Under the pieces are notes generated by a model that saw nothing but the letters and a program-made list of their open reading frames with translations, searched no databases and was not told the DNA's origin. Shown here in pieces: positions 1 to 52,209 of a DNA stretch of 52,209 bases (the stretch's first letter is position 1; every line of letters starts with the position of its first letter). Source of the stretch: Anaerolineales bacterium. GTDB taxonomy: Bacteria > Chloroflexota > Anaerolineae > Anaerolineales > Villigracilaceae. The position numbers were made by a program, and so were the translations under genes. The stretch is taken from contig JAFGSI010000088.1 of NCBI GenBank assembly GCA_016934715.1, positions 1 through 52,209 on the forward strand. Direction: 5' to 3'.

Positions 1-137
1 AAACCAGAATGGGGACGTTCATTGCGGTTTTCCTCCTGTCCAGAGACTGACTGATTGTACCAAATTCCTACTATTTCGATCGCACCCAGATGCATGCCCA
101 TTCGTGATATAACTGGGCGAACAACCCCGGAGGCACC
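1..137. other. Intergenic leader, window edge
   Basis: No gene is supported here. A TATAAC at 108-113 could be the -10 box for the gene starting at 138, but no convincing -35 box is seen. A clear CCGGAGG ribosome binding site lies at 127-133, ahead of the ATG at 138. Confidence 0.4.
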
Positions 138-1193
138 ATGGAGACATCCTTCCCTTTCCTGACCACCCACATCGGCAGCGTTCCCCACCCCACCCCAGCT
201 GGCCTGACCGACAGGCTCGTGTCGCTGCTCGACATCCCCGCCTGGCCGCAGATGGTGCGCCGCAGCTTCCGCGAGAGCATGTACATCCAGTATGCCCCCC
301 TGCTGCCAGGGATCGTAGTGAATGAAGCCAGGCAGAAAATCTCCTTCGACACCCACCAGGATCTGAGCCCAGCCCTGGAAACCTTCTACACGCATATTCT
401 CGAAGACGATGTAGACGCTTTTGCCCTCCAGCCGGATTTTGCTGCCGGGTTCTTCGCAATGCTCGAAAGTTTGCACGCCTCAACCGGGAATGGGGGCAGT
501 TGGGCCAAGGGCCAGGTGACCGGCCCAATCTCGTTCGGGCTGACCGTCACCGATCAGGACCTGCGCGCCAGCCTGTACCATGACATACTGCCCGACGCGA
601 TCGTCAAGAACATGGCCTTCAATGCCCGCTGGCAGGTCCGCCAGCTCAAGGCCGTACGACCGAACGTAATCATCTTCGCCGACGAGCCTTACATGGCCTC
701 CTTCGGCTCGGCCTTCATCAACTTGAGCCGCGAACAAGTATTGCTGTACCTCAACGAGGTCTTTGATGCCATCCACGCGGAAGGCGCCCTGACCGGTGTG
801 CACTGCTGCGCGAACACCGACTGGAGCGTATTGATGGCTGCCCAGGTCGACATCCTCAACCTGGACGCCTACGGCTACATCGAGAACCTGGGACTCTACC
901 CGGAAGAGCTGCGCCTCTTCCTGGATCGCGGCGGCGTGATCGCCTGGGGCCTGGTGCCCAACAACGAGGAGATCCACACCGTCACGCCGCAAGGGTTGGC
1001 CGAGCGTATGCGCCAGGGACTGCAGATGATCTCCGCCAAAGCCCGGGCACGCGGCGTGATCCTCCACCAGGATGATTTCGCTGCCCGCAGCCTGCTCTCC
1101 CCAGCCTGCGGCCTGGGTCCAACCAGCATCGAGGTCGCCGACAAGGTCTTCGAGACCCTGGCAGAGACAGGTCGAATTCTTCAGAGCGGTTAG
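138..1193 (+). CDS. Core MetE-like (cobalamin-independent fold) methionine synthase / corrinoid-linked methyltransferase
   Basis: This 351-residue protein is a UROD/MetE-fold methyltransferase that corresponds only to the catalytic half of MetE. Seen in the sequence: the MetE-type TGPIS motif near residue 137, the DEP motif in FADEPYMASFG, a zinc-ligand HxC in GVHCCAN, an Asp (NLDAY) where MetE has the Glu ligand, and the last Cys in SPACGLGP, matching the PDCGL motif of MetE. Known from the family: such core MetE proteins lack the N-terminal folate-binding half, and in Dehalococcoides one takes its methyl group from the corrinoid iron-sulfur protein of the Wood-Ljungdahl pathway. Inferred: the location beside the CODH/ACS genes suggests the same donor, with homocysteine as acceptor. 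Another corrinoid-dependent methyl transfer is the main alternative. The ATG at 138 follows a CCGGAGG site. Confidence 0.7.
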   Translation: METSFPFLTTHIGSVPHPTPAGLTDRLVSLLDIPAWPQMVRRSFRESMYIQYAPLLPGIVVNEARQKISFDTHQDLSPALETFYTHILEDDVDAFALQPDFAAGFFAMLESLHASTGNGGSWAKGQVTGPISFGLTVTDQDLRASLYHDILPDAIVKNMAFNARWQVRQLKAVRPNVIIFADEPYMASFGSAFINLSREQVLLYLNEVFDAIHAEGALTGVHCCANTDWSVLMAAQVDILNLDAYGYIENLGLYPEELRLFLDRGGVIAWGLVPNNEEIHTVTPQGLAERMRQGLQMISAKARARGVILHQDDFAARSLLSPACGLGPTSIEVADKVFETLAETGRILQSG

Positions 1194-1287
1194 TGGTGTC
1201 TTCGAGGCCGGGGATAGCAAATGGCTATGCGCTATCCGCGAGAAAGCAAAGCCGGAGCAGAGAGAGGTCTGTTCCAGTTGCAGATTC
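1194..1287. terminator. Convergent intergenic region with weak hairpin
   Basis: This gap separates the convergent stops of the methionine synthase-like gene and the cooC gene. It holds an inverted repeat GGATAGC (1212-1218) / GCTATCC (1231-1237) with a 12-nt loop. There is no T-run, so a terminator role is only a suggestion. Confidence 0.25.
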
Positions 1288-2076
1288 TCAGAGGATCTGC
1301 TTCAACAGCGCGGAGACGGCCTGATAAACCGGCGAGTCATCCCCCAGTTCGACCAAAGGCCGGCCGGAGAACTCGAAGGCCGCCAGGTCTTCATCGGCCG
1401 GGATGACCCCCAGCAACGGCAGGTCCAACTTCTCAATGAAGGCCTGCAGTTCCGGGTGGAGTTCACTGTCTGCGGCGCGGTTGACGATCAGATGGGCATT
1501 TTCGATGCGGATGTCCAGTTCATTGCGCATCGCGGCGATCCGCTGAGCAGCGACCAGACCACGCCGGGTTGGGTCGCTGACCACCAACAAGTGCTGCACA
1601 TCGCGGGTCGTGCGCCGGCTGAGATGCTCCATGCCAGCCTCGTTGTCGATTACCACATAAGCATAATGCCTGCTCAGCCCATCGATGACCTCTCGCAAGT
1701 TGTGATTGACGGCGCAGTAGCACCCCTGCCCCTCCCCACGTCCCATGGCGATCAGGTCGAAGCGAGTCCCCTCGGCCATTGACGAGCGGATCTCATATTC
1801 AAGGTATTCCCGTTTCGAAATGCCGCCCGGTAAGGCCCCCATCGCCGCCCCGCTGGCAACCAGTGAACTCTGGACCTTGTCGAGCAGGCCCTCACGGATC
1901 TCGCCGATGGTCCACTCCAGGTCGAGGCCCAGGACCATATTCAGGTTGCTGGACGGGTCGGCGTCGATGGCCAGGATACTGCCCGTCTGGTTCTGGGACA
2001 GGTACTTGATAGCCATCCCGGCAACGGTCGTCTTCCCAACGCCACCCTTGCCAGCCAGAGCAATTGTGGTTGACAT
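1288..2076 (-). CDS. cooC: CooC-type nickel-insertion ATPase (first copy)
   Basis: A 262-residue MinD/Mrp-family P-loop ATPase. The deviant Walker A GKGGVGKTT starts at residue 9, and a CxC pair (C119, C121, in GQGCYCAVN) is present. In CooC proteins this pair binds metal at the dimer interface. Known role of the family: ATP-dependent insertion of nickel into the C-cluster of CO dehydrogenase, or into the A-cluster of acetyl-CoA synthase (AcsF). The gene is the last of a six-gene minus-strand operon and sits 12 nt after a second CooC paralogue. The two probably serve the two different nickel sites, CODH and ACS, but the sequence alone does not say which serves which. The cytoplasmic location is inferred. 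Confidence 0.88.
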   Translation of the reverse strand: MSTTIALAGKGGVGKTTVAGMAIKYLSQNQTGSILAIDADPSSNLNMVLGLDLEWTIGEIREGLLDKVQSSLVASGAAMGALPGGISKREYLEYEIRSSMAEGTRFDLIAMGRGEGQGCYCAVNHNLREVIDGLSRHYAYVVIDNEAGMEHLSRRTTRDVQHLLVVSDPTRRGLVAAQRIAAMRNELDIRIENAHLIVNRAADSELHPELQAFIEKLDLPLLGVIPADEDLAAFEFSGRPLVELGDDSPVYQAVSALLKQIL

Positions 2077-2088
2077 GATCTCTCCTCG

Positions 2089-2862
2089 CTACGTATAAGA
2101 ATCCAATTTTTCCAGGATGGCCCGAGCGGCAGACTGCAGTTCCGGGACGTGATCGTAGACCGGGATCCCCAGCCGGTCCGCTTCCTGGACCTTGAAATCG
2201 GCCGGTAAAAATCCGAGCACGGGCACCCCCGGAGCCTCCGCCTGCAGAAAGCTGGCCTCGTCCTCATCCTGAACCTTGTTGCCGACCAGGTAGATGCGGG
2301 TCAGTCCAATATCGGTGGCCAGCTTCTTGATCTGGGCAGCAGTCCCCAGCGAACGGCGAGTAGGCTCGACCACGACCAGCATGGCATCGACGAAGTCAGC
2401 CGTCGCCCGGCCGAGGTGTTCGACCCCGGCATACATATCGAGCAGGAGCACGTCGTCCTTGCGAAAGAGCAGGTGCGTGAAGAGGGTCTTGAGCATGGCT
2501 GCTTCCGGGCAGATGCAGCCGGAACCGCCCACGTCGACCGATCCCATCTCGAGCAGGCGCACACCCCGATGGACAACACTGAAGCGTTCGGGAATATCGT
2601 CCACGCGCGGGTTGAGGGTGAAGAAACCGCCGACCGTCCCGGGCTTGGCCCCGGTGCGCTCCTCGATCAGGTCGGACATCTCGGAAATCGGGCTCAGCCG
2701 GGCACGCAGCGCTTCCGGGAAACCCAGGGCCCCGGCCAGGCAGGGGCTCGGATCGCCGTCGACCGCCAGCACATCCCGGCCGCAATCGGCGTAGACCTGG
2801 GCCAGCAGGGCGGTCAAGGTGGTCTTGCCCACCCCACCTTTTCCACTGAGCGCGATCTTCAT
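2089..2862 (-). CDS. cooC: CooC/AcsF-type nickel-insertion ATPase (second copy)
   Basis: A 257-residue paralogue of the downstream ATPase. It has Walker A GKGGVGKTT from residue 8 and the dimer-interface CxC pair C116/C118 in GSGCICPE. The two copies are clearly divergent, which argues for different clients rather than a recent duplication. In acetogens and carboxydotrophs one member of the family matures CODH and another (AcsF) matures acetyl-CoA synthase. Its ATG shares one base with the TGA of the upstream radical SAM gene, so the two are translationally coupled. Confidence 0.88.
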   Translation of the reverse strand: MKIALSGKGGVGKTTLTALLAQVYADCGRDVLAVDGDPSPCLAGALGFPEALRARLSPISEMSDLIEERTGAKPGTVGGFFTLNPRVDDIPERFSVVHRGVRLLEMGSVDVGGSGCICPEAAMLKTLFTHLLFRKDDVLLLDMYAGVEHLGRATADFVDAMLVVVEPTRRSLGTAAQIKKLATDIGLTRIYLVGNKVQDEDEASFLQAEAPGVPVLGFLPADFKVQEADRLGIPVYDHVPELQSAARAILEKLDSYT

Positions 2863-3830
2863 CAGCGGCCTCCTGTCGACTGGCCGACTCGTTCTTCCAC
2901 CTGGTAGGTATACCCGTCGGCCAGGGATACCCCGCTCTCGATGGCATTCAACACATACTGGCCGCAGTTGCTACCAATCTGATTCTCCTCCGCCTCACCG
3001 ATGCTGACGATGACCTGGTACCCGGCCTCGGCCAGTCCGCGAGCGACTTCATTCTGCGATGTGGGCAGGTCGGGATCGATGTAGGAGGTCAGTCCATTGC
3101 GCACCGCCTGGCAGGTCGGGTTGACCGGTGTGATCTTGACCAGGTAGTCGGCCGGGTCGAAGTATTCGAGCAGGACAGCCGGATTGGCAGGGGCGCCGGC
3201 GGCGAGGGCGAAGTTGAGGGTGATCTTGCGATCACCGGGTTTGCGGAAATGCCGGCCGTACTCCGCCATGCGGGCAAAGTCCCACTTGCGAACCGGGATC
3301 AGGCGGTCGCGCAAGGTCGGGTCCGTGGTGTGCAGAGAGAACTGGAACTGGAATCGACCCCTCGCGTACAGACGCTCCTTGATCTCGACCAGGCGCTCAA
3401 AGAAACGCTCACTGCCGAGCGGGGCGATGGTCGAGATCGACGGCATCAAACCAGGGGCCGGGTAGCATTGCGGGAGTGCCTCGAGCACATCCAGGACCGC
3501 TGGATTGAGGGCGGGTTCGCCCATCCGGGCAAACTGGATCTTGAATTTGGCCGCCGGCACATGCCCATCCGGATACCAACGCCGGACCATGTAATCGATC
3601 TGGGCCAGGATCTGCTCGGCGGTCGGTTTGCCCTGGTACTGCCCGCCGGCATCGCAAATCTGGCATTTGACCGGGCAGCCAAAAAGGGTCGACACCATTA
3701 ATATCCAGCGTTGGTCGCGGGAGTACGGTGGTTGAAGGGACTCAACGAATTCCAGCAGGCGGCCGTCACCCATGTCGGCCATGTAGACCATGGCCAGGTC
3801 TTCTGTACCGGTAACAGCAAAGACTCTCAT
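2862..3830 (-). CDS. RlmN/Cfr-like radical SAM protein of the CODH/ACS locus
   Basis: A 322-residue radical SAM enzyme. The [4Fe-4S] motif CX3CX2C is at C52, C56 and C59 (GCPVKCQICDAG), followed by a barrel with MGEP-type and FSLHTTD motifs as in RlmN. The C-terminus carries NCGQ with C289, aligning with the methyl-carrying Cys of RlmN (ACGQL). The other essential RlmN Cys, seven residues before the cluster, is Met45 here, so ordinary RlmN chemistry on rRNA is unlikely. It overlaps its neighbours by ATGA/TGATG junctions inside an operon with cooC genes. A role in maturing or modifying the CODH/ACS machinery is inferred, and the substrate is unknown. Confidence 0.75.
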   Translation of the reverse strand: MRVFAVTGTEDLAMVYMADMGDGRLLEFVESLQPPYSRDQRWILMVSTLFGCPVKCQICDAGGQYQGKPTAEQILAQIDYMVRRWYPDGHVPAAKFKIQFARMGEPALNPAVLDVLEALPQCYPAPGLMPSISTIAPLGSERFFERLVEIKERLYARGRFQFQFSLHTTDPTLRDRLIPVRKWDFARMAEYGRHFRKPGDRKITLNFALAAGAPANPAVLLEYFDPADYLVKITPVNPTCQAVRNGLTSYIDPDLPTSQNEVARGLAEAGYQVIVSIGEAEENQIGSNCGQYVLNAIESGVSLADGYTYQVEERVGQSTGGR

Positions 3831-4735
3831 TTGATATCCTCCAACCTGGCGACGATCCGCATTGCGGCCAGGAGCCCGTCGCCGACGGCAATCGCCGCCT
3901 GGCGGTAACGGCCTCGGACGACATCCCCGGCAAACAGCAACCTGCCAGTCCCCGTCAGGGTCTTCTGATTAGCCCGTATTCTATCAGAAATAAAATCGTT
4001 TTGGGGCTCGCGTCCGATGGCAAAGAGCAGCGCATCAGCTTCGAGGTAATCCCTTTCGCCCTCCCGGACGCACTCGAACTGCAGTCTTCCAGCCGCCGAC
4101 AGGGCTGGTGTGATCTTGGCGAGGCTGCAATTGGGAACATAACGGATCGCTCTTATACCCGCCGCCCTGGTCCGCAAGAGTGGCAGGCAACTGCTATCGG
4201 CGTTGCGATTCAGGATCGAGACCCGATTGTTCCGGGAAAGATTCAGGGCGTAATCGAAGGCCGCGTCCCCGCCGCCGACAAGAGCAATGTGTTTGCCACG
4301 CAGGTCCAGCAGGGGGAAAATCTCGTCGAAGACCAGGCCGCGAGCCGCCTGTGGAACGGGGATCGGGAACGGCTTCGCCCGGGTCCCGGAGGCCACCAGC
4401 ACCAGGTCCGCCCGGTAACGCGCACGCGCGGTTTCGACCAGGAAATCGCGCCCCTCCTGATCGAGAAGCAGGGCCTCGTCAGAAATGATCTCTCCCCCAA
4501 CCCTTGCCAACTGCATCGCGCACCGCCTGACAAGGTCGGGACCGGGGATGCCGTCCGGGAAACCCGGGTAGTTCTCCACCAGGTTGGCGTTCCACAACAG
4601 GCCGCCTGGCCGCTCCTTCTCCAGAAGGAGCGGCGGACAATCACAACGACATAGCTGGATCGCGGCCGCGATCCCGGCCGGTCCGGCGCCGATGATGATG
4701 ACCCGGGATTTCTGCGATTCAGACACGCTCAGCAC
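3827..4735 (-). CDS. Thioredoxin reductase-like FAD/NAD(P) oxidoreductase without redox dithiol
   Basis: About 300 residues with the two-dinucleotide-binding-domain fold. The FAD site is GAGPAGIAAAI near the N-terminus, the NAD(P) site is GGGDAAFDYAL in the middle, and a GDVVRG-type FAD motif lies near the end. The CxxC dithiol of real thioredoxin reductases is absent; the corresponding stretch reads NADSSCLPLL or similar. It is therefore not a classical TrxR and more likely passes electrons to a partner protein, perhaps an Fe-S or corrinoid protein of the pathway. The start is GTG. A second GTG nine bases downstream (4726) has the better-spaced AGGTG site. It overlaps the upstream isochorismatase gene by 17 bp and the radical SAM gene by 4 bp. 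Confidence 0.75.
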   Translation of the reverse strand: MLSVSESQKSRVIIIGAGPAGIAAAIQLCRCDCPPLLLEKERPGGLLWNANLVENYPGFPDGIPGPDLVRRCAMQLARVGGEIISDEALLLDQEGRDFLVETARARYRADLVLVASGTRAKPFPIPVPQAARGLVFDEIFPLLDLRGKHIALVGGGDAAFDYALNLSRNNRVSILNRNADSSCLPLLRTRAAGIRAIRYVPNCSLAKITPALSAAGRLQFECVREGERDYLEADALLFAIGREPQNDFISDRIRANQKTLTGTGRLLFAGDVVRGRYRQAAIAVGDGLLAAMRIVARLEDIK

Positions 4736-5387
4736 CTGGCCAACCCAGAATCTCAGCCACTGTCACAGGAACGGCGAAACCATGTGCAAGATTCAAGACC
4801 GTGGCCCGGTGGAAGGCTTTGGTATAGGTTGCCGTACCATCAACGACAAAGAAAACTTGGTAGCCGCGCGTGAAGGCAGAGCGGGCGCTCGTCTCGCAGC
4901 ACAGGTGGGTCAGCACTCCGGAGACCACCAGCTGGGAGACACCGGCCGCGCGCAGCAGCGCGTCCAGATTAGTATCCAGGAAGGCGTCGTAGCTGCGTTT
5001 TGTCAGGACAGTGCCCCTTTGCGGATCGACCCAGGGGACGATCTCGCTCTCCGGGGTCCCCGGGCGGATCAGATCCCTCCACCAGGAGGCCATCATCCCG
5101 GCATCCTCATCGGTGTTCACATGACGGGTCAGGTAGACCGGTCGTGATTGGGCAGAAAAGGTCCTCACCAGTTCCCGGATCCCAGGGAGGACCGCCGGCG
5201 CGGAGGGGATATAGGCGTGCGAATCCTCTTGCAGAAAGTAGGCTTGCATATCGAGTACCAGCAGGGCAGATACCGCCGGCACAAATCGGATCTGGGAATG
5301 GCTGCGCCGGAATTGGCGCACCTCGGCAAGCATCTCCGCAGACTTGCCTGCCAGGGTCTCAGGGGTGAAGTAGGTTTCCTTGCGCAC
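4719..5387 (-). CDS. Isochorismatase-family (cysteine hydrolase) protein
   Basis: A 222-residue isochorismatase-fold hydrolase with the full catalytic triad: Asp46 in LVLDMQ, Lys130 in LTKRSYDAF and Cys163 in THLCCETSAR. The family includes isochorismatase, nicotinamidase and N-carbamoyl hydrolases, and the sequence does not identify the substrate. About 30 extra N-terminal residues precede the core strand. The start is GTG, with a weak AGGA upstream. It lies 12 nt after the DUF3786 gene and overlaps the flavoprotein gene, so it belongs to the accessory operon facing cooS. Its link to C1 metabolism is by location only. Confidence 0.8.
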   Translation of the reverse strand: MRKETYFTPETLAGKSAEMLAEVRQFRRSHSQIRFVPAVSALLVLDMQAYFLQEDSHAYIPSAPAVLPGIRELVRTFSAQSRPVYLTRHVNTDEDAGMMASWWRDLIRPGTPESEIVPWVDPQRGTVLTKRSYDAFLDTNLDALLRAAGVSQLVVSGVLTHLCCETSARSAFTRGYQVFFVVDGTATYTKAFHRATVLNLAHGFAVPVTVAEILGWPGAERV

Positions 5388-5399
5388 AGAAGGTCCTGG

Positions 5400-6020
5400 T
5401 CAGGCCTTAAGCAATTTCCGGGTCAACTGACTGCCCAGGATGGCGCAGACGTCGACCGGGAGGTAATCTGTGGCGGTGGGATCGAACAGCACCTGGCAGG
5501 AGGAAGGAAACTCATCATCTCCCGACCAGAGCACGGCCAGCAGGGCGATGCGCGGCAGCGCCTGGAAGGCGAAGGCCGCATCCCCGATGTCGAACGGCTC
5601 GCCACCCGCCGACCGGCAGGCCCGGCAGAACCCGGTCAGGTCCGCGCCAAAGCGGCGGGCGAGTTCGTTCCCGGTATACCCCTGGTACGCCCGGGAGTAC
5701 ATGCGGCCGCCAGGCAGGTCGGCGAAGGAGACCCAGCGACCGGCAGGGGGAATCCCGGCAGCAGTGACAAAGTAATAGAGCAACAAGGCCTGCAGGAAGG
5801 TCGGGAGACTTGCTCCACTGGCAGCATCGACCGCCTCCAGGGTTGGAAAGGGGATGTACACAGCTTGGCGAAACAGGGACAACTGAAAGACCTTCTCGAA
5901 GAAGGTCGCACCGGTCAGGGCGGCGAGTTGCTGCGGGTCGCGGCCGCACAGGCCTGCCCGCAGGGAATCCACCCGGCAGGCCAGGACTCGCAGCTGTTCG
6001 TTCTGTTCAGTCTGATCCAT
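5400..6020 (-). CDS. DUF3786 domain protein
   Basis: A 206-residue protein recognisable as DUF3786 by its C-terminal half: GADLTGFCRACR, the GDAAFAFQALPRI stretch, LWSGDDEFPSS, a LFDPTATDYLP stretch and a final helix. The family is found in anaerobes, often near corrinoid and C1 genes, and I know of no established biochemical function. Two Cys in FCRACR could bind metal. It is the first gene of the minus-strand accessory operon and is divergent from the CODH/ACS operon across 173 bp. A GAGG lies just upstream of the ATG. Confidence 0.75.
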   Translation of the reverse strand: MDQTEQNEQLRVLACRVDSLRAGLCGRDPQQLAALTGATFFEKVFQLSLFRQAVYIPFPTLEAVDAASGASLPTFLQALLLYYFVTAAGIPPAGRWVSFADLPGGRMYSRAYQGYTGNELARRFGADLTGFCRACRSAGGEPFDIGDAAFAFQALPRIALLAVLWSGDDEFPSSCQVLFDPTATDYLPVDVCAILGSQLTRKLLKA

Positions 6021-6193
6021 CAGGCCTCACTGGTCCTGATTATATCCAAAGTCATCCATGCAAATGGGACATTCTTCCCCTTTATTCCTGACATAACTCA
6101 CAACTTGATTGTGCCAGCCGGGATTATAAGTAGAATATATTAATACATCATCATCGCCAAAGTGATGCACACATCAACCAAGGAGGTGTCTCG
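6021..6193. promoter_or_regulatory. Divergent promoter region between the accessory operon and the CODH/ACS operon
   Basis: An AT-rich 173-bp intergenic region. On the minus strand a perfect TATAAT (complement of 6123-6128) can serve the accessory operon. On the plus strand TTGATT at 6105-6110 and TAGAAT at 6131-6136 are possible promoter elements with a long 20-nt spacer. A small inverted repeat CACAA-N5-TTGTG (6100-6114) could be an operator. AGGAGG at 6181-6186 is the ribosome binding site of the gene at 6194. Confidence 0.45.
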
Positions 6194-6589
6194 ATGCAAA
6201 TTGCCGCCTATGAGGCTCCGGTTCTCTATGGAGACCACCATGTTCTCGAGGTGCGCCGCATCCTATCCGAACTGCCAGGTGTCCAGAATGTGTATGCCAG
6301 CAGTGCGTTCCAGGTCATCGAGGTTCAGTTCGACGAAAAAGTGACCAATGACCTGGAGATCGCCAAGATCCTGGATGAGGCCGGCTACCTGGGAGAATGG
6401 ACGCTGCCGATCGAGGTCGGCGCCAGGCAACAGGGGGAAGAAGAAGAGAAACCCTTCTTCCGTCACACGCAAACCTATGAATCCACCAAACATGTGGTCA
6501 GCTTTGGCCAAACGGTTTCTGCCGGGTCACGACCGCTGTGGCCCTGTCCAGGCATGGGACCGATTCGGAAAATGGTAGACGACGAATAG
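6194..6589 (+). CDS. Small HMA-like (ferredoxin-fold) protein heading the CODH/ACS operon
   Basis: A 131-residue protein whose first ~70 residues look like a heavy-metal-associated beta-alpha-beta-beta-alpha-beta domain (VRRILSELPGVQNV, then EIAKILDEAGY). The metal-binding CxxC of such domains is absent. The last ~45 residues are a separate tail ending in RPLWPCPGMGPIRKM, with the only Cys of the protein in PCPGMGP. It is read from an ATG after a strong AGGAGG, and its stop lies 9 nt before cooS. The location suggests a role tied to CODH, such as maturation or electron delivery. The function is unknown. Confidence 0.7.
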   Translation: MQIAAYEAPVLYGDHHVLEVRRILSELPGVQNVYASSAFQVIEVQFDEKVTNDLEIAKILDEAGYLGEWTLPIEVGARQQGEEEEKPFFRHTQTYESTKHVVSFGQTVSAGSRPLWPCPGMGPIRKMVDDE

Positions 6590-6598
6590 AGGTATCGA

Positions 6599-8617
6599 AT
6601 GGCAAAGAAACGTGAAATCCACGAATACAGCAGCGACCCGGCAGCCCAGCAGATGCTGGCCCGGGCAGAGGAGCTGGGAATCCAAACCGCCTTCACCCGG
6701 GCCGACGACATGGCCCCCTGCAACATCGGCGGCGCAGGAATGTGCTGCAAACAATGTGGCATGGGCCCCTGCCGGTTGACCAAGGACGGTCAGGTGGGCA
6801 TCTGTGGGGCCACGATCGACACGATCCAGGCCCGCAATCTGGCCCGCGCCATCGCCGCCGGCGCCGCCGCCCACTCCGACCACGGTCGCGACATGGCCTT
6901 CCTGCTCAAGGCAACAGCCAATAATGAAGCGGAAGGCTATTTTATTCGCGATATCGCCAAATTGCGGATTGTGGCTGGTTACTATGACATTCCCACCGAA
7001 GGCCGGTCTCCCGAAGAGATCGCCAATGACCTGGCCGACCTGTACATCGCCCAGTACGGGCAGCAGCGGGGTGAAGCCGCTCCCATCCGCCGGGCGCCCA
7101 AGAAGCGCCAGGAACTTTGGCGCGCGCAGGGTGTCGTCCCACGCGGAGTCGACCGAGAGATCGTGGAAACCCTGCACCGGACTCATATCGGGGACGACCA
7201 GGATCTCGAGCACATCCTCGAACACGCCATCCGCACGGCCCTGGCCGACGGCTGGGGCGGCTCGATGATGGCGACAGACATCTCCGACATCCTGTTCGGC
7301 ACGCCGGCCCCGATCCTGGGCCAGGCCAACCTGGGCGTGATCAAAGAGAACATGGTCAACGTGGTCGTCCACGGGCACGAGCCCAGCCTGAGCGAGATGA
7401 TCGTCGCCGCCTCCCAGGACCCTGAGATCATCGAATATGCCAAGGCCGCCGGCGCCCAGGGTATCAACCTGTCGGGGATCTGCTGCACGGCCAACGAGAT
7501 CCTGATGCGCCAGGGGATTCCCGCTGCAGGTAATTTCCTGCACCAGGAGCTGGCCATCATGACCGGGGCGGTCGAGGCAATGATCGTCGACGTCCAGTGC
7601 ATTATGCAAGCCCTGGTCAGCCTGGCCACGAACTTCCACACCAAGATCATCACAACCTCGCCCAAGGTCCGTCTCAAGGGTGCCACCCACATCGAATTCG
7701 ACGAACATAAGGCCCTGACGATCGCCAAGCAGATCCTGAAGGTCGCCATCGATAATTTCAAGGAGCGCGATCGCTCGAAAACCCAGATCCCGCAGATCAA
7801 GGAAGACCTGATCCCCGGTTTCTCGAACGAGTATATCAACTACATGCTGGGCGGTTCGTATCGGGGCTCCTTCCGCCCGCTCAACGATGCGATCATGTCC
7901 GGCCGCATTCGCGGGGTGGCCGCCGTCGTCGGCTGCAACAACCCGCGCTCCAGCCAGGATTACCTGCACAACAAGGTAACGAAGGACCTGCTCAAACAGG
8001 ATGTGTTGATCGTGCAGACCGGCTGCGGTGCCATCGCCGCCGCCAAATTAGGACTGATGCTTGGCGAAGCCGGGCTGAGCGAGGTCGGCCCCGGGCTGCG
8101 TGAGATCTGCGAGACGGTCGGCATTCCACCGGTCCTGCACATGGGTTCGTGCGTGGACAACACCCGCATCCTGACCGTGCTGACCCAGATGGTGGCGGAA
8201 GGCGGGTTGGGCGATGACATCGACCAGATCCCGGCCGTCGGACTGGCACCCGAATGGATGAGCGAAAAAGCCCTGGTCATCGGCGCCTACTGCGTGGCCT
8301 CCGGCGCCTATGTCATTTTCGGCGGCGCCTCACCGGTCAGCGGTATGCCCGACCGGGTGGCCGACAGCGACCTGGTCCAAAAGTACATCAGCCAGGGCTG
8401 GGAGGAACGCTACGGCGGCAAATTGGACTTCATCCTGGACCCTGATGAAATGGTCAAGGTCGCCCTGGAGCACATCGATAAGAAACGCGCCGCCCTCGGC
8501 CTGCCGGAATACAACCCTGAGGCCTTTGGCCGTTCAGGCGATGCCCGCATGCGCAACCTGGAAGCCCTGCCGCTCGAAGAGCGCCGCAAGGCCATTTACG
8601 GTACTGCAGCGGACTAG
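6599..8617 (+). CDS. cooS: Anaerobic carbon monoxide dehydrogenase catalytic subunit
   Basis: A 672-residue nickel CODH interconverting CO2 and CO. N-terminal cysteines C41 and C49 fit the subunit-bridging D-cluster, and C50, C53, C58 and C69 the B-cluster. C-cluster ligands are visible in order: His in VVVHGHEPS, Cys in SGICCTAN, VGCNNPR, QTGCGA, MGSCVDNTR and YCVASGAY. The AHSDHGRD stretch carries the proton-relay histidines. As the partner of AcsB encoded 14 nt downstream, it most likely works in the CO2-to-CO direction and feeds CO through the tunnel of the CODH/ACS complex. The start follows GAGGT right after the stop of the preceding gene. Confidence 0.97.
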   Translation: MAKKREIHEYSSDPAAQQMLARAEELGIQTAFTRADDMAPCNIGGAGMCCKQCGMGPCRLTKDGQVGICGATIDTIQARNLARAIAAGAAAHSDHGRDMAFLLKATANNEAEGYFIRDIAKLRIVAGYYDIPTEGRSPEEIANDLADLYIAQYGQQRGEAAPIRRAPKKRQELWRAQGVVPRGVDREIVETLHRTHIGDDQDLEHILEHAIRTALADGWGGSMMATDISDILFGTPAPILGQANLGVIKENMVNVVVHGHEPSLSEMIVAASQDPEIIEYAKAAGAQGINLSGICCTANEILMRQGIPAAGNFLHQELAIMTGAVEAMIVDVQCIMQALVSLATNFHTKIITTSPKVRLKGATHIEFDEHKALTIAKQILKVAIDNFKERDRSKTQIPQIKEDLIPGFSNEYINYMLGGSYRGSFRPLNDAIMSGRIRGVAAVVGCNNPRSSQDYLHNKVTKDLLKQDVLIVQTGCGAIAAAKLGLMLGEAGLSEVGPGLREICETVGIPPVLHMGSCVDNTRILTVLTQMVAEGGLGDDIDQIPAVGLAPEWMSEKALVIGAYCVASGAYVIFGGASPVSGMPDRVADSDLVQKYISQGWEERYGGKLDFILDPDEMVKVALEHIDKKRAALGLPEYNPEAFGRSGDARMRNLEALPLEERRKAIYGTAAD

Positions 8618-8631
8618 AGAGGAGAGAGATC

Positions 8632-10899
8632 ATGTCACGTTACATCGCGACCCGCGCTCTGCGCGGAGCCAACTCCCTGGTCAGCGAAGCAGAAGTCATG
8701 CTGCAGAAAGCCCTGCAGGAGAAGGGGCCCGAAACGCCGGTCTCCTTCCCCAATACGGCTTACTACCTGCCCACCATCTCCGGGATGACCGGGATCAACG
8801 TTGAAACCCTGGGACAGCTGAAAGAGGTCCTCGGTCAGGCTCGCACCCTGCTCCACCCGCTCCCCTCCGAGAATCACTGGACCCCTTACCTGGGCGAAAC
8901 CCTCGACTCGGGGATGGCGACCCTCCTGGCCGCCGAGACGATCGAAGCGGTGCGCTTCGTCTACGGGCTGCAACCCGAGGCCTGCCCCGGCTTCCTGTTG
9001 GCCGGCGGGACGTCCTACGGTCCGGAGGATGGCAAAGACCACCTGAACGGTCCGATTGACGATATCCAGCTGCGCTCATGGGGGATCCAACTGGTGGACG
9101 GCCGCATGCCCGGCTTCGCCGCCATTGTTGGCTGCGCCAAATCCAATGCGGTGGCCGTCAAGCTCGTCCGTGAACTGCAGCGCCGCAACATTCTGACCTT
9201 CCTGTCCGGCAATGTCAACGGCCGCAGCATCATCCACCAGCTGCAGGAAGAGGGCGTGGAACTGGGCTATGACACGTACACCGTGCCCTTCGGAACCGAC
9301 ACGCTGAGCGCCATCTACGCCCTGGGCTTCGCCACCCGCTCGGCCCTGACCTTCGGCGGTCTTAAACCCGGCATGGCGCACGAGATCCTGCTCTACAACA
9401 AGGAGCGCGTCTTCGCCTTCGTCCTGGCCCTCGGCGAGGTCGACGATCTGAAGTACGCCGCTGCCGCCGGGGCGATCAACTACGGCTTCCCGGTCATCGC
9501 CGACACCGTCATTCCCGAGATCCTGCCCACTGGCGTGACCACCTACGAGCATGTTGTCTCGATGCCCTTCGACGAGATCGCAGGCAAAGACGACCTGGAT
9601 AAGGCCGAGCAGCTCATCCAGAAGTGCATCGAGGTGCGCGGCGTCAAGGTCAAGGTCTCGAACGTTGACGTCCCGGTGCCCTATGGCTCGGCCTTCGAGG
9701 GCGAGGTCGTTCGCAAGGCCGACCTGCGGGTCGAATTCGGTGGCAAGCACTCCCGTTGCTTCGAATTCCTGCACATGGCCAAGCTGGACGAAGTCACCGA
9801 CGGCAAGGTCGAGATCGTTGGCCCAAATTTCTCCGGGGTCGCTGCCCAGGGATCGATGGATCTGGGCATCGTCGCCAAGGTCGCCGGCCGCCAGATGCAG
9901 GCGGATTTCGAGCCGGTTCTCGAGCGCCAGATCCATTACTTCGTCAACGGCGCCTCGGGGATCCAGCACATCGGGCAGCGCGACATCACCTGGATCCGCG
10001 TCTCCAACGTCGCAGCGGAAAAGGGCTTTGACCTGGAACACTTCGGCAAGATCCTGCACGCCCGCTTCCACGAGGACTTCGGCGCCATCGTCGACAAGGT
10101 CGAGGTGATGATCGTCACCGACCCGAAAGGGCACACCGAATGGCTGGAGAAGGCCCGGGCAGCCTATGACTTCCGCAACAAGCGCCTGGCCGATCTGACC
10201 GACGACAAGGTCGACGAGTTCTACTCCTGCACCCTGTGCCAGTCCTTTGCCCCCAACCACGTCTGCGTGGTCAGCCCCGAGCGGCTCGGCCTGTGCGGTG
10301 CCTACAACTGGCTGGACTGTAAGGCCTCCTACAGCATCAACCCCACCGGCCCGAACCAACCGATCAAACTGGGTAAGCTGCAAGACTTCGTCAAGGGATA
10401 CTGGGAAGGCACCAACGAGTATGCCCGAATCGGCTCTCACGGCGCTGTCCAGGAAGTCTCGATGTATTCCATCATGGAGAATCCGATGACCGCCTGCGGC
10501 TGCTTCGAGTGCATCGTCATGCTGATCCCGGAGGCCAACGGCGTGATGGTCGTCAGCCGCGAGGACACTGCCATGACCCCGGCCGGGATGACCTTCTCGA
10601 CCCTGGCCGGTATCGCCGGCGGCGGCCTGCAGACCCCCGGCGTGATGGGGGTGGGCAAGTTCTACCTGATCAGCCCCAAGTTCATCTCAGCCGATGGCGG
10701 CTTCAAGCGTGTCATCTGGATGTCCTCGGTCCTCAAGGAAAGCATGGCCGACGAATTCAAGGCGGTCTGCGAACGCGAGGGCGACCCCGACCTGCTCGAC
10801 AAGATCGCTGACGAGCGCAATGTCACCGAGGTCGAAGACCTGCTCGCCTGGCTGGAGGCGCACAACCATCCCGCCCTGGTCATGGACCCCATGTTCTAG
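8632..10899 (+). CDS. acsB: CO-methylating acetyl-CoA synthase (ACS, bacterial type)
   Basis: A 755-residue full-length bacterial ACS. It joins CO, the methyl group of the corrinoid protein and CoA into acetyl-CoA. The N-terminal domain that docks to CODH is present. The A-cluster ligands are C533, C536, C545 and C555 for the [4Fe-4S] cluster, with the same 3-9-10 spacing as the Moorella enzyme, and C622-G-C624 (ACGCFEC) for the distal nickel. The upstream GAGAGGAGAG is a good ribosome binding site. The gene is co-transcribed with cooS and would need nickel insertion, probably by one of the CooC/AcsF ATPases encoded nearby. Confidence 0.97.
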   Translation: MSRYIATRALRGANSLVSEAEVMLQKALQEKGPETPVSFPNTAYYLPTISGMTGINVETLGQLKEVLGQARTLLHPLPSENHWTPYLGETLDSGMATLLAAETIEAVRFVYGLQPEACPGFLLAGGTSYGPEDGKDHLNGPIDDIQLRSWGIQLVDGRMPGFAAIVGCAKSNAVAVKLVRELQRRNILTFLSGNVNGRSIIHQLQEEGVELGYDTYTVPFGTDTLSAIYALGFATRSALTFGGLKPGMAHEILLYNKERVFAFVLALGEVDDLKYAAAAGAINYGFPVIADTVIPEILPTGVTTYEHVVSMPFDEIAGKDDLDKAEQLIQKCIEVRGVKVKVSNVDVPVPYGSAFEGEVVRKADLRVEFGGKHSRCFEFLHMAKLDEVTDGKVEIVGPNFSGVAAQGSMDLGIVAKVAGRQMQADFEPVLERQIHYFVNGASGIQHIGQRDITWIRVSNVAAEKGFDLEHFGKILHARFHEDFGAIVDKVEVMIVTDPKGHTEWLEKARAAYDFRNKRLADLTDDKVDEFYSCTLCQSFAPNHVCVVSPERLGLCGAYNWLDCKASYSINPTGPNQPIKLGKLQDFVKGYWEGTNEYARIGSHGAVQEVSMYSIMENPMTACGCFECIVMLIPEANGVMVVSREDTAMTPAGMTFSTLAGIAGGGLQTPGVMGVGKFYLISPKFISADGGFKRVIWMSSVLKESMADEFKAVCEREGDPDLLDKIADERNVTEVEDLLAWLEAHNHPALVMDPMF

Positions 10900-10955
10900 A
10901 TCAACAGTCCAGAGGCGGCGCTTCACGGACCGCAACTGGCCAAATCCTGGAATCC

Positions 10956-11474
10956 ATGGAAGAAAAGAAGCTGCGCTATGTTCGCGACCTGATGACCGTT
11001 GGCGTGCCGACCTGCAAACACGATTCGCTCATCGTCGACATCGCCCGCCTCCTGGTCGAGAAGAATTTCGAGGGGCTGTGCGTCCTGGACGAGGAGGGCA
11101 ATGGCATCGGCCTGGTCAGCAATGACGAACTGCTGCTCGCCTACGGACGCGAGAACGCCCACGAGTTGACCGCCGAGGAGGTCATGCGGGAGGGGATGCC
11201 CACCCTGCAACCGGACCTGCCGCTGGAGGTCGCGGCGCAGATGATGCGCGACCTGCAGACCCGCATCGCCTATCTGCCCCATAATGCTGCCGGGATCATC
11301 TATCCGGCCGCCTACATCACCTCTCGACATTTCATCCGCCACCTTGCCGCACAGGACCCGCAAGAACTGCGCGACATAGGTATCGAAGCCGAGAGAAAAT
11401 CACCGCTTGAGCAGTTCGTCGAGAAGCGGGATGCGGCCCGCCGCCGCGCCCAGGATTCGAAGAAGCGTTTTTGA
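10956..11474 (+). CDS. Tandem CBS-domain protein
   Basis: A 172-residue protein made of two CBS motifs (YVRDLMTVGVPTCKHDS...; AEEVMREGMPTLQPDLPL...) followed by a basic C-terminal helix (EKRDAARRRAQDSKKRF). CBS pairs usually bind adenosine nucleotides, so this is a candidate energy sensor or regulator placed between acsB and acsD. The second CBS module looks degenerate near its end (RIAYLPHNAAGIIYPAAYI). No strong ribosome binding site precedes the ATG, so the exact start is less sure. I infer regulation of CODH/ACS or CFeSP; nothing in the sequence proves it. Confidence 0.8.
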   Translation: MEEKKLRYVRDLMTVGVPTCKHDSLIVDIARLLVEKNFEGLCVLDEEGNGIGLVSNDELLLAYGRENAHELTAEEVMREGMPTLQPDLPLEVAAQMMRDLQTRIAYLPHNAAGIIYPAAYITSRHFIRHLAAQDPQELRDIGIEAERKSPLEQFVEKRDAARRRAQDSKKRF

Positions 11475-11535
11475 CCTGGTCTTGCCTGAACATCCCCGGG
11501 CAGACAATGTACATCCAAGCCAAACGGAGGAGCAC

Positions 11536-12483
11536 ATGCCAGTAGAAATTCCCAAAGACAAATGGCCCGGCTCGATTCGCACCGTCACGCTGGGCGCAAC
11601 CGCAGCCGACGGCGGCACGCGGGGCCTGACCGTTACGGTCGGGGGCCAGACCGCCCTGCCCTACATGCACTTCGAGGCCCAATCACCCAACCCACCGGTG
11701 GTCGCCATCGAGATCAAAAGCGAGCGCCCGGAAGACTGGTCGTCAATTCTGACCGAGGCCTGGGGGGAGGCGTTGGATGACCCCGCCAGGTGGGCTGCTC
11801 GGGCACAGGACGCCGGGGCGCAGGTCCTCGTCCTGGCCCTGTCGGCAAACGACACACCCGAGAGCGCGGTCAAGGCGGTCAAGGCCGTCCTGGGTGCCAG
11901 CGGGCTCCCGCTGATCGTCCTTGGCCCCGGACAACCCGAGAAGGATAACGACCTGCTCGTCCCGGTCGCCGAGGCGACCAAGGGCGAACGCCTGGCACTT
12001 GGTCTCTGCGAGGACAAGAACTATCGCACCCTCGTGGCGGCGGCCATGGCGAATGGCCACCTGGTCATCGCCCGGGCCCCGATGGACGTCAACCTGTCCA
12101 AGCAGCTAAACATCCTGATCACCGACATGGGCCTGCCGGCCGACCGGATCCTGATGGACCCGACCACCGGCGCCCTGGGCTATGGTATCGAATACGGCTA
12201 CTCGGTCATGGAACGTCTGCGCCTGGCCGCCCTGCAGGGCGATAGCATGACCCAGCTGCCAATGATCGTCACGGTCGGATTCGAGACCTGGAAGGCCAAG
12301 GAGGCCAAGGTGGGTGAAGGCGTTCCCGAAGCTTGGGGCGACTGGAGGGAGCGCGGCCTCCACTGGGAGTCCCTGACCGCCGCCGCCCTGCTGGAGGCGG
12401 GTGCCGACATCATCGTCCTGCGCCACCCGGAAAGCGTTAGGCGCATCAAAATCGCCATCGACGAACTGATGGTCACGGCATAG
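11536..12483 (+). CDS. acsD: Corrinoid iron-sulfur protein small subunit
   Basis: A 315-residue TIM-barrel subunit of CFeSP. It pairs with AcsC, caps the corrinoid and helps dock the methyltransferase. The frame is open further upstream to 11407, but the start at 11536 is chosen because CGGAGG precedes it and the upstream part overlaps the CBS gene. Family features include LCEDKNYRTLVAAA, the PMDVNLSKQLN stretch and DPTTGALGYGIEY. It lies 9 nt upstream of acsC, the usual gene partner. Confidence 0.93.
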   Translation: MPVEIPKDKWPGSIRTVTLGATAADGGTRGLTVTVGGQTALPYMHFEAQSPNPPVVAIEIKSERPEDWSSILTEAWGEALDDPARWAARAQDAGAQVLVLALSANDTPESAVKAVKAVLGASGLPLIVLGPGQPEKDNDLLVPVAEATKGERLALGLCEDKNYRTLVAAAMANGHLVIARAPMDVNLSKQLNILITDMGLPADRILMDPTTGALGYGIEYGYSVMERLRLAALQGDSMTQLPMIVTVGFETWKAKEAKVGEGVPEAWGDWRERGLHWESLTAAALLEAGADIIVLRHPESVRRIKIAIDELMVTA

Positions 12484-12492
12484 GAGGACACA

Positions 12493-13821
12493 ATGGCACT
12501 CTCAGGAATCCAGATCTACAAGCTCCTGCCACAGACTAACTGCAAGGAATGTGGCTTTCCGACCTGCTTGGCCTTTGCCATGAAACTGGCCGCCAAACAG
12601 GTGGAACTCTCGTCCTGTCCTTATGTGAGCGAGGATTCGCAGCAGCAGCTGGCTGAATCGGCTGCACCGCCGATCCGTCTGGTGGCCCTCAAGGCCGGCG
12701 GGTACGAGGTCAAGGCCGGCAACGAGACCGTTCTGTTCCGCCACGATAAGACCTTCTACAATAAGCCCGGTCTTTTCATCCAGGTCAATGCCGCGGACGG
12801 CGACATCGCCAAGAAAGTCGCCGCGGCCGATGCGTATTCGGTCACCTATGTCGGCCTGGAATTCACCGTCGACGGCTTTGCCATCCTGGCGGACGGGGAC
12901 CTGGGCGCTGCCGTCAAGGCAGTCCGCTCGGCGAGCAAGCGTCCGCTGATCCTGATCGGAGATCCCGCTGCCCTCGAGCCCGGCCTGCAGGCCTGTCAGG
13001 GCGAAACCCCGTTGCTCCACGCGGCCGATCCCTCCAACTGGGAGACCATGGCCGACCTGGCCAAGAAATACCAGGCCGCCCTGGTGGTTAAGGCCGATAC
13101 GCTTGACGAACTGGCCGACCTGACCCAGAAAATCCAGGCCCGGGGCGTGGAAGACATGGTTCTCGATCCTGTACCAGCCGCAAGCCCGTTGAGCCAATCG
13201 CTGGCTGCCTACGTCCAGCTGCGCCGGATGGCCTTAAAAGCGAACTTCCGCCCGCTGGGATATCCGATCATCAGCTTCCCGGCCGCGACCGGCGACCCGG
13301 TGCGCGAGTCGCTCTTCGCCGCCCAGGCCATCGCCAAGTACGGCGGCTTCGTGGTGCTCTCAGAATTCAAGCCCGAACTGCTCTACGCCCTGCTGGTGCT
13401 GCGCGAAAACATCTACACCGATCCGCAAAAGCCGATCCAGGTCCAGCCGGGTGTCTACGAGATCAACAACCCGACTCCCGAAAGCCCGGTCCTGGTCACC
13501 ACCAACTTCTCGATCACATACTTCGCCGTGGCCAACGAAATTGAAGGCTCTGGCCTGCCCGCCTGGCTGGTCGTGGCCGACGCCGAGGGCATGTCCGTGC
13601 TGACCGCCTGGGCTGCCGGCAAGTTCGATGCAGAACGGATCGCCAAATCGATCAAAGAATTTGATGTCGCCAGCAAGGTCTCCAGGAAGCGTGTGGTCCT
13701 GCCCGGGCATGTTGCTGTGCTGTCCGGCGAACTGGAAGAGGAACTACCCGACTGGGAGATCAAGGTCGGCCCACGTGAGGCGGTCGACATCCCGGCCTTC
13801 TACAAGCAGGTGCTCACCTGA
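12493..13821 (+). CDS. acsC: Corrinoid iron-sulfur protein large subunit
   Basis: A 442-residue subunit carrying a [4Fe-4S] cluster and the corrinoid. The N-terminal cluster motif CX2CX4CX16C is at C17, C20, C25 and C42. A TIM barrel follows (residues ~90-320), then a C-terminal Rossmann-like corrinoid-binding domain. The protein takes the methyl group from methyl-THF through AcsE and hands it to the A-cluster of AcsB. If the MetE-like protein at 138-1193 works as inferred, it may also supply methyl groups for methionine. GGAGG precedes the ATG. Confidence 0.95.
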   Translation: MALSGIQIYKLLPQTNCKECGFPTCLAFAMKLAAKQVELSSCPYVSEDSQQQLAESAAPPIRLVALKAGGYEVKAGNETVLFRHDKTFYNKPGLFIQVNAADGDIAKKVAAADAYSVTYVGLEFTVDGFAILADGDLGAAVKAVRSASKRPLILIGDPAALEPGLQACQGETPLLHAADPSNWETMADLAKKYQAALVVKADTLDELADLTQKIQARGVEDMVLDPVPAASPLSQSLAAYVQLRRMALKANFRPLGYPIISFPAATGDPVRESLFAAQAIAKYGGFVVLSEFKPELLYALLVLRENIYTDPQKPIQVQPGVYEINNPTPESPVLVTTNFSITYFAVANEIEGSGLPAWLVVADAEGMSVLTAWAAGKFDAERIAKSIKEFDVASKVSRKRVVLPGHVAVLSGELEEELPDWEIKVGPREAVDIPAFYKQVLT

Positions 13822-13826
13822 TTCAT

Positions 13827-13858
13827 GGGGTGGGACATCCAATCCGATGTTCCACCCC
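13827..13858 (+). terminator. Strong intra-operon hairpin after acsC
   Basis: Immediately after the acsC stop, GGGGTGGGACATC (13827-13839) pairs with GATGTTCCACCCC (13846-13858) across a 6-nt loop, 13 pairs with one G-U. There is no T-run, so it may be an mRNA-stabilising or attenuating hairpin that sets CFeSP apart from the less abundant activator encoded downstream. Confidence 0.6.
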
Positions 13859-13869
13859 AACCGATCTCC

Positions 13870-15804
13870 ATGGCCACCCACACAATCATCTTTATTTCTG
13901 CCGAGGCAAAACCGAAGAGCGTCCAGGTACCCACCGGTACATTGCTGGCCGACGCGGCACGCCAGGCAGGCGTGGAGATCGGCCAGCCCTGCGGTGGACA
14001 GGGCCGCTGCGGCCGCTGCGCGGTCCAGGTCACGCAGGGGAATGTCAGGCTGCGCAGCACCCTGCGGCTCTCGAACGAGGCCCTGGAACAGGGCTACGCG
14101 TTGGCCTGCCAGACCATCATCGAGGGCGACACGACGGTCCTGGTTCCCGAACAAGAAAAGATCGAGCGCCGCCTGACCACCGACCGGGTTGCAGCGGAGG
14201 TCCGGCCGCCGGTCGGCTACGACTATCCCCACAGTCAATCCGTGCGGCGAATCCACCTGAGCCTCGATCCTCCCAGCATGGATGACCAGACAGACGACTG
14301 GAGCCGCCTGCAGACTGCCCTGCGCGCCCAGGTCGGATTCGAAACGTCCGAGATCTCGCTGCCTCTGCTGCAGAGCCTCCCCGCCACCTTGCGGGCCGGG
14401 GAGTGGCGCGTCACGGCCATCCTGGCCATCCACCCCGAGAGGCCCACTGCAAGCTCCGCCCGGATCATCACCCTGCAGCCTGGGCACATCGACGAATACT
14501 CCCCACTGTGGGGCATCGCCATCGACATCGGCACGACCACGGTCTCGCTCTGGCTGGTCGACCTGATCTCCGGCAAGGTCCACGCCCAGGTGGCCGAATA
14601 CAACGGCCAGATCGCTCGCGGCGAGGACGTCATCTCGCGGATCATGTTCAGCAGCAAAGCGAATGGTGCTGAGGAAATGCGCACCCGCGTCCTGGAGACG
14701 ATCAACGGCCTGCTCGACACCGCCTGCAAACGGGTCCAGATCGATGCCGGGGAGATCATCAAAGCAACCGTCGTCGGCAACAGCACCATGATCCACCTGC
14801 TGCTCGGCATCCCGGCCGAGAATATCCGCCTCACGCCTTTCATCACCACCATCAATCAGCCTCCCCTGCTGCCCGCCAGGGAAGTTGGGCTCGCCATCGC
14901 TCCCGACGCCTGCGTCGACTGCCTGCCCGGTGTCGCCAGCTACGTCGGCGCCGACATCACTGCCGGCGTGCTGGCCAGCGGTCAGAACAGGCTTGAAGAA
15001 GTGGCCCTGTTCCTCGACGTGGGCACCAATGGCGAGATCGTCCTGGGCAGTCGCGACTGGCTGGTCACCTGCGCCTGTTCCGCCGGCCCGGCCTTCGAGG
15101 GTGCTGGCGTTCGCAACGGCATGCGCGCGACCACGGGTGCCATTGAAGACGTATGGATCAACAGCGAAACCTACGAACCGGTCTTCCGGGTGATCGGAGG
15201 CGGAAAGCCCAAAGGCATCTGCGGCTCCGGGCTGATCGCCCTGCTGGCCGAGATGTTCGTGGCCGGAATTCTCGACAAAGCCGGGAGCGTCAAACGCGAC
15301 CTGCCCACCAGACGGATTCGGGAGGGAAACCACGGCGGCGAATACGTCATCGCCTGGGCGGACGAAACCGAGACAGGCGAGGATATCGTCCTCTCGCGCG
15401 TTGACGTCGATAACCTGATGCGCGCCAAGGCCGCCATCTACGCCGGCTTCTCGGTCCTGGCCGAGCAAGTCGGCTTCATCCTGGAAGACGTCCACAAAGT
15501 CCTGATCGGCGGCTCGTTCGGCAAGTACATCAATGTTGAAAAAGCCGTCCAGATCGGCCTGCTGCCGGATATTCCCTGGGAACGCTTCGATTTCCTGGGC
15601 AACACGGCTGTGCGGGGTGCCTATCAGGCCCTGCTCGACTGGCGTGAGCGCGAACGCGTCAAGCAGATCGCCAGTCAGATGACCTATATCGAATTGTCGG
15701 CAGACAATACGTTTTATGAAGCCTTTATGTCGGCCATGTTCCTTCCGCACACCGATCTGGGGCGCTTCCCATCGGTATCTGCGGTACTGAATAAATCAAC
15801 CTAA
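13870..15804 (+). CDS. Reductive activator of the corrinoid iron-sulfur protein (RACo-like, 2Fe-2S + ASKHA ATPase)
   Basis: A 644-residue ATP-dependent activator that re-reduces Co(II) to Co(I) in CFeSP after accidental oxidation. An N-terminal [2Fe-2S] ferredoxin domain has C41, C47, C50 and C80. After a linker comes the ASKHA ATPase part, with IDIGTTTVSLWL, VVGNSTMIHLLLG, DVGTNGEIVLG, GICGSGLIALL and LIGGSFGKYIN motifs. The start at 13870 is chosen because the preceding ATG (13825) lies at the foot of a hairpin and would add 15 unusual residues; neither has a clear ribosome binding site. Its place between acsC and acsE fits the role. Confidence 0.9.
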   Translation: MATHTIIFISAEAKPKSVQVPTGTLLADAARQAGVEIGQPCGGQGRCGRCAVQVTQGNVRLRSTLRLSNEALEQGYALACQTIIEGDTTVLVPEQEKIERRLTTDRVAAEVRPPVGYDYPHSQSVRRIHLSLDPPSMDDQTDDWSRLQTALRAQVGFETSEISLPLLQSLPATLRAGEWRVTAILAIHPERPTASSARIITLQPGHIDEYSPLWGIAIDIGTTTVSLWLVDLISGKVHAQVAEYNGQIARGEDVISRIMFSSKANGAEEMRTRVLETINGLLDTACKRVQIDAGEIIKATVVGNSTMIHLLLGIPAENIRLTPFITTINQPPLLPAREVGLAIAPDACVDCLPGVASYVGADITAGVLASGQNRLEEVALFLDVGTNGEIVLGSRDWLVTCACSAGPAFEGAGVRNGMRATTGAIEDVWINSETYEPVFRVIGGGKPKGICGSGLIALLAEMFVAGILDKAGSVKRDLPTRRIREGNHGGEYVIAWADETETGEDIVLSRVDVDNLMRAKAAIYAGFSVLAEQVGFILEDVHKVLIGGSFGKYINVEKAVQIGLLPDIPWERFDFLGNTAVRGAYQALLDWRERERVKQIASQMTYIELSADNTFYEAFMSAMFLPHTDLGRFPSVSAVLNKST

Positions 15805-15832
15805 GATCCTGTTCAGGAGAAAGGACACCAGC

Positions 15833-16756
15833 ATGTATATCATCGGCGAAAATATTCACATCATTTCGGAAAAAGTAAAAGAGGCTCTCACCAACCGCGA
15901 CCGGGAGTTTTTCATGGACCTGGCGGTCAAGCAAGTGGAGGCAGGAGCCCAGGCCGTCGACATCAATCTGGGGCCCCGCAAGAAAGACTGGGAGGAGGTC
16001 TTCCCCTGGATCATCGAGGCCATCGAGACGGTCGTCGACGTGCCGCTTTCGATCGACACGACCAACGTCGACGGCATGGAAGCGGCTCTTAAGACCATCA
16101 AGAAGGCTCAGCCGATCCTGAACTCGACCTCAGCCGAGCCGGAACGCCTGGAAAAGATACCGGTACTGGCCAAGAAATACGGCGCCAAAGTCATCGCCCT
16201 GACCATGGGGACCGCTGGCATCCCGGTCGAGGCGGACGCCCGGGTCAGCATTGCTGTCGAGACCCTGATCCCGCGTATGCTCGAGATCGACTTCCCGATC
16301 AAAGACCTGATCATCGACCCGCTGGTCCTGACCGTCTCCGGCTGCCAGCAGTACTGCCCACACCTGCTCGAGACGGTCCGCATGCTCCAGTACGCCTGGG
16401 ACCCGGCCCCCACCATCTCGGTCGGCCTGTCCAACGTGTCCAATGCAGTTCCCAACGAGAACCGGGCGCTGATCAATCGCGTCTACCTGGCCATGCTGAT
16501 GGGCGTCGGCCTGCAGATGATGATCGCCAACCCGTTCGATGAACCCCAAAACGAGGTGATCCATTGGATTGAGACCAAAGACCAATCAACTCCGCTCGGA
16601 CGTGTCTATAATAAGATCGCCGAAAGAATCGCCGAAGGTGATGAGCCCCAGATGGAGGATTTCGATCTGTCAGATGCGGACCAGGCTGCGATCTGGAAGA
16701 CAACCCAGATCCTGCTCAACAAGGTCATCTACGCAGACAGCTACCTCAATCAATAG
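15833..16756 (+). CDS. acsE: 5-methyltetrahydrofolate:corrinoid iron-sulfur protein methyltransferase
   Basis: A 307-residue pterin-binding TIM-barrel methyltransferase that moves the methyl group of methyl-THF to the cobalt of CFeSP. Family motifs: DINLGPRKKDW, SIDTTN, LNSTSAEPER, ALTMGTAGIP and GLSNVSNAVP, the last with the Asn that contacts N5 of the folate. The Moorella enzyme has about 262 residues. This one carries about 40 extra C-terminal residues (from IHWIETKDQ on), rich in acidic residues. AGGAGAAAGG precedes the ATG. Confidence 0.95.
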   Translation: MYIIGENIHIISEKVKEALTNRDREFFMDLAVKQVEAGAQAVDINLGPRKKDWEEVFPWIIEAIETVVDVPLSIDTTNVDGMEAALKTIKKAQPILNSTSAEPERLEKIPVLAKKYGAKVIALTMGTAGIPVEADARVSIAVETLIPRMLEIDFPIKDLIIDPLVLTVSGCQQYCPHLLETVRMLQYAWDPAPTISVGLSNVSNAVPNENRALINRVYLAMLMGVGLQMMIANPFDEPQNEVIHWIETKDQSTPLGRVYNKIAERIAEGDEPQMEDFDLSDADQAAIWKTTQILLNKVIYADSYLNQ

Positions 16757-16770
16757 AGAAAGGAATACAA

Positions 16771-18159
16771 ATGAATGTCGACGAACTGCTGAAAAAAGCA
16801 ACCAAACCGTCGGCAGACGCCATGAAACTGCATCCGTTCTACCGGGGCAAAGTCGAGACCGCCCTGAAGTGTACGGTGCGCAGTTTCAATGACTTTGCCA
16901 TCTGGTACACACCGGGCGTTGCCGCCCCCTGCAAAGCCATCGCCGCGGACCCCGAGCTGGTCTACGAGTACACCAACAAGTGGAACACGGTCATCGTGGT
17001 CAGCGACGGGACGCGCGTGCTTGGACTGGGTGATATCGGACCCAAGGCCGGTCTGCCCGTCATGGAAGGAAAAGTCCTGCTCTACAAGTACCTGGGCGGG
17101 GTGGACGGCGTGGCGATCATGCTCGACACCAAGGATCCCGATGCGATCATCAATACGGTCCTGATGCTCCAACCTGGCTTTGGCGGCGTGAACCTGGAGG
17201 ATATCTCCAATCCCAAATGCTTCTACATTCTTGACACACTCCGCGAGAAGGCCGAGATCCCGGTCTGGCACGACGACCAGCAGGGCACCGCGACCGTCAC
17301 CCTGGCCGGCCTGATCAACGCTCTCAAGGTGGTCGGCAAAAAGATGTCCGAAGTCAAGATCACCTTCATCGGTACAGGGGCTTCAAATGTCGCCTGCTCT
17401 CGGCTGATCTTCGGCTGGGGCGCTGACCCGGCCAAATGCACCATGGTCGACAGTAAGGGAATCCTGGGGAAACACCGCAAGGACATCGAGATGCGCAAGG
17501 CCGAGTATGTCGACAAGTGGAAACTGTGCAACATCACCAACGCAGCCGGGCGCACAGGCGACATGCCCGAGGCCATCAAAGGTGCGGATGTGGTCATCGC
17601 CCTTTCCAAGTCCGGTCCAGGCACCATCCTGCCCGAATGGATCAAGACCATGAACAAGGATTCGATCCTGTTTGCCTGCGCCAACCCGGTTCCTGAGATC
17701 TGGCCCTGGGAGGCCAAGGAGGCCGGGGCAGCAGTCGTGGCCACCGGGCGCTCCGACTTCCCCAACCAGGTCAACAACTCGCTCGGTTTCCCGGGCATCT
17801 TTCGCGGCACCCTGGATGTGCGTGCCCGCACCATCACCGACGAGATGTGCTTTGCCGCCGCCCAGGCCATGGCCGAACACGTCGGCGACCGGCTCGACGA
17901 CGAACACATCCTGCCTGATATGGACGACTGGGAAGTCTTCCCACGCGAGGCAGCAGCCGTGGCAATGAAGGCCCAGGAACAGGGTCTCGCCCGGATCCCC
18001 ACAACCTATGAGGAAGAGTTCTCAACCGCCAAACGGATCATCGACCGGTCGCGCCAATTGACCCAATTAATGATGGACAACGGCTTCATCCCCGAACCGC
18101 CGCCCGACTCCGACGATGATCCCCAGGTGGATATTGACACCATCAAGTCGGCCTATTAG
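16771..18159 (+). CDS. NAD(P)-dependent malic enzyme
   Basis: A 462-residue bacterial malic enzyme (oxidative decarboxylation of malate to pyruvate, or reductive carboxylation of pyruvate). Motifs: the N-terminal YTPGVAAPCKAI, VWHDDQQGTATVTLAGL in the active site, and the Rossmann GTGASNVACSRLI. There is no C-terminal phosphotransacetylase domain, so it is the short form. It starts 14 nt after acsE with an AAAGGA site. Its presence in the operon suggests that carbon from acetyl-CoA/pyruvate is passed to C4 acids, or that NAD(P)H is balanced here. The cofactor preference cannot be told from the sequence by eye. Confidence 0.92.
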   Translation: MNVDELLKKATKPSADAMKLHPFYRGKVETALKCTVRSFNDFAIWYTPGVAAPCKAIAADPELVYEYTNKWNTVIVVSDGTRVLGLGDIGPKAGLPVMEGKVLLYKYLGGVDGVAIMLDTKDPDAIINTVLMLQPGFGGVNLEDISNPKCFYILDTLREKAEIPVWHDDQQGTATVTLAGLINALKVVGKKMSEVKITFIGTGASNVACSRLIFGWGADPAKCTMVDSKGILGKHRKDIEMRKAEYVDKWKLCNITNAAGRTGDMPEAIKGADVVIALSKSGPGTILPEWIKTMNKDSILFACANPVPEIWPWEAKEAGAAVVATGRSDFPNQVNNSLGFPGIFRGTLDVRARTITDEMCFAAAQAMAEHVGDRLDDEHILPDMDDWEVFPREAAAVAMKAQEQGLARIPTTYEEEFSTAKRIIDRSRQLTQLMMDNGFIPEPPPDSDDDPQVDIDTIKSAY

Positions 18160-18173
18160 GAGAGGAGGATCCC

Positions 18174-19079
18174 ATGTATGATCTGATCGTCATTGGCGGT
18201 GGTCCGGCTGGTCTGACAGCCACTGTGTACGCGATTCGGAAACGCCTGAATGTGCTCCTGGTCAGCAAGGACCTCGGCGGCAAGACCAATTTCCACCTGG
18301 CCCTGCCGTGGATTGATACTTACCAGGTCATCCGCGGCCTGGAAATCGTCAACAAATTCCGCAGCGAACTGGAATACCTGGATTTTGCCCGCCAGATGGA
18401 TGCCGCCGAAAAAGTAACCAGGGAGGGTGACCACTTTGTGGTAACAACCAAGGACGGAGGCCGGTTGGAGACAAAAGCTGTCATCCTGGCCACCGGCGCC
18501 CGCCAGGTGCGCATGGATGTGCCTGGCGAAAAAGAATTCATGATGAAAGGGTTGTGCTATTCGGCCCTGTCCTATGCACCGCTCTTTATCGATAAGGATG
18601 TGGTCGTGGTAGGTGGAGGGGAACTCGGCCTGCGTTCGGCTGGTGAACTGGCCACGGTCGCCGCGCACGTCAACCTGGTCTGTCAAGACGAGGCCGCCCT
18701 GAAGACGCCGTTGGGCAGGAAACTGGTCGCGGCCGGGAACGTCACCCTCCTCAAGGCCCACGAGGTGGTCGCAGTGAAAGGCGACGAATTCGCCCGCAGC
18801 CTGGTGCTCAAAGATGCGGCCGGCAAAACAGTCGAACTCGCCGCGGATGCCATCTTCGTCGAGCAGGCCCTGACCCCGATGTCCGCGATGGTGGCTGGCC
18901 TGGCTGCACTGGACGATCGCCAGCGCGTCATTGTCGACTGCGCTTGCAAGACCAACATCCCTGGCCTGTTTGCTGCGGGTGATGTGACCAACGGTTACGC
19001 CGAACAGGTCCTGATCGCCGTTGGCGAAGGTGCCAAGGCCGCCTTGAGCGCTTACGAATATCTCTTACCGACCCTATAA
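18174..19079 (+). CDS. Thioredoxin reductase-like flavoprotein without redox dithiol (second)
   Basis: A 301-residue FAD/NAD(P) oxidoreductase: GGGPAGLTATVYA at the N-terminus, VVGGGELGLRSAGEL for NAD(P), and FAAGDVTNGYAEQ near the end. Where TrxR has CATC there is GLCYSALSYAP with a single Cys, so disulfide exchange is not expected. It starts 14 nt after malic enzyme with a strong GGAGAGGAGG site and precedes metF across a hairpin. A role in supplying electrons to the methylene-THF reductase or to corrinoid activation is an inference from position. Confidence 0.8.
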   Translation: MYDLIVIGGGPAGLTATVYAIRKRLNVLLVSKDLGGKTNFHLALPWIDTYQVIRGLEIVNKFRSELEYLDFARQMDAAEKVTREGDHFVVTTKDGGRLETKAVILATGARQVRMDVPGEKEFMMKGLCYSALSYAPLFIDKDVVVVGGGELGLRSAGELATVAAHVNLVCQDEAALKTPLGRKLVAAGNVTLLKAHEVVAVKGDEFARSLVLKDAAGKTVELAADAIFVEQALTPMSAMVAGLAALDDRQRVIVDCACKTNIPGLFAAGDVTNGYAEQVLIAVGEGAKAALSAYEYLLPTL

Positions 19080-19089
19080 TGCTTCACGC

Positions 19090-19122
19090 GCCCGGGATGC
19101 CTGTCGATCGGGCGTCCCGGGC
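19090..19122 (+). terminator. Hairpin between the flavoprotein and metF genes
   Basis: GCCCGGGATGCC (19090-19101) pairs with GGCGTCCCGGGC (19111-19122) with one non-Watson-Crick position and a 9-nt loop. There is no T-run. It may attenuate or protect the message inside the operon. Confidence 0.5.
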
Positions 19123-19154
19123 AGGAATAAGCATCACGAATTCAGGAGGAGCGC

Positions 19155-20648
19155 ATGCCCATATTCACTCCAGGTCGCCGCTGGCAACCTCCCTTCATGG
19201 CCTTCAAACGGGAACAATTCGGCCGCCGGCTGCTGGCCTCCGTGGAGAAGGTCGTTAAAGGCCCGCTATTCGGCTGCCGGATGTGCGGGAACTGCCTGCT
19301 GCAGGAGACTGCCTTCATCTGCCCAATGGAATGCCCGAAAGGCGTCCGCAACGGTCCCTGCGGCGGATCGACCCCGGAACACTGCTACGTCGACAAGACC
19401 CGCCCCTGTATGTGGTACCAGATCTATGACCGGGCCTTTAAAATGGGCCGAGAGGAAATGCTTCTGGAGGTTCTGCCACCGCTCGACTGGGACAAGGTCG
19501 GAACCGAGACATGGGGGGATGTCATTGTTCAGGTCAGGAAGATCGGTACCGGCAAGACCCTCAGCGGGCTGGTCAATCGGGACCCCGTGACACGCACCAC
19601 CACCTGGGACATGATCTTCCGCCCGGTCCGCCAGCCAGACTGGTGGGGGGGCGACTCTGAGTACCACCCACCACAGTACGACGGACCCGCGTCGAATCTA
19701 GAAGAGCAGCTCAAAGCCGGTGAATTCGTGGTCACAGCCGAGGTCGCCCCTCCGATGACCGTTTCCACCAATAAGCTCTGCAAGAATGTCGAGCTGGTCA
19801 AGCCTTATGTGACCGCGATCAATTTCACCGACAGCCCGTCAGCCTCGCCGCGCATGTCGTCATGGGCCTGTTCAACCATGGCGATCCAGAACGGGGCCGA
19901 GCCGGTGATGCAGATCGCCGCGCGCGACCGGACCAGGATCGGCCTGCAGTCCGAAGCGCTGGGCGCCAACGCCCTGGGTATTCGCAACATCCTGTGCCTT
20001 TCCGGCGACAGCATGAGCCTGGCGCCCGATCCGCGCGGCCGCATGGACATCGTCGACCTGGATTCCGTTCAGATGCTGTGGATCCTGCGCCGGATGCGCG
20101 ACGAGGGCAAGTACCTGGATGGCCGAAATATCAAGTTCCCACCCAGATACTTCCTGGGGGCCGCGGCGGCACCGTTCGCCTCCGAGCCGCGCTTCCAGGC
20201 GATCCGCGAGCACAAGAAAGTCAACGCCGGGGCCCAATTCTTCCAGACCAACCTGGTCTATGACCCGGAGGGAATGGAGGTCTGGTTGAACGAACTCGCC
20301 AAACGCGACATCCTGGACAAAGTCTACATCCTGGTCGGCATCACCCCTATCAAGAGCTACAAGATCGCCCGCTACATGCACGATGAGGTTCCCGGGGTAT
20401 GCGTTCCAGATGCGCTCATGAAGCGCCTCGAGAATGCCGAAAAAGCCGGCAATGCCGAGGAAGAGGGCGTCCAGATCGCGCTTGAGATCATCGAGAAGAT
20501 CAAGGCCAAGCGAGGCCAGGGTGTCCACGGGATCCACATCATGGCCGTCGGCTGGGAAGAGATCGTGCCCCGTATCGTGCGGGAGGCTGGTTTGCTCCCC
20601 CATGATTTCGTCGAGCCCGCCGAGGCCGGAAAAGTTCCCGCAGCGTAG
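19155..20648 (+). CDS. metF: Fused MetV-MetF methylenetetrahydrofolate reductase
   Basis: A 497-residue two-part protein. Residues ~35-130 form the cysteine-rich MetV/MTHFR_C domain, with Cys at 41, 44, 47, 56, 60, 69, 77 and 85, enough for an Fe-S cluster plus a second metal. Residues ~185-485 are the flavin-dependent MTHFR barrel, with the catalytic Glu in VTAEVAPP and motifs IAARDRTR, QFFQTNL and LVGITPI. It reduces methylene-THF to methyl-THF, the substrate of AcsE. In Moorella MetV and MetF are separate proteins of one complex; here they are one chain in the order MetV then MetF. AGGAGG lies just upstream of the ATG. Confidence 0.9.
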   Translation: MPIFTPGRRWQPPFMAFKREQFGRRLLASVEKVVKGPLFGCRMCGNCLLQETAFICPMECPKGVRNGPCGGSTPEHCYVDKTRPCMWYQIYDRAFKMGREEMLLEVLPPLDWDKVGTETWGDVIVQVRKIGTGKTLSGLVNRDPVTRTTTWDMIFRPVRQPDWWGGDSEYHPPQYDGPASNLEEQLKAGEFVVTAEVAPPMTVSTNKLCKNVELVKPYVTAINFTDSPSASPRMSSWACSTMAIQNGAEPVMQIAARDRTRIGLQSEALGANALGIRNILCLSGDSMSLAPDPRGRMDIVDLDSVQMLWILRRMRDEGKYLDGRNIKFPPRYFLGAAAAPFASEPRFQAIREHKKVNAGAQFFQTNLVYDPEGMEVWLNELAKRDILDKVYILVGITPIKSYKIARYMHDEVPGVCVPDALMKRLENAEKAGNAEEEGVQIALEIIEKIKAKRGQGVHGIHIMAVGWEEIVPRIVREAGLLPHDFVEPAEAGKVPAA

Positions 20649-20696
20649 ACATCCATCAACCGCCGCGCTGCAACAAAAAGGAAAGCGGAGGGTACC

Positions 20697-21263
20697 ATGT
20701 TGCCTGAACAACTCAAAAACCACCGTGAGGTCGTCACGCTCAAGGATGGGACATATGTATTGATCCGCCCGATGACAACCGATGATTATGAACGTTTGAT
20801 GGAGATGTATTCAGCCATCAGCGACGAAGACCTCCATTCTTTTCGTCACAACGTTAAAGATCCGGAAACCGTCCGGGCGTGGTGTGCCAGTCTGGACTAC
20901 AACAAGGTCCTTCCCGTCCTGGCCCTGGTCAAAGAAAGGGTGATCGGAAGCGCCACCCTGCATTTTGATGAAGGCCCTAAGCGTCACGTTGGGGAAGTAC
21001 GCATCTACCTGGCCAAAGAATTCCGCAAACGCGGCCTGGGCATGAAAATGATCCGCGCCCTCATCGAGTTGGCGCGTCGCCAGGGACTGTATGTGTTGAT
21101 TGCCGAGGTCATCGCAGACCATACCAAAGTCATCAAGGCCTTCGAGCAGCTCGGTTTTGTCGCCCACTGCTCCCTCGAAGACTTTTTCATGTTCCCCGAT
21201 GGGGATTTGACCGATGTCGTCCTCATGACGATGAATCTGCATCCCAAGCTGGACGAGTTCTGA
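20697..21263 (+). CDS. GNAT-family N-acetyltransferase
   Basis: A 188-residue GNAT protein with the acetyl-CoA-binding motif RKRGLGMKMI at residues ~105-114, and a C-terminal part typical of acetyltransferases (IKAFEQLGFV). The substrate is unknown; lysine acetylation or a small-molecule amine is possible. It lies 48 nt after metF, with an AAGGAAAGCGGAGG stretch upstream. It is probably the last gene of the acetyl-CoA operon, so a feedback role through protein acetylation is conceivable but unproven. Confidence 0.85.
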   Translation: MLPEQLKNHREVVTLKDGTYVLIRPMTTDDYERLMEMYSAISDEDLHSFRHNVKDPETVRAWCASLDYNKVLPVLALVKERVIGSATLHFDEGPKRHVGEVRIYLAKEFRKRGLGMKMIRALIELARRQGLYVLIAEVIADHTKVIKAFEQLGFVAHCSLEDFFMFPDGDLTDVVLMTMNLHPKLDEF

Positions 21264-21324
21264 TTCCCGTGACCCCGGCCGCAACTCTCGAGCGGCAGGA
21301 ACGGTACCCCCGCAATCGAAGGGA

Positions 21325-21366
21325 AACAGGCAGCCGGACATGCTGCAGCTTGTCCAGTTGCCTGTT
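21325..21366. terminator. Bidirectional terminator between convergent genes
   Basis: A 16-pair hairpin with one mismatch and one G-U: AACAGGCAGCCGGACA (21325-21340), 10-nt loop, TGTCCAGTTGCCTGTT (21351-21366). It is followed 20 nt later by a T-run. It sits between the GNAT stop and the stop of the minus-strand RAM-domain gene. Confidence 0.6.
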
Positions 21367-21419
21367 CCTTCTCCACAGGCACTCCTTTTTATCCCCCGCC
21401 CCTATCCGCCTGCCTGGCC

Positions 21420-21647
21420 TCAGTCGACCGCCAGGCAGGTTAACGTCTCGATCACACCCGGGATCGGTTGCATCTCGGTCACCAACACCCGCCCAAGTTC
21501 GCTTAAATCCTTTGCTTCGATGACTGCGATCGCATCATACGGCCCGAAGGTCATACTCGCGTCCAAGACTGCCTGGATTTTCTTTAACTGGCGCACGACC
21601 TCGTGGACCTCCCCTGTGCGCACGCTAATCAGCACATATGCTTTCAT
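21420..21647 (-). CDS. Stand-alone Lrp/AsnC-type RAM (ligand-binding) domain
   Basis: A 75-residue protein matching only the effector-binding domain of Lrp/AsnC regulators (YVLISVRTGEVHEVVRQL...GPYDAIAVIEAKDLSEL...VIETLTCL), with no helix-turn-helix. Such domains form ring-like oligomers that bind amino acids or other small effectors. The gene is 14 nt downstream of the formate/nitrite channel gene and has a GAAAGGA site, so it is likely co-transcribed and may modulate that channel or a partner regulator. Confidence 0.85.
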   Translation of the reverse strand: MKAYVLISVRTGEVHEVVRQLKKIQAVLDASMTFGPYDAIAVIEAKDLSELGRVLVTEMQPIPGVIETLTCLAVD

Positions 21648-21661
21648 AGTTTAAAATCCTT

Positions 21662-22555
21662 TCATGAATTGGTTTTTCGGCGCAGGAACACAGCCCAATA
21701 AACCGCAGCCACCAGGACGGCCCCTCCGATGATGTTCCCGATCGTAACCGGCAAAAGGTTCGCCAAGAAAAAGGCCGGCCAGGTCAGGCTGTCCAGGTTC
21801 GCCACCCGCTCCCCCACACTGCCGATAAAGCCAGGGTCGAAGGTTTTGATCAACAATGCATAGGGCACAAAATACATGTTGGCAATACTGTGCTCAAAGC
21901 CCGCCGCGACGAAGGCCGTGATCGGGAAGATGATGGCGACGATCTTGTCCAGGGTGCTGCGGGCACTGAACGTCAACCAGACAGCCAGGCAGACCAGGGC
22001 ATTGCACAGGATTCCCAGGGCAAGCGCCTGAACGAAAGTGAGGTTGACCTTCCCAATTGCAATATTCATTGCGGTCACCCCGACTGCCTGGCCGCCGAAC
22101 GTATGCTGGCGGGTCAAAATCATCAGAGCGGCGGTCCCGAATGAGCCTACGAAGTTCCCGATATAGACGATCACCCAATTCCGCAACAGGGCCCATGTGC
22201 TCACCTTGCGGCTCGCCCAGGCCATGACGATCAGGTTGTTGCCGGTGAATAATTCGGCCCCGCCGACCACGACCAGGACCAGCCCCAGACAAAAGACCAG
22301 CCCGGACAGCAGCCGGGTGACGCCGTAGGGAAGGGTAATGCTGAATGCGCCGCCGCCCTCCGCCGTCGTCACCGCCATGCTGCCGGCGCTGACCGTCGTG
22401 GCAAAAATGGCGCCCAGCGCGATGAAAGCACCCGCCAGGACGGCCAGCGTAAACGTCTGAATGACCGGGGCCTGTGCCTTGCGTTCGCCGGTGTATTCTG
22501 CCCGAACGGCCATTTCCGCAGGTAACAGGGCATCAATTCGAATTTCCTGAGACAT
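21662..22555 (-). CDS. Formate/nitrite transporter family channel
   Basis: A 297-residue FNT channel with six membrane helices. The frame stays open upstream, but the start MSQEIRID at 22555 is taken because GGAGGT precedes it and the upstream part does not look like FNT. Family marks: GGAELFTGNN, the central His in FEHSIANMYFVP, and VTIGNIIGGAVLVA near the end. Members move formate, nitrite or hydrosulfide. Next to Wood-Ljungdahl genes, formate is the natural guess, since formate is the entry point of the methyl branch. It is cotranscribed with the RAM-domain gene. Confidence 0.92.
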   Translation of the reverse strand: MSQEIRIDALLPAEMAVRAEYTGERKAQAPVIQTFTLAVLAGAFIALGAIFATTVSAGSMAVTTAEGGGAFSITLPYGVTRLLSGLVFCLGLVLVVVGGAELFTGNNLIVMAWASRKVSTWALLRNWVIVYIGNFVGSFGTAALMILTRQHTFGGQAVGVTAMNIAIGKVNLTFVQALALGILCNALVCLAVWLTFSARSTLDKIVAIIFPITAFVAAGFEHSIANMYFVPYALLIKTFDPGFIGSVGERVANLDSLTWPAFFLANLLPVTIGNIIGGAVLVAAVYWAVFLRRKTNS

Positions 22556-22728
22556 GATTTTTATCGCACCTCCGAATGGTTGAAATCTTTCGATCTCGGT
22601 CGCATGCCTATGCCAGAAACTGGAACGCATGACCAACCTCGTCTTAATTGTACCCTCGCGCGGCAGATCTGCCTTGTGACAAACATCACGAAGCGACAGG
22701 ATTAAGGTCCACCTGTTTGGCACACTGT

Positions 22729-22757
22729 TTGCATTAGTCCCGGGCCACCGTTATAAT
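22729..22757 (+). promoter_or_regulatory. Promoter for the CAP-LysM gene, leaderless
   Basis: TTGCAT (22729-22734), 17-nt spacer, perfect TATAAT (22752-22757). The ATG is only 6 nt further, and there is no Shine-Dalgarno sequence, so transcription should start at or next to the start codon. Confidence 0.7.
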
Positions 22758-22763
22758 ATCCCC

Positions 22764-23765
22764 ATGCGTAAACTCTCCCTGGCAACGTTCGTGATTGGAG
22801 CGGCCCTCGCTGTTGCCCTGTTCCTGGCCCCTTTGCAGGTGCAGGCCGCACCCGGCGCAAGGAACGCGGTGCAGATCGCCGATCCGTATGAACTGATCGC
22901 CGCGGTCAACAACCTGCGGACAGCGAACGGCCTGCCCACCTACAACCCACATCCGATCCTGATGCAGATCGCCCAGGCCCATTCGGAATACCAGGCCGCC
23001 ATCGGGACCTGGACGCACATCGGCCCGGATGGTTCGCGTCCCTACCAGCGCGCCCTGGCGGCCGGGTACGCAGTCGCCGGGGACCTGACCCTGGGCGGAT
23101 TCTTCTCCGAAAATGTCATCAACGGCATCAACATGAGCGCCGAGGAGGCCGTTCAGGCCTGGTTGGGCGACGCGCCGCACACCAACACCATGCTCTCTGC
23201 CAACCTGCAGGACATCGGCGCAGGTGTGGCCACCGATGGGAATCGGGTCTACTACACCATCGATGTCGGCCGCTCGACTGGCGGTCAACCTGCCGCAACG
23301 CCACCGTCCTCCGGCACCACCGGAGCCGGGACACAGGCCGCAACGGCATTTACCACCGTTACAGTCTACCCGGTTACACCCAACGCCGAAGGCGCCATCA
23401 TCCATGTCGTCCAGCCCGGCGAGACCGTCTGGGCGATTGCCCTGGCATACGGGGTCAGCGAACAGGAGATCATCGCCAACAACCCCCTGATGGGCAGTTT
23501 CATCTATCCAGGCGACCGGCTTGTGATCATCTCCGGCTTCACCCCAACCCCCACTGCCCCGACCAGCACCCCGACCCTGCGCGCGACCCCCACACTGTGG
23601 CCGACCACAACATCTGCGCCCCTCGAGCCCCCTTTCCCAACGGGAACCTCGGAAGCCGCCATTCCGCGTTCCACGGGAGCCGGGATTGCAGGAGCGATCG
23701 TTGCCCTGGCCATCCTGCTCCCCGCCGCAATCGTGCTCCTCAGCGCGCGCAATCGGAAATCATAA
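22764..23765 (+). CDS. Membrane-anchored CAP (SCP/PR1) - LysM protein
   Basis: A 333-residue exported protein. It has a signal peptide (residues ~1-29, cleavage after a QAA-type site) and a CAP domain (residues ~45-175: AQAHSEYQA, HIGPDGS, FSENVINGI, WLGDAPHTNTML). A LysM repeat follows (~210-255: HVVQPGETVWAIALAYGVS), then a Thr/Pro-rich linker (TPTPTAPTSTPT) and a C-terminal membrane helix (AGIAGAIVALAILL) with a short basic tail. LysM should bind glycan of the wall or surface layer. The role of bacterial CAP domains is mostly unknown. It starts directly after a -10 box. Confidence 0.85.
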   Translation: MRKLSLATFVIGAALAVALFLAPLQVQAAPGARNAVQIADPYELIAAVNNLRTANGLPTYNPHPILMQIAQAHSEYQAAIGTWTHIGPDGSRPYQRALAAGYAVAGDLTLGGFFSENVINGINMSAEEAVQAWLGDAPHTNTMLSANLQDIGAGVATDGNRVYYTIDVGRSTGGQPAATPPSSGTTGAGTQAATAFTTVTVYPVTPNAEGAIIHVVQPGETVWAIALAYGVSEQEIIANNPLMGSFIYPGDRLVIISGFTPTPTAPTSTPTLRATPTLWPTTTSAPLEPPFPTGTSEAAIPRSTGAGIAGAIVALAILLPAAIVLLSARNRKS

Positions 23766-23850
23766 ACGCACAACCCAGATTCTCTCCAGCCCAGCACATC
23801 CATCAAGAGAGAGCCGCCTCCCGGTGAGATGGTTGTTCGCCTTGTCAACG

Positions 23851-23884
23851 ATCACGGGGCCAGCAACCATGCTGGCCCCGTGAT
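23851..23884. terminator. Bidirectional terminator
   Basis: A perfect 14-bp stem, ATCACGGGGCCAGC (23851-23864) / GCTGGCCCCGTGAT (23871-23884), with a 6-nt loop, followed by TTATTT on the plus strand. It separates the convergent CAP-LysM and phosphoglycerate mutase genes. Confidence 0.8.
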
Positions 23885-24640
23885 TTATTTCGCCTTCCCC
23901 TGGGCAGCGACTGCTTCGGCCGCCTTGCGGATCGTTTCCTCGTCGCCAAGGTAGTAGTGGGTGATCGGCTTGAGGTCGGCATCGAGCTCGTAGACCAATG
24001 GGATCCCGGTCGGGATATTCAGTTCGGGAATTTCGGCGTCGGAAATCTCATCCAGGTACTTGACCATCGCCCGCAGGCTGTTGCCGTGGGCAACCACGAG
24101 CAGCCGTTTTCCCGATTGGATCATCGGAGCAAGCGTGCTGTGCCAGTAGGGCATGACGCGTTCGAGCGTGATTTTCAGCGATTCGGTCGCCGGGAGCTGC
24201 TCGGGGTTCAGGTCGCCATAGCGCGGGTCAAAGCGTGGATGACGCTCATCATCCAGTCCAAGGACCGGCGGCGGGACATCGTAGCTCCGTCTCCAGATCT
24301 TCACCTGGTCCTCTCCAAATTTGGCCGCCGTCTCAGCCTTGTTCAATCCCTGCAACGACCCATAATGGCGTTCGTTCAACTGCCAGGCGCGAATGACCGG
24401 CATCCATTCCAAACCCATCTCCTCCAGGACGATCCAGAGCGTCTTGATCGCCCTTCTGAGCACCGAGGTGTAGGCAAGGTCGAAGGCATATCCTTTTTCT
24501 CGCAGGACCTTGCCCGCCGCAAGAGCCTCCTGCACGCCCTGCTCGGTCAGGCCGACATCGGTCCATCCGGTAAAACGATTCTCCAGGTTCCAGGTGCTCT
24601 GCCCGTGACGGACGAGAACTAACATATATTTGGATTTCAT
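23885..24640 (-). CDS. gpmA: 2,3-bisphosphoglycerate-dependent phosphoglycerate mutase
   Basis: A 251-residue histidine-phosphatase-fold enzyme of glycolysis and gluconeogenesis interconverting 3- and 2-phosphoglycerate. The phosphorylated His12 is in LVRHGQS. Other marks are [38 protein letters not shown] and the second catalytic His in [10 protein letters not shown]. The length and the insert typical of dPGM are present. GAGGAAAAAAC precedes the ATG. Confidence 0.96.
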
Positions 24641-24663
24641 GTTTTTTCCTCGCAGACATGGGA

Positions 24664-24693
24664 AACCGCCAGGGATATGGGTCCCTGGCGGTT
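24664..24693 (-). terminator. Hairpin between the ABC ATPase and gpmA genes
   Basis: A perfect 12-bp stem, AACCGCCAGGGA (24664-24675) / TCCCTGGCGGTT (24682-24693), with a 6-nt loop. No T-run follows on the minus strand, so it may be an attenuator or a factor-dependent terminator. Confidence 0.6.
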
Positions 24694-24711
24694 CGGGGAT
24701 TACAGGCTCTG

Positions 24712-25812
24712 TCAGCGGATCGCCAGTTCGCTGTCGGGATCGAAGACGTGCATTTTGTCCATGTTGAAGGACACCTGCACCTGATCGCCGATGCGGAAGT
24801 CGGTGCGCGGGTCAACGCGGGCGATGATGGTGTTGGGACCGGTGGTCACGTACAGGAAGATCTCGTTCCCCATCAGTTCGGTGACGTCAACCTTGGTGGC
24901 CACTTTGGCCTCATTGATGCCGGGCGGGACGAAGGCCGGGTTGAAGATATCTTCCGGGCGAATCCCCAAAGCAACCGGCTTGTCGATATAGGTCTGGAGC
25001 GACTTGGCTCGATCCGACGGAACCGGTACCGAGAAGGAGCCGCAGTCCACAAACAACTTGCCGCCTTCCTTGCGCACATGGCCCTTGAAGAAGTTCATTG
25101 CCGGGGCGCCAATGAAGCCTGCCACGAACATGTTGACCGGGGTGTCATAGAGCACCTGGGGGGTGTCCAGTTGCTGGAGCATGCCCTTGTTGATGACAGC
25201 GATGCGGGTCGCCATGGTCATGGCCTCCATCTGATCGTGAGTCACATAGATGAAGGTCGTCTGCAGGCGGTGGTGGAGTTTGCTGATCTCGGTGCGCATG
25301 GCGATGCGCAGCTTGGCGTCCAGGTTGGAGAGCGGCTCATCGAAGAGGAAGACCTTCGGTTCACGCACGATGGCGCGGCCGACCGCTACACGCTGGCGCT
25401 GACCGCCGGAGAGCTGACGGGGCTTGCGGCCCAACAGGTCCTGGATCCCCAGGATCTCGGCGGCTTCCTGAACACGACGCTTGATTTCTTCCTTGGGGGT
25501 CTTGCGCAATTTGAGGCCAAAGGCCAGGTTGTCGTACACCGTCATGTGCGGGTACAGCGCGTAAGACTGGAAGACCATCGCAATATCGCGGTCCTTAGGG
25601 GGAATGTCATTGACGACCCGGTCGCCGATCTTGATGATGCCCTTGGTTACTTCCTCGAGCCCGGCCAGCACGCGGAGGGCGGTCGTCTTCCCGCAACCAG
25701 ACGGGCCGACGAAGACCAGGAATTCCTTGTCCGCGATCTCAAGGTTTAGGTCGTTGACCGCAATGACGTTACCGAATTCCTTTGTGACGTGCTCGTACAA
25801 AACACTAGCCAT
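24712..25812 (-). CDS. ugpC: Sugar-type ABC transporter ATP-binding protein (UgpC/MalK/MsmK family)
   Basis: A 366-residue ATPase with Walker [10 protein letters not shown], signature [14 protein letters not shown], Walker [14 protein letters not shown], the switch His in YVTHDQMEA and a C-terminal TOBE/OB regulatory domain (~240-366). It would energise import of carbohydrates or glycerol-3-phosphate. No permease or binding protein is nearby, so it probably serves several transporters encoded elsewhere, as MsmK-type ATPases do. It has its own strong promoter and a GGAGG site. Confidence 0.92.
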
Positions 25813-25846
25813 TTGAAACCTCCATTCGGAAGAGTATAGTGGTTCT

Positions 25847-25877
25847 ATTATAGTACAAATTCAAACAAAGATGTCAA
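25847..25877 (-). promoter_or_regulatory. Promoter for the ABC ATPase gene
   Basis: On the minus strand, perfect TTGACA (complement of 25872-25877) and perfect TATAAT (complement of 25847-25852) are separated by 19 nt. The overlapping TACTAT gives a 16-nt spacer. GGAGG follows before the ATG at 25812. Confidence 0.75.
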
Positions 25878-25907
25878 TGGGTTTCAGCGCATATTGGATC
25901 CCTACCC

Positions 25908-25936
25908 TTGCCCATTTGGGCCGCTAATCATACAAT
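25908..25936 (+). promoter_or_regulatory. Promoter for mutS, leaderless
   Basis: TTGCCC (25908-25913), 17-nt spacer, TACAAT (25931-25936). The ATG at 25943 is 6 nt after the -10 box, so the message would begin at the start codon. The GGGAG next to the ATG is too close to work as a ribosome binding site. Confidence 0.65.
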
Positions 25937-25942
25937 GGGAGC

Positions 25943-28900
25943 ATGCCCGACGATGTGACCCCCATTCGCAGACAATATCTCGAGATCAAACGCCAGTACC
26001 CAGGCACCATCCTGCTCTTCCGCCTGGGTGACTTCTACGAGACCTTCGACCAGGATGCCGAGATCGCCGCCCGCGAACTCGACATCGTCCTGACCTCCCG
26101 TCCGATCGGCAAAGGCGTACGCGCCCCCCTGGCCGGCATCCCCTATCATGCCCTGGACAACTACCTGGCCCGTCTCATCGAAAAGGGCTACCACGTGGCC
26201 ATCTGCGAGCAGGTCGGCGACCAGCCGGTCAAGGGCATTTTCCCACGCAAGGTGGTGCGGGTGGTCACCCCGGGGACGATCGTCGAGCCGGGATTGCTGC
26301 CGGGGGACGGCAACAATTACCTGGCCGCGGTCGTGCTGGATGCCGGCGGCGCTGGCGCTGGAGCACGGGCCGGGATCGCTTATGCCGACATCACCACCGG
26401 CGAGTTCGCCGTCACCGAGATCGAGGCTGCTGACCTGTCACCCGTACGCGCCGAACTGACCCGCCTGCGCCCGGCCGAGATCATCCATCCCGACAACCAG
26501 CCCCTCACCAATGGGCTGGTGGGGCATATCACCCCCTGGGCAGCCTGGCGCTTCGAGCCGGGGAAGAGCCTGGAGGTCCTGCTGGCCCACTTCGGGGCAT
26601 CCACCCTGGAGGGATTTGGGCTGAAGGGGAAGCCGCTCGCAACTCGCGCCGCCGGGAGCCTCCTGCAGTACCTGAAAGAGACCGAGCCAGCCGCCCTTGC
26701 CCTGATGACCGGGCTGCGCGTCTACAGCCTGAACGAGTTCATGACCCTCGACGCCGCCACCCGCCGCAACCTGGAACTGACCGAGACCCTGGGCGGCGAA
26801 ACGAAAGGCTCCCTGCTCGGCGTACTCGACCAGAGCGTCACCCCGATGGGCAAGCGCCTGCTGCGCCAGTGGGTCAGCCAGCCGCTGCTCGACGTGTCCC
26901 GCATCCAGGCCCGCCAGGATGGGGTGGAATACTTCTTCTCCCGCCCGATGCTGCGGGCTGAACTGCGTGCCGCGCTGAAACCGCTGGCTGACCTGGAGCG
27001 CCTGACCAATCGCCTGCTCTCCGGGCATGCCCAGCCGCGTGACCTGGTCGCCCTGCAGGAAACGCTGGTTCGGCTGCCGACCGCGGCACACGCAACCAAT
27101 GACACCGGGCAAAAGACAAGGGACAGATCATCCCTCCTGTCACCCGTCACCCGTCCTCTGAGCCTCTGCGAGGAGGAACTATTCCTGCTTCAATCCGCCA
27201 TCGCTGACGACCCGCCCGCCACGCTGCAGAATACAGGCCTCATCCGCCCCGGCTACTCCGCCGAGCTGGACGGGGTGATCGAAGCCTCGCGGCATGCCAG
27301 AGAATGGATCAACAACCTGGAGCCGGCCGAACGCGAACGGACTGGAATCAAGTCGCTCCGGGTCGGCTACAACAAGGTCTTCGGCTATTACATCGAAGTC
27401 TCGCAGGGCCAGACCGGCAACGTCCCATCCGATTACATCCGCAAGCAGACCCTGGTCAACGCCGAGCGCTACATCACCCCGGAGATGAAGGAGTACGAGA
27501 CGCTCGTCCTGAACGCCGAGGAGCGCATCCACGAGATCGAACTGCGCCTGTTCCGCGAGGTTTGCGCGACACTGGGGAAGTCCGCGGTACGCCTGCTGGA
27601 AACCGCCCGCACCCTGGCCGAACTGGATGTCCTCGCGGCCCTGGCCGAGACGGCCGCCCTGGGCGGGTACGTCCGGCCGGAGGTGCGCGATGACGATGGG
27701 CTCGACATCCGCGACGGCCGCCACCCGGTGGTCGAGCAGAGCCTGGACGGCGAACGCTACGTCCCCAACGACGTGACCTTCGAGAAGGGCGAGGTGGTGC
27801 GGGTCATCACCGGGCCGAACATGAGCGGCAAATGCATCACGGGGGATACCCTGGTCCCCAGTGAACGAGGCCTGCTGCCCATCACGGCTTTCATGCCAGA
27901 AAACGCGGCTCCTGGGCAATTCACTCCCCTGCGCCTGACCATCCAGGGAGAAAAAGGTCCAGCACTGGCCACCCATTTTTATCATGGTGACCGACAGCGC
28001 ACCATTCGGGTAAAGACCAGGCTCGGCTTTGAGATCGAAGGAACGCCCGAACATCGTATCTGGGTCCGCCGGCCGGATGGAACAGAAGGCTGGCAACCGC
28101 TCGGGCAGATCGCCCGAGAGGATACTGTTGTTATCGCGCCGGGAGCAAATTTATGGGGGACCCAAACGAAGATCGATTTCGTAATGCCAGGACATCACGG
28201 CAGTCAAAGACCGTATCGCCTGCCAGCCGAGCTCAACCCCGATCTCGCCTACCTCATCGGCCTGCTGGTCGGCGACGGGACACGGATCGACAAGACCGCC
28301 ATCCATCTCTCTACCGCTGATGAATTCATCGCCAATGAGTTCAAAAGGGTAATCACAGAGCAATTTGGATATCCTGTCCAACCAAAACCGAATGAAAAAG
28401 ATTTCACGATCAGCAGCAAGGAGATCCGTGAGTTCCTTGCCCATCTCGGGCTGGGGTTTGTTGAAGCAGCAGAGAAGCGCGTGCCAACAAGCGTCATGCG
28501 CGCACCGAAAGCGATCGTCGCTGCTTTTCTTCAGGGTCTTTTTGACAGCGCCGGAGATGTTGATGCAAAGCATGGAAACGTAACCTTCTCAACCGCCTCC
28601 GGTCAAATGGCACGCCAGGTTCACCTGCTCCTGCTCAACCTGGGCATCCTCGGTTCCCTGCATCTCAAAAAGACCACGTCGCCTCCCGGCTACTCCGTGG
28701 CTCTTTCTGGTGAAAACGCCATTCGATTTCACGTGGAAGTTGGCTTCCGCCTCCCGTGGAAACGAGAGCGTTCCAGACTTGCTTCCCATCTGCGCATGCC
28801 CAATCTCGGCGGAATCCCTTATCTGACTGCTACGCTCAAGACGGTCCAGGCTCGCATTGACCAAACAGGGGGAAACCCTGTTGCGTTAAAGTACAACAAG

Positions 28901-29854
28901 CGCGTCAACCGCATCGTCAACCCGTACCTGCCTACCAACCGGCGCTTGTCCTATGCACAGCTCGCCGAGCTGGTGGCCTACTGCGGGCAAAGCGGTGCGC
29001 CTGCCCCCGAGCTCAAGGCCATCCTGGAAAACCGTTTTTTCTACGACAAGATCACGGATATCGAGCAGGGCGAGGCGAATGTCTACGATCTCTGTGTGCC
29101 CGAGGGCCACGCCTTCCTCGCCAACGGCTTTATCAGCCATAATTCCACTTACCTGCGCCAGGCGGCGCTGATCGCCCTGATGGCGCAGATGGGGGCCTTC
29201 GTTCCGGCTGCAACGGCCAGGATCGGGCTGGTCGACCGCATCTTCACCCGCATCGGCGCCCAGGACGAGATTCACGCCGGGCAGTCCACGTTCATGGTCG
29301 AAATGATCGAGGCGGCCAATATCCTCCACCATGCCACCGCCCGCTCCCTGCTGATCCTGGACGAGATCGGACGCGGCACCAGCACCTATGACGGGGTTTC
29401 GATCGCCTGGGCGGTGGTCGAGCACATCCACAACCATCCACAGTTGCGCGCCAAGACCCTCTTTGCCACTCATTATCACGAGTTGACCCAGCTGGCCGAA
29501 TTATTGCCCGGTGTGCGCAATTACAACGTAGCGGTAAGCGAGGCCGACAACCGGGTCATCTTTCTGCACAAGATCATCCCCGGTGGTGCCGACCGTTCCT
29601 ACGGCATCCACGTGGCCCAGTTGGCCGGCCTCCCCCGTCCGGTCGTCCAGCGCGCAAGCGAGATCATGGCCGAACTGGAAAAGTCATCCGGCCAGGCCGT
29701 GCAGACCAACCCGCACGCCGCGCAACAGGCCGCCCTGTTCCCCGAGACCAGCCCCCTGCTGGAGGAATTGAAGGCCCTGGATATGAACAGCCTCTCGCCG
29801 ATCGAGGCGCTCAACAAATTGTACGAGTGGCAGAAGAAATATTCCGGGCATTGA
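25943..29854 (+). CDS. mutS: DNA mismatch repair protein MutS interrupted by an intein
   Basis: A precursor of 1303 residues. Removing the intein (residues 631-1067) leaves an 866-residue MutS of ordinary size. Host domains: mismatch-recognition domain with GDFYETF, connector, lever/clamp with the RTGIKSLRVGYNKVFGYYIEV motif, and the ABC-type ATPase. The Walker A loop GPNMSGK|ST is split by the intein between Lys and Ser, so the ATPase cannot work before splicing. Walker B LILDEIGRGTSTYDG and THYHEL are intact. A short Ser/Thr/Arg-rich stretch of about 20 residues near residues 385-405 is unusual for the lever domain. No mutL is adjacent. Confidence 0.96.
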   Translation: MPDDVTPIRRQYLEIKRQYPGTILLFRLGDFYETFDQDAEIAARELDIVLTSRPIGKGVRAPLAGIPYHALDNYLARLIEKGYHVAICEQVGDQPVKGIFPRKVVRVVTPGTIVEPGLLPGDGNNYLAAVVLDAGGAGAGARAGIAYADITTGEFAVTEIEAADLSPVRAELTRLRPAEIIHPDNQPLTNGLVGHITPWAAWRFEPGKSLEVLLAHFGASTLEGFGLKGKPLATRAAGSLLQYLKETEPAALALMTGLRVYSLNEFMTLDAATRRNLELTETLGGETKGSLLGVLDQSVTPMGKRLLRQWVSQPLLDVSRIQARQDGVEYFFSRPMLRAELRAALKPLADLERLTNRLLSGHAQPRDLVALQETLVRLPTAAHATNDTGQKTRDRSSLLSPVTRPLSLCEEELFLLQSAIADDPPATLQNTGLIRPGYSAELDGVIEASRHAREWINNLEPAERERTGIKSLRVGYNKVFGYYIEVSQGQTGNVPSDYIRKQTLVNAERYITPEMKEYETLVLNAEERIHEIELRLFREVCATLGKSAVRLLETARTLAELDVLAALAETAALGGYVRPEVRDDDGLDIRDGRHPVVEQSLDGERYVPNDVTFEKGEVVRVITGPNMSGKCITGDTLVPSERGLLPITAFMPENAAPGQFTPLRLTIQGEKGPALATHFYHGDRQRTIRVKTRLGFEIEGTPEHRIWVRRPDGTEGWQPLGQIAREDTVVIAPGANLWGTQTKIDFVMPGHHGSQRPYRLPAELNPDLAYLIGLLVGDGTRIDKTAIHLSTADEFIANEFKRVITEQFGYPVQPKPNEKDFTISSKEIREFLAHLGLGFVEAAEKRVPTSVMRAPKAIVAAFLQGLFDSAGDVDAKHGNVTFSTASGQMARQVHLLLLNLGILGSLHLKKTTSPPGYSVALSGENAIRFHVEVGFRLPWKRERSRLASHLRMPNLGGIPYLTATLKTVQARIDQTGGNPVALKYNKRVNRIVNPYLPTNRRLSYAQLAELVAYCGQSGAPAPELKAILENRFFYDKITDIEQGEANVYDLCVPEGHAFLANGFISHNSTYLRQAALIALMAQMGAFVPAATARIGLVDRIFTRIGAQDEIHAGQSTFMVEMIEAANILHHATARSLLILDEIGRGTSTYDGVSIAWAVVEHIHNHPQLRAKTLFATHYHELTQLAELLPGVRNYNVAVSEADNRVIFLHKIIPGGADRSYGIHVAQLAGLPRPVVQRASEIMAELEKSSGQAVQTNPHAAQQAALFPETSPLLEELKALDMNSLSPIEALNKLYEWQKKYSGH
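27833..29143 (+). mobile_element. MutS intein with degenerate LAGLIDADG homing endonuclease
   Basis: An in-frame 437-residue intein. Splicing residues all look present: Cys1 (CITGDTLV), block B T71-P-E-H74, block F His426 (PEGHAFLANGF), and C-terminal His436-Asn437 followed by extein Ser. The endonuclease part has LAGLIDADG motif 1 LIGLLVGDG (141-149, acidic D148 present). Motif 2 is LQGLFDSAG (233-241), where the acidic residue of position 8 is Ala240. Splicing should be active. Double-strand cleavage is doubtful because one of the two metal-binding acids is missing. The insertion point is the most conserved part of the gene, the P-loop codons, as is usual for inteins. By eye the base use is less GC-rich than the flanking mutS. 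Confidence 0.93.
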
Positions 29855-29866
29855 GCGAACAAGAGC

Positions 29867-30332
29867 TCATTCCCATCCCGCATACACCACGAACGATTTC
29901 ACCAACCCCAATCTCTTCTCTTCAAAGAGGAGACTGTCCGGGACCAGGGAGCACAGTTCCTTTCGGGTCAGCAAGCGGATCTGGCTGACGTTTTCCCTGG
30001 CTCGATCTCGAACGGGAGTCTGGTGGATCCATCCAGGCCGGAAACGCTGCCCCAGCCAGATTCGCAATTCCATTGGCGAATATTGAATGGAAGGTGACCT
30101 CAAAGGGCCCCTCGGGGAACTCCAAGCGCCGGGCATTGCCAACCCTCCAGCTGACTCCTGGAACCGAGATGGACTCCCATCCAGACTCGACCCGCAGCAA
30201 GGTGGCCGGCCCATCCGTGGGCATTTCCACGGTCTGCCAGAATTCCTGCGTTCCACCAACATCCCGTGCGCCGGAAAGGCGCTGACTGGGGGCCTGGTTT
30301 CGATTGCCTGCAATCTTCGTGAATATTGTCAA
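29867..30332 (-). pseudogene. Decayed class I SAM methyltransferase
   Basis: Remnants of one methyltransferase are found in two minus-strand frames. A possible TTG start at 30332, overlapping the stop of the ligase gene, leads into FTKIAGNRNQAPSQR and GGTQEFWQTVEMP, then GNARRLEFPEGPFEVTFHSI. The C-terminal part, FRPGWIHQTP to IRLLTRKELCSLVPDS and GLVKSFVVYAGWE, is in another frame. Relative to the family as I remember it, the segment after the start helix (to the LDVGG motif) and the segment between FEVTF and FRPGW are shortened. So it has a frameshift around 30040-30070 plus internal deletions. It is the last gene of the polysaccharide cluster. Confidence 0.7.
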
Positions 30333-31609
30333 TGCCCTGTTGTCACTGCCGGAGGCTGGATTCCATCCGTGACCGCAAACCAGATCGCGACCATGACCAG
30401 CCAGACAAAGGCGTCCAGCTCGAGGAACAGGCTGAAACTGATGTTCGCCACCAGTGCATAGGTCATCACAAGCAAGGGGAGGAAGGCCGGCAGGGAGAGC
30501 TGCCGGATGGCAAAACGGATGCTTCTGAGCCACATGCTCGCGAAGGTCGCCAGAAAGACAAGCAAGCCGATCCCGCCAAGATGAAGAAGGATGTCCAGGA
30601 ATCCGTTGTCGGCGATGACCACCTGGTAGCCCCATCCAACTGCCTGCTGGACCTGCAAGCGGAAGGCTTCGAGGGTCCACAGCGCTCCAAATCCATATCC
30701 CAACCAGGGTCGTTCAGCGATGATCTCCTGCAGCAGATACGACCACATTGGCACCCGCCCGGTAAGAGAGGCACTGCGACCGAACAACCCGAACAAGAAA
30801 TCCAGATTTGTGAAGGCCAGCACGGCGGTCACGAGCATGGTCCCAAGCAGGATAGAGTAGTGCATCCGGCGAAAACGGGAGCGGACCCGCAGCCAGATCG
30901 CGCCCAGAACGATCAGGCCATCCAGCAGCAGGACCAGGATGGCCCCAGTAGCGGAACGGCTCAAGACGACCAGTGCCAGGGAGAGCAGGAAGAAAATTCC
31001 ATCCAGGATGGCAATGCTGTCCCTTTTTTGAACGCCCGAGATCAAGCGCAGGAAATAAACAGCATTGAAAAACGCCAGAATGCTACCCAGATGATTCCGG
31101 TGCCAGAAAGCCCCGCGCCAGGCCCCATTGTAAGGCGCCTGTAGCATCAGGCCAACATCTGGCGCGACCACCGTCACGGCGTAACACAGGATCACGGTCA
31201 GGGCTCCAAACCAGAACAGGACCTCGAGGACCTCCCGGATGGAATAGCGGGTCCCAATATAGGCTCCCAGGGCTGTTGAGCACAACAGTACCAGGGCGCG
31301 ATAGAGACTGGTCGTAGCTGCAACAGACCAGGCCGTGGAGGCGAATGCCAGGACAATGAACACAAGAACGATCCAGTTCTCCTTCCAGGTGTGCCAGTAG
31401 CTGGACAGAAGGTCCGCCTGGCGTAAGGCCAGGATCGCCAGCCCCACCGCCAGGAACCAGAACAGCACCTCCAGCTGTCCGGCCCCCAGCCAGATCGAAA
31501 AATCCGGATAGGGGTTGTTAAACAGGCTGATCGGTCGCAGGTTGGACAGCGTCAACGCCAGAAAGAGGACCAGCAGGTCACGCAGGCGATTCGGCCAATG
31601 GATTTTCAT
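30329..31609 (-). CDS. O-antigen ligase/polymerase family membrane protein
   Basis: A 426-residue protein with about ten to twelve hydrophobic segments and the PF04932-type loop: WRGAFWHRNHLGSILAF before the large periplasmic region, and ITGRVPMWSY-like LTGRVPMWSYLLQE followed by RPWLGYGFGA. Such proteins polymerise or ligate surface glycans at the outer face of the membrane. GGAG precedes the ATG, and the gene is 13 nt after the glycosylphosphotransferase. Wzy polymerase and WaaL-type ligase cannot be told apart here; another protein of this kind is encoded at 33773-35176. Confidence 0.85.
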   Translation of the reverse strand: MKIHWPNRLRDLLVLFLALTLSNLRPISLFNNPYPDFSIWLGAGQLEVLFWFLAVGLAILALRQADLLSSYWHTWKENWIVLVFIVLAFASTAWSVAATTSLYRALVLLCSTALGAYIGTRYSIREVLEVLFWFGALTVILCYAVTVVAPDVGLMLQAPYNGAWRGAFWHRNHLGSILAFFNAVYFLRLISGVQKRDSIAILDGIFFLLSLALVVLSRSATGAILVLLLDGLIVLGAIWLRVRSRFRRMHYSILLGTMLVTAVLAFTNLDFLFGLFGRSASLTGRVPMWSYLLQEIIAERPWLGYGFGALWTLEAFRLQVQQAVGWGYQVVIADNGFLDILLHLGGIGLLVFLATFASMWLRSIRFAIRQLSLPAFLPLLVMTYALVANISFSLFLELDAFVWLVMVAIWFAVTDGIQPPAVTTGH

Positions 31610-31622
31610 GGAACAACTCCGA

Positions 31623-33017
31623 TCAATAAGAACCTCGCCCGATCAACACAACCCAGGCAGTGCGGATCAGGATCAGGATATCCAGCCAGAAAGAGTAATT
31701 CTGGATGTAATAGAGATCGTCCTCCGTATGCAGGTGCATGGCCCTTTCGCTTCGTCCATTGACCTGCCACCAGCCGGTCAATCCTGGTGGAACGACAAAG
31801 CGTTTGCGCTGCCAGGGCTGGTATTGTTCCACCAGGTAGGGTAACTCCGGTCGCGGGCCAACCAGGCTCATCGTTCCCAGCAGAACATTGATCAGTTGCG
31901 GCAATTCGTCGAGGCTGTAACGCCGCAGGAAACGCCCCACGCGCGTAACGCGCGGATCGTCCTTCGTTTTGTGGATCAGGTTCCCGGCTTCATCCCTGTG
32001 CTCAACCAGATGGCGCATCTGCTCGGCATCCTTGACCATCGTGCGGAACTTGAACATGGTGAACGTTCGTCCATTCTCACCCGCCCGTTGTTGACGGAAC
32101 AGAACCGGGCGGCCATCTTCGAGCAGAATGGCAAGCGCCGATAACGTTATCAGGGGCAGTGCCAACAGGAGCGCCAGACCACCTATCAGAATATCGAAAG
32201 CCCGTTTGATCAAGCGCTGCACATCGCTCAAGGCCAGCGCCCGCAAGTCAAGCATGGGGATCCCGGCGAAATCCTCCAAGGCGGTCTGATAGAGAGCCAG
32301 ATCGAAGAAACCCAGGGCCACCCAGACATGTACGGGCAGATCCTCCAACCCTCCAACGATCGCCCGCAGGCAGTCATACCGCGAATGCGGAAGCGCAATG
32401 ATCACATCGGTGGCCATAGAATCCACGACCAACCGCTCGATGGAGTCCACATTGATCTCGCCCCCCCCCGACTCATCGCTGATCACACCAACCAGCTTCA
32501 GGTTCTCGCTCTGCATGCCTTCGATGCGTTCCTGGACCTTCTCTCTCAGCGGTCCCTTCCCGACGATCACGGCCAGGCGGGTCTCATCCGGCCAATCCTT
32601 GTGATTCCGGAAGATCAAACGCGCAATGCCACGCCAGAGGAAAAGACTGGCAAAGCTGAAAAGCAGGAACACAAGAAACAATGCCCGGGATACATCCCTG
32701 AAAGAAAGGTAGAGGACGCCGGCTACTGAAATGGACGCGACCACAATGGCCAGCGAGAGGGCAGCGAACTCATCCACGATCCGTAAAAACTTACGTCCAT
32801 CGTAAATCGCGAAACCGGATAGCACGACGAGAAAGACAAGCGGGAAAACTACATACAAGGTCAATGGCAAGCGCACCGGGGTTGACATGACTTCGATATA
32901 CGGCCAGGTGTTCAAAGCCGGGCGGACGACCGCCGCCAGCCAGAGACTGCACCCGACCACCAGCATGTCGGCCAGCATGGAGAAGACTGCAAAGTTGATG
33001 GAAAATCTTCTTAGCAT
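31623..33017 (-). CDS. Polyprenyl glycosylphosphotransferase (initiating sugar transferase)
   Basis: A 464-residue enzyme that puts the first sugar phosphate on undecaprenyl phosphate. The N-terminal half has about four membrane helices and a Rossmann-like region (VIVGKGPLREKVQERI). The catalytic C-terminal half has KRAFDILIGGLALLLALP, the FRQQRAGENG and MFKFRTMVKDAEQM motifs, SLDELPQLINVLLGTMSLVG and GPRPELPYL. The family is that of WcaJ/WbaP/ExoY. It is in the middle of the minus-strand polysaccharide cluster, between the ligase and the WecG-type transferase. Confidence 0.93.
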   Translation of the reverse strand: MLRRFSINFAVFSMLADMLVVGCSLWLAAVVRPALNTWPYIEVMSTPVRLPLTLYVVFPLVFLVVLSGFAIYDGRKFLRIVDEFAALSLAIVVASISVAGVLYLSFRDVSRALFLVFLLFSFASLFLWRGIARLIFRNHKDWPDETRLAVIVGKGPLREKVQERIEGMQSENLKLVGVISDESGGGEINVDSIERLVVDSMATDVIIALPHSRYDCLRAIVGGLEDLPVHVWVALGFFDLALYQTALEDFAGIPMLDLRALALSDVQRLIKRAFDILIGGLALLLALPLITLSALAILLEDGRPVLFRQQRAGENGRTFTMFKFRTMVKDAEQMRHLVEHRDEAGNLIHKTKDDPRVTRVGRFLRRYSLDELPQLINVLLGTMSLVGPRPELPYLVEQYQPWQRKRFVVPPGLTGWWQVNGRSERAMHLHTEDDLYYIQNYSFWLDILILIRTAWVVLIGRGSY

Positions 33018-33027
33018 CTGTCGCCTT

Positions 33028-33792
33028 TCAGGGCTTGCGACGCAGGGCCAGCAGTTCGGCTATGCTCAGCAGGATAAAGCGGGGAGTGATATAAAAATAA
33101 CGTCTCCACAAGCGACCCGGTTCCTGGAACAGCCGGAACAGCCACTCCAACCCCATGCCCTGCATCCAGGCCGGGGCCTGGCGCTTGGTACCCGCATGAA
33201 AGTCGAAGGCAGCACCAACCGCAACCATCGCAGCCGAAATTGTTCCCCTGTGGGCATTGATCCAGCGTTCCTGTTTGGGACACCCCAGCCCAATGAACAA
33301 TATTCTCAAGCCCGTAGAATTGATCGCTTCCACGATCGCGGCATCCTCCTGGGCAGACAAATCGCGAAAGGGAGGACTGCAGCGATAGGCGATCTCCAGG
33401 CCCGGGAATCGGTCCCGCATCCGAGCGCTCAGCGCATCCAAAACCTCAGGCCGGCTGCCGAAAAAGCCGACGGGGAGGCCCGCCTGCGCAGCCGCGGCGA
33501 GCAGGTGGAGAGTCAGGGTCGGCCCGTAGACCCGTTCCTGCTCCCGGTAGCCCTTCAAGCGCAAGACCCAGACCAGCGGCATGCCATCCGGAGTGATCAT
33601 GTCGGCTTGCTGCAGGACCTCAGCGAAGTCGGCATGATCCATGGCCTCGATCAATCCGTGAACACTGGTTGCATAGATACAGCGACTTTGACCTTCTCGC
33701 GCCCAGGTCACGACCTGAGCAACGGCCTGTGTATAATTCCAGGCATGGATCTCAATCCCGAAAATCGAGCGGCTATCGTTCGATGGTTTCAT
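33028..33792 (-). CDS. WecG/TagA/CpsF family glycosyltransferase
   Basis: About 254 residues of the family that adds the second sugar (for example N-acetylmannosamine) to lipid-linked intermediates. Marks: ATSVHGLIEA, DMITPDGMPLVWVLRLKG, RVYGPTLTLHLL, GFFGSRPEVLD and FIGLGCPKQERWI, then GVGAAFDF-like VAVGAAFDFHAG. Two starts are possible; the ATG at 33792 has GGAAG upstream at a fair distance, while that at 33810 adds six residues without a site. Both overlap the end of the upstream polymerase gene. Confidence 0.92.
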   Translation of the reverse strand: MKPSNDSRSIFGIEIHAWNYTQAVAQVVTWAREGQSRCIYATSVHGLIEAMDHADFAEVLQQADMITPDGMPLVWVLRLKGYREQERVYGPTLTLHLLAAAAQAGLPVGFFGSRPEVLDALSARMRDRFPGLEIAYRCSPPFRDLSAQEDAAIVEAINSTGLRILFIGLGCPKQERWINAHRGTISAAMVAVGAAFDFHAGTKRQAPAWMQGMGLEWLFRLFQEPGRLWRRYFYITPRFILLSIAELLALRRKP

Positions 33793-35176
33793 GCGCTTTG
33801 TGACTTCCATTCATCACAAGGGCGACCGCATAGAGAATGAAAATCGAAATTTCGGAAAAATCCATCGAGAACAGTGCCTCCAGGCTTCCCGCACAGAGTA
33901 TATAGATCAACCCCAGCGCCGTACTCTTGTGCACTGGAATGCCGCCGCCCTGCCATCCATCCGTGAAATTACGCAGCAGCACGACCATCAGCCCCAAAGT
34001 CACGATCATTCCGATGTATCCCACATCCATCGCCGACTGCAGCCAGAGATTGTGGGCGGTAGCCAATTCGGGAAAATGGTAGCTCGCGAACAAGCATCGG
34101 TACAGGTCGGATACCCCGGAGACCATCTGACCGCGATAACCATATCCGACCAGGTGTATCCAGCGCGGGGCCGCAAGATCGTCCAGCACGACCCGCCAGA
34201 TCAAGGGACGGTTGCTCAGGGAGCCGGACGCATTCTCCAGGGAGGTCGCACACTCAGAAAGGGTATCACCCACCCTGGCCGGGTCGTGCCATTGAGTCTC
34301 CCCGCGCGACAGCCATGTGATCTCATTCGAGTAGAGTCCCGGTGCGACCACGAGGATCATAACCGGAAGGAGAGAAATCAGGAACGGCAACCACTGCAGG
34401 CGCTTGAACCAATGCGGAGGCAGAAGGGCGAGGACGATCGTAAGGCCGGCAAAAACCACAGCCCCGCGTGTATCTGCCAGCAACAGCACACTCACAGCCC
34501 CAAGGAGGAAAAGGACCACCACCGCGATATCACGCGGCCTGTGCTGCGAGAGCAATTGTGGAAACAAGACAACCAGGACCAGGCCGGAGAATATCCCGAA
34601 ATTGTTGATGCCATCGGCCATCGGGAACAGGACCCGATCCGTAGAGATCCCCAGCCAGGAAAGCATTTGCGCCGGATAATTGGCCAGATAGATCCCAGCG
34701 CCTGGATGTACCCCTATCGAATAAAGCAGTACATTTACCAGGAGGTACAACCCCAGTCCGTACAGGAAAGCCCGCGCCAGCTGCTCCAGCCGTCCTAGAA
34801 GAAATGCGTTCGCGAACGCCAGATACAGGAAAATCCCAACGACCAGCAGGCGGGTCAATTTAATGAGAACAAAAAGGGTTTGATATCCACTCAAAGCGAT
34901 CGCAGAGCGACCAAACGCAATCGCCCACAACCCACCCCAAAGCGCAATCACAATGAGATCTGTGCGTTTCCCTGCCGGACGCGGTACCTTTTTTCCGAAG
35001 AGAATCAGCTTATAGATGATGAGCAGGATGAAAGGGACAAGTTCGTCCAAACGAGAAACGAGATCGTATCGATGGCCGAAGGCAATTGGCAAGCGTAACA
35101 GCAGCAGGCTGAAGATGATTAACCAATAATCAACATAATACAGACCCCGCAGGATTTTCTCTTGGATCGGATTCAT
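33773..35176 (-). CDS. O-antigen polymerase/ligase-like multi-pass membrane protein
   Basis: A 467-residue membrane protein with roughly eleven helices and a large external loop (~250-370). In the loop, ASGSLSNRPLIWRVVLDDL, HLVGYGYRGQMVSG and TAHNLWLQSAMDVGYIG resemble the RxxxW and HN motifs of the PF04932 family. It is a second member beside the one at 30329-31609, so one may be the Wzy polymerase and the other the ligase. It is translationally coupled by overlap to the WecG-type gene downstream. Confidence 0.82.
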   Translation of the reverse strand: MNPIQEKILRGLYYVDYWLIIFSLLLLRLPIAFGHRYDLVSRLDELVPFILLIIYKLILFGKKVPRPAGKRTDLIVIALWGGLWAIAFGRSAIALSGYQTLFVLIKLTRLLVVGIFLYLAFANAFLLGRLEQLARAFLYGLGLYLLVNVLLYSIGVHPGAGIYLANYPAQMLSWLGISTDRVLFPMADGINNFGIFSGLVLVVLFPQLLSQHRPRDIAVVVLFLLGAVSVLLLADTRGAVVFAGLTIVLALLPPHWFKRLQWLPFLISLLPVMILVVAPGLYSNEITWLSRGETQWHDPARVGDTLSECATSLENASGSLSNRPLIWRVVLDDLAAPRWIHLVGYGYRGQMVSGVSDLYRCLFASYHFPELATAHNLWLQSAMDVGYIGMIVTLGLMVVLLRNFTDGWQGGGIPVHKSTALGLIYILCAGSLEALFSMDFSEISIFILYAVALVMNGSHKAHETIER

Positions 35177-35222
35177 CTTGGATTACATCGATACCCCTTT
35201 CCGAGGCAGATCTCGCTAGAAT

Positions 35223-36041
35223 TCAGGGTATTTTACCCTCAAACAGGTCGTGATAATCCTTCTTTTCGAAAACAGGGCAGGCGCCATTGATCGTCGCATC
35301 CAGGATTCGCCGTCCACTGTCCGAATAAGCCCGCTCGGCCAGGCGATAGGCAATCTCGGATCGGCGCAAGTCGGGCAATTGCCATTGGCTGCCAGCGGGG
35401 AAATAACCGGGATGAAAGTGATCTTCATCCCGCTCGGAAGTGCGCCGAACAGTTCGATTGGGAATACCGCTCTGGAAAAATCGGTGGTCAACGCCAACCA
35501 GGACCACGGTTTCGAAGCCCATGAAAAAAGCCAGTTGCAATGCGGCGAAAGTCACGGTTCCTCCACCATACAGCGGCCTGGTCGCGTCCGTCTGCATGCG
35601 ATCCACCACACTCAGCCGCATCCTGAGAAAATTGATCGTGGGGTCCGATTGGCCGAACAGATTCCGGCTATTCCAGTTCAGAAACTTGGGCATCTCCAGC
35701 GCCCGGATCTCCTCTCCGAATTGGCGCAGCACCAATTCGTTCGTGCACACGTAATAGGATGGTACGAAATTGATCTGCTCAAACAACAAATAGATCCGGT
35801 TAAGCCCAAAGGTGACCTCCTCCCGTAGAAGAGAGAGATCCATTTTTGCAAGACTCGGCCCATTCCCCATGACAAAGCAACGTTCGCCGGCGTGCATATT
35901 CTCGAAACCCCGCAGGCGTCCCCGATTCGCCCGACCACCGTCAGACCACCAGGCGATCGCGTCTGGCACATCTGCGATCCTGCGCCAGATGGCGCTTGTC
36001 AAGCGCAGGAGCGAGAGTTCTCTCGGGTCGATTCGTTCCAT
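35223..36041 (-). CDS. DUF115/MptE-like protein of the polysaccharide cluster
   Basis: About 272 residues. The core begins with RCFVMGNGPSLAKMDLSLL and FGLNRIYLLFE, a Rossmann-like nucleotide-binding start as in DUF115 proteins, and has LVGVDHRFF further on, with a conserved Asp-His. Relatives in surface-glycan clusters are thought to handle nucleotide sugars or act as glycosyl/sugar-phosphate transferases; the exact activity is not known. The ATG at 36041 is chosen for its GGAG 7 nt upstream. It lies just after the flippase stop, while the ATG at 36068 would overlap the flippase. Confidence 0.7.
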   Translation of the reverse strand: MERIDPRELSLLRLTSAIWRRIADVPDAIAWWSDGGRANRGRLRGFENMHAGERCFVMGNGPSLAKMDLSLLREEVTFGLNRIYLLFEQINFVPSYYVCTNELVLRQFGEEIRALEMPKFLNWNSRNLFGQSDPTINFLRMRLSVVDRMQTDATRPLYGGGTVTFAALQLAFFMGFETVVLVGVDHRFFQSGIPNRTVRRTSERDEDHFHPGYFPAGSQWQLPDLRRSEIAYRLAERAYSDSGRRILDATINGACPVFEKKDYHDLFEGKIP

Positions 36042-36045
36042 CGCT

Positions 36046-37569
36046 TTACTCCATCTTTCTGAGGCCATGCCGGGGCGTGAGCCGGGCCAACAAGGTTCGA
36101 ATCAGCGTCCGATCCTCTGCGTCCAGGCCGAGAAGAACAAGGACCGCCGCGAAGGTGCTTGTCAGGACAGCAAAGATGAGAAGGATCTCGAAGATCTCCG
36201 GAAGGAGCAGAAACCGCTTGAGCAGGATTGCCACACAGGACGCAACCAGGATTGCCAGGAACCCCTTTAAATAGCGGCGGTCATATGGCCAAACCTTCAT
36301 CTTCACTTTAATTATAAAAAGGGCGGTGATATTCAGGAGCGCCACGGAAATAGAGTTCGCGACGGCCGCGCCGGCGATTCCGAATTCAGGCACCAGGATC
36401 CAGCACATCAACACATTTCCGATCAAAACCCCGCCAGACAAGTAGAAGGCGATGCGCTGAAAGCCCCCAACAAGCAACAAGGGCCCAATGGAGCCTGTTG
36501 CCAGGTTGACCAACTGCCCGGCCAACAAGAGCACCAAGGCGCTGCCAGCAGAAGAATAGGCCTGCCCATACAACAATACAAGCACATCCCGCGAGCTCAG
36601 CAGCAACAAGAGGATAATCGGTGCGCTGACATAGATTGACCACTTGGTCCCAACCCGGTACATCTCTTCCAATTGCTCGATCCTGTTTGCGTGATGCAGG
36701 GTGGAAAAGACCGGCATCAGGATCCGATTAAAGCCGCTCACTACAACCGCGAAAACGACTGAGATCTGGGCTGCCGACTGATAATAGCCAACTTCGCTGG
36801 AGGTCAGAAGCGTGCCTACAAAAAGACGGTCGACCCAGAAAACGAAGGTTCCCATCAGGGCAGATAGCGCCGCGTAGATCGAGAAAGAGTAGAATGCCTT
36901 CCCGGGGGGTTCGGAAATTACCCGCCGTTTGAAAACTGCGGGGAACAGATTCCACAAGATAAAGAATGCCAATGCAGTGACCAAGACGTAAGACAATAAA
37001 TCGGCGACCACCACCCGTCTCAACGTCAGTCCTAACCAACAGAATATTCCCAGGATCGCCAGGCCAAGGAATGGCTGCCCGAGGTCCTGGACCACGATCG
37101 AATAGACCATGTTATGGGTCAGGCGACTCGCGGCCGCCATCACTCCCACCAAGCCGGAGAAAGGAACTGCCAATGCAAAAAGCCGGAGCACGATCTCGAT
37201 GTCTGGCTTTAAAAATAAATGACTGGCCAACCAGGGGGCCAGAAGATAAATGCATATCCCCAGACCCACAGAAAAAAGAAGGGACAGCCCAAGAGAATAG
37301 ACAATGAACCCTTTGAGCGCCTGTTGATCCCGACCGAGAACGCCCGATCCATATTTGATGACCCCCGCATCGAAACCCAGGGGCGTGATCAGCTCGAGCA
37401 GGCGGAACATTGTCCAGCCAAGTGCATATACGCCAAAAATGGCTGGCCCCAGCACCCGAGCGGCGATGATCCCGGCCAACACGCTGATGAATCGCCCCCC
37501 AAAGCGCCCGATAAGGCCAATCCCTGCGCCAACAGCAAAATCGTCCAGATCGGGAGCATGATTACTCAT
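36046..37569 (-). CDS. Wzx-type polysaccharide flippase (MATE/MOP superfamily)
   Basis: A 507-residue membrane protein with about fourteen helices. It begins with the GxxxIGRFGGRFISVLAGIIAARVLGP stretch typical of Wzx/RfbX (long family motif near residues 17-45). It has LTPLGFD-like ITPLGFDAGVIKYG and a middle region with FWVDRLFVGTLLTSSEVGYYQSA. It should flip lipid-linked oligosaccharide to the outer leaflet. It is the first gene of the minus-strand cluster, with AGAGGT before the ATG. A hairpin GGTTCAG (37580-37586) / CTGAACC (37596-37602) sits in its leader. Confidence 0.92.
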   Translation of the reverse strand: MSNHAPDLDDFAVGAGIGLIGRFGGRFISVLAGIIAARVLGPAIFGVYALGWTMFRLLELITPLGFDAGVIKYGSGVLGRDQQALKGFIVYSLGLSLLFSVGLGICIYLLAPWLASHLFLKPDIEIVLRLFALAVPFSGLVGVMAAASRLTHNMVYSIVVQDLGQPFLGLAILGIFCWLGLTLRRVVVADLLSYVLVTALAFFILWNLFPAVFKRRVISEPPGKAFYSFSIYAALSALMGTFVFWVDRLFVGTLLTSSEVGYYQSAAQISVVFAVVVSGFNRILMPVFSTLHHANRIEQLEEMYRVGTKWSIYVSAPIILLLLLSSRDVLVLLYGQAYSSAGSALVLLLAGQLVNLATGSIGPLLLVGGFQRIAFYLSGGVLIGNVLMCWILVPEFGIAGAAVANSISVALLNITALFIIKVKMKVWPYDRRYLKGFLAILVASCVAILLKRFLLLPEIFEILLIFAVLTSTFAAVLVLLGLDAEDRTLIRTLLARLTPRHGLRKME

Positions 37570-37634
37570 GAGACCTCTTGGTTCAGGAATGAGTTCTGAA
37601 CCATTTTACCATCCCTGACACCCGGCGAGAAAAA

Positions 37635-37666
37635 CGGCGCCTCCCATGAACAAGCGGGAGGCGCCG
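37635..37666 (-). terminator. Rho-independent terminator of hppA
   Basis: On the minus strand an 11-bp perfect stem (CGGCGCCTCCC / GGGAGGCGCCG, 10-nt loop) is followed at once by TTTTT. It lies 20 nt after the hppA stop. Confidence 0.9.
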
Positions 37667-37685
37667 AAGACCTGGAACGTCACGC

Positions 37686-40007
37686 CTAGACTTTCAGTTC
37701 CGGCGCCTTTCCTTTCGAACGGAAAATAGCCCAACCGACAATGGCCATCATCACGATCGCAATTCCCCAGACAATCCACTGGGCTGCCCCTTCCCCGCTG
37801 GTGTATTTCACGATTACCGGGGCCGCGAGCAGCGAGACCGTGTTGACGACCTTGATCATCGGATTGAGTGCAGGACCGGCAGTATCTTTGAGCGGATCTC
37901 CAACCGTGTCACCAACCACGCCGGCCTTGTGCCGCTCGGAGCCTTTGCCTGTGTTCGCGGCCAGATCGCGCGGCTCGTCCTCGATGGCCTTCTTGGCATT
38001 GTCCCAGGCACCACCGGCGTTCGACATGAAGACCGCCAACAACTGCCCGCTCAGGATGATGCCGGCCAGGAAACCGCCCAGGGCCTCGACGCCAAGCATC
38101 AGGCCTATTGCCAGCGGTGTCAGGACGGAGATGAGCGCCAGCGGGATGAGCTCCTTTTGGGCCGCGGCCGTGGAGATTCCGACCACCTGGGCATAGTCCG
38201 GTTTGACCTTGCCTTCCATCAGGCCGGGGATCTTGAACTGCCGGCGAACTTCCAGAACGATCAGTCCGGCCGCGCGAGTGACGGCCTTGATGGACAGCGA
38301 ACTGAAGAGCCAGGGCAGGGCCCCACCCAGCAACAGGCCGACGAAGACCGCGGTATCGGACACGCGGATCGATTCCATGATCGGAATGTTCAATTGTCCC
38401 TGGACCCGGCCGACATCCGTGATGTACGAAGCAAACAGGCTGACCGCCGCGATCACAGCCGAGGCTATCGCGATGCCCTTGGTGATCGCCTTGGTCGTAT
38501 TGCCGACTGCATCCAGGTCCGCCATGATCTGGCGGGCCTTCCTGGTCTCCTCATCGTCCTGATCATGCCAGGCCATCTCGCCGATCCCATTGGCGTTATC
38601 CGAGATCGGGCCATAGGAATCCATGGCAACATTGTTCCCCGTGTGGCTCAACATACCAATGCCGATCATCGCCACGGCATAGAGCACATAGATCGCGCCC
38701 TCTCCGCTGTAAAGAAGCAACGCGATCACAAAGCTGATGGCGATCACGATCAATGCCCAGACGCTGGACTCCATGCCAACCGCCAGGCCGGAGAGGATGG
38801 TCGTGGCCGGGCCTGTGTTGGTCGAGGCGACGATCTCCTTGACCGGCGGGCGCTTGGTGGCAGTGAAATAGGAGGTCAAAGGATTGAAAACCACAGCCAG
38901 GCCTACGCCAACAGTGGTCAGGGCGGCCAGCTTCCAATCGTTCGCGTACCAGAGTGCCAGCGCAAAAGCCCAGATGATCGTATTGACACTCGAGACTTCA
39001 TAAGAGCGGAACATCGCTTCTTCTGCGTCGTGGGCATGCAGGAAGCCGAAGATGCCCTTCTTCGGCATCTTCTCCCAGATGGGAACCGTGAAGGTCCCGA
39101 GAATAGAAGAAATGACGCCGATGGCACGGATGATCAGCGGGTAGACGATCCATTTCAAATCCCCGGTTGCTGCGACAAGGGCCAGGCCGAGAATCAGAGC
39201 GGAAACGATCGTGACCTCATAGGATTCGAAAATATCCGCCGCCATACCGGCACAGTCCCCCACATTATCACCCACCAGGTCGGCGACCACGGCCGCGTTG
39301 CGCGGGTCATCTTCGGGGATATCCTTCTCCACTTTACCGACCAGGTCAGCTCCGACATCGGCAGCCTTCGTGTAGATCCCGCCGCCGACGCGCATGAAAA
39401 GGGCCAGCAGCGTGCCGCCAAAGCCAAAGCCCAGCAAGGCATCGGGGGCAGCCGTGCCGAAAATAATGAAGATCAATGTTCCGCCGAACAGCCCCAGGCC
39501 ATCGGTGAGCATTCCTGTGATCGTGCCCGCATAATAGGCGATCGTCAATGATTCGTTCAGGCTGCGCCGGGCGGCCGAGGCAGCCCGGACATTGGCCTGG
39601 ATCGCCATGCGCATCCCGAGCTGGCCAACGAGCAGCGAGAAGGAGGCTCCCATGATGAAGGCCACCGTCCGGCCAATCGAGACGATGATTTGAGCGCTGG
39701 CACCAAATTCGTCGGTAGCTTCAGCCGAAGGCGGCACGACATACACGCTCAGGAAAAGAACAACCGTCAGGACCGCGATCAACGGAAGGATCGTTTTCAG
39801 CTGACGGTCGAGGTACGAATCGGCACCAATACGAATGGCGTCCCAGACTTCCTGCATCTTCTTGGTGCCTTTGTCCTTTTTAAGGACGTTGCCCCGCAGC
39901 AGCCAGGCGTACAACAGGCTGATGAATGCTGTGATGACCACACCGACGATCGCAATCTGCTCGAAATCGCTCAGCCCATGACGGCTGCCGAGCCAAAGTA
40001 GGTCCAT
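37686..40007 (-). CDS. hppA: Membrane-bound proton-translocating pyrophosphatase, K+-independent type
   Basis: A 773-residue, 16-helix enzyme coupling pyrophosphate hydrolysis to ion pumping. PPi/Mg-binding motifs: DVGADLVGKVEKDIPEDDPR and GDNVGDCAGMAADIFE, and near the C-terminus DTVGDPLKDTAGPALN. The diagnostic position reads GNTTKAITKG, with Lys where K+-dependent enzymes have Ala, so this should be a K+-independent H+ pump. For an anaerobe living near the energy limit it recovers energy from biosynthetic PPi. GGAGG precedes the ATG. It stands alone, with its own terminator. Confidence 0.97.
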   Translation of the reverse strand: MDLLWLGSRHGLSDFEQIAIVGVVITAFISLLYAWLLRGNVLKKDKGTKKMQEVWDAIRIGADSYLDRQLKTILPLIAVLTVVLFLSVYVVPPSAEATDEFGASAQIIVSIGRTVAFIMGASFSLLVGQLGMRMAIQANVRAASAARRSLNESLTIAYYAGTITGMLTDGLGLFGGTLIFIIFGTAAPDALLGFGFGGTLLALFMRVGGGIYTKAADVGADLVGKVEKDIPEDDPRNAAVVADLVGDNVGDCAGMAADIFESYEVTIVSALILGLALVAATGDLKWIVYPLIIRAIGVISSILGTFTVPIWEKMPKKGIFGFLHAHDAEEAMFRSYEVSSVNTIIWAFALALWYANDWKLAALTTVGVGLAVVFNPLTSYFTATKRPPVKEIVASTNTGPATTILSGLAVGMESSVWALIVIAISFVIALLLYSGEGAIYVLYAVAMIGIGMLSHTGNNVAMDSYGPISDNANGIGEMAWHDQDDEETRKARQIMADLDAVGNTTKAITKGIAIASAVIAAVSLFASYITDVGRVQGQLNIPIMESIRVSDTAVFVGLLLGGALPWLFSSLSIKAVTRAAGLIVLEVRRQFKIPGLMEGKVKPDYAQVVGISTAAAQKELIPLALISVLTPLAIGLMLGVEALGGFLAGIILSGQLLAVFMSNAGGAWDNAKKAIEDEPRDLAANTGKGSERHKAGVVGDTVGDPLKDTAGPALNPMIKVVNTVSLLAAPVIVKYTSGEGAAQWIVWGIAIVMMAIVGWAIFRSKGKAPELKV

Positions 40008-40064
40008 GCTTTCCTCCGGAACATAAAAAAGATACGCCGCCAGACCTGCGGACGTTCGCCCGCA

Positions 40065-40092
40065 ATTTTACACGAAATCACTTATTATGAAA
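40065..40092 (-). promoter_or_regulatory. Putative hppA promoter
   Basis: On the minus strand TTTCAT (complement of 40087-40092) and TAAAAT (complement of 40065-40070) are 16 nt apart, about 58 nt upstream of the hppA ATG. Confidence 0.45.
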
Positions 40093-40174
40093 AGTCCATT
40101 GCCTGCTCAAGATTCTCGGTTTGCCTTTTCCCAGGCATCGAAGATTAGTGTTTGATTAGAAACAAATTACCCAC

Positions 40175-40204
40175 TTGACTTCGCTGCTCTTTTTATTGTA
40201 TAGT
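40175..40204 (+). promoter_or_regulatory. Putative promoter of the Gld-type ABC operon
   Basis: TTGACT (40175-40180), 18-nt spacer, TATAGT (40199-40204), about 95 nt before the ATG at 40299. A CAAGGAGA site precedes that ATG. The leader between them holds no gene I can support. Confidence 0.6.
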
Positions 40205-40298
40205 GTTAGTCGGCTGAATGAGTTTCTTCACCGGCACCGCGTCGTGATGTCGCTGTGCCGTTTATTACGTCAGGCAACGACCCGACCAAGGAGAACGT

Positions 40299-41225
40299 AT
40301 GATCCGTGCCACAGGCTTGACCAAAGATTACGGCTCTCGAAGGGCGATCGAGAATCTTTCCTTCGAGGCCAATCAGGGCGAGATCGTCGGTTTTCTCGGC
40401 CCGAACGGGGCCGGGAAAACAACGACGATGCGCATCCTGACCGGCTATATGCCCCCCACCTACGGAACTGCGCAGGTCGCCGGCTTTGATGTCATCGAAG
40501 AGTCGATGGAGGTCCGGCGTCGTGTCGGCTACCTTCCCGAGACAGCTCCGCTCTACAATGACATGACCGTCTACGGCTACCTGAAGTTCATGGCTGACCT
40601 GCGCCACCTGCCCAACGCCGAAGACATGGCCGACGAGGCCCTCGATATGGTAGGGATGTCCGAACGAGCAGATGGCTACATCGCCAACCTTTCCAAGGGC
40701 ATGCGCCAGCGGATTGGACTGGCCCAGGCATTGCTGCACAAGCCCGAGGTCCTGATCCTGGACGAACCGACGATCGGCCTTGATCCGGCCCAAGTGGTCG
40801 AAGTTCGCAAGATCATCCGCGAGATCGGCATTCAACGGACCGTCCTGCTGTCGACCCACGTCCTATCCGAAGCGCAGCAATTGTGCGATCGAGTCCTGAT
40901 CATCAACCGCGGTCGGATTGTTGCCGAGGATTCCCCAAGCAACCTCCAGGCCCGCCTGGTCGGCGCCGAGCGCGCCACCCTGCGCGTCAAAGGGGATGCC
41001 GATGGCCTGCTCCGCAGCATCACCAAGATCAAGGGCATCCAGACCGCAGTAGTCAGGCCTGATGGAGTGATCGAATTCCAGTTCGCCCCGGGCATGGACC
41101 TCCGGCCGGAGGTCGCCCGGACGGCCGTTAAGGCCGGCTTCGATTTGCTCGAACTCGGTGCCGTGGGCATGAGCCTGGAGGAGATCTTCCTCGAGCTCAC
41201 CCGCGATAGCAAGGTCGGAAAATAA
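40299..41225 (+). CDS. ABC-2 type transporter ATP-binding protein (GldA-like)
   Basis: A 308-residue ATPase with Walker A GPNGAGKTTT, signature LSKGMRQRIGLAQA, Walker B VLILDEPTIGLDP and the switch STHVLSEAQ, plus a ~90-residue C-terminal regulatory extension. It forms a unit with the permease and the auxiliary protein downstream, as in Gld-type systems. In gliding bacteria these are GldA/F/G, but many non-gliding bacteria have the set. The substrate is unknown. Confidence 0.9.
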   Translation: MIRATGLTKDYGSRRAIENLSFEANQGEIVGFLGPNGAGKTTTMRILTGYMPPTYGTAQVAGFDVIEESMEVRRRVGYLPETAPLYNDMTVYGYLKFMADLRHLPNAEDMADEALDMVGMSERADGYIANLSKGMRQRIGLAQALLHKPEVLILDEPTIGLDPAQVVEVRKIIREIGIQRTVLLSTHVLSEAQQLCDRVLIINRGRIVAEDSPSNLQARLVGAERATLRVKGDADGLLRSITKIKGIQTAVVRPDGVIEFQFAPGMDLRPEVARTAVKAGFDLLELGAVGMSLEEIFLELTRDSKVGK

Positions 41226-41236
41226 GAGGTGCCGCT

Positions 41237-41992
41237 ATGCGTAATGCTTGGATAATTGCAACCCGTGAATACCGCCAGTATTTTCTCAGCCCGGTCGCTT
41301 ATATCGTTGCCTTCCTCATTTTACTGTTTGCAGGCGTCCTGTTTGTCCTGGATATGTACATCGTCCAGCAACAAACATTAGCTGCCTATTATGCTGTTAC
41401 TCCCCCGGGTGTAGCAGACATTGTGATCTTCCCAACCGCCTTCCTCTTGCTCTTTGCCGCACCCGCGCTAACAATGCGGCTCCTGTCGGAAGAACACCGC
41501 GCTGGGACCCTGGAACTGCTCCTCACCTCCCCTCTGAAGGATTGGGAGTTGATCTTTGGAAAATGGCTGGGCTCCTTCCTGTACCTGCTGACCGTCTACG
41601 CGGTCACCCTGATCTTGCCGATCGTGCTCAATAATTTCGTCTCCCCCGGCATCGATCTGGGAGTTATGGCTGCAGGGTACCTCGGTTTGATCCTTCTGAC
41701 GGCTGCCTACCTTGCGATCGGTACAGCAATTTCCTCTTTCTTCAACAACCAGTTCGCTTCCTTTTTTGCCACCCTGGTGGTCCTGCTTGTGCTGTGGTGG
41801 GTCATCAGCTGGCCGGCCGGCATCTTGCCGTACAATGCGGCTGAATTTCTCCGTTCCCTGGATACGAGCACTCATATCGATTCGATGATGGGCGGGGTCA
41901 TCACCCTCGACGGGCTCGTCTACTATCTCAGCCTGACCAGCCTTGGACTATTCCTTGGCACCATCGCAATTGAAATTCGAAGGTGGCGATAA
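41237..41992 (+). CDS. ABC-2 family permease (GldF-like)
   Basis: A 251-residue permease with six membrane helices. It begins WIIATREYRQYFLSPVAYIV, which is the usual start of the GldF-type family, and has LLSEEHRAGTLELLLTSPLKDWELIFGKW between helices 2 and 3 (residues ~75-105). It pairs with the ATPase just upstream. AGAGGTG precedes the ATG. Its TAA overlaps the next ATG (TAATG). Confidence 0.9.
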   Translation: MRNAWIIATREYRQYFLSPVAYIVAFLILLFAGVLFVLDMYIVQQQTLAAYYAVTPPGVADIVIFPTAFLLLFAAPALTMRLLSEEHRAGTLELLLTSPLKDWELIFGKWLGSFLYLLTVYAVTLILPIVLNNFVSPGIDLGVMAAGYLGLILLTAAYLAIGTAISSFFNNQFASFFATLVVLLVLWWVISWPAGILPYNAAEFLRSLDTSTHIDSMMGGVITLDGLVYYLSLTSLGLFLGTIAIEIRRWR

Positions 41993-43593
41993 TGACTAAG
42001 AAACGATCCCAAAAGAAAACACCCTCGGCCAAGCAGTTAGCGCCCATCGGATTGTGGGTCTCCGGTGTCTCCATTCTGGTGACGATCTTCCTGCTGCTGG
42101 TCAAGCTGGTCATCTTTCTCGACCTCCTGTTGCTCCCCAACCAAGATCTCCTGAACCGGGCCACCTGGATCTTTTCTGGGTTGATCCCGATCGGCATCGC
42201 TGCATACGCCCTGATGAATCCGGACGGCATTTCCAGGTTCTTTGCTGGACGGCAGGCACGTCACGGAAGCAATGCTGTGATCGTTACCATTGCCTTCTTG
42301 GCCATCATCGTGGTAATCGGCGCTCTGTCGCGGATTGCCAACCAACGCTGGGACTGGACCGCCGACAAGCAGCACACCCTGGCGCCCGAAACGCTCACCG
42401 TTCTGAATGCCCTGCCCCAGCCGGTGCATGCGATCGCATTCTACACTAGCCCCACCCAGGAAGTTACCGACCTGCTGGACGATATCGTCCGGGGCAGTGA
42501 TGAAATCTTCGATTACGAGGTCGTCAACCCGGATACGAATCCCGGGCTGGCGCTCCAATACGAGGTCACGCGCGATGGAACGATCGTTCTGGTGATGGGG
42601 GAACAGCGCGAGCTGGTCGCATATCCCACCGAACAGGAGATCACCAACGCCCTCATCCGCCTGATCAACCCAGAGCAGCGTACGGTCTACTTTCTGATTG
42701 GGCATGGCGAATACGACATCAACCAGTCCGGGGAACAGGGCTATGCCAGTTTCCGCCAGGCGCTCGAGGCCAAAAATTACACCGTCCTGACCCTCAACCT
42801 GCGGGCCCTCAACCAGATCCCGGCGGATGCAAAATTGATCGTCATTGCCGGAGCCGCGCAACCGATCTCTTCTGATGAGTTGACGCTGATTGCCAGCTAC
42901 CTGGCCGGGGGCGGATCCCTGGTCGTGCTCTCTGAGCCCCCCTACTTCACCCAGACCGCCGGACTGCCCGATCCGCTGGCAGACTACCTGGCCACGGCCT
43001 GGAATATCCGCCTCAACAACGACGTGATCATCGATCCAAGTTCGAACCAACCCATCATCGCCATCTCGAATTCATACGCAACCCACGCGATCACCGAGAA
43101 TCTGCAAACCACCATGACCTATTACCCCACGGCCCGCAGCATTACGGTCACAAACGACGTGCTGGAGGTCTATGCCAGCTCGCTCGTGCAGACGATCGAT
43201 CGCTCCTGGGGCGAGACCGACATGAACTCCCTCAATTCTGGCAGCGTTGAGTTCAATGCCAACCAGGATAACCCTGGCCCGACGACAGTTGTCGTCGTCG
43301 CAGAGAACTCGGTCAGCGGCGCACGCGTGATCGTCTTTGGCGACTCTGACTTTGCCAGCGATCTGGCCTTCAGCGACTATGGGAACCGTGACATCGCCCT
43401 CAACTCCGTCGATTGGGCCGCCCAGCAGGAGAACATCATCAGCCTGACCTCCGCTGAGCCCATCGAACGCAGCCTGTTACCCATCAGCCGGAATTCCCTC
43501 CTGTTGCTCGGAGTAGCCTTCATTTGCGTAGTCCCGCTGCTGATCATCGTTGGCGGTGTCGCCTCCTGGCTGATCCGGCGCTCACAGGGGTAG
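41992..43593 (+). CDS. GldG-like ABC auxiliary protein
   Basis: A 533-residue protein. Two N-terminal membrane helices and a third near residue 100 are followed by a large extracytoplasmic domain of the ABC_transp_aux type (RWDWTADKQHTLAPETLTVLN at residues ~115-135; later YFLIGHGEYDIN, FGDSDFASD). One C-terminal helix ends the protein. The ATG at 41992 overlaps the permease stop; a GTG at 41983 is less likely, because the AAGGTGG site sits at the right distance from 41992. Confidence 0.88.
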   Translation: MTKKRSQKKTPSAKQLAPIGLWVSGVSILVTIFLLLVKLVIFLDLLLLPNQDLLNRATWIFSGLIPIGIAAYALMNPDGISRFFAGRQARHGSNAVIVTIAFLAIIVVIGALSRIANQRWDWTADKQHTLAPETLTVLNALPQPVHAIAFYTSPTQEVTDLLDDIVRGSDEIFDYEVVNPDTNPGLALQYEVTRDGTIVLVMGEQRELVAYPTEQEITNALIRLINPEQRTVYFLIGHGEYDINQSGEQGYASFRQALEAKNYTVLTLNLRALNQIPADAKLIVIAGAAQPISSDELTLIASYLAGGGSLVVLSEPPYFTQTAGLPDPLADYLATAWNIRLNNDVIIDPSSNQPIIAISNSYATHAITENLQTTMTYYPTARSITVTNDVLEVYASSLVQTIDRSWGETDMNSLNSGSVEFNANQDNPGPTTVVVVAENSVSGARVIVFGDSDFASDLAFSDYGNRDIALNSVDWAAQQENIISLTSAEPIERSLLPISRNSLLLLGVAFICVVPLLIIVGGVASWLIRRSQG

Positions 43594-43596
43594 GCC

Positions 43597-44295
43597 ATGA
43601 TCAAACGCTCTACGATTATCGTGCTGATCGTGCTGGCGATCTTGATCAGCGCCTACTTCATTGTCAAGAACCGGCCGGTCGAGCTGGAAGAACTGGAACC
43701 CTCGCCAACCGCCCTGGGCGTCAACTTCCTTGTTTCCGCCCAGGACGGGCGCCTGATCAGTATCCGCATCGAAGATACCCGATCGAACATCGTCCTGTTG
43801 CGCCGCGCTACAACCGGGTTGTGGACCCTCGTCCTGCCATCCACCTCGGCAGTTGACCAGGCTCTCGCCGGAGCCGCCGAGACCCAGATTCTGTCCCTGG
43901 CGATCGTCTCGCCGCTGGACACGATCCCCGATCTCGATGTCGTCGGCCTGACCACCCCGACCTATGTCATCGAACTCGAGTTCGACAGCGGGGTGACCCA
44001 TCTCATCCAGGTGGGCCAACCCTCGGCGACGGGCAGCGGGTATTATGTGAAACTGGACAACGATGCGGTTTACGTGGTCAGAAAAGCGGGCATCGAGGCC
44101 CTCGCCAATTTGCTTGTTGCCCCGCCCTATCCCGCGACGGCAACTCCTGCCCCGCCGACAAGTACCCCTGCCGAAGAACCTGCGACGGCTACCGTAGAAT
44201 CAATGCCTGAAGGTGCCCCAGAAGAATCTCCGACAGCCAGTGTTGAAGCAACTCCCGCTGGCACTCTTGACACGACTCCAACAGCAATACCCTGA
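43597..44295 (+). CDS. DUF4340-type membrane-anchored protein
   Basis: A 232-residue protein with one N-terminal membrane anchor (IIVLIVLAILISAYFIV). An extracytoplasmic beta-rich domain similar to DUF4340 spans ~40-170 (LRRATTGLWTLVLP, GLTTPTYVIELEF, GYYVKLDNDAVYVV). The tail is low-complexity, Pro/Thr/Glu-rich (ATPAPPTSTPAEEP). DUF4340 proteins commonly follow GldG-type genes. It starts 3 nt after the previous stop, so it belongs to the same unit. The function is unknown. Confidence 0.82.
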   Translation: MIKRSTIIVLIVLAILISAYFIVKNRPVELEELEPSPTALGVNFLVSAQDGRLISIRIEDTRSNIVLLRRATTGLWTLVLPSTSAVDQALAGAAETQILSLAIVSPLDTIPDLDVVGLTTPTYVIELEFDSGVTHLIQVGQPSATGSGYYVKLDNDAVYVVRKAGIEALANLLVAPPYPATATPAPPTSTPAEEPATATVESMPEGAPEESPTASVEATPAGTLDTTPTAIP

Positions 44296-44312
44296 TCGGG
44301 TCGTGCAAGGGG

Positions 44313-44341
44313 TTGCTTTTGCCACCAAAAAAGAGTATCCT
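44313..44341 (+). promoter_or_regulatory. Possible rpoD promoter
   Basis: TTGCTT (44313-44318), 17-nt spacer, TATCCT (44336-44341), followed by an AAGGAAAA site before the ATG at 44377. The -10 match is only fair. Confidence 0.35.
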
Positions 44342-44376
44342 GATTTCAGTAAATTATTTCAATTTAAGGAAAACGG

Positions 44377-45588
<1,212 letters not shown>

Positions 45589-45605
45589 TTCCTACTCCCA
45601 CCTGC

Positions 45606-45637
45606 AGGGACAGCCAACCGGCTGTCCCTTGCCTTTT
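45606..45637 (+). terminator. Rho-independent terminator of rpoD
   Basis: AGGGACAGCC (45606-45615) / GGCTGTCCCT (45620-45629), 10 bp with a 4-nt loop, then TGCC and a run of six T. It lies 17 nt after the rpoD stop. Confidence 0.9.
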
Positions 45638-45710
45638 TTCAAAGATCCTCCAGGGTTATCATCGCGATCAGAGGCGGAATCCGCAACCCCTCACCGGCCA
45701 GGCGATCGAT

Positions 45711-45736
45711 GGCCGCGGCGGCATGCCGCCGCGGCC
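45711..45736. repeat. 26-bp perfect palindrome
   Basis: A perfect 26-bp GC-only palindrome centred on GCATGC, with arms GGCCGCGGCGG and CCGCCGCGGCC. It lies between the rpoD terminator and the gene at 45797. It may be an operator, a methylation or restriction target, or a structural element. Confidence 0.7.
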
Positions 45737-45784
45737 GGCTTTCATCCCGATCTCTGCAGCAAGGTGGATTTCACCGGGTTTTGG

Positions 45785-45790
45785 TACAAT
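45785..45790 (+). promoter_or_regulatory. -10 box for the GT-C-like gene, leaderless
   Basis: TACAAT ends 6 nt before the ATG at 45797, and there is no Shine-Dalgarno sequence. No clear -35 box is visible at 16-18 nt spacing. Confidence 0.5.
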
Positions 45791-45796
45791 AGCCGC

Positions 45797-47242
45797 ATGA
45801 AATTAACTGCCCGGCAACTTTTTGTGATCGTTCTGTTCCTGGGCCTCTTCACCATGGCCCTGCGTCCGGTTGCTGATCCCGACTTCTGGTGGCACCTGCG
45901 CACCGGTCAATGGATCGCCGAGAACCAATCCACTCCGCGCAGCGATCCGTTCTCATATACCAACTTCGGAAAAGAATGGGTGGCTCACGAGTGGCTGTCC
46001 GAACTGGTCATCTATGGGCTGCACCAGATGGGAGGATTCGGGCTCCTGATCGTGATCTTTGCCCTGATCATCACAGTGGCGTTCGGCCTGGTCTACCTGC
46101 GCAGCGAAGGCCAGCCGTATGTCGCCGGGTTTGCCCTGCTGCTGGGGGCCCTTGCCACTGCCCCGACCTGGGGCGTGCGCCCGCAGATATTCTCTTTCCT
46201 GCTCTCCAGCCTGTTCCTGCTGTTGCTTGACCGCTTCGATGAGACCGGGAAGCACAGTCCCCTCATCCCCCTCCCCTTCCTGATGCTCCTGTGGGTCAAC
46301 CTGCACGCCGGCTTCGCCCTGGGGATCGGCCTCATCGGGGTCTACGGAGCTTCCGAATTGGTGCATCTCGTCAAAGCGCTGGTGGCCAGGTCCAGACCTG
46401 ATCAGGTGCAGGCCTTCCGGCGCGGGCTGGCCCTGGGGATCGTCATCCTGCTCAGCGGCCTGGCAGTGCTGATCAACCCCAACGGGACGCGTATGTTCAT
46501 TTACCCCTTCGAGACGCTCCACAGCCCATCCATGCAGCAATTCATTCAGGAATGGTTCTCTCCCGATTTTCACCTGCCCGAATGGCAACCGCTGGCCTGG
46601 CTGCTGGTAATCCTGATCGCTGCCGGGCTGCTCGGCCGCCAGCCGGTCCGGATTCCCCACCTGCTGCTGACCCTGATCTTCGCCTACGCGACCCTGCGCT
46701 CGATGCGCCACGTGCCCCTCTTCGCACTGGCAGCGATCCCGCTCCTCGCCGGACAGGCGGCCGGGGTCCTGCGCCCAGGGCCCCGGGTCAGGAAGGCAGC
46801 GTTGTTGCCCGGTTGGGCAGGTCCTCTCCTGCTGGCTTTTCTCCTTCTGGCAGTTGGCTTCCAGGCAACCGCAGTCCTCCAGGAACAACCTACCAGTGAA
46901 AGCGAAGCCTACCCGGTCGCGGCCGTTGACTGGATCATCACCCACCAGCCCGAAGGAAATATCTACAATACCTACGGGTGGGGCGGCTACCTGATCTGGC
47001 GGTTGTATCCAGACTACCTGGTCTACATTGACGGGCGTGCCGACCTGTACGGGGACGAGTTCATCTACGACTACCTGGAGATCTACCGTGCCGAACCCGG
47101 CTGGCAGGCGCGCCTGGAGGCCAGCGGCGTGACCCTGGCCCTGCTCGAACCCACCAGTCCGCTGGCCAATGCCATGCTGGCCTCCAGCGAATGGCAGGTC
47201 GTCTATGCAAATGACGATTCCGTCCTGCTGCAAGAAAGATGA
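45797..47242 (+). CDS. GT-C-like multi-pass membrane protein (first)
   Basis: A 481-residue protein with about ten helices. The first external loop has VADPDFWWHLRTGQWIAEN, with the acidic Asp-x-Asp of GT-C glycosyltransferases, followed by DPFSYTNFGKEWVAHEW. The C-terminal soluble part (~385-481: YNTYGWGGYLIWRLYP, YIDGRADLYGDEFI) has residues usual in this family. It is probably a lipid-linked-sugar-dependent transferase, but no acceptor can be named. The frame is open further 5' but the ATG at 45797 is taken because it follows a -10 box and begins a normal first helix. Confidence 0.75.
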   Translation: MKLTARQLFVIVLFLGLFTMALRPVADPDFWWHLRTGQWIAENQSTPRSDPFSYTNFGKEWVAHEWLSELVIYGLHQMGGFGLLIVIFALIITVAFGLVYLRSEGQPYVAGFALLLGALATAPTWGVRPQIFSFLLSSLFLLLLDRFDETGKHSPLIPLPFLMLLWVNLHAGFALGIGLIGVYGASELVHLVKALVARSRPDQVQAFRRGLALGIVILLSGLAVLINPNGTRMFIYPFETLHSPSMQQFIQEWFSPDFHLPEWQPLAWLLVILIAAGLLGRQPVRIPHLLLTLIFAYATLRSMRHVPLFALAAIPLLAGQAAGVLRPGPRVRKAALLPGWAGPLLLAFLLLAVGFQATAVLQEQPTSESEAYPVAAVDWIITHQPEGNIYNTYGWGGYLIWRLYPDYLVYIDGRADLYGDEFIYDYLEIYRAEPGWQARLEASGVTLALLEPTSPLANAMLASSEWQVVYANDDSVLLQER

Positions 47243-48777
47243 TCTCCATGACGCAGAGGCTGAACCCGGCGATGCTTTTCCTGTTCCTGGCGATCGTGCT
47301 TGGAGGCTTTGTCCGCCTGCTACCGGCGTTGCTGGCCACCCACCCGATCAACGACGGTGGGTTGTTTTACACGATGACCCGCGACCTGGCTGCCAACGGC
47401 TACCGCCTGCCCGAGACGACCTCCTACAACCAGCTCGATCTTCCCTTTGCCTATCCGCCCCTGGGGTTCTTTTTTTCCGGCCTGCTTGCCGACCTGACTG
47501 GCTGGGAACTGCTGGACATCTTCCGCATCCTGCCGGCCGTGTTCAGCCTGTTGGCCATTCCGGCCTTCTACCTGCTGGGGGAGAGCCTGCTCGATAAGAA
47601 TTGGGCCGGGATAGCGGCGCTGGTATTTGCGCTGCTGCCCCCCACCTTCGATTGGCTGATCATGGGCGGCGGGATCACCCGGGCCCTGGCCTTCCTCTTC
47701 TACCTGCTGGCCTTGCACAGGATCTATCACCTGTACACCCGCCAGGTCCAGCGGGACATCCTGTGGACCGCAGCCTTCTCGGCGCTGACGGTCCTCAGTC
47801 ATCCAGAGGCCGGGCTGCACCTGGCGGCCGGCGGAGTGACCTTCTTTCTGCTCCTGGAACGAAATCGATCTGGTGTTCGCAAGTCCCTGCTGGTTGCCGC
47901 GCTCGTACTGCTGCTGAGCGCTGCCTGGTGGCTTCCGGTCCTGGCCCGCCACGGCCTGGCACCTTTCCTGGCCGCCGGCCGGACCAGCGGGCATCAGCTC
48001 GACTCGTTCATCCAGCTGCTCACGTTCGATTTCACGAACGAAGAAGGTCCGGCCACCATCGGCACCCTGGCGCTGCTGGGGATCTTCTGGTGCCTGGCCA
48101 AGAAACAATACCTGCTTCCCATCTGGGTAGGCATTACCTTTCTCATCGAGCCACGCAGCGCCCCGCTTTATCTGGCCCCTGGTATTACCGTTCTGGCAGT
48201 CATGGCCCTCAAAGAGCTTCTTACAGCCCTCGACAGAAGAGAACAGCAGCCCGCCGAGACAGCGCAGACCCCGTTCCAAGGCCGCGCCGCCCAGATCGGT
48301 TTTGCGATCCTCATGGCCCAGTGGCTTTTCTCGGCCACAACACTGGCCCTCACGGTGAGCCAGCTGACCGTCCGTTCCGTTGACCTGGCCGCCTTCGACT
48401 GGGTCGAGGCCAATACGCCTGAAGGGAGCCGTTTCCTGGTCCTGACCGGGAACGAGCCGATGACTGACCCGGTCTCGGAGTGGTTCCCGGCCCTGACCGG
48501 CCGGACCAGCCTTGCCACGTTGCAGGGCAACGAGTGGAACGCGGCGATCGATTTCAGCCAGGTATTTGAAGCCGATCGTCTCCTCCAGGCTTGCCTGTTC
48601 CAGAGCCCAGACTGCCTGGAGACTTGGCAGACGGCAAACGCTGCGTCCCCGGACTATATTTACATGCATTCCCTCAATCAGGGACAGGCGCCTCCTTTGC
48701 AGGACATGTTGCTCGCCTGCGGGCGATACGAACCCGTCTATGCGACGGATGGTGTCATCATCCTGCTGGTCAAGTGA
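47239..48777 (+). CDS. GT-C-like multi-pass membrane protein (second)
   Basis: A 512-residue protein with about eleven helices. The first loop has HPINDGGLFYTMTRDLAANG, giving the acidic motif of GT-C enzymes, followed by LPFAYPPLGFFFSGLL. Its C-terminal soluble part contains DWVEANTPEGSRFLVLTG and FPALTGRTSLATLQG, as in PMT/ArnT-like and related transferases. It overlaps the preceding gene by ATGA, so the two likely form a functional pair. The sugar and acceptor are unknown. Confidence 0.75.
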   Translation: MISMTQRLNPAMLFLFLAIVLGGFVRLLPALLATHPINDGGLFYTMTRDLAANGYRLPETTSYNQLDLPFAYPPLGFFFSGLLADLTGWELLDIFRILPAVFSLLAIPAFYLLGESLLDKNWAGIAALVFALLPPTFDWLIMGGGITRALAFLFYLLALHRIYHLYTRQVQRDILWTAAFSALTVLSHPEAGLHLAAGGVTFFLLLERNRSGVRKSLLVAALVLLLSAAWWLPVLARHGLAPFLAAGRTSGHQLDSFIQLLTFDFTNEEGPATIGTLALLGIFWCLAKKQYLLPIWVGITFLIEPRSAPLYLAPGITVLAVMALKELLTALDRREQQPAETAQTPFQGRAAQIGFAILMAQWLFSATTLALTVSQLTVRSVDLAAFDWVEANTPEGSRFLVLTGNEPMTDPVSEWFPALTGRTSLATLQGNEWNAAIDFSQVFEADRLLQACLFQSPDCLETWQTANAASPDYIYMHSLNQGQAPPLQDMLLACGRYEPVYATDGVIILLVK

Positions 48778-48797
48778 CTTGATGTGGAAATCAAATA

Positions 48798-48818
48798 GCG
48801 CGTGTTTCAGACACGCGC
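48798..48818. terminator. Hairpin between convergent genes
   Basis: GCGCGTGT (48798-48805) / ACACGCGC (48811-48818), 8 bp with a 5-nt loop. A second small repeat, GATTGG / CCAATC, lies at 48822-48840. It sits between the stops of the GT-C-like gene and bcp. Confidence 0.55.
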
Positions 48819-48839
48819 CTCGATTGGATCCTGACCAAT

Positions 48840-49304
48840 CTACAGGGTTTGCAGAGCCGCCAGGACCTGGGTGCTGTGTTCGGCTGGTTTGACGTTCTCG
48901 AACACCCGCGCAATCCGCCCCTGGGCATCGATCAAGAAGGTCGTCCGCAGAACCCCCTCGTACTCGCGACCCATGAATTTCTTCGGCCCCCAGACGCCAT
49001 ATGCATCGGCCACTTTGTGATCGGCGTCTGACAGCAGCAGAAAGGGCAGGCCGTGCTTTTCCTTGAACTGGGCATGTGATTTGACCGAATCGGGACTGAT
49101 GCCCAGAATGATTACATCAGCATTCACGTAGGCACTGTAATCGTCCCGGAAGTTACACGCCTCGGTTGTACAGCCGGGTGTGTCATCTTTGGGATAAAAA
49201 TACAGGATCACCGGCCGGCCGCGAAAATCCGCCAGGCGGCGATCCGTACCAGATTCGTCCGGGAGGGTGAAAGCGGGGGCGGAAACACCGGCTGGGATGG
49301 ACAT
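48840..49304 (-). CDS. bcp: Peroxiredoxin (Bcp/PrxQ type)
   Basis: A 154-residue thiol peroxidase of the PrxQ class. The peroxidatic Cys45 is in DDTPGCTTEAC and the resolving Cys50 is five residues on, the usual alpha2-helix pair. Other marks are ILYFYPKD and GVLRTTFLID. It removes peroxides with electrons from thioredoxin, a usual defence in anaerobes. AGGAGCG precedes the ATG. A TATAAT on the minus strand (complement of 49340-49345) is a likely -10 box. Confidence 0.95.
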   Translation of the reverse strand: MSIPAGVSAPAFTLPDESGTDRRLADFRGRPVILYFYPKDDTPGCTTEACNFRDDYSAYVNADVIILGISPDSVKSHAQFKEKHGLPFLLLSDADHKVADAYGVWGPKKFMGREYEGVLRTTFLIDAQGRIARVFENVKPAEHSTQVLAALQTL

Positions 49305-49371
49305 GCTCGCTCCTAATGAATCGGATAATCTCTGGCCGAATTATATATTAGGATGACCATCCTGACCACCC

Positions 49372-49407
49372 TGAAAAAAGTGACGGTTTGAACCGTCACT
49401 TTTTTCA
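49372..49407. terminator. Bidirectional Rho-independent terminator
   Basis: A perfect 17-bp stem, TGAAAAAAGTGACGGTT (49372-49388) / AACCGTCACTTTTTTCA (49391-49407), with a 2-nt gap. The A and T runs are part of the stem. It ends the response regulator message on the minus strand and insulates bcp. Confidence 0.9.
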
Positions 49408-49414
49408 AAAGAGA

Positions 49415-49780
49415 TCAGATCACACCGATCCGTTGGAGGGCTGTCTCAAGCGTATCGGGCATCACCGGTTTGATGACCAGGGCGTTCGCACCGCCATCCT
49501 GAACCCGCTTGGCAGTCTCGGGTTGGTCATCAGAAGTGACGATCACGACCGGCACATTCATCAGACGCGGTTCACGCCGCAGATAGGAAAGGACTTCAAA
49601 ACCATCCACCCCGGGCATGTTGATATCCAGAAAAACCAGGTCAGGAACACCGGATTGCAAGATCGACATGGCGGCACCAGGACCCAGGGCGATCCGGGCA
49701 TCGATGTCCCATAATTGCAGGATCTGGGCTAAAGCCTCGGCCGTCTGGCGATTGTCGTCGATGACGAGCGCAAAAGTCAT
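49415..49780 (-). CDS. Single-domain response regulator (REC)
   Basis: A 121-residue receiver domain without an output domain. Acidic pocket D8/D9, phosphorylated D52 in LVFLDINMPG, T82 in VTSDD and K104 in IKPV are all present. No histidine kinase gene is in the window. It starts 1 nt after the moeA stop, with its GGAGGAG site inside the end of moeA, so the two are co-transcribed and translationally coupled. This is an unusual pairing. Confidence 0.92.
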   Translation of the reverse strand: MTFALVIDDNRQTAEALAQILQLWDIDARIALGPGAAMSILQSGVPDLVFLDINMPGVDGFEVLSYLRREPRLMNVPVVIVTSDDQPETAKRVQDGGANALVIKPVMPDTLETALQRIGVI

Positions 49781-49781
49781 T

Positions 49782-51776
49782 TCACTCCTCCATAATGATT
49801 TTACCCATTCGAGCGACTTCGTAACCCGGCATCCCTAGGACGGCCTTACGAAAGCTCTGACCGCGAATGACCTCGAACAGAGGCCCGAGCAGCGCACTTT
49901 CAGCGTAGACCAGCGGGATGACCAGATCGTAGCGTTCCTTGAAAAGTGGCACGAAATCCAGGTCCAGCGCCCGGGCAGCGGCTGCGATCCCCAGACCACA
50001 GTCTGCTCTTCCCGAGGCGACCGCGGCGGCAACACCCAGATGGGTATATTCTTCCTGATTGTACCCTTGAATGGCCTCCCCAGGAATACCCCTTAAGGTC
50101 AGGTGGTAATCGAACAGGACCCGGGTTCCCGCCCCGCGCTGCCGGTTGACATACCGAACTCCGGGCCGACCGAGGTCCTCCAGGCCGCACAACCTCAGCG
50201 GATTGCCCTTGCGCACCAGCAGTCCTTGCTGGCGGTCGACCAGGGTCACCAGCCTGACCGGAATTCCAGGGAGGTAGCGATTGAGATACGGCAGGTTGTA
50301 CTCACCGGTCTCGGGGTCAAGCAGGTGTGACCCTGCCAGATGAGCCTCACCACGCTGCAAAGCGATTAAGCCAGCCTGTGAACCGACATTGGCCGAAACC
50401 AGCCGCCGGTCGCGTTCGGCCAGGAATTGGGCCAGCAGGTCGAGGGTCATATCGTGCGAACCGATGCAGAAGATCGTCCGGATCAGGTCGGCGCGGGGGA
50501 TATACAGGTGTACGTCAACCTCCGCCCCAGCCGCCGCGCCCTGGATCCCGCGCGGCAGGACCACCAGCCCGTCGGCCCGCACCAGCGACGAAATGATTCC
50601 CGCCCCGCGCGCCAACGGGGCGGCCAGGATCTTTTCGCCCACCTGCCCCACCGCCACCCGGATATAATCGTCGTCCCCGCCTGGGGAGGTGATCTTGCGC
50701 GTCAGGCAGGCCGGTTCAACGGGGAGTTCTCTTGGACGGCGCCCCTGCCAACAGGCCAGCAGCGGCTCGACGAACAATTCAGCGGTAAGAGCTGATGAGA
50801 CCGGGTAGCCGGGAACCCCGACGATCGGGACAGAGGCGCTGCGAGGCGGTCGTTTCGTCGCCGTTCGTTGACTCCGCTCCGGACGGCTCCTCGCAATGAC
50901 ACCCAGGATCACCGGATGGCCTGGGCGGACAGCCACACCGTGCACAAGCAGGGTGCCCAGTTGCTCGACCACCCGGGCCGAGAAGTCCTCCGCCCCTGCC
51001 GAGGATCCCGCTCCCAGCAGGACCAGGTCGTGGTCGCGGGTGGCCTCCTCGACCCGCATGCAGATCGCATCGAAATCATCCGGGGTGACCGGAAAACGGG
51101 TCGCTTCAGCCCCCCAGGCCGTTACTTGTGCCGCCAGGACCATGGAGTTGAATTCGAGGATGTCGCCCGGACGCGGGTCGCTGCCAATCGGGACCAGTTC
51201 CGAGCCGGTCGGCAGGATCGCCACGCGCGGCCTGCGGGCAACGTTGATTGCAGCATGGCCAGCAGCAGCGATCGCCCCCAGATCTACCGGGCGCAGGACA
51301 TGGCCGGCCGGCAGGACCAGCTGGGTTGCGACCATGTCCTCGCCCAGCGGCCGGACGTGGCTCCAGGGCGTCACCGCGGCCCGGATGCGAATCAAGGCCG
51401 GCGAACGTATGTCACCACTGTGCTGCCCCGTCGCGTCGAGCGCCTCCGTGTTCTCGATCATGATCACGGCATCAAAGCCCTCCGGGAGCGGATCGCCAGT
51501 ATCCACATAGGTGAAATGCTCGAGCACCAGGGGGGCGCCGGGCTCGGCCCCAACCGTGTCCGCCGCCCGGACAGCGAAACCGTCCATGGCGGAGGCGTGG
51601 TAATTCGGCGAGGAGACTTTCGCCCAGACCGGTTCAGCCAGAACACGGTTGAGGGCGGTCTCGCTGAGCGGGATCGTCTCGCTACCCAGTCGCCCCCACA
51701 ACCCGGCTTGTTCCAGGGCAGACTGCAGGCGAGCGTGGGCTTCGGGGAGCGGAATGTCACGCAGATATACCGACAT
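49782..51776 (-). CDS. moeA: MoeA - periplasmic-binding-protein-like fusion (molybdopterin molybdotransferase)
   Basis: A 664-residue fusion. Residues 1-~410 are MoeA (YHASAMDGFAVRAADTV, the DTGDPLPEGFDAVIMIE motif, ILPTGSELVPIG, GAGSSAGAEDF, GVPGYPVSS), which inserts molybdate or tungstate into molybdopterin. Residues ~445-664 are a LysR/ModE-type substrate-binding domain (PBP-like: GSHDMTLDLL, ANVGSQAGLIAL, RQRGAGTRVLFDY), which may sense an oxyanion or molybdopterin-related ligand. Within the MoeA part, residues ~293-312 are an Arg-rich insertion that comes from a palindromic DNA repeat. The start at 51776 fits the MoeA N-terminus and follows a TATAAT at 7 nt. Confidence 0.93.
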   Translation of the reverse strand: MSVYLRDIPLPEAHARLQSALEQAGLWGRLGSETIPLSETALNRVLAEPVWAKVSSPNYHASAMDGFAVRAADTVGAEPGAPLVLEHFTYVDTGDPLPEGFDAVIMIENTEALDATGQHSGDIRSPALIRIRAAVTPWSHVRPLGEDMVATQLVLPAGHVLRPVDLGAIAAAGHAAINVARRPRVAILPTGSELVPIGSDPRPGDILEFNSMVLAAQVTAWGAEATRFPVTPDDFDAICMRVEEATRDHDLVLLGAGSSAGAEDFSARVVEQLGTLLVHGVAVRPGHPVILGVIARSRPERSQRTATKRPPRSASVPIVGVPGYPVSSALTAELFVEPLLACWQGRRPRELPVEPACLTRKITSPGGDDDYIRVAVGQVGEKILAAPLARGAGIISSLVRADGLVVLPRGIQGAAAGAEVDVHLYIPRADLIRTIFCIGSHDMTLDLLAQFLAERDRRLVSANVGSQAGLIALQRGEAHLAGSHLLDPETGEYNLPYLNRYLPGIPVRLVTLVDRQQGLLVRKGNPLRLCGLEDLGRPGVRYVNRQRGAGTRVLFDYHLTLRGIPGEAIQGYNQEEYTHLGVAAAVASGRADCGLGIAAAARALDLDFVPLFKERYDLVIPLVYAESALLGPLFEVIRGQSFRKAVLGMPGYEVARMGKIIMEE
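50836..50900. repeat. Palindromic interspersed repeat inserted in frame in moeA
   Basis: Read on the minus strand, the element starts GTCATTGCGAGGAGC and continues to GCGACGAAACGACC and CCTCGC. GCGAGG (50841-50846) and CCTCGC (50889-50894) are inverted ends. Inside, GCCGTTCG (50860-50867) pairs with CGGACGGC (50880-50887). It matches, as I remember it, the common bacterial GTCATTGCGAGGAGC...GCGACGAAGCAATC repeat type. It adds about 18-20 residues to MoeA without a frameshift. Confidence 0.7.
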
Positions 51777-52209
51777 GATCCTGATTATACCGGACGTGAT
51801 AGAATTCGAGACATCAAACGACCTGCCAGGATGTTCCCTGCCACCCCGCCGAAAGGATTCGTTCCTGCGCTGCATTCTGGCTCCGCTCCCCCAGACAGTC
51901 TCTCCTGCCCGGCCCGATCAGGATCGAGTCGGCAGGATGCGGCGGGCCTTCCTCCCGGCATGCTGGACGTATACAGTCGGCGTGCCCCGAAATTCTGGTC
52001 GCCCTGGCGTATCCGGAAGTCGGGGGTTCCGGCAAGGTGGCCCCCGCCCCAGCGATTGTCCTGGTCTGGGCCCCGGCCCTGTCTGTCCTGCCTAAGGCCA
52101 ACCCGGTGATCCTGCGGGGGTGGTCTAGTATTACAGCGCAAGGTTGACGGAAAGTGATTGAAATAGTCTGAAACGTGAAGGCATGGTATCTTTACTCCAA
52201 TCACTGCCC
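51777..52209. other. Upstream region of moeA, no gene supported
   Basis: 433 bp to the window edge. A TATAAT on the minus strand (complement of 51784-51789) ends 7 nt before the moeA ATG, so the transcript is probably leaderless; no convincing -35 box is seen. Several overlapping open frames of 95-140 codons have no recognisable protein features and look like chance frames in GC-rich DNA. I see no RNA gene. A decayed gene cannot be excluded. Confidence 0.5.

Follow-up and report, generated by a model that had tools for sequence, protein, structure and literature searches.

What is the 437-residue segment that interrupts the ATP-binding loop of MutS in an Anaerolineales bacterium, where did it come from, and does it control mismatch repair? 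We addressed these questions in a stretch of 52,209 nucleotides (hereafter the window), which contains the whole gene, and in a collection of genomes and viral contigs scanned for related loci.

Insertion site and splicing domain in MutS

The mutS precursor is a single open frame in which codons 27833-29143 specify 437 stop-free residues, running from Cys1 to the terminal HN at 437, and the junction reads ITGPNMSGK/STYLRQ, with the insert falling between the Walker A Lys and Ser (Table 1). A first-pass annotation had described an in-frame insert of this length between Lys and Ser of GPNMSGK/ST and a MutS of 866 aa without it, and translation of the frame bears out both; the initial Cys, TxxH, block F, terminal HN and following extein Ser on which it had based an intein identity are likewise all present. 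MutS domains I-V each score over the Pfam cut-off in the same frame as the insert, and the FYE motif and Walker B are found in the exteins.

Table 1. Features of the intein-bearing mutS gene, in window coordinates
Feature	Positions	Strand	Basis
mutS (MutS1), intein-bearing precursor, 1303 aa plus stop	25943..29854	+	ORF; Pfam MutS_I to MutS_V; PRK05399/TIGR01070 MutS
N-extein, 630 aa, C-terminal end ...GPNMSGK (Walker A up to Lys)	25943..27832	+	junction reading
Putative intein of 437 aa; LAGLIDADG endonuclease inserted in a Hint splicing domain	27833..29143	+	family models, solved inteins, predicted fold
Block A, nucleophile Cys1; Cys in 32/32 MutS inteins	27833..27871	+	alignment
Block B, TPEH at residues 71-74 (TxxH motif); both Thr and His conserved in 32/32	28043..28054	+	alignment
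Block C, LAGLIDADG motif 1: AYLIGLLVGDGT, retaining catalytic Asp148	28247..28282	+	alignment
LAGLIDADG motif 2 (block E), AFLQGLFDSAGDV, residue 240 = Ala (GCC, 28550-28552)	28523..28561	+	alignment, codon reading
Helical segment, about residues 329-402; wholly or mostly missing in 4/32 (L061, L063, L067, L070)	28817..29038	+	alignment, AlphaFold model
Block F, ends His436-Asn437 (ANGFISHN)	29075..29143	+	intein_Cterm model, alignment
C-extein, 236 aa, from Ser+1 (STYLRQ...), with Walker B	29144..29854	+	Pfam, junction reading

The insert is matched by Pfam Intein_splicing (PF14890, E = 8e-11, over the cut-off), TIGR01443 intein_Cterm (E = 5e-6), LAGLIDADG_3 (PF14528, E = 4e-19) and, by sequence, solved inteins (best E = 2e-17), and because these matches are significant its likeness to inteins is not due to chance; on this point, too, the earlier reading was right. 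The best solved fold match to the AlphaFold model of the intein (pLDDT 90.3, pTM 0.91) is the TliVMA intein (Z = 34.4, 331 aligned residues, 3.3 Å), among the 50 entries listed by VIA-align, beside which further families may match too. Residues 1 to 437 of the model align with solved inteins, the Hint fold spans both ends of the insert, and the LAGLIDADG fold is also matched by I-DmoI (Z = 16.9 over 165 residues). A class-1 intein has a nucleophile at position 1, TxxH, a His-Asn end and Cys, Ser or Thr at +1. Considering that the predicted Hint fold and these splicing residues occur together, in frame, within a conserved gene of which intein-free homologues exist, the insert is, judged from sequence and model, a class-1 intein of known kind.

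Only one MutS1 was found in the host genome (scored 97.76% complete); the sole further MutS_V match, on contig C12, is MutS2-like by sequence, and a MutL gene is present on contig C27. Since the intein sits in the only MutS1 found, mismatch repair should need its splicing. One MutS1 was also found in each of five distant genomes.

Distribution and phylogeny of the MutS intein

Within the window's family (Villigracilaceae), at least 6 of 152 genomes carry an intein at the MutS site and MutS1 stretches were found in 131, counts that are lower bounds because at most four candidates were scored per genome; 20 of the 21 new loci from this search were inspected (L161 was left out). Among 15 relatives hand-picked, mostly as nearest by MutS score, from the 125 family genomes with MutS1 and without a strong intein match, the site is intein-free in 14, one of them congeneric with the window, and the fifteenth (L139) stops short of the site. 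The first-pass annotation had held that close relatives all having the segment as a structured MutS domain devoid of splicing residues would refute an intein; the near relatives are instead intein-free, and distant copies retain the splicing residues. A MutS intein suspected in another genome (G035) from a 1200-aa frame was discarded, as no intein occupies the site and the frame is simply long.

The genome scan yielded 31 other intein copies at the identical MutS site in seven phyla, including one archaeon, with five of them in genomes of the window's family. The junction is identical in all 32 copies (which were classed as MutS by that junction), as are C1, T71, H74, H436, N437 and Ser+1, and each of the 31 is flanked by MutS sequence at either end within a single contig, L063 by only 12 residues of C-extein. 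As the hosts are for the most part metagenome bins, some contigs may contain errors. The MutS intein is present in two sequenced strains of Chromatium okenii, LaCa and DSM 169. When viral contigs were searched for a carrier with the intein profile, none of the seven loci obtained had MutS-like flanks, and among viral stretches related to MutS domain V, GK runs straight into the C-side in each of the best 80 of 316, with no intein in between.

Of the 87 loci from the scans, 64 were aligned together with the window, 23 partial or other-host loci being left out, and L118 was removed before the intein tree was built (64 rows). In this tree the 32 MutS inteins form one clade (98/97). A quick MutS extein tree keeps Chloroflexota together, whereas a single clade of Chloroflexota inteins is rejected (p-AU = 8.95e-12, for a group chosen once the intein tree was known); a single clade of Poribacteria inteins is not rejected (p-AU = 0.125). 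Intein presence needs six changes on a 22-row MutS tree, five of which are forced by well-supported branches. This conflict between intein clade and MutS phylogeny implies that the intein moved between phyla, and by these sequence comparisons the element is a mobile allele common to several of them. L052 and L040 enter the extein trees as partial rows, the row for the window copy was truncated at 500 N-extein residues by the locus edge, and L063 has no more than 12 C-extein residues. A second alignment (A2) held the window, 30 of the 31 other MutS copies and seven other inteins, L064 being left out for its 118-residue insert; the starts of L064 and L065 were shifted to the P-loop by script, and L071 has no Pfam match.

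Pairwise identities give a mixed picture. Between a Latescibacterota copy (L042) and a Chloroflexota copy (L043), the inteins are 72.8% and the exteins 50.5% identical; intein identity exceeds extein identity in only 213 of 496 pairs, and in the rest the intein is more diverged. Between the window copy and the five copies nearest to it, identity is 54-61% in the intein and 66-83% in the extein, an excess divergence that fits relaxed constraint or separate acquisition. Selection on the intein is poorly measurable, as NG86 yields no defined dS for 6 of 15 pairs and values of 1.2-4.0 for the remaining nine; the dN/dS of 0.14 and 0.16 in the two defined window pairs is unreliable. In a search of nine pairs for co-conversion, seen as raised DNA identity beside the site, nothing clear appeared outside the conserved P-loop.

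Probable endonuclease decay and alternative explanations

The Asp of each LAGLIDADG motif is catalytic, as in PI-SceI and I-CreI. The motif 2 Asp is kept in 26 of the 32 MutS inteins and both are kept in 25, from which the window copy, with Asp148 and Ala240, is excluded. Because its second catalytic Asp is replaced by Ala, the window intein is probably immobile, and the endonuclease is probably dead in six further copies as well. Neither endonuclease loss nor sharing across phyla had been raised in the first-pass annotation.

Taken as a whole, the locus is very probably best explained by a former homing intein in the Walker A of chromosomal mutS that still excises itself and whose endonuclease has decayed. 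A class-1 intein, at first a homing parasite, would have come to occupy the conserved Walker A codons, its LAGLIDADG endonuclease spreading it by cutting intein-free mutS alleles at these codons. The gene would be translated as the full precursor, from which the Hint domain would excise itself through Cys1, TxxH, His436-Asn437 and extein Ser+1, ligating Lys630 to the following Ser and leaving a MutS of normal length. Until then the precursor should be without ATPase, because its ATP-binding loop is split between Lys and Ser. With one catalytic Asp changed to Ala, the window copy would probably have reached the homing cycle's decay phase and, no longer mobile, may persist because MutS would be preserved only if the intein went on splicing or were deleted precisely.

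Two other readings were rejected on the intein models, intact splicing residues and open frames. That the insert is a structured extra MutS domain, retained unspliced, would be consistent with splicing being deduced from sequence and model, but this is extremely improbable given the intein-specific models and fold match, Cys1, TxxH, HN and Ser+1 in 32/32 copies, the position of the insert between two Walker A loop residues and the 14 relatives with an intein-free, otherwise normal site. Very improbable, too, is a decaying mutS, inactivated by a non-splicing intein in a strain that would be a permanent mutator: the damaged endonuclease motif and an intein that diverges more than the extein from the nearest copies agree with it, but no stop interrupts the MutS or intein frame, MutS I-V score high, the FYE motif and Walker B are in place, the splicing residues are intact, and MutL is present.

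The remaining possibility is a co-opted switch, in which redox, DNA damage or another signal would set splicing and thereby make MutS activity and mutation rate conditional. Insertion in the ATP site would presumably inactivate the precursor, all splicing residues persist although the endonuclease is probably dead in seven of 32 copies, and PMC8987985 and PMC5874633 describe other inteins that splice conditionally. However, any working MutS needs these residues, which are thus uninformative on regulation, and the patchy presence with intein-free neighbours speaks against a conserved regulatory role. The redox or stress control proposed in the first-pass annotation found no support, as pairing of Cys1 with an extein Cys would call for Cys at +1 or near the junction; Ser occupies +1, and the exteins have no Cys among the 866 residues other than those at 88, 409 and 541, so that a disulfide between Cys1 and a neighbouring extein Cys is impossible. 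Cys1 may bond to Cys384 or Cys421 within the intein, and Cys384 is kept in all 26 copies having a residue at that position. We consider a switch improbable, and quite improbable its variant in which, after endonuclease loss, stress slows splicing and MutS with a split Walker A accumulates, giving a transient mutator; our analysis gave no sign of repair regulation by the intein.

Relation to known inteins and MutS fusions

The open-licence full texts searched, in the main-text listings and passages covered, contained no bacterial or archaeal MutS intein, and the phrase 'MutS intein' had no match in them; as far as searched, mutS is an unreported intein host gene in cells. A gene with a strong influence on mutation rate thus joins the intein-invaded genes of bacteria and archaea, with phylogenetic evidence for one intein allele moving between phyla. 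Alleles with and without the intein are found inside a single genus, and the C. okenii strains LaCa and DSM 169 bear it, so that any cost or control exerted by an intein in an active site would be accessible to a simple mutation-rate assay.

The closest solved inteins by sequence are archaeal VMA inteins (TliVMA, 7qss/7qsu; PhoVMA, 7qst), which share the Hint plus LAGLIDADG architecture and are themselves inserted in a Walker A loop. They reside in the A subunit of the V-type ATPase rather than in MutS, identity in the fold alignments is 18-25%, and the motif 2 Asp is missing from the window endonuclease in contrast to them. Our scan also found inteins at GK/T of the P-loop in FtsH, DnaB, RuvB, UvrD and PhoH, which resemble the MutS intein in length and motifs; the FtsH (17 rows, 99/94) and DnaB (3 rows, 97/94) inteins are lineages separate from the MutS inteins (32 rows, 98/97). 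P-loop Lys/Ser or Lys/Thr is described in PMC5050341 as a classic intein site, exemplified by TerL1-a of mycobacteriophages, whose host is a phage terminase and not MutS. Two MutS-like inteins of Mimiviridae appear in Table 1 of PMC5784728; their host is likewise of the MutS family but belongs to giant viruses. In plant and soft coral mitochondria, according to PMC1654191, mutS homologues are fused to homing-endonuclease domains, again joining a MutS relative to a mobile-element-type endonuclease, but these are described as fusions, whereas the window intein would splice out.

The MutS intein and its splicing and endonuclease residues

The 437-residue in-frame insert that the first-pass annotation had placed in the Walker A loop, where it separates Lys from Ser (GPNMSGK/STYLRQ), was recovered with exactly that length and those junctions, and removal of its codons leaves the 866 aa it had given for MutS without the insert. 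All MutS domains I to V were detected in the frame (Pfam), along with Walker B and the FYE motif, which we take to be the mismatch-binding motif.

Location of mutS, its intein and other intein loci in the same genome
Feature	Location	Strand	Remarks
mutS	25943-29854	+	single frame, 1303 aa
Intein-coding codons	27833-29143	+	437 residues, stop-free
Intein locus L002	contig C31		
Intein locus L243	contig C31		
Intein locus L003	contig C70		
Intein locus L005	contig C84		

Database searches bore out the intein call: the insert matches Intein_splicing (8e-11) and LAGLIDADG_3 (4e-19) in Pfam, intein_Cterm in NCBIfam together with several of its models for proteins that carry inteins (none for an intein-bearing MutS was matched in that search), and, by sequence, the solved VMA, PI-PkoII, and GyrA inteins. 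An AlphaFold model built from a 38-row alignment (mean pLDDT 90.3, pTM 0.91) has the TliVMA intein as its top fold match in both Foldseek and VIA-align (VIA-align values: 7qsu, Z 34.4, 331 residues, 3.3 A; 7qss, Z 33.8, 398 residues), followed in VIA-align by 2cw7 (PI-PkoII) and the PhoVMA, PI-PfuI, and GyrA inteins; I-DmoI aligns to the inner part of the model (Z 16.9). Sequence matches and model together indicate a Hint splicing domain carrying an inserted LAGLIDADG endonuclease.

Cys1, Thr71, His74, His436, and Asn437 are present in all 32 aligned MutS inteins (the window copy and 31 from a scan of species genomes), each followed by Ser at +1. Positions 148 and 240, which we take to be the catalytic Asp by reference to PI-SceI and I-CreI, are both Asp in 25 of the 32; one or both are absent in the window copy and in L041, L055, L057, L062, L064, and L070. 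The window intein keeps Asp148 of motif 1, and its endonuclease is predicted to be dead because residue 240, where the second catalytic Asp belongs, is Ala (codon GCC). A helical segment at about residues 329-402 is wholly or mostly missing in four copies (L061, L063, L067, and L070). Two Chromatium okenii strains carry MutS inteins of 436 aa (L060) and 364 aa (L067), the latter lacking about 73 residues past the endonuclease motifs. A Parabeggiatoa intein (L064) has a 118-residue insertion near residue 25 that includes repeated peptide units.

Distribution and history of the MutS intein

Of the 152 genomes in the window's family, at least 6 carry the intein at the MutS site, and 131 have a detectable MutS1 stretch (some ending at contig edges). 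The comparison with close relatives proposed by the first-pass annotation yielded intein-free alleles at all 14 readable sites (15 regions fetched), including one from the window's own genus. When 8 MutS rows with the intein and 14 without it are placed on one tree, presence requires 6 changes (mean of 6.8 for shuffled labels) and is not more clustered than shuffled labels. Matches to the MutS intein at E 1e-10 or better occur in 48 of the 152 family genomes, and all 13 non-MutS flanks examined there, including those of the window genome, appear ribonucleotide reductase-like by motif. A strong relative was found in at least 22 of 400 genomes sampled across the phylum, where, beyond the window and its congener G055, 3 of 20 new flanks were MutS at the same P-loop: L142, with both junctions covered and perhaps identical with L044, and L143 and L149, whose intein match stops short of the C-junction.

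The species-genome scan used short peptide patterns, and its copy counts are lower bounds; MutS copies were recognised through the P-loop flank, so that inteins elsewhere in MutS could escape. Of 81 confirmed loci 80 were kept, 31 being MutS with the same junction, which according to their record titles are distributed as follows: 17 in Chloroflexota, 5 in Pseudomonadota (Parabeggiatoa and Chromatium okenii), 3 each in Poribacteria and Armatimonadota, and one each in Latescibacterota, Bipolaricaulota, and an archaeon (Methanophagales). Five of the 31 belong to the intein-bearing family genomes already counted. No intein was found in mutS of the best 80 of 316 IMG/VR matches (L163-L242); many IMG/VR contigs have mutS near one end (e.g., contig_range 1-3211), perhaps at prophage edges.

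All 32 MutS copies group as a single clade (98/97) in a phylogeny of 64 related inteins, and inside this clade the branching of the inteins disagrees with that of their mutS genes. Chloroflexota cluster together in a quick tree of MutS exteins, whereas constraining their inteins to one clade costs 86 log units (p-AU 8.95e-12; this grouping was chosen after the 64-intein tree was known). The corresponding test for Poribacteria inteins gave no significant conflict (p 0.125). Inteins are more similar than their hosts between Latescibacterota L042 and Chloroflexota L043 (72.8% vs 50.5% identity in MutS), Bipolaricaulota L051 and Chloroflexota L053 (56.3% vs 43.9%), and the two Chromatium okenii strains (84.9% vs 76.7%). 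Tree conflict together with such excess identity is the pattern expected had the intein homed into mutS genes already present in these hosts. However, only 213 of 496 pairs are at least as similar in the intein as in the extein, and L058 and L064 are close hosts with divergent inteins (intein 52.4%, extein 82.1%). The window and its three nearest copies likewise share 57-61% in the intein and 81-83% in the extein, as expected if constraint was relaxed after endonuclease loss or if the intein was acquired separately.

Mismatch repair and splicing

The window genome (4.09 Mb, completeness 97.76%) has two MutS_V matches, the window mutS and a protein on contig C12 that, judged by eye from its GPNTGGKT P-loop and the Smr-like end in its DNA, is probably MutS2; MutL is encoded on contig C27. 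Since the window mutS is thus the only match not assigned to MutS2, mismatch repair in this organism should depend on splicing. Five distant intein-bearing genomes have a single strong MutS_V match each (frames of 1277-1407 aa), and a weaker second match in three of them (109-114 bits, frames of 788-827 aa) was taken as MutS2. As the anatomy suggests, the precursor would be translated, the Hint domain would splice itself out autocatalytically, and 866-aa MutS would result; with Lys and Ser of its loop separated, the precursor should be unable to hydrolyse ATP. The intein would be a parasite that the host tolerates thanks to splicing and that is shielded from loss, since exact deletion alone would restore the Walker A codons.

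The first-pass annotation had also suggested that the mutation rate could become conditional if splicing responds to redox or stress, for which we found no support. According to the available text of PMC5874633, the Pyrococcus abyssi PolII intein forms a disulfide between two Cys at its splice junctions, a pair without counterpart in the window MutS extein. Because +1 is Ser and extein Cys occur only at 88, 409, and 541, a disulfide of this type with the extein is ruled out on sequence grounds. Cys384 (present in 26/26 copies having a residue there) or Cys421 (unique to the window) might be a candidate partner of Cys1. The patchy presence of the intein speaks against a conserved regulatory role.

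Related inteins and known systems

The 64-intein tree contains separate clades of 17 FtsH (99/94) and 3 DnaB (97/94) inteins. Inteins of FtsH, DnaB, RuvB, UvrD, PhoH, and SNF2 hosts (checked by Pfam in one or two members each) are located at GK/T of the P-loop. The MutS, FtsH, DnaB, UvrD, PhoH, and SNF2 rows and L071 share one side of a branch (support 86/91); RuvB joins, with weak support, the ribonucleotide reductase inteins, whose sites are not P-loops. P-loop sites and host-wise clades thus indicate that one Walker A position is occupied by related inteins across several unrelated ATPases, mostly with one lineage per host.

The FtsH-type loci (L073-L082, L084-L088, L090, and L093; FtsH domains confirmed for L073 and L078) belong for the most part to candidate-phylum bins. 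At L066, a related intein interrupts the P-loop of a PhoH-like protein in a metagenome bin labelled Klebsiella pneumoniae, a label that may stem from binning. In 10 of the 20 phylum-sample flanks (L146, L147, L148, L150-L154, L157, and L160), the intein lies at ...EF(V/I)E(M/I)LK/C of a PrkA-like protein kinase (confirmed by Pfam for L146 only), with Cys+1 in 9/9 whose match extends to the C-junction. The window genome has other inteins too, with hosts named by motif: a ribonucleotide reductase frame (1713 aa) contains at least two, GyrB at least one, and DnaB a short one that lies outside the P-loop.

In the available texts, MutS is absent from a review table of some replication and repair intein hosts (PMC5874633), and only DnaB, DnaE, and RNR are named as Thiomargarita intein hosts (PMC4853749). 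In the part of the literature that was covered, which did not include the main prokaryotic survey, we found no MutS intein described from bacteria or archaea. As far as searched, mutS is thus a host gene without a report for cells, and the element itself is of a well-known kind. MutS-like inteins are given for nucleocytoviruses in the available text of PMC12292046, and two are recorded in Mimiviridae in that of PMC5784728; those have viral hosts, whereas the host of the window MutS intein is cellular.
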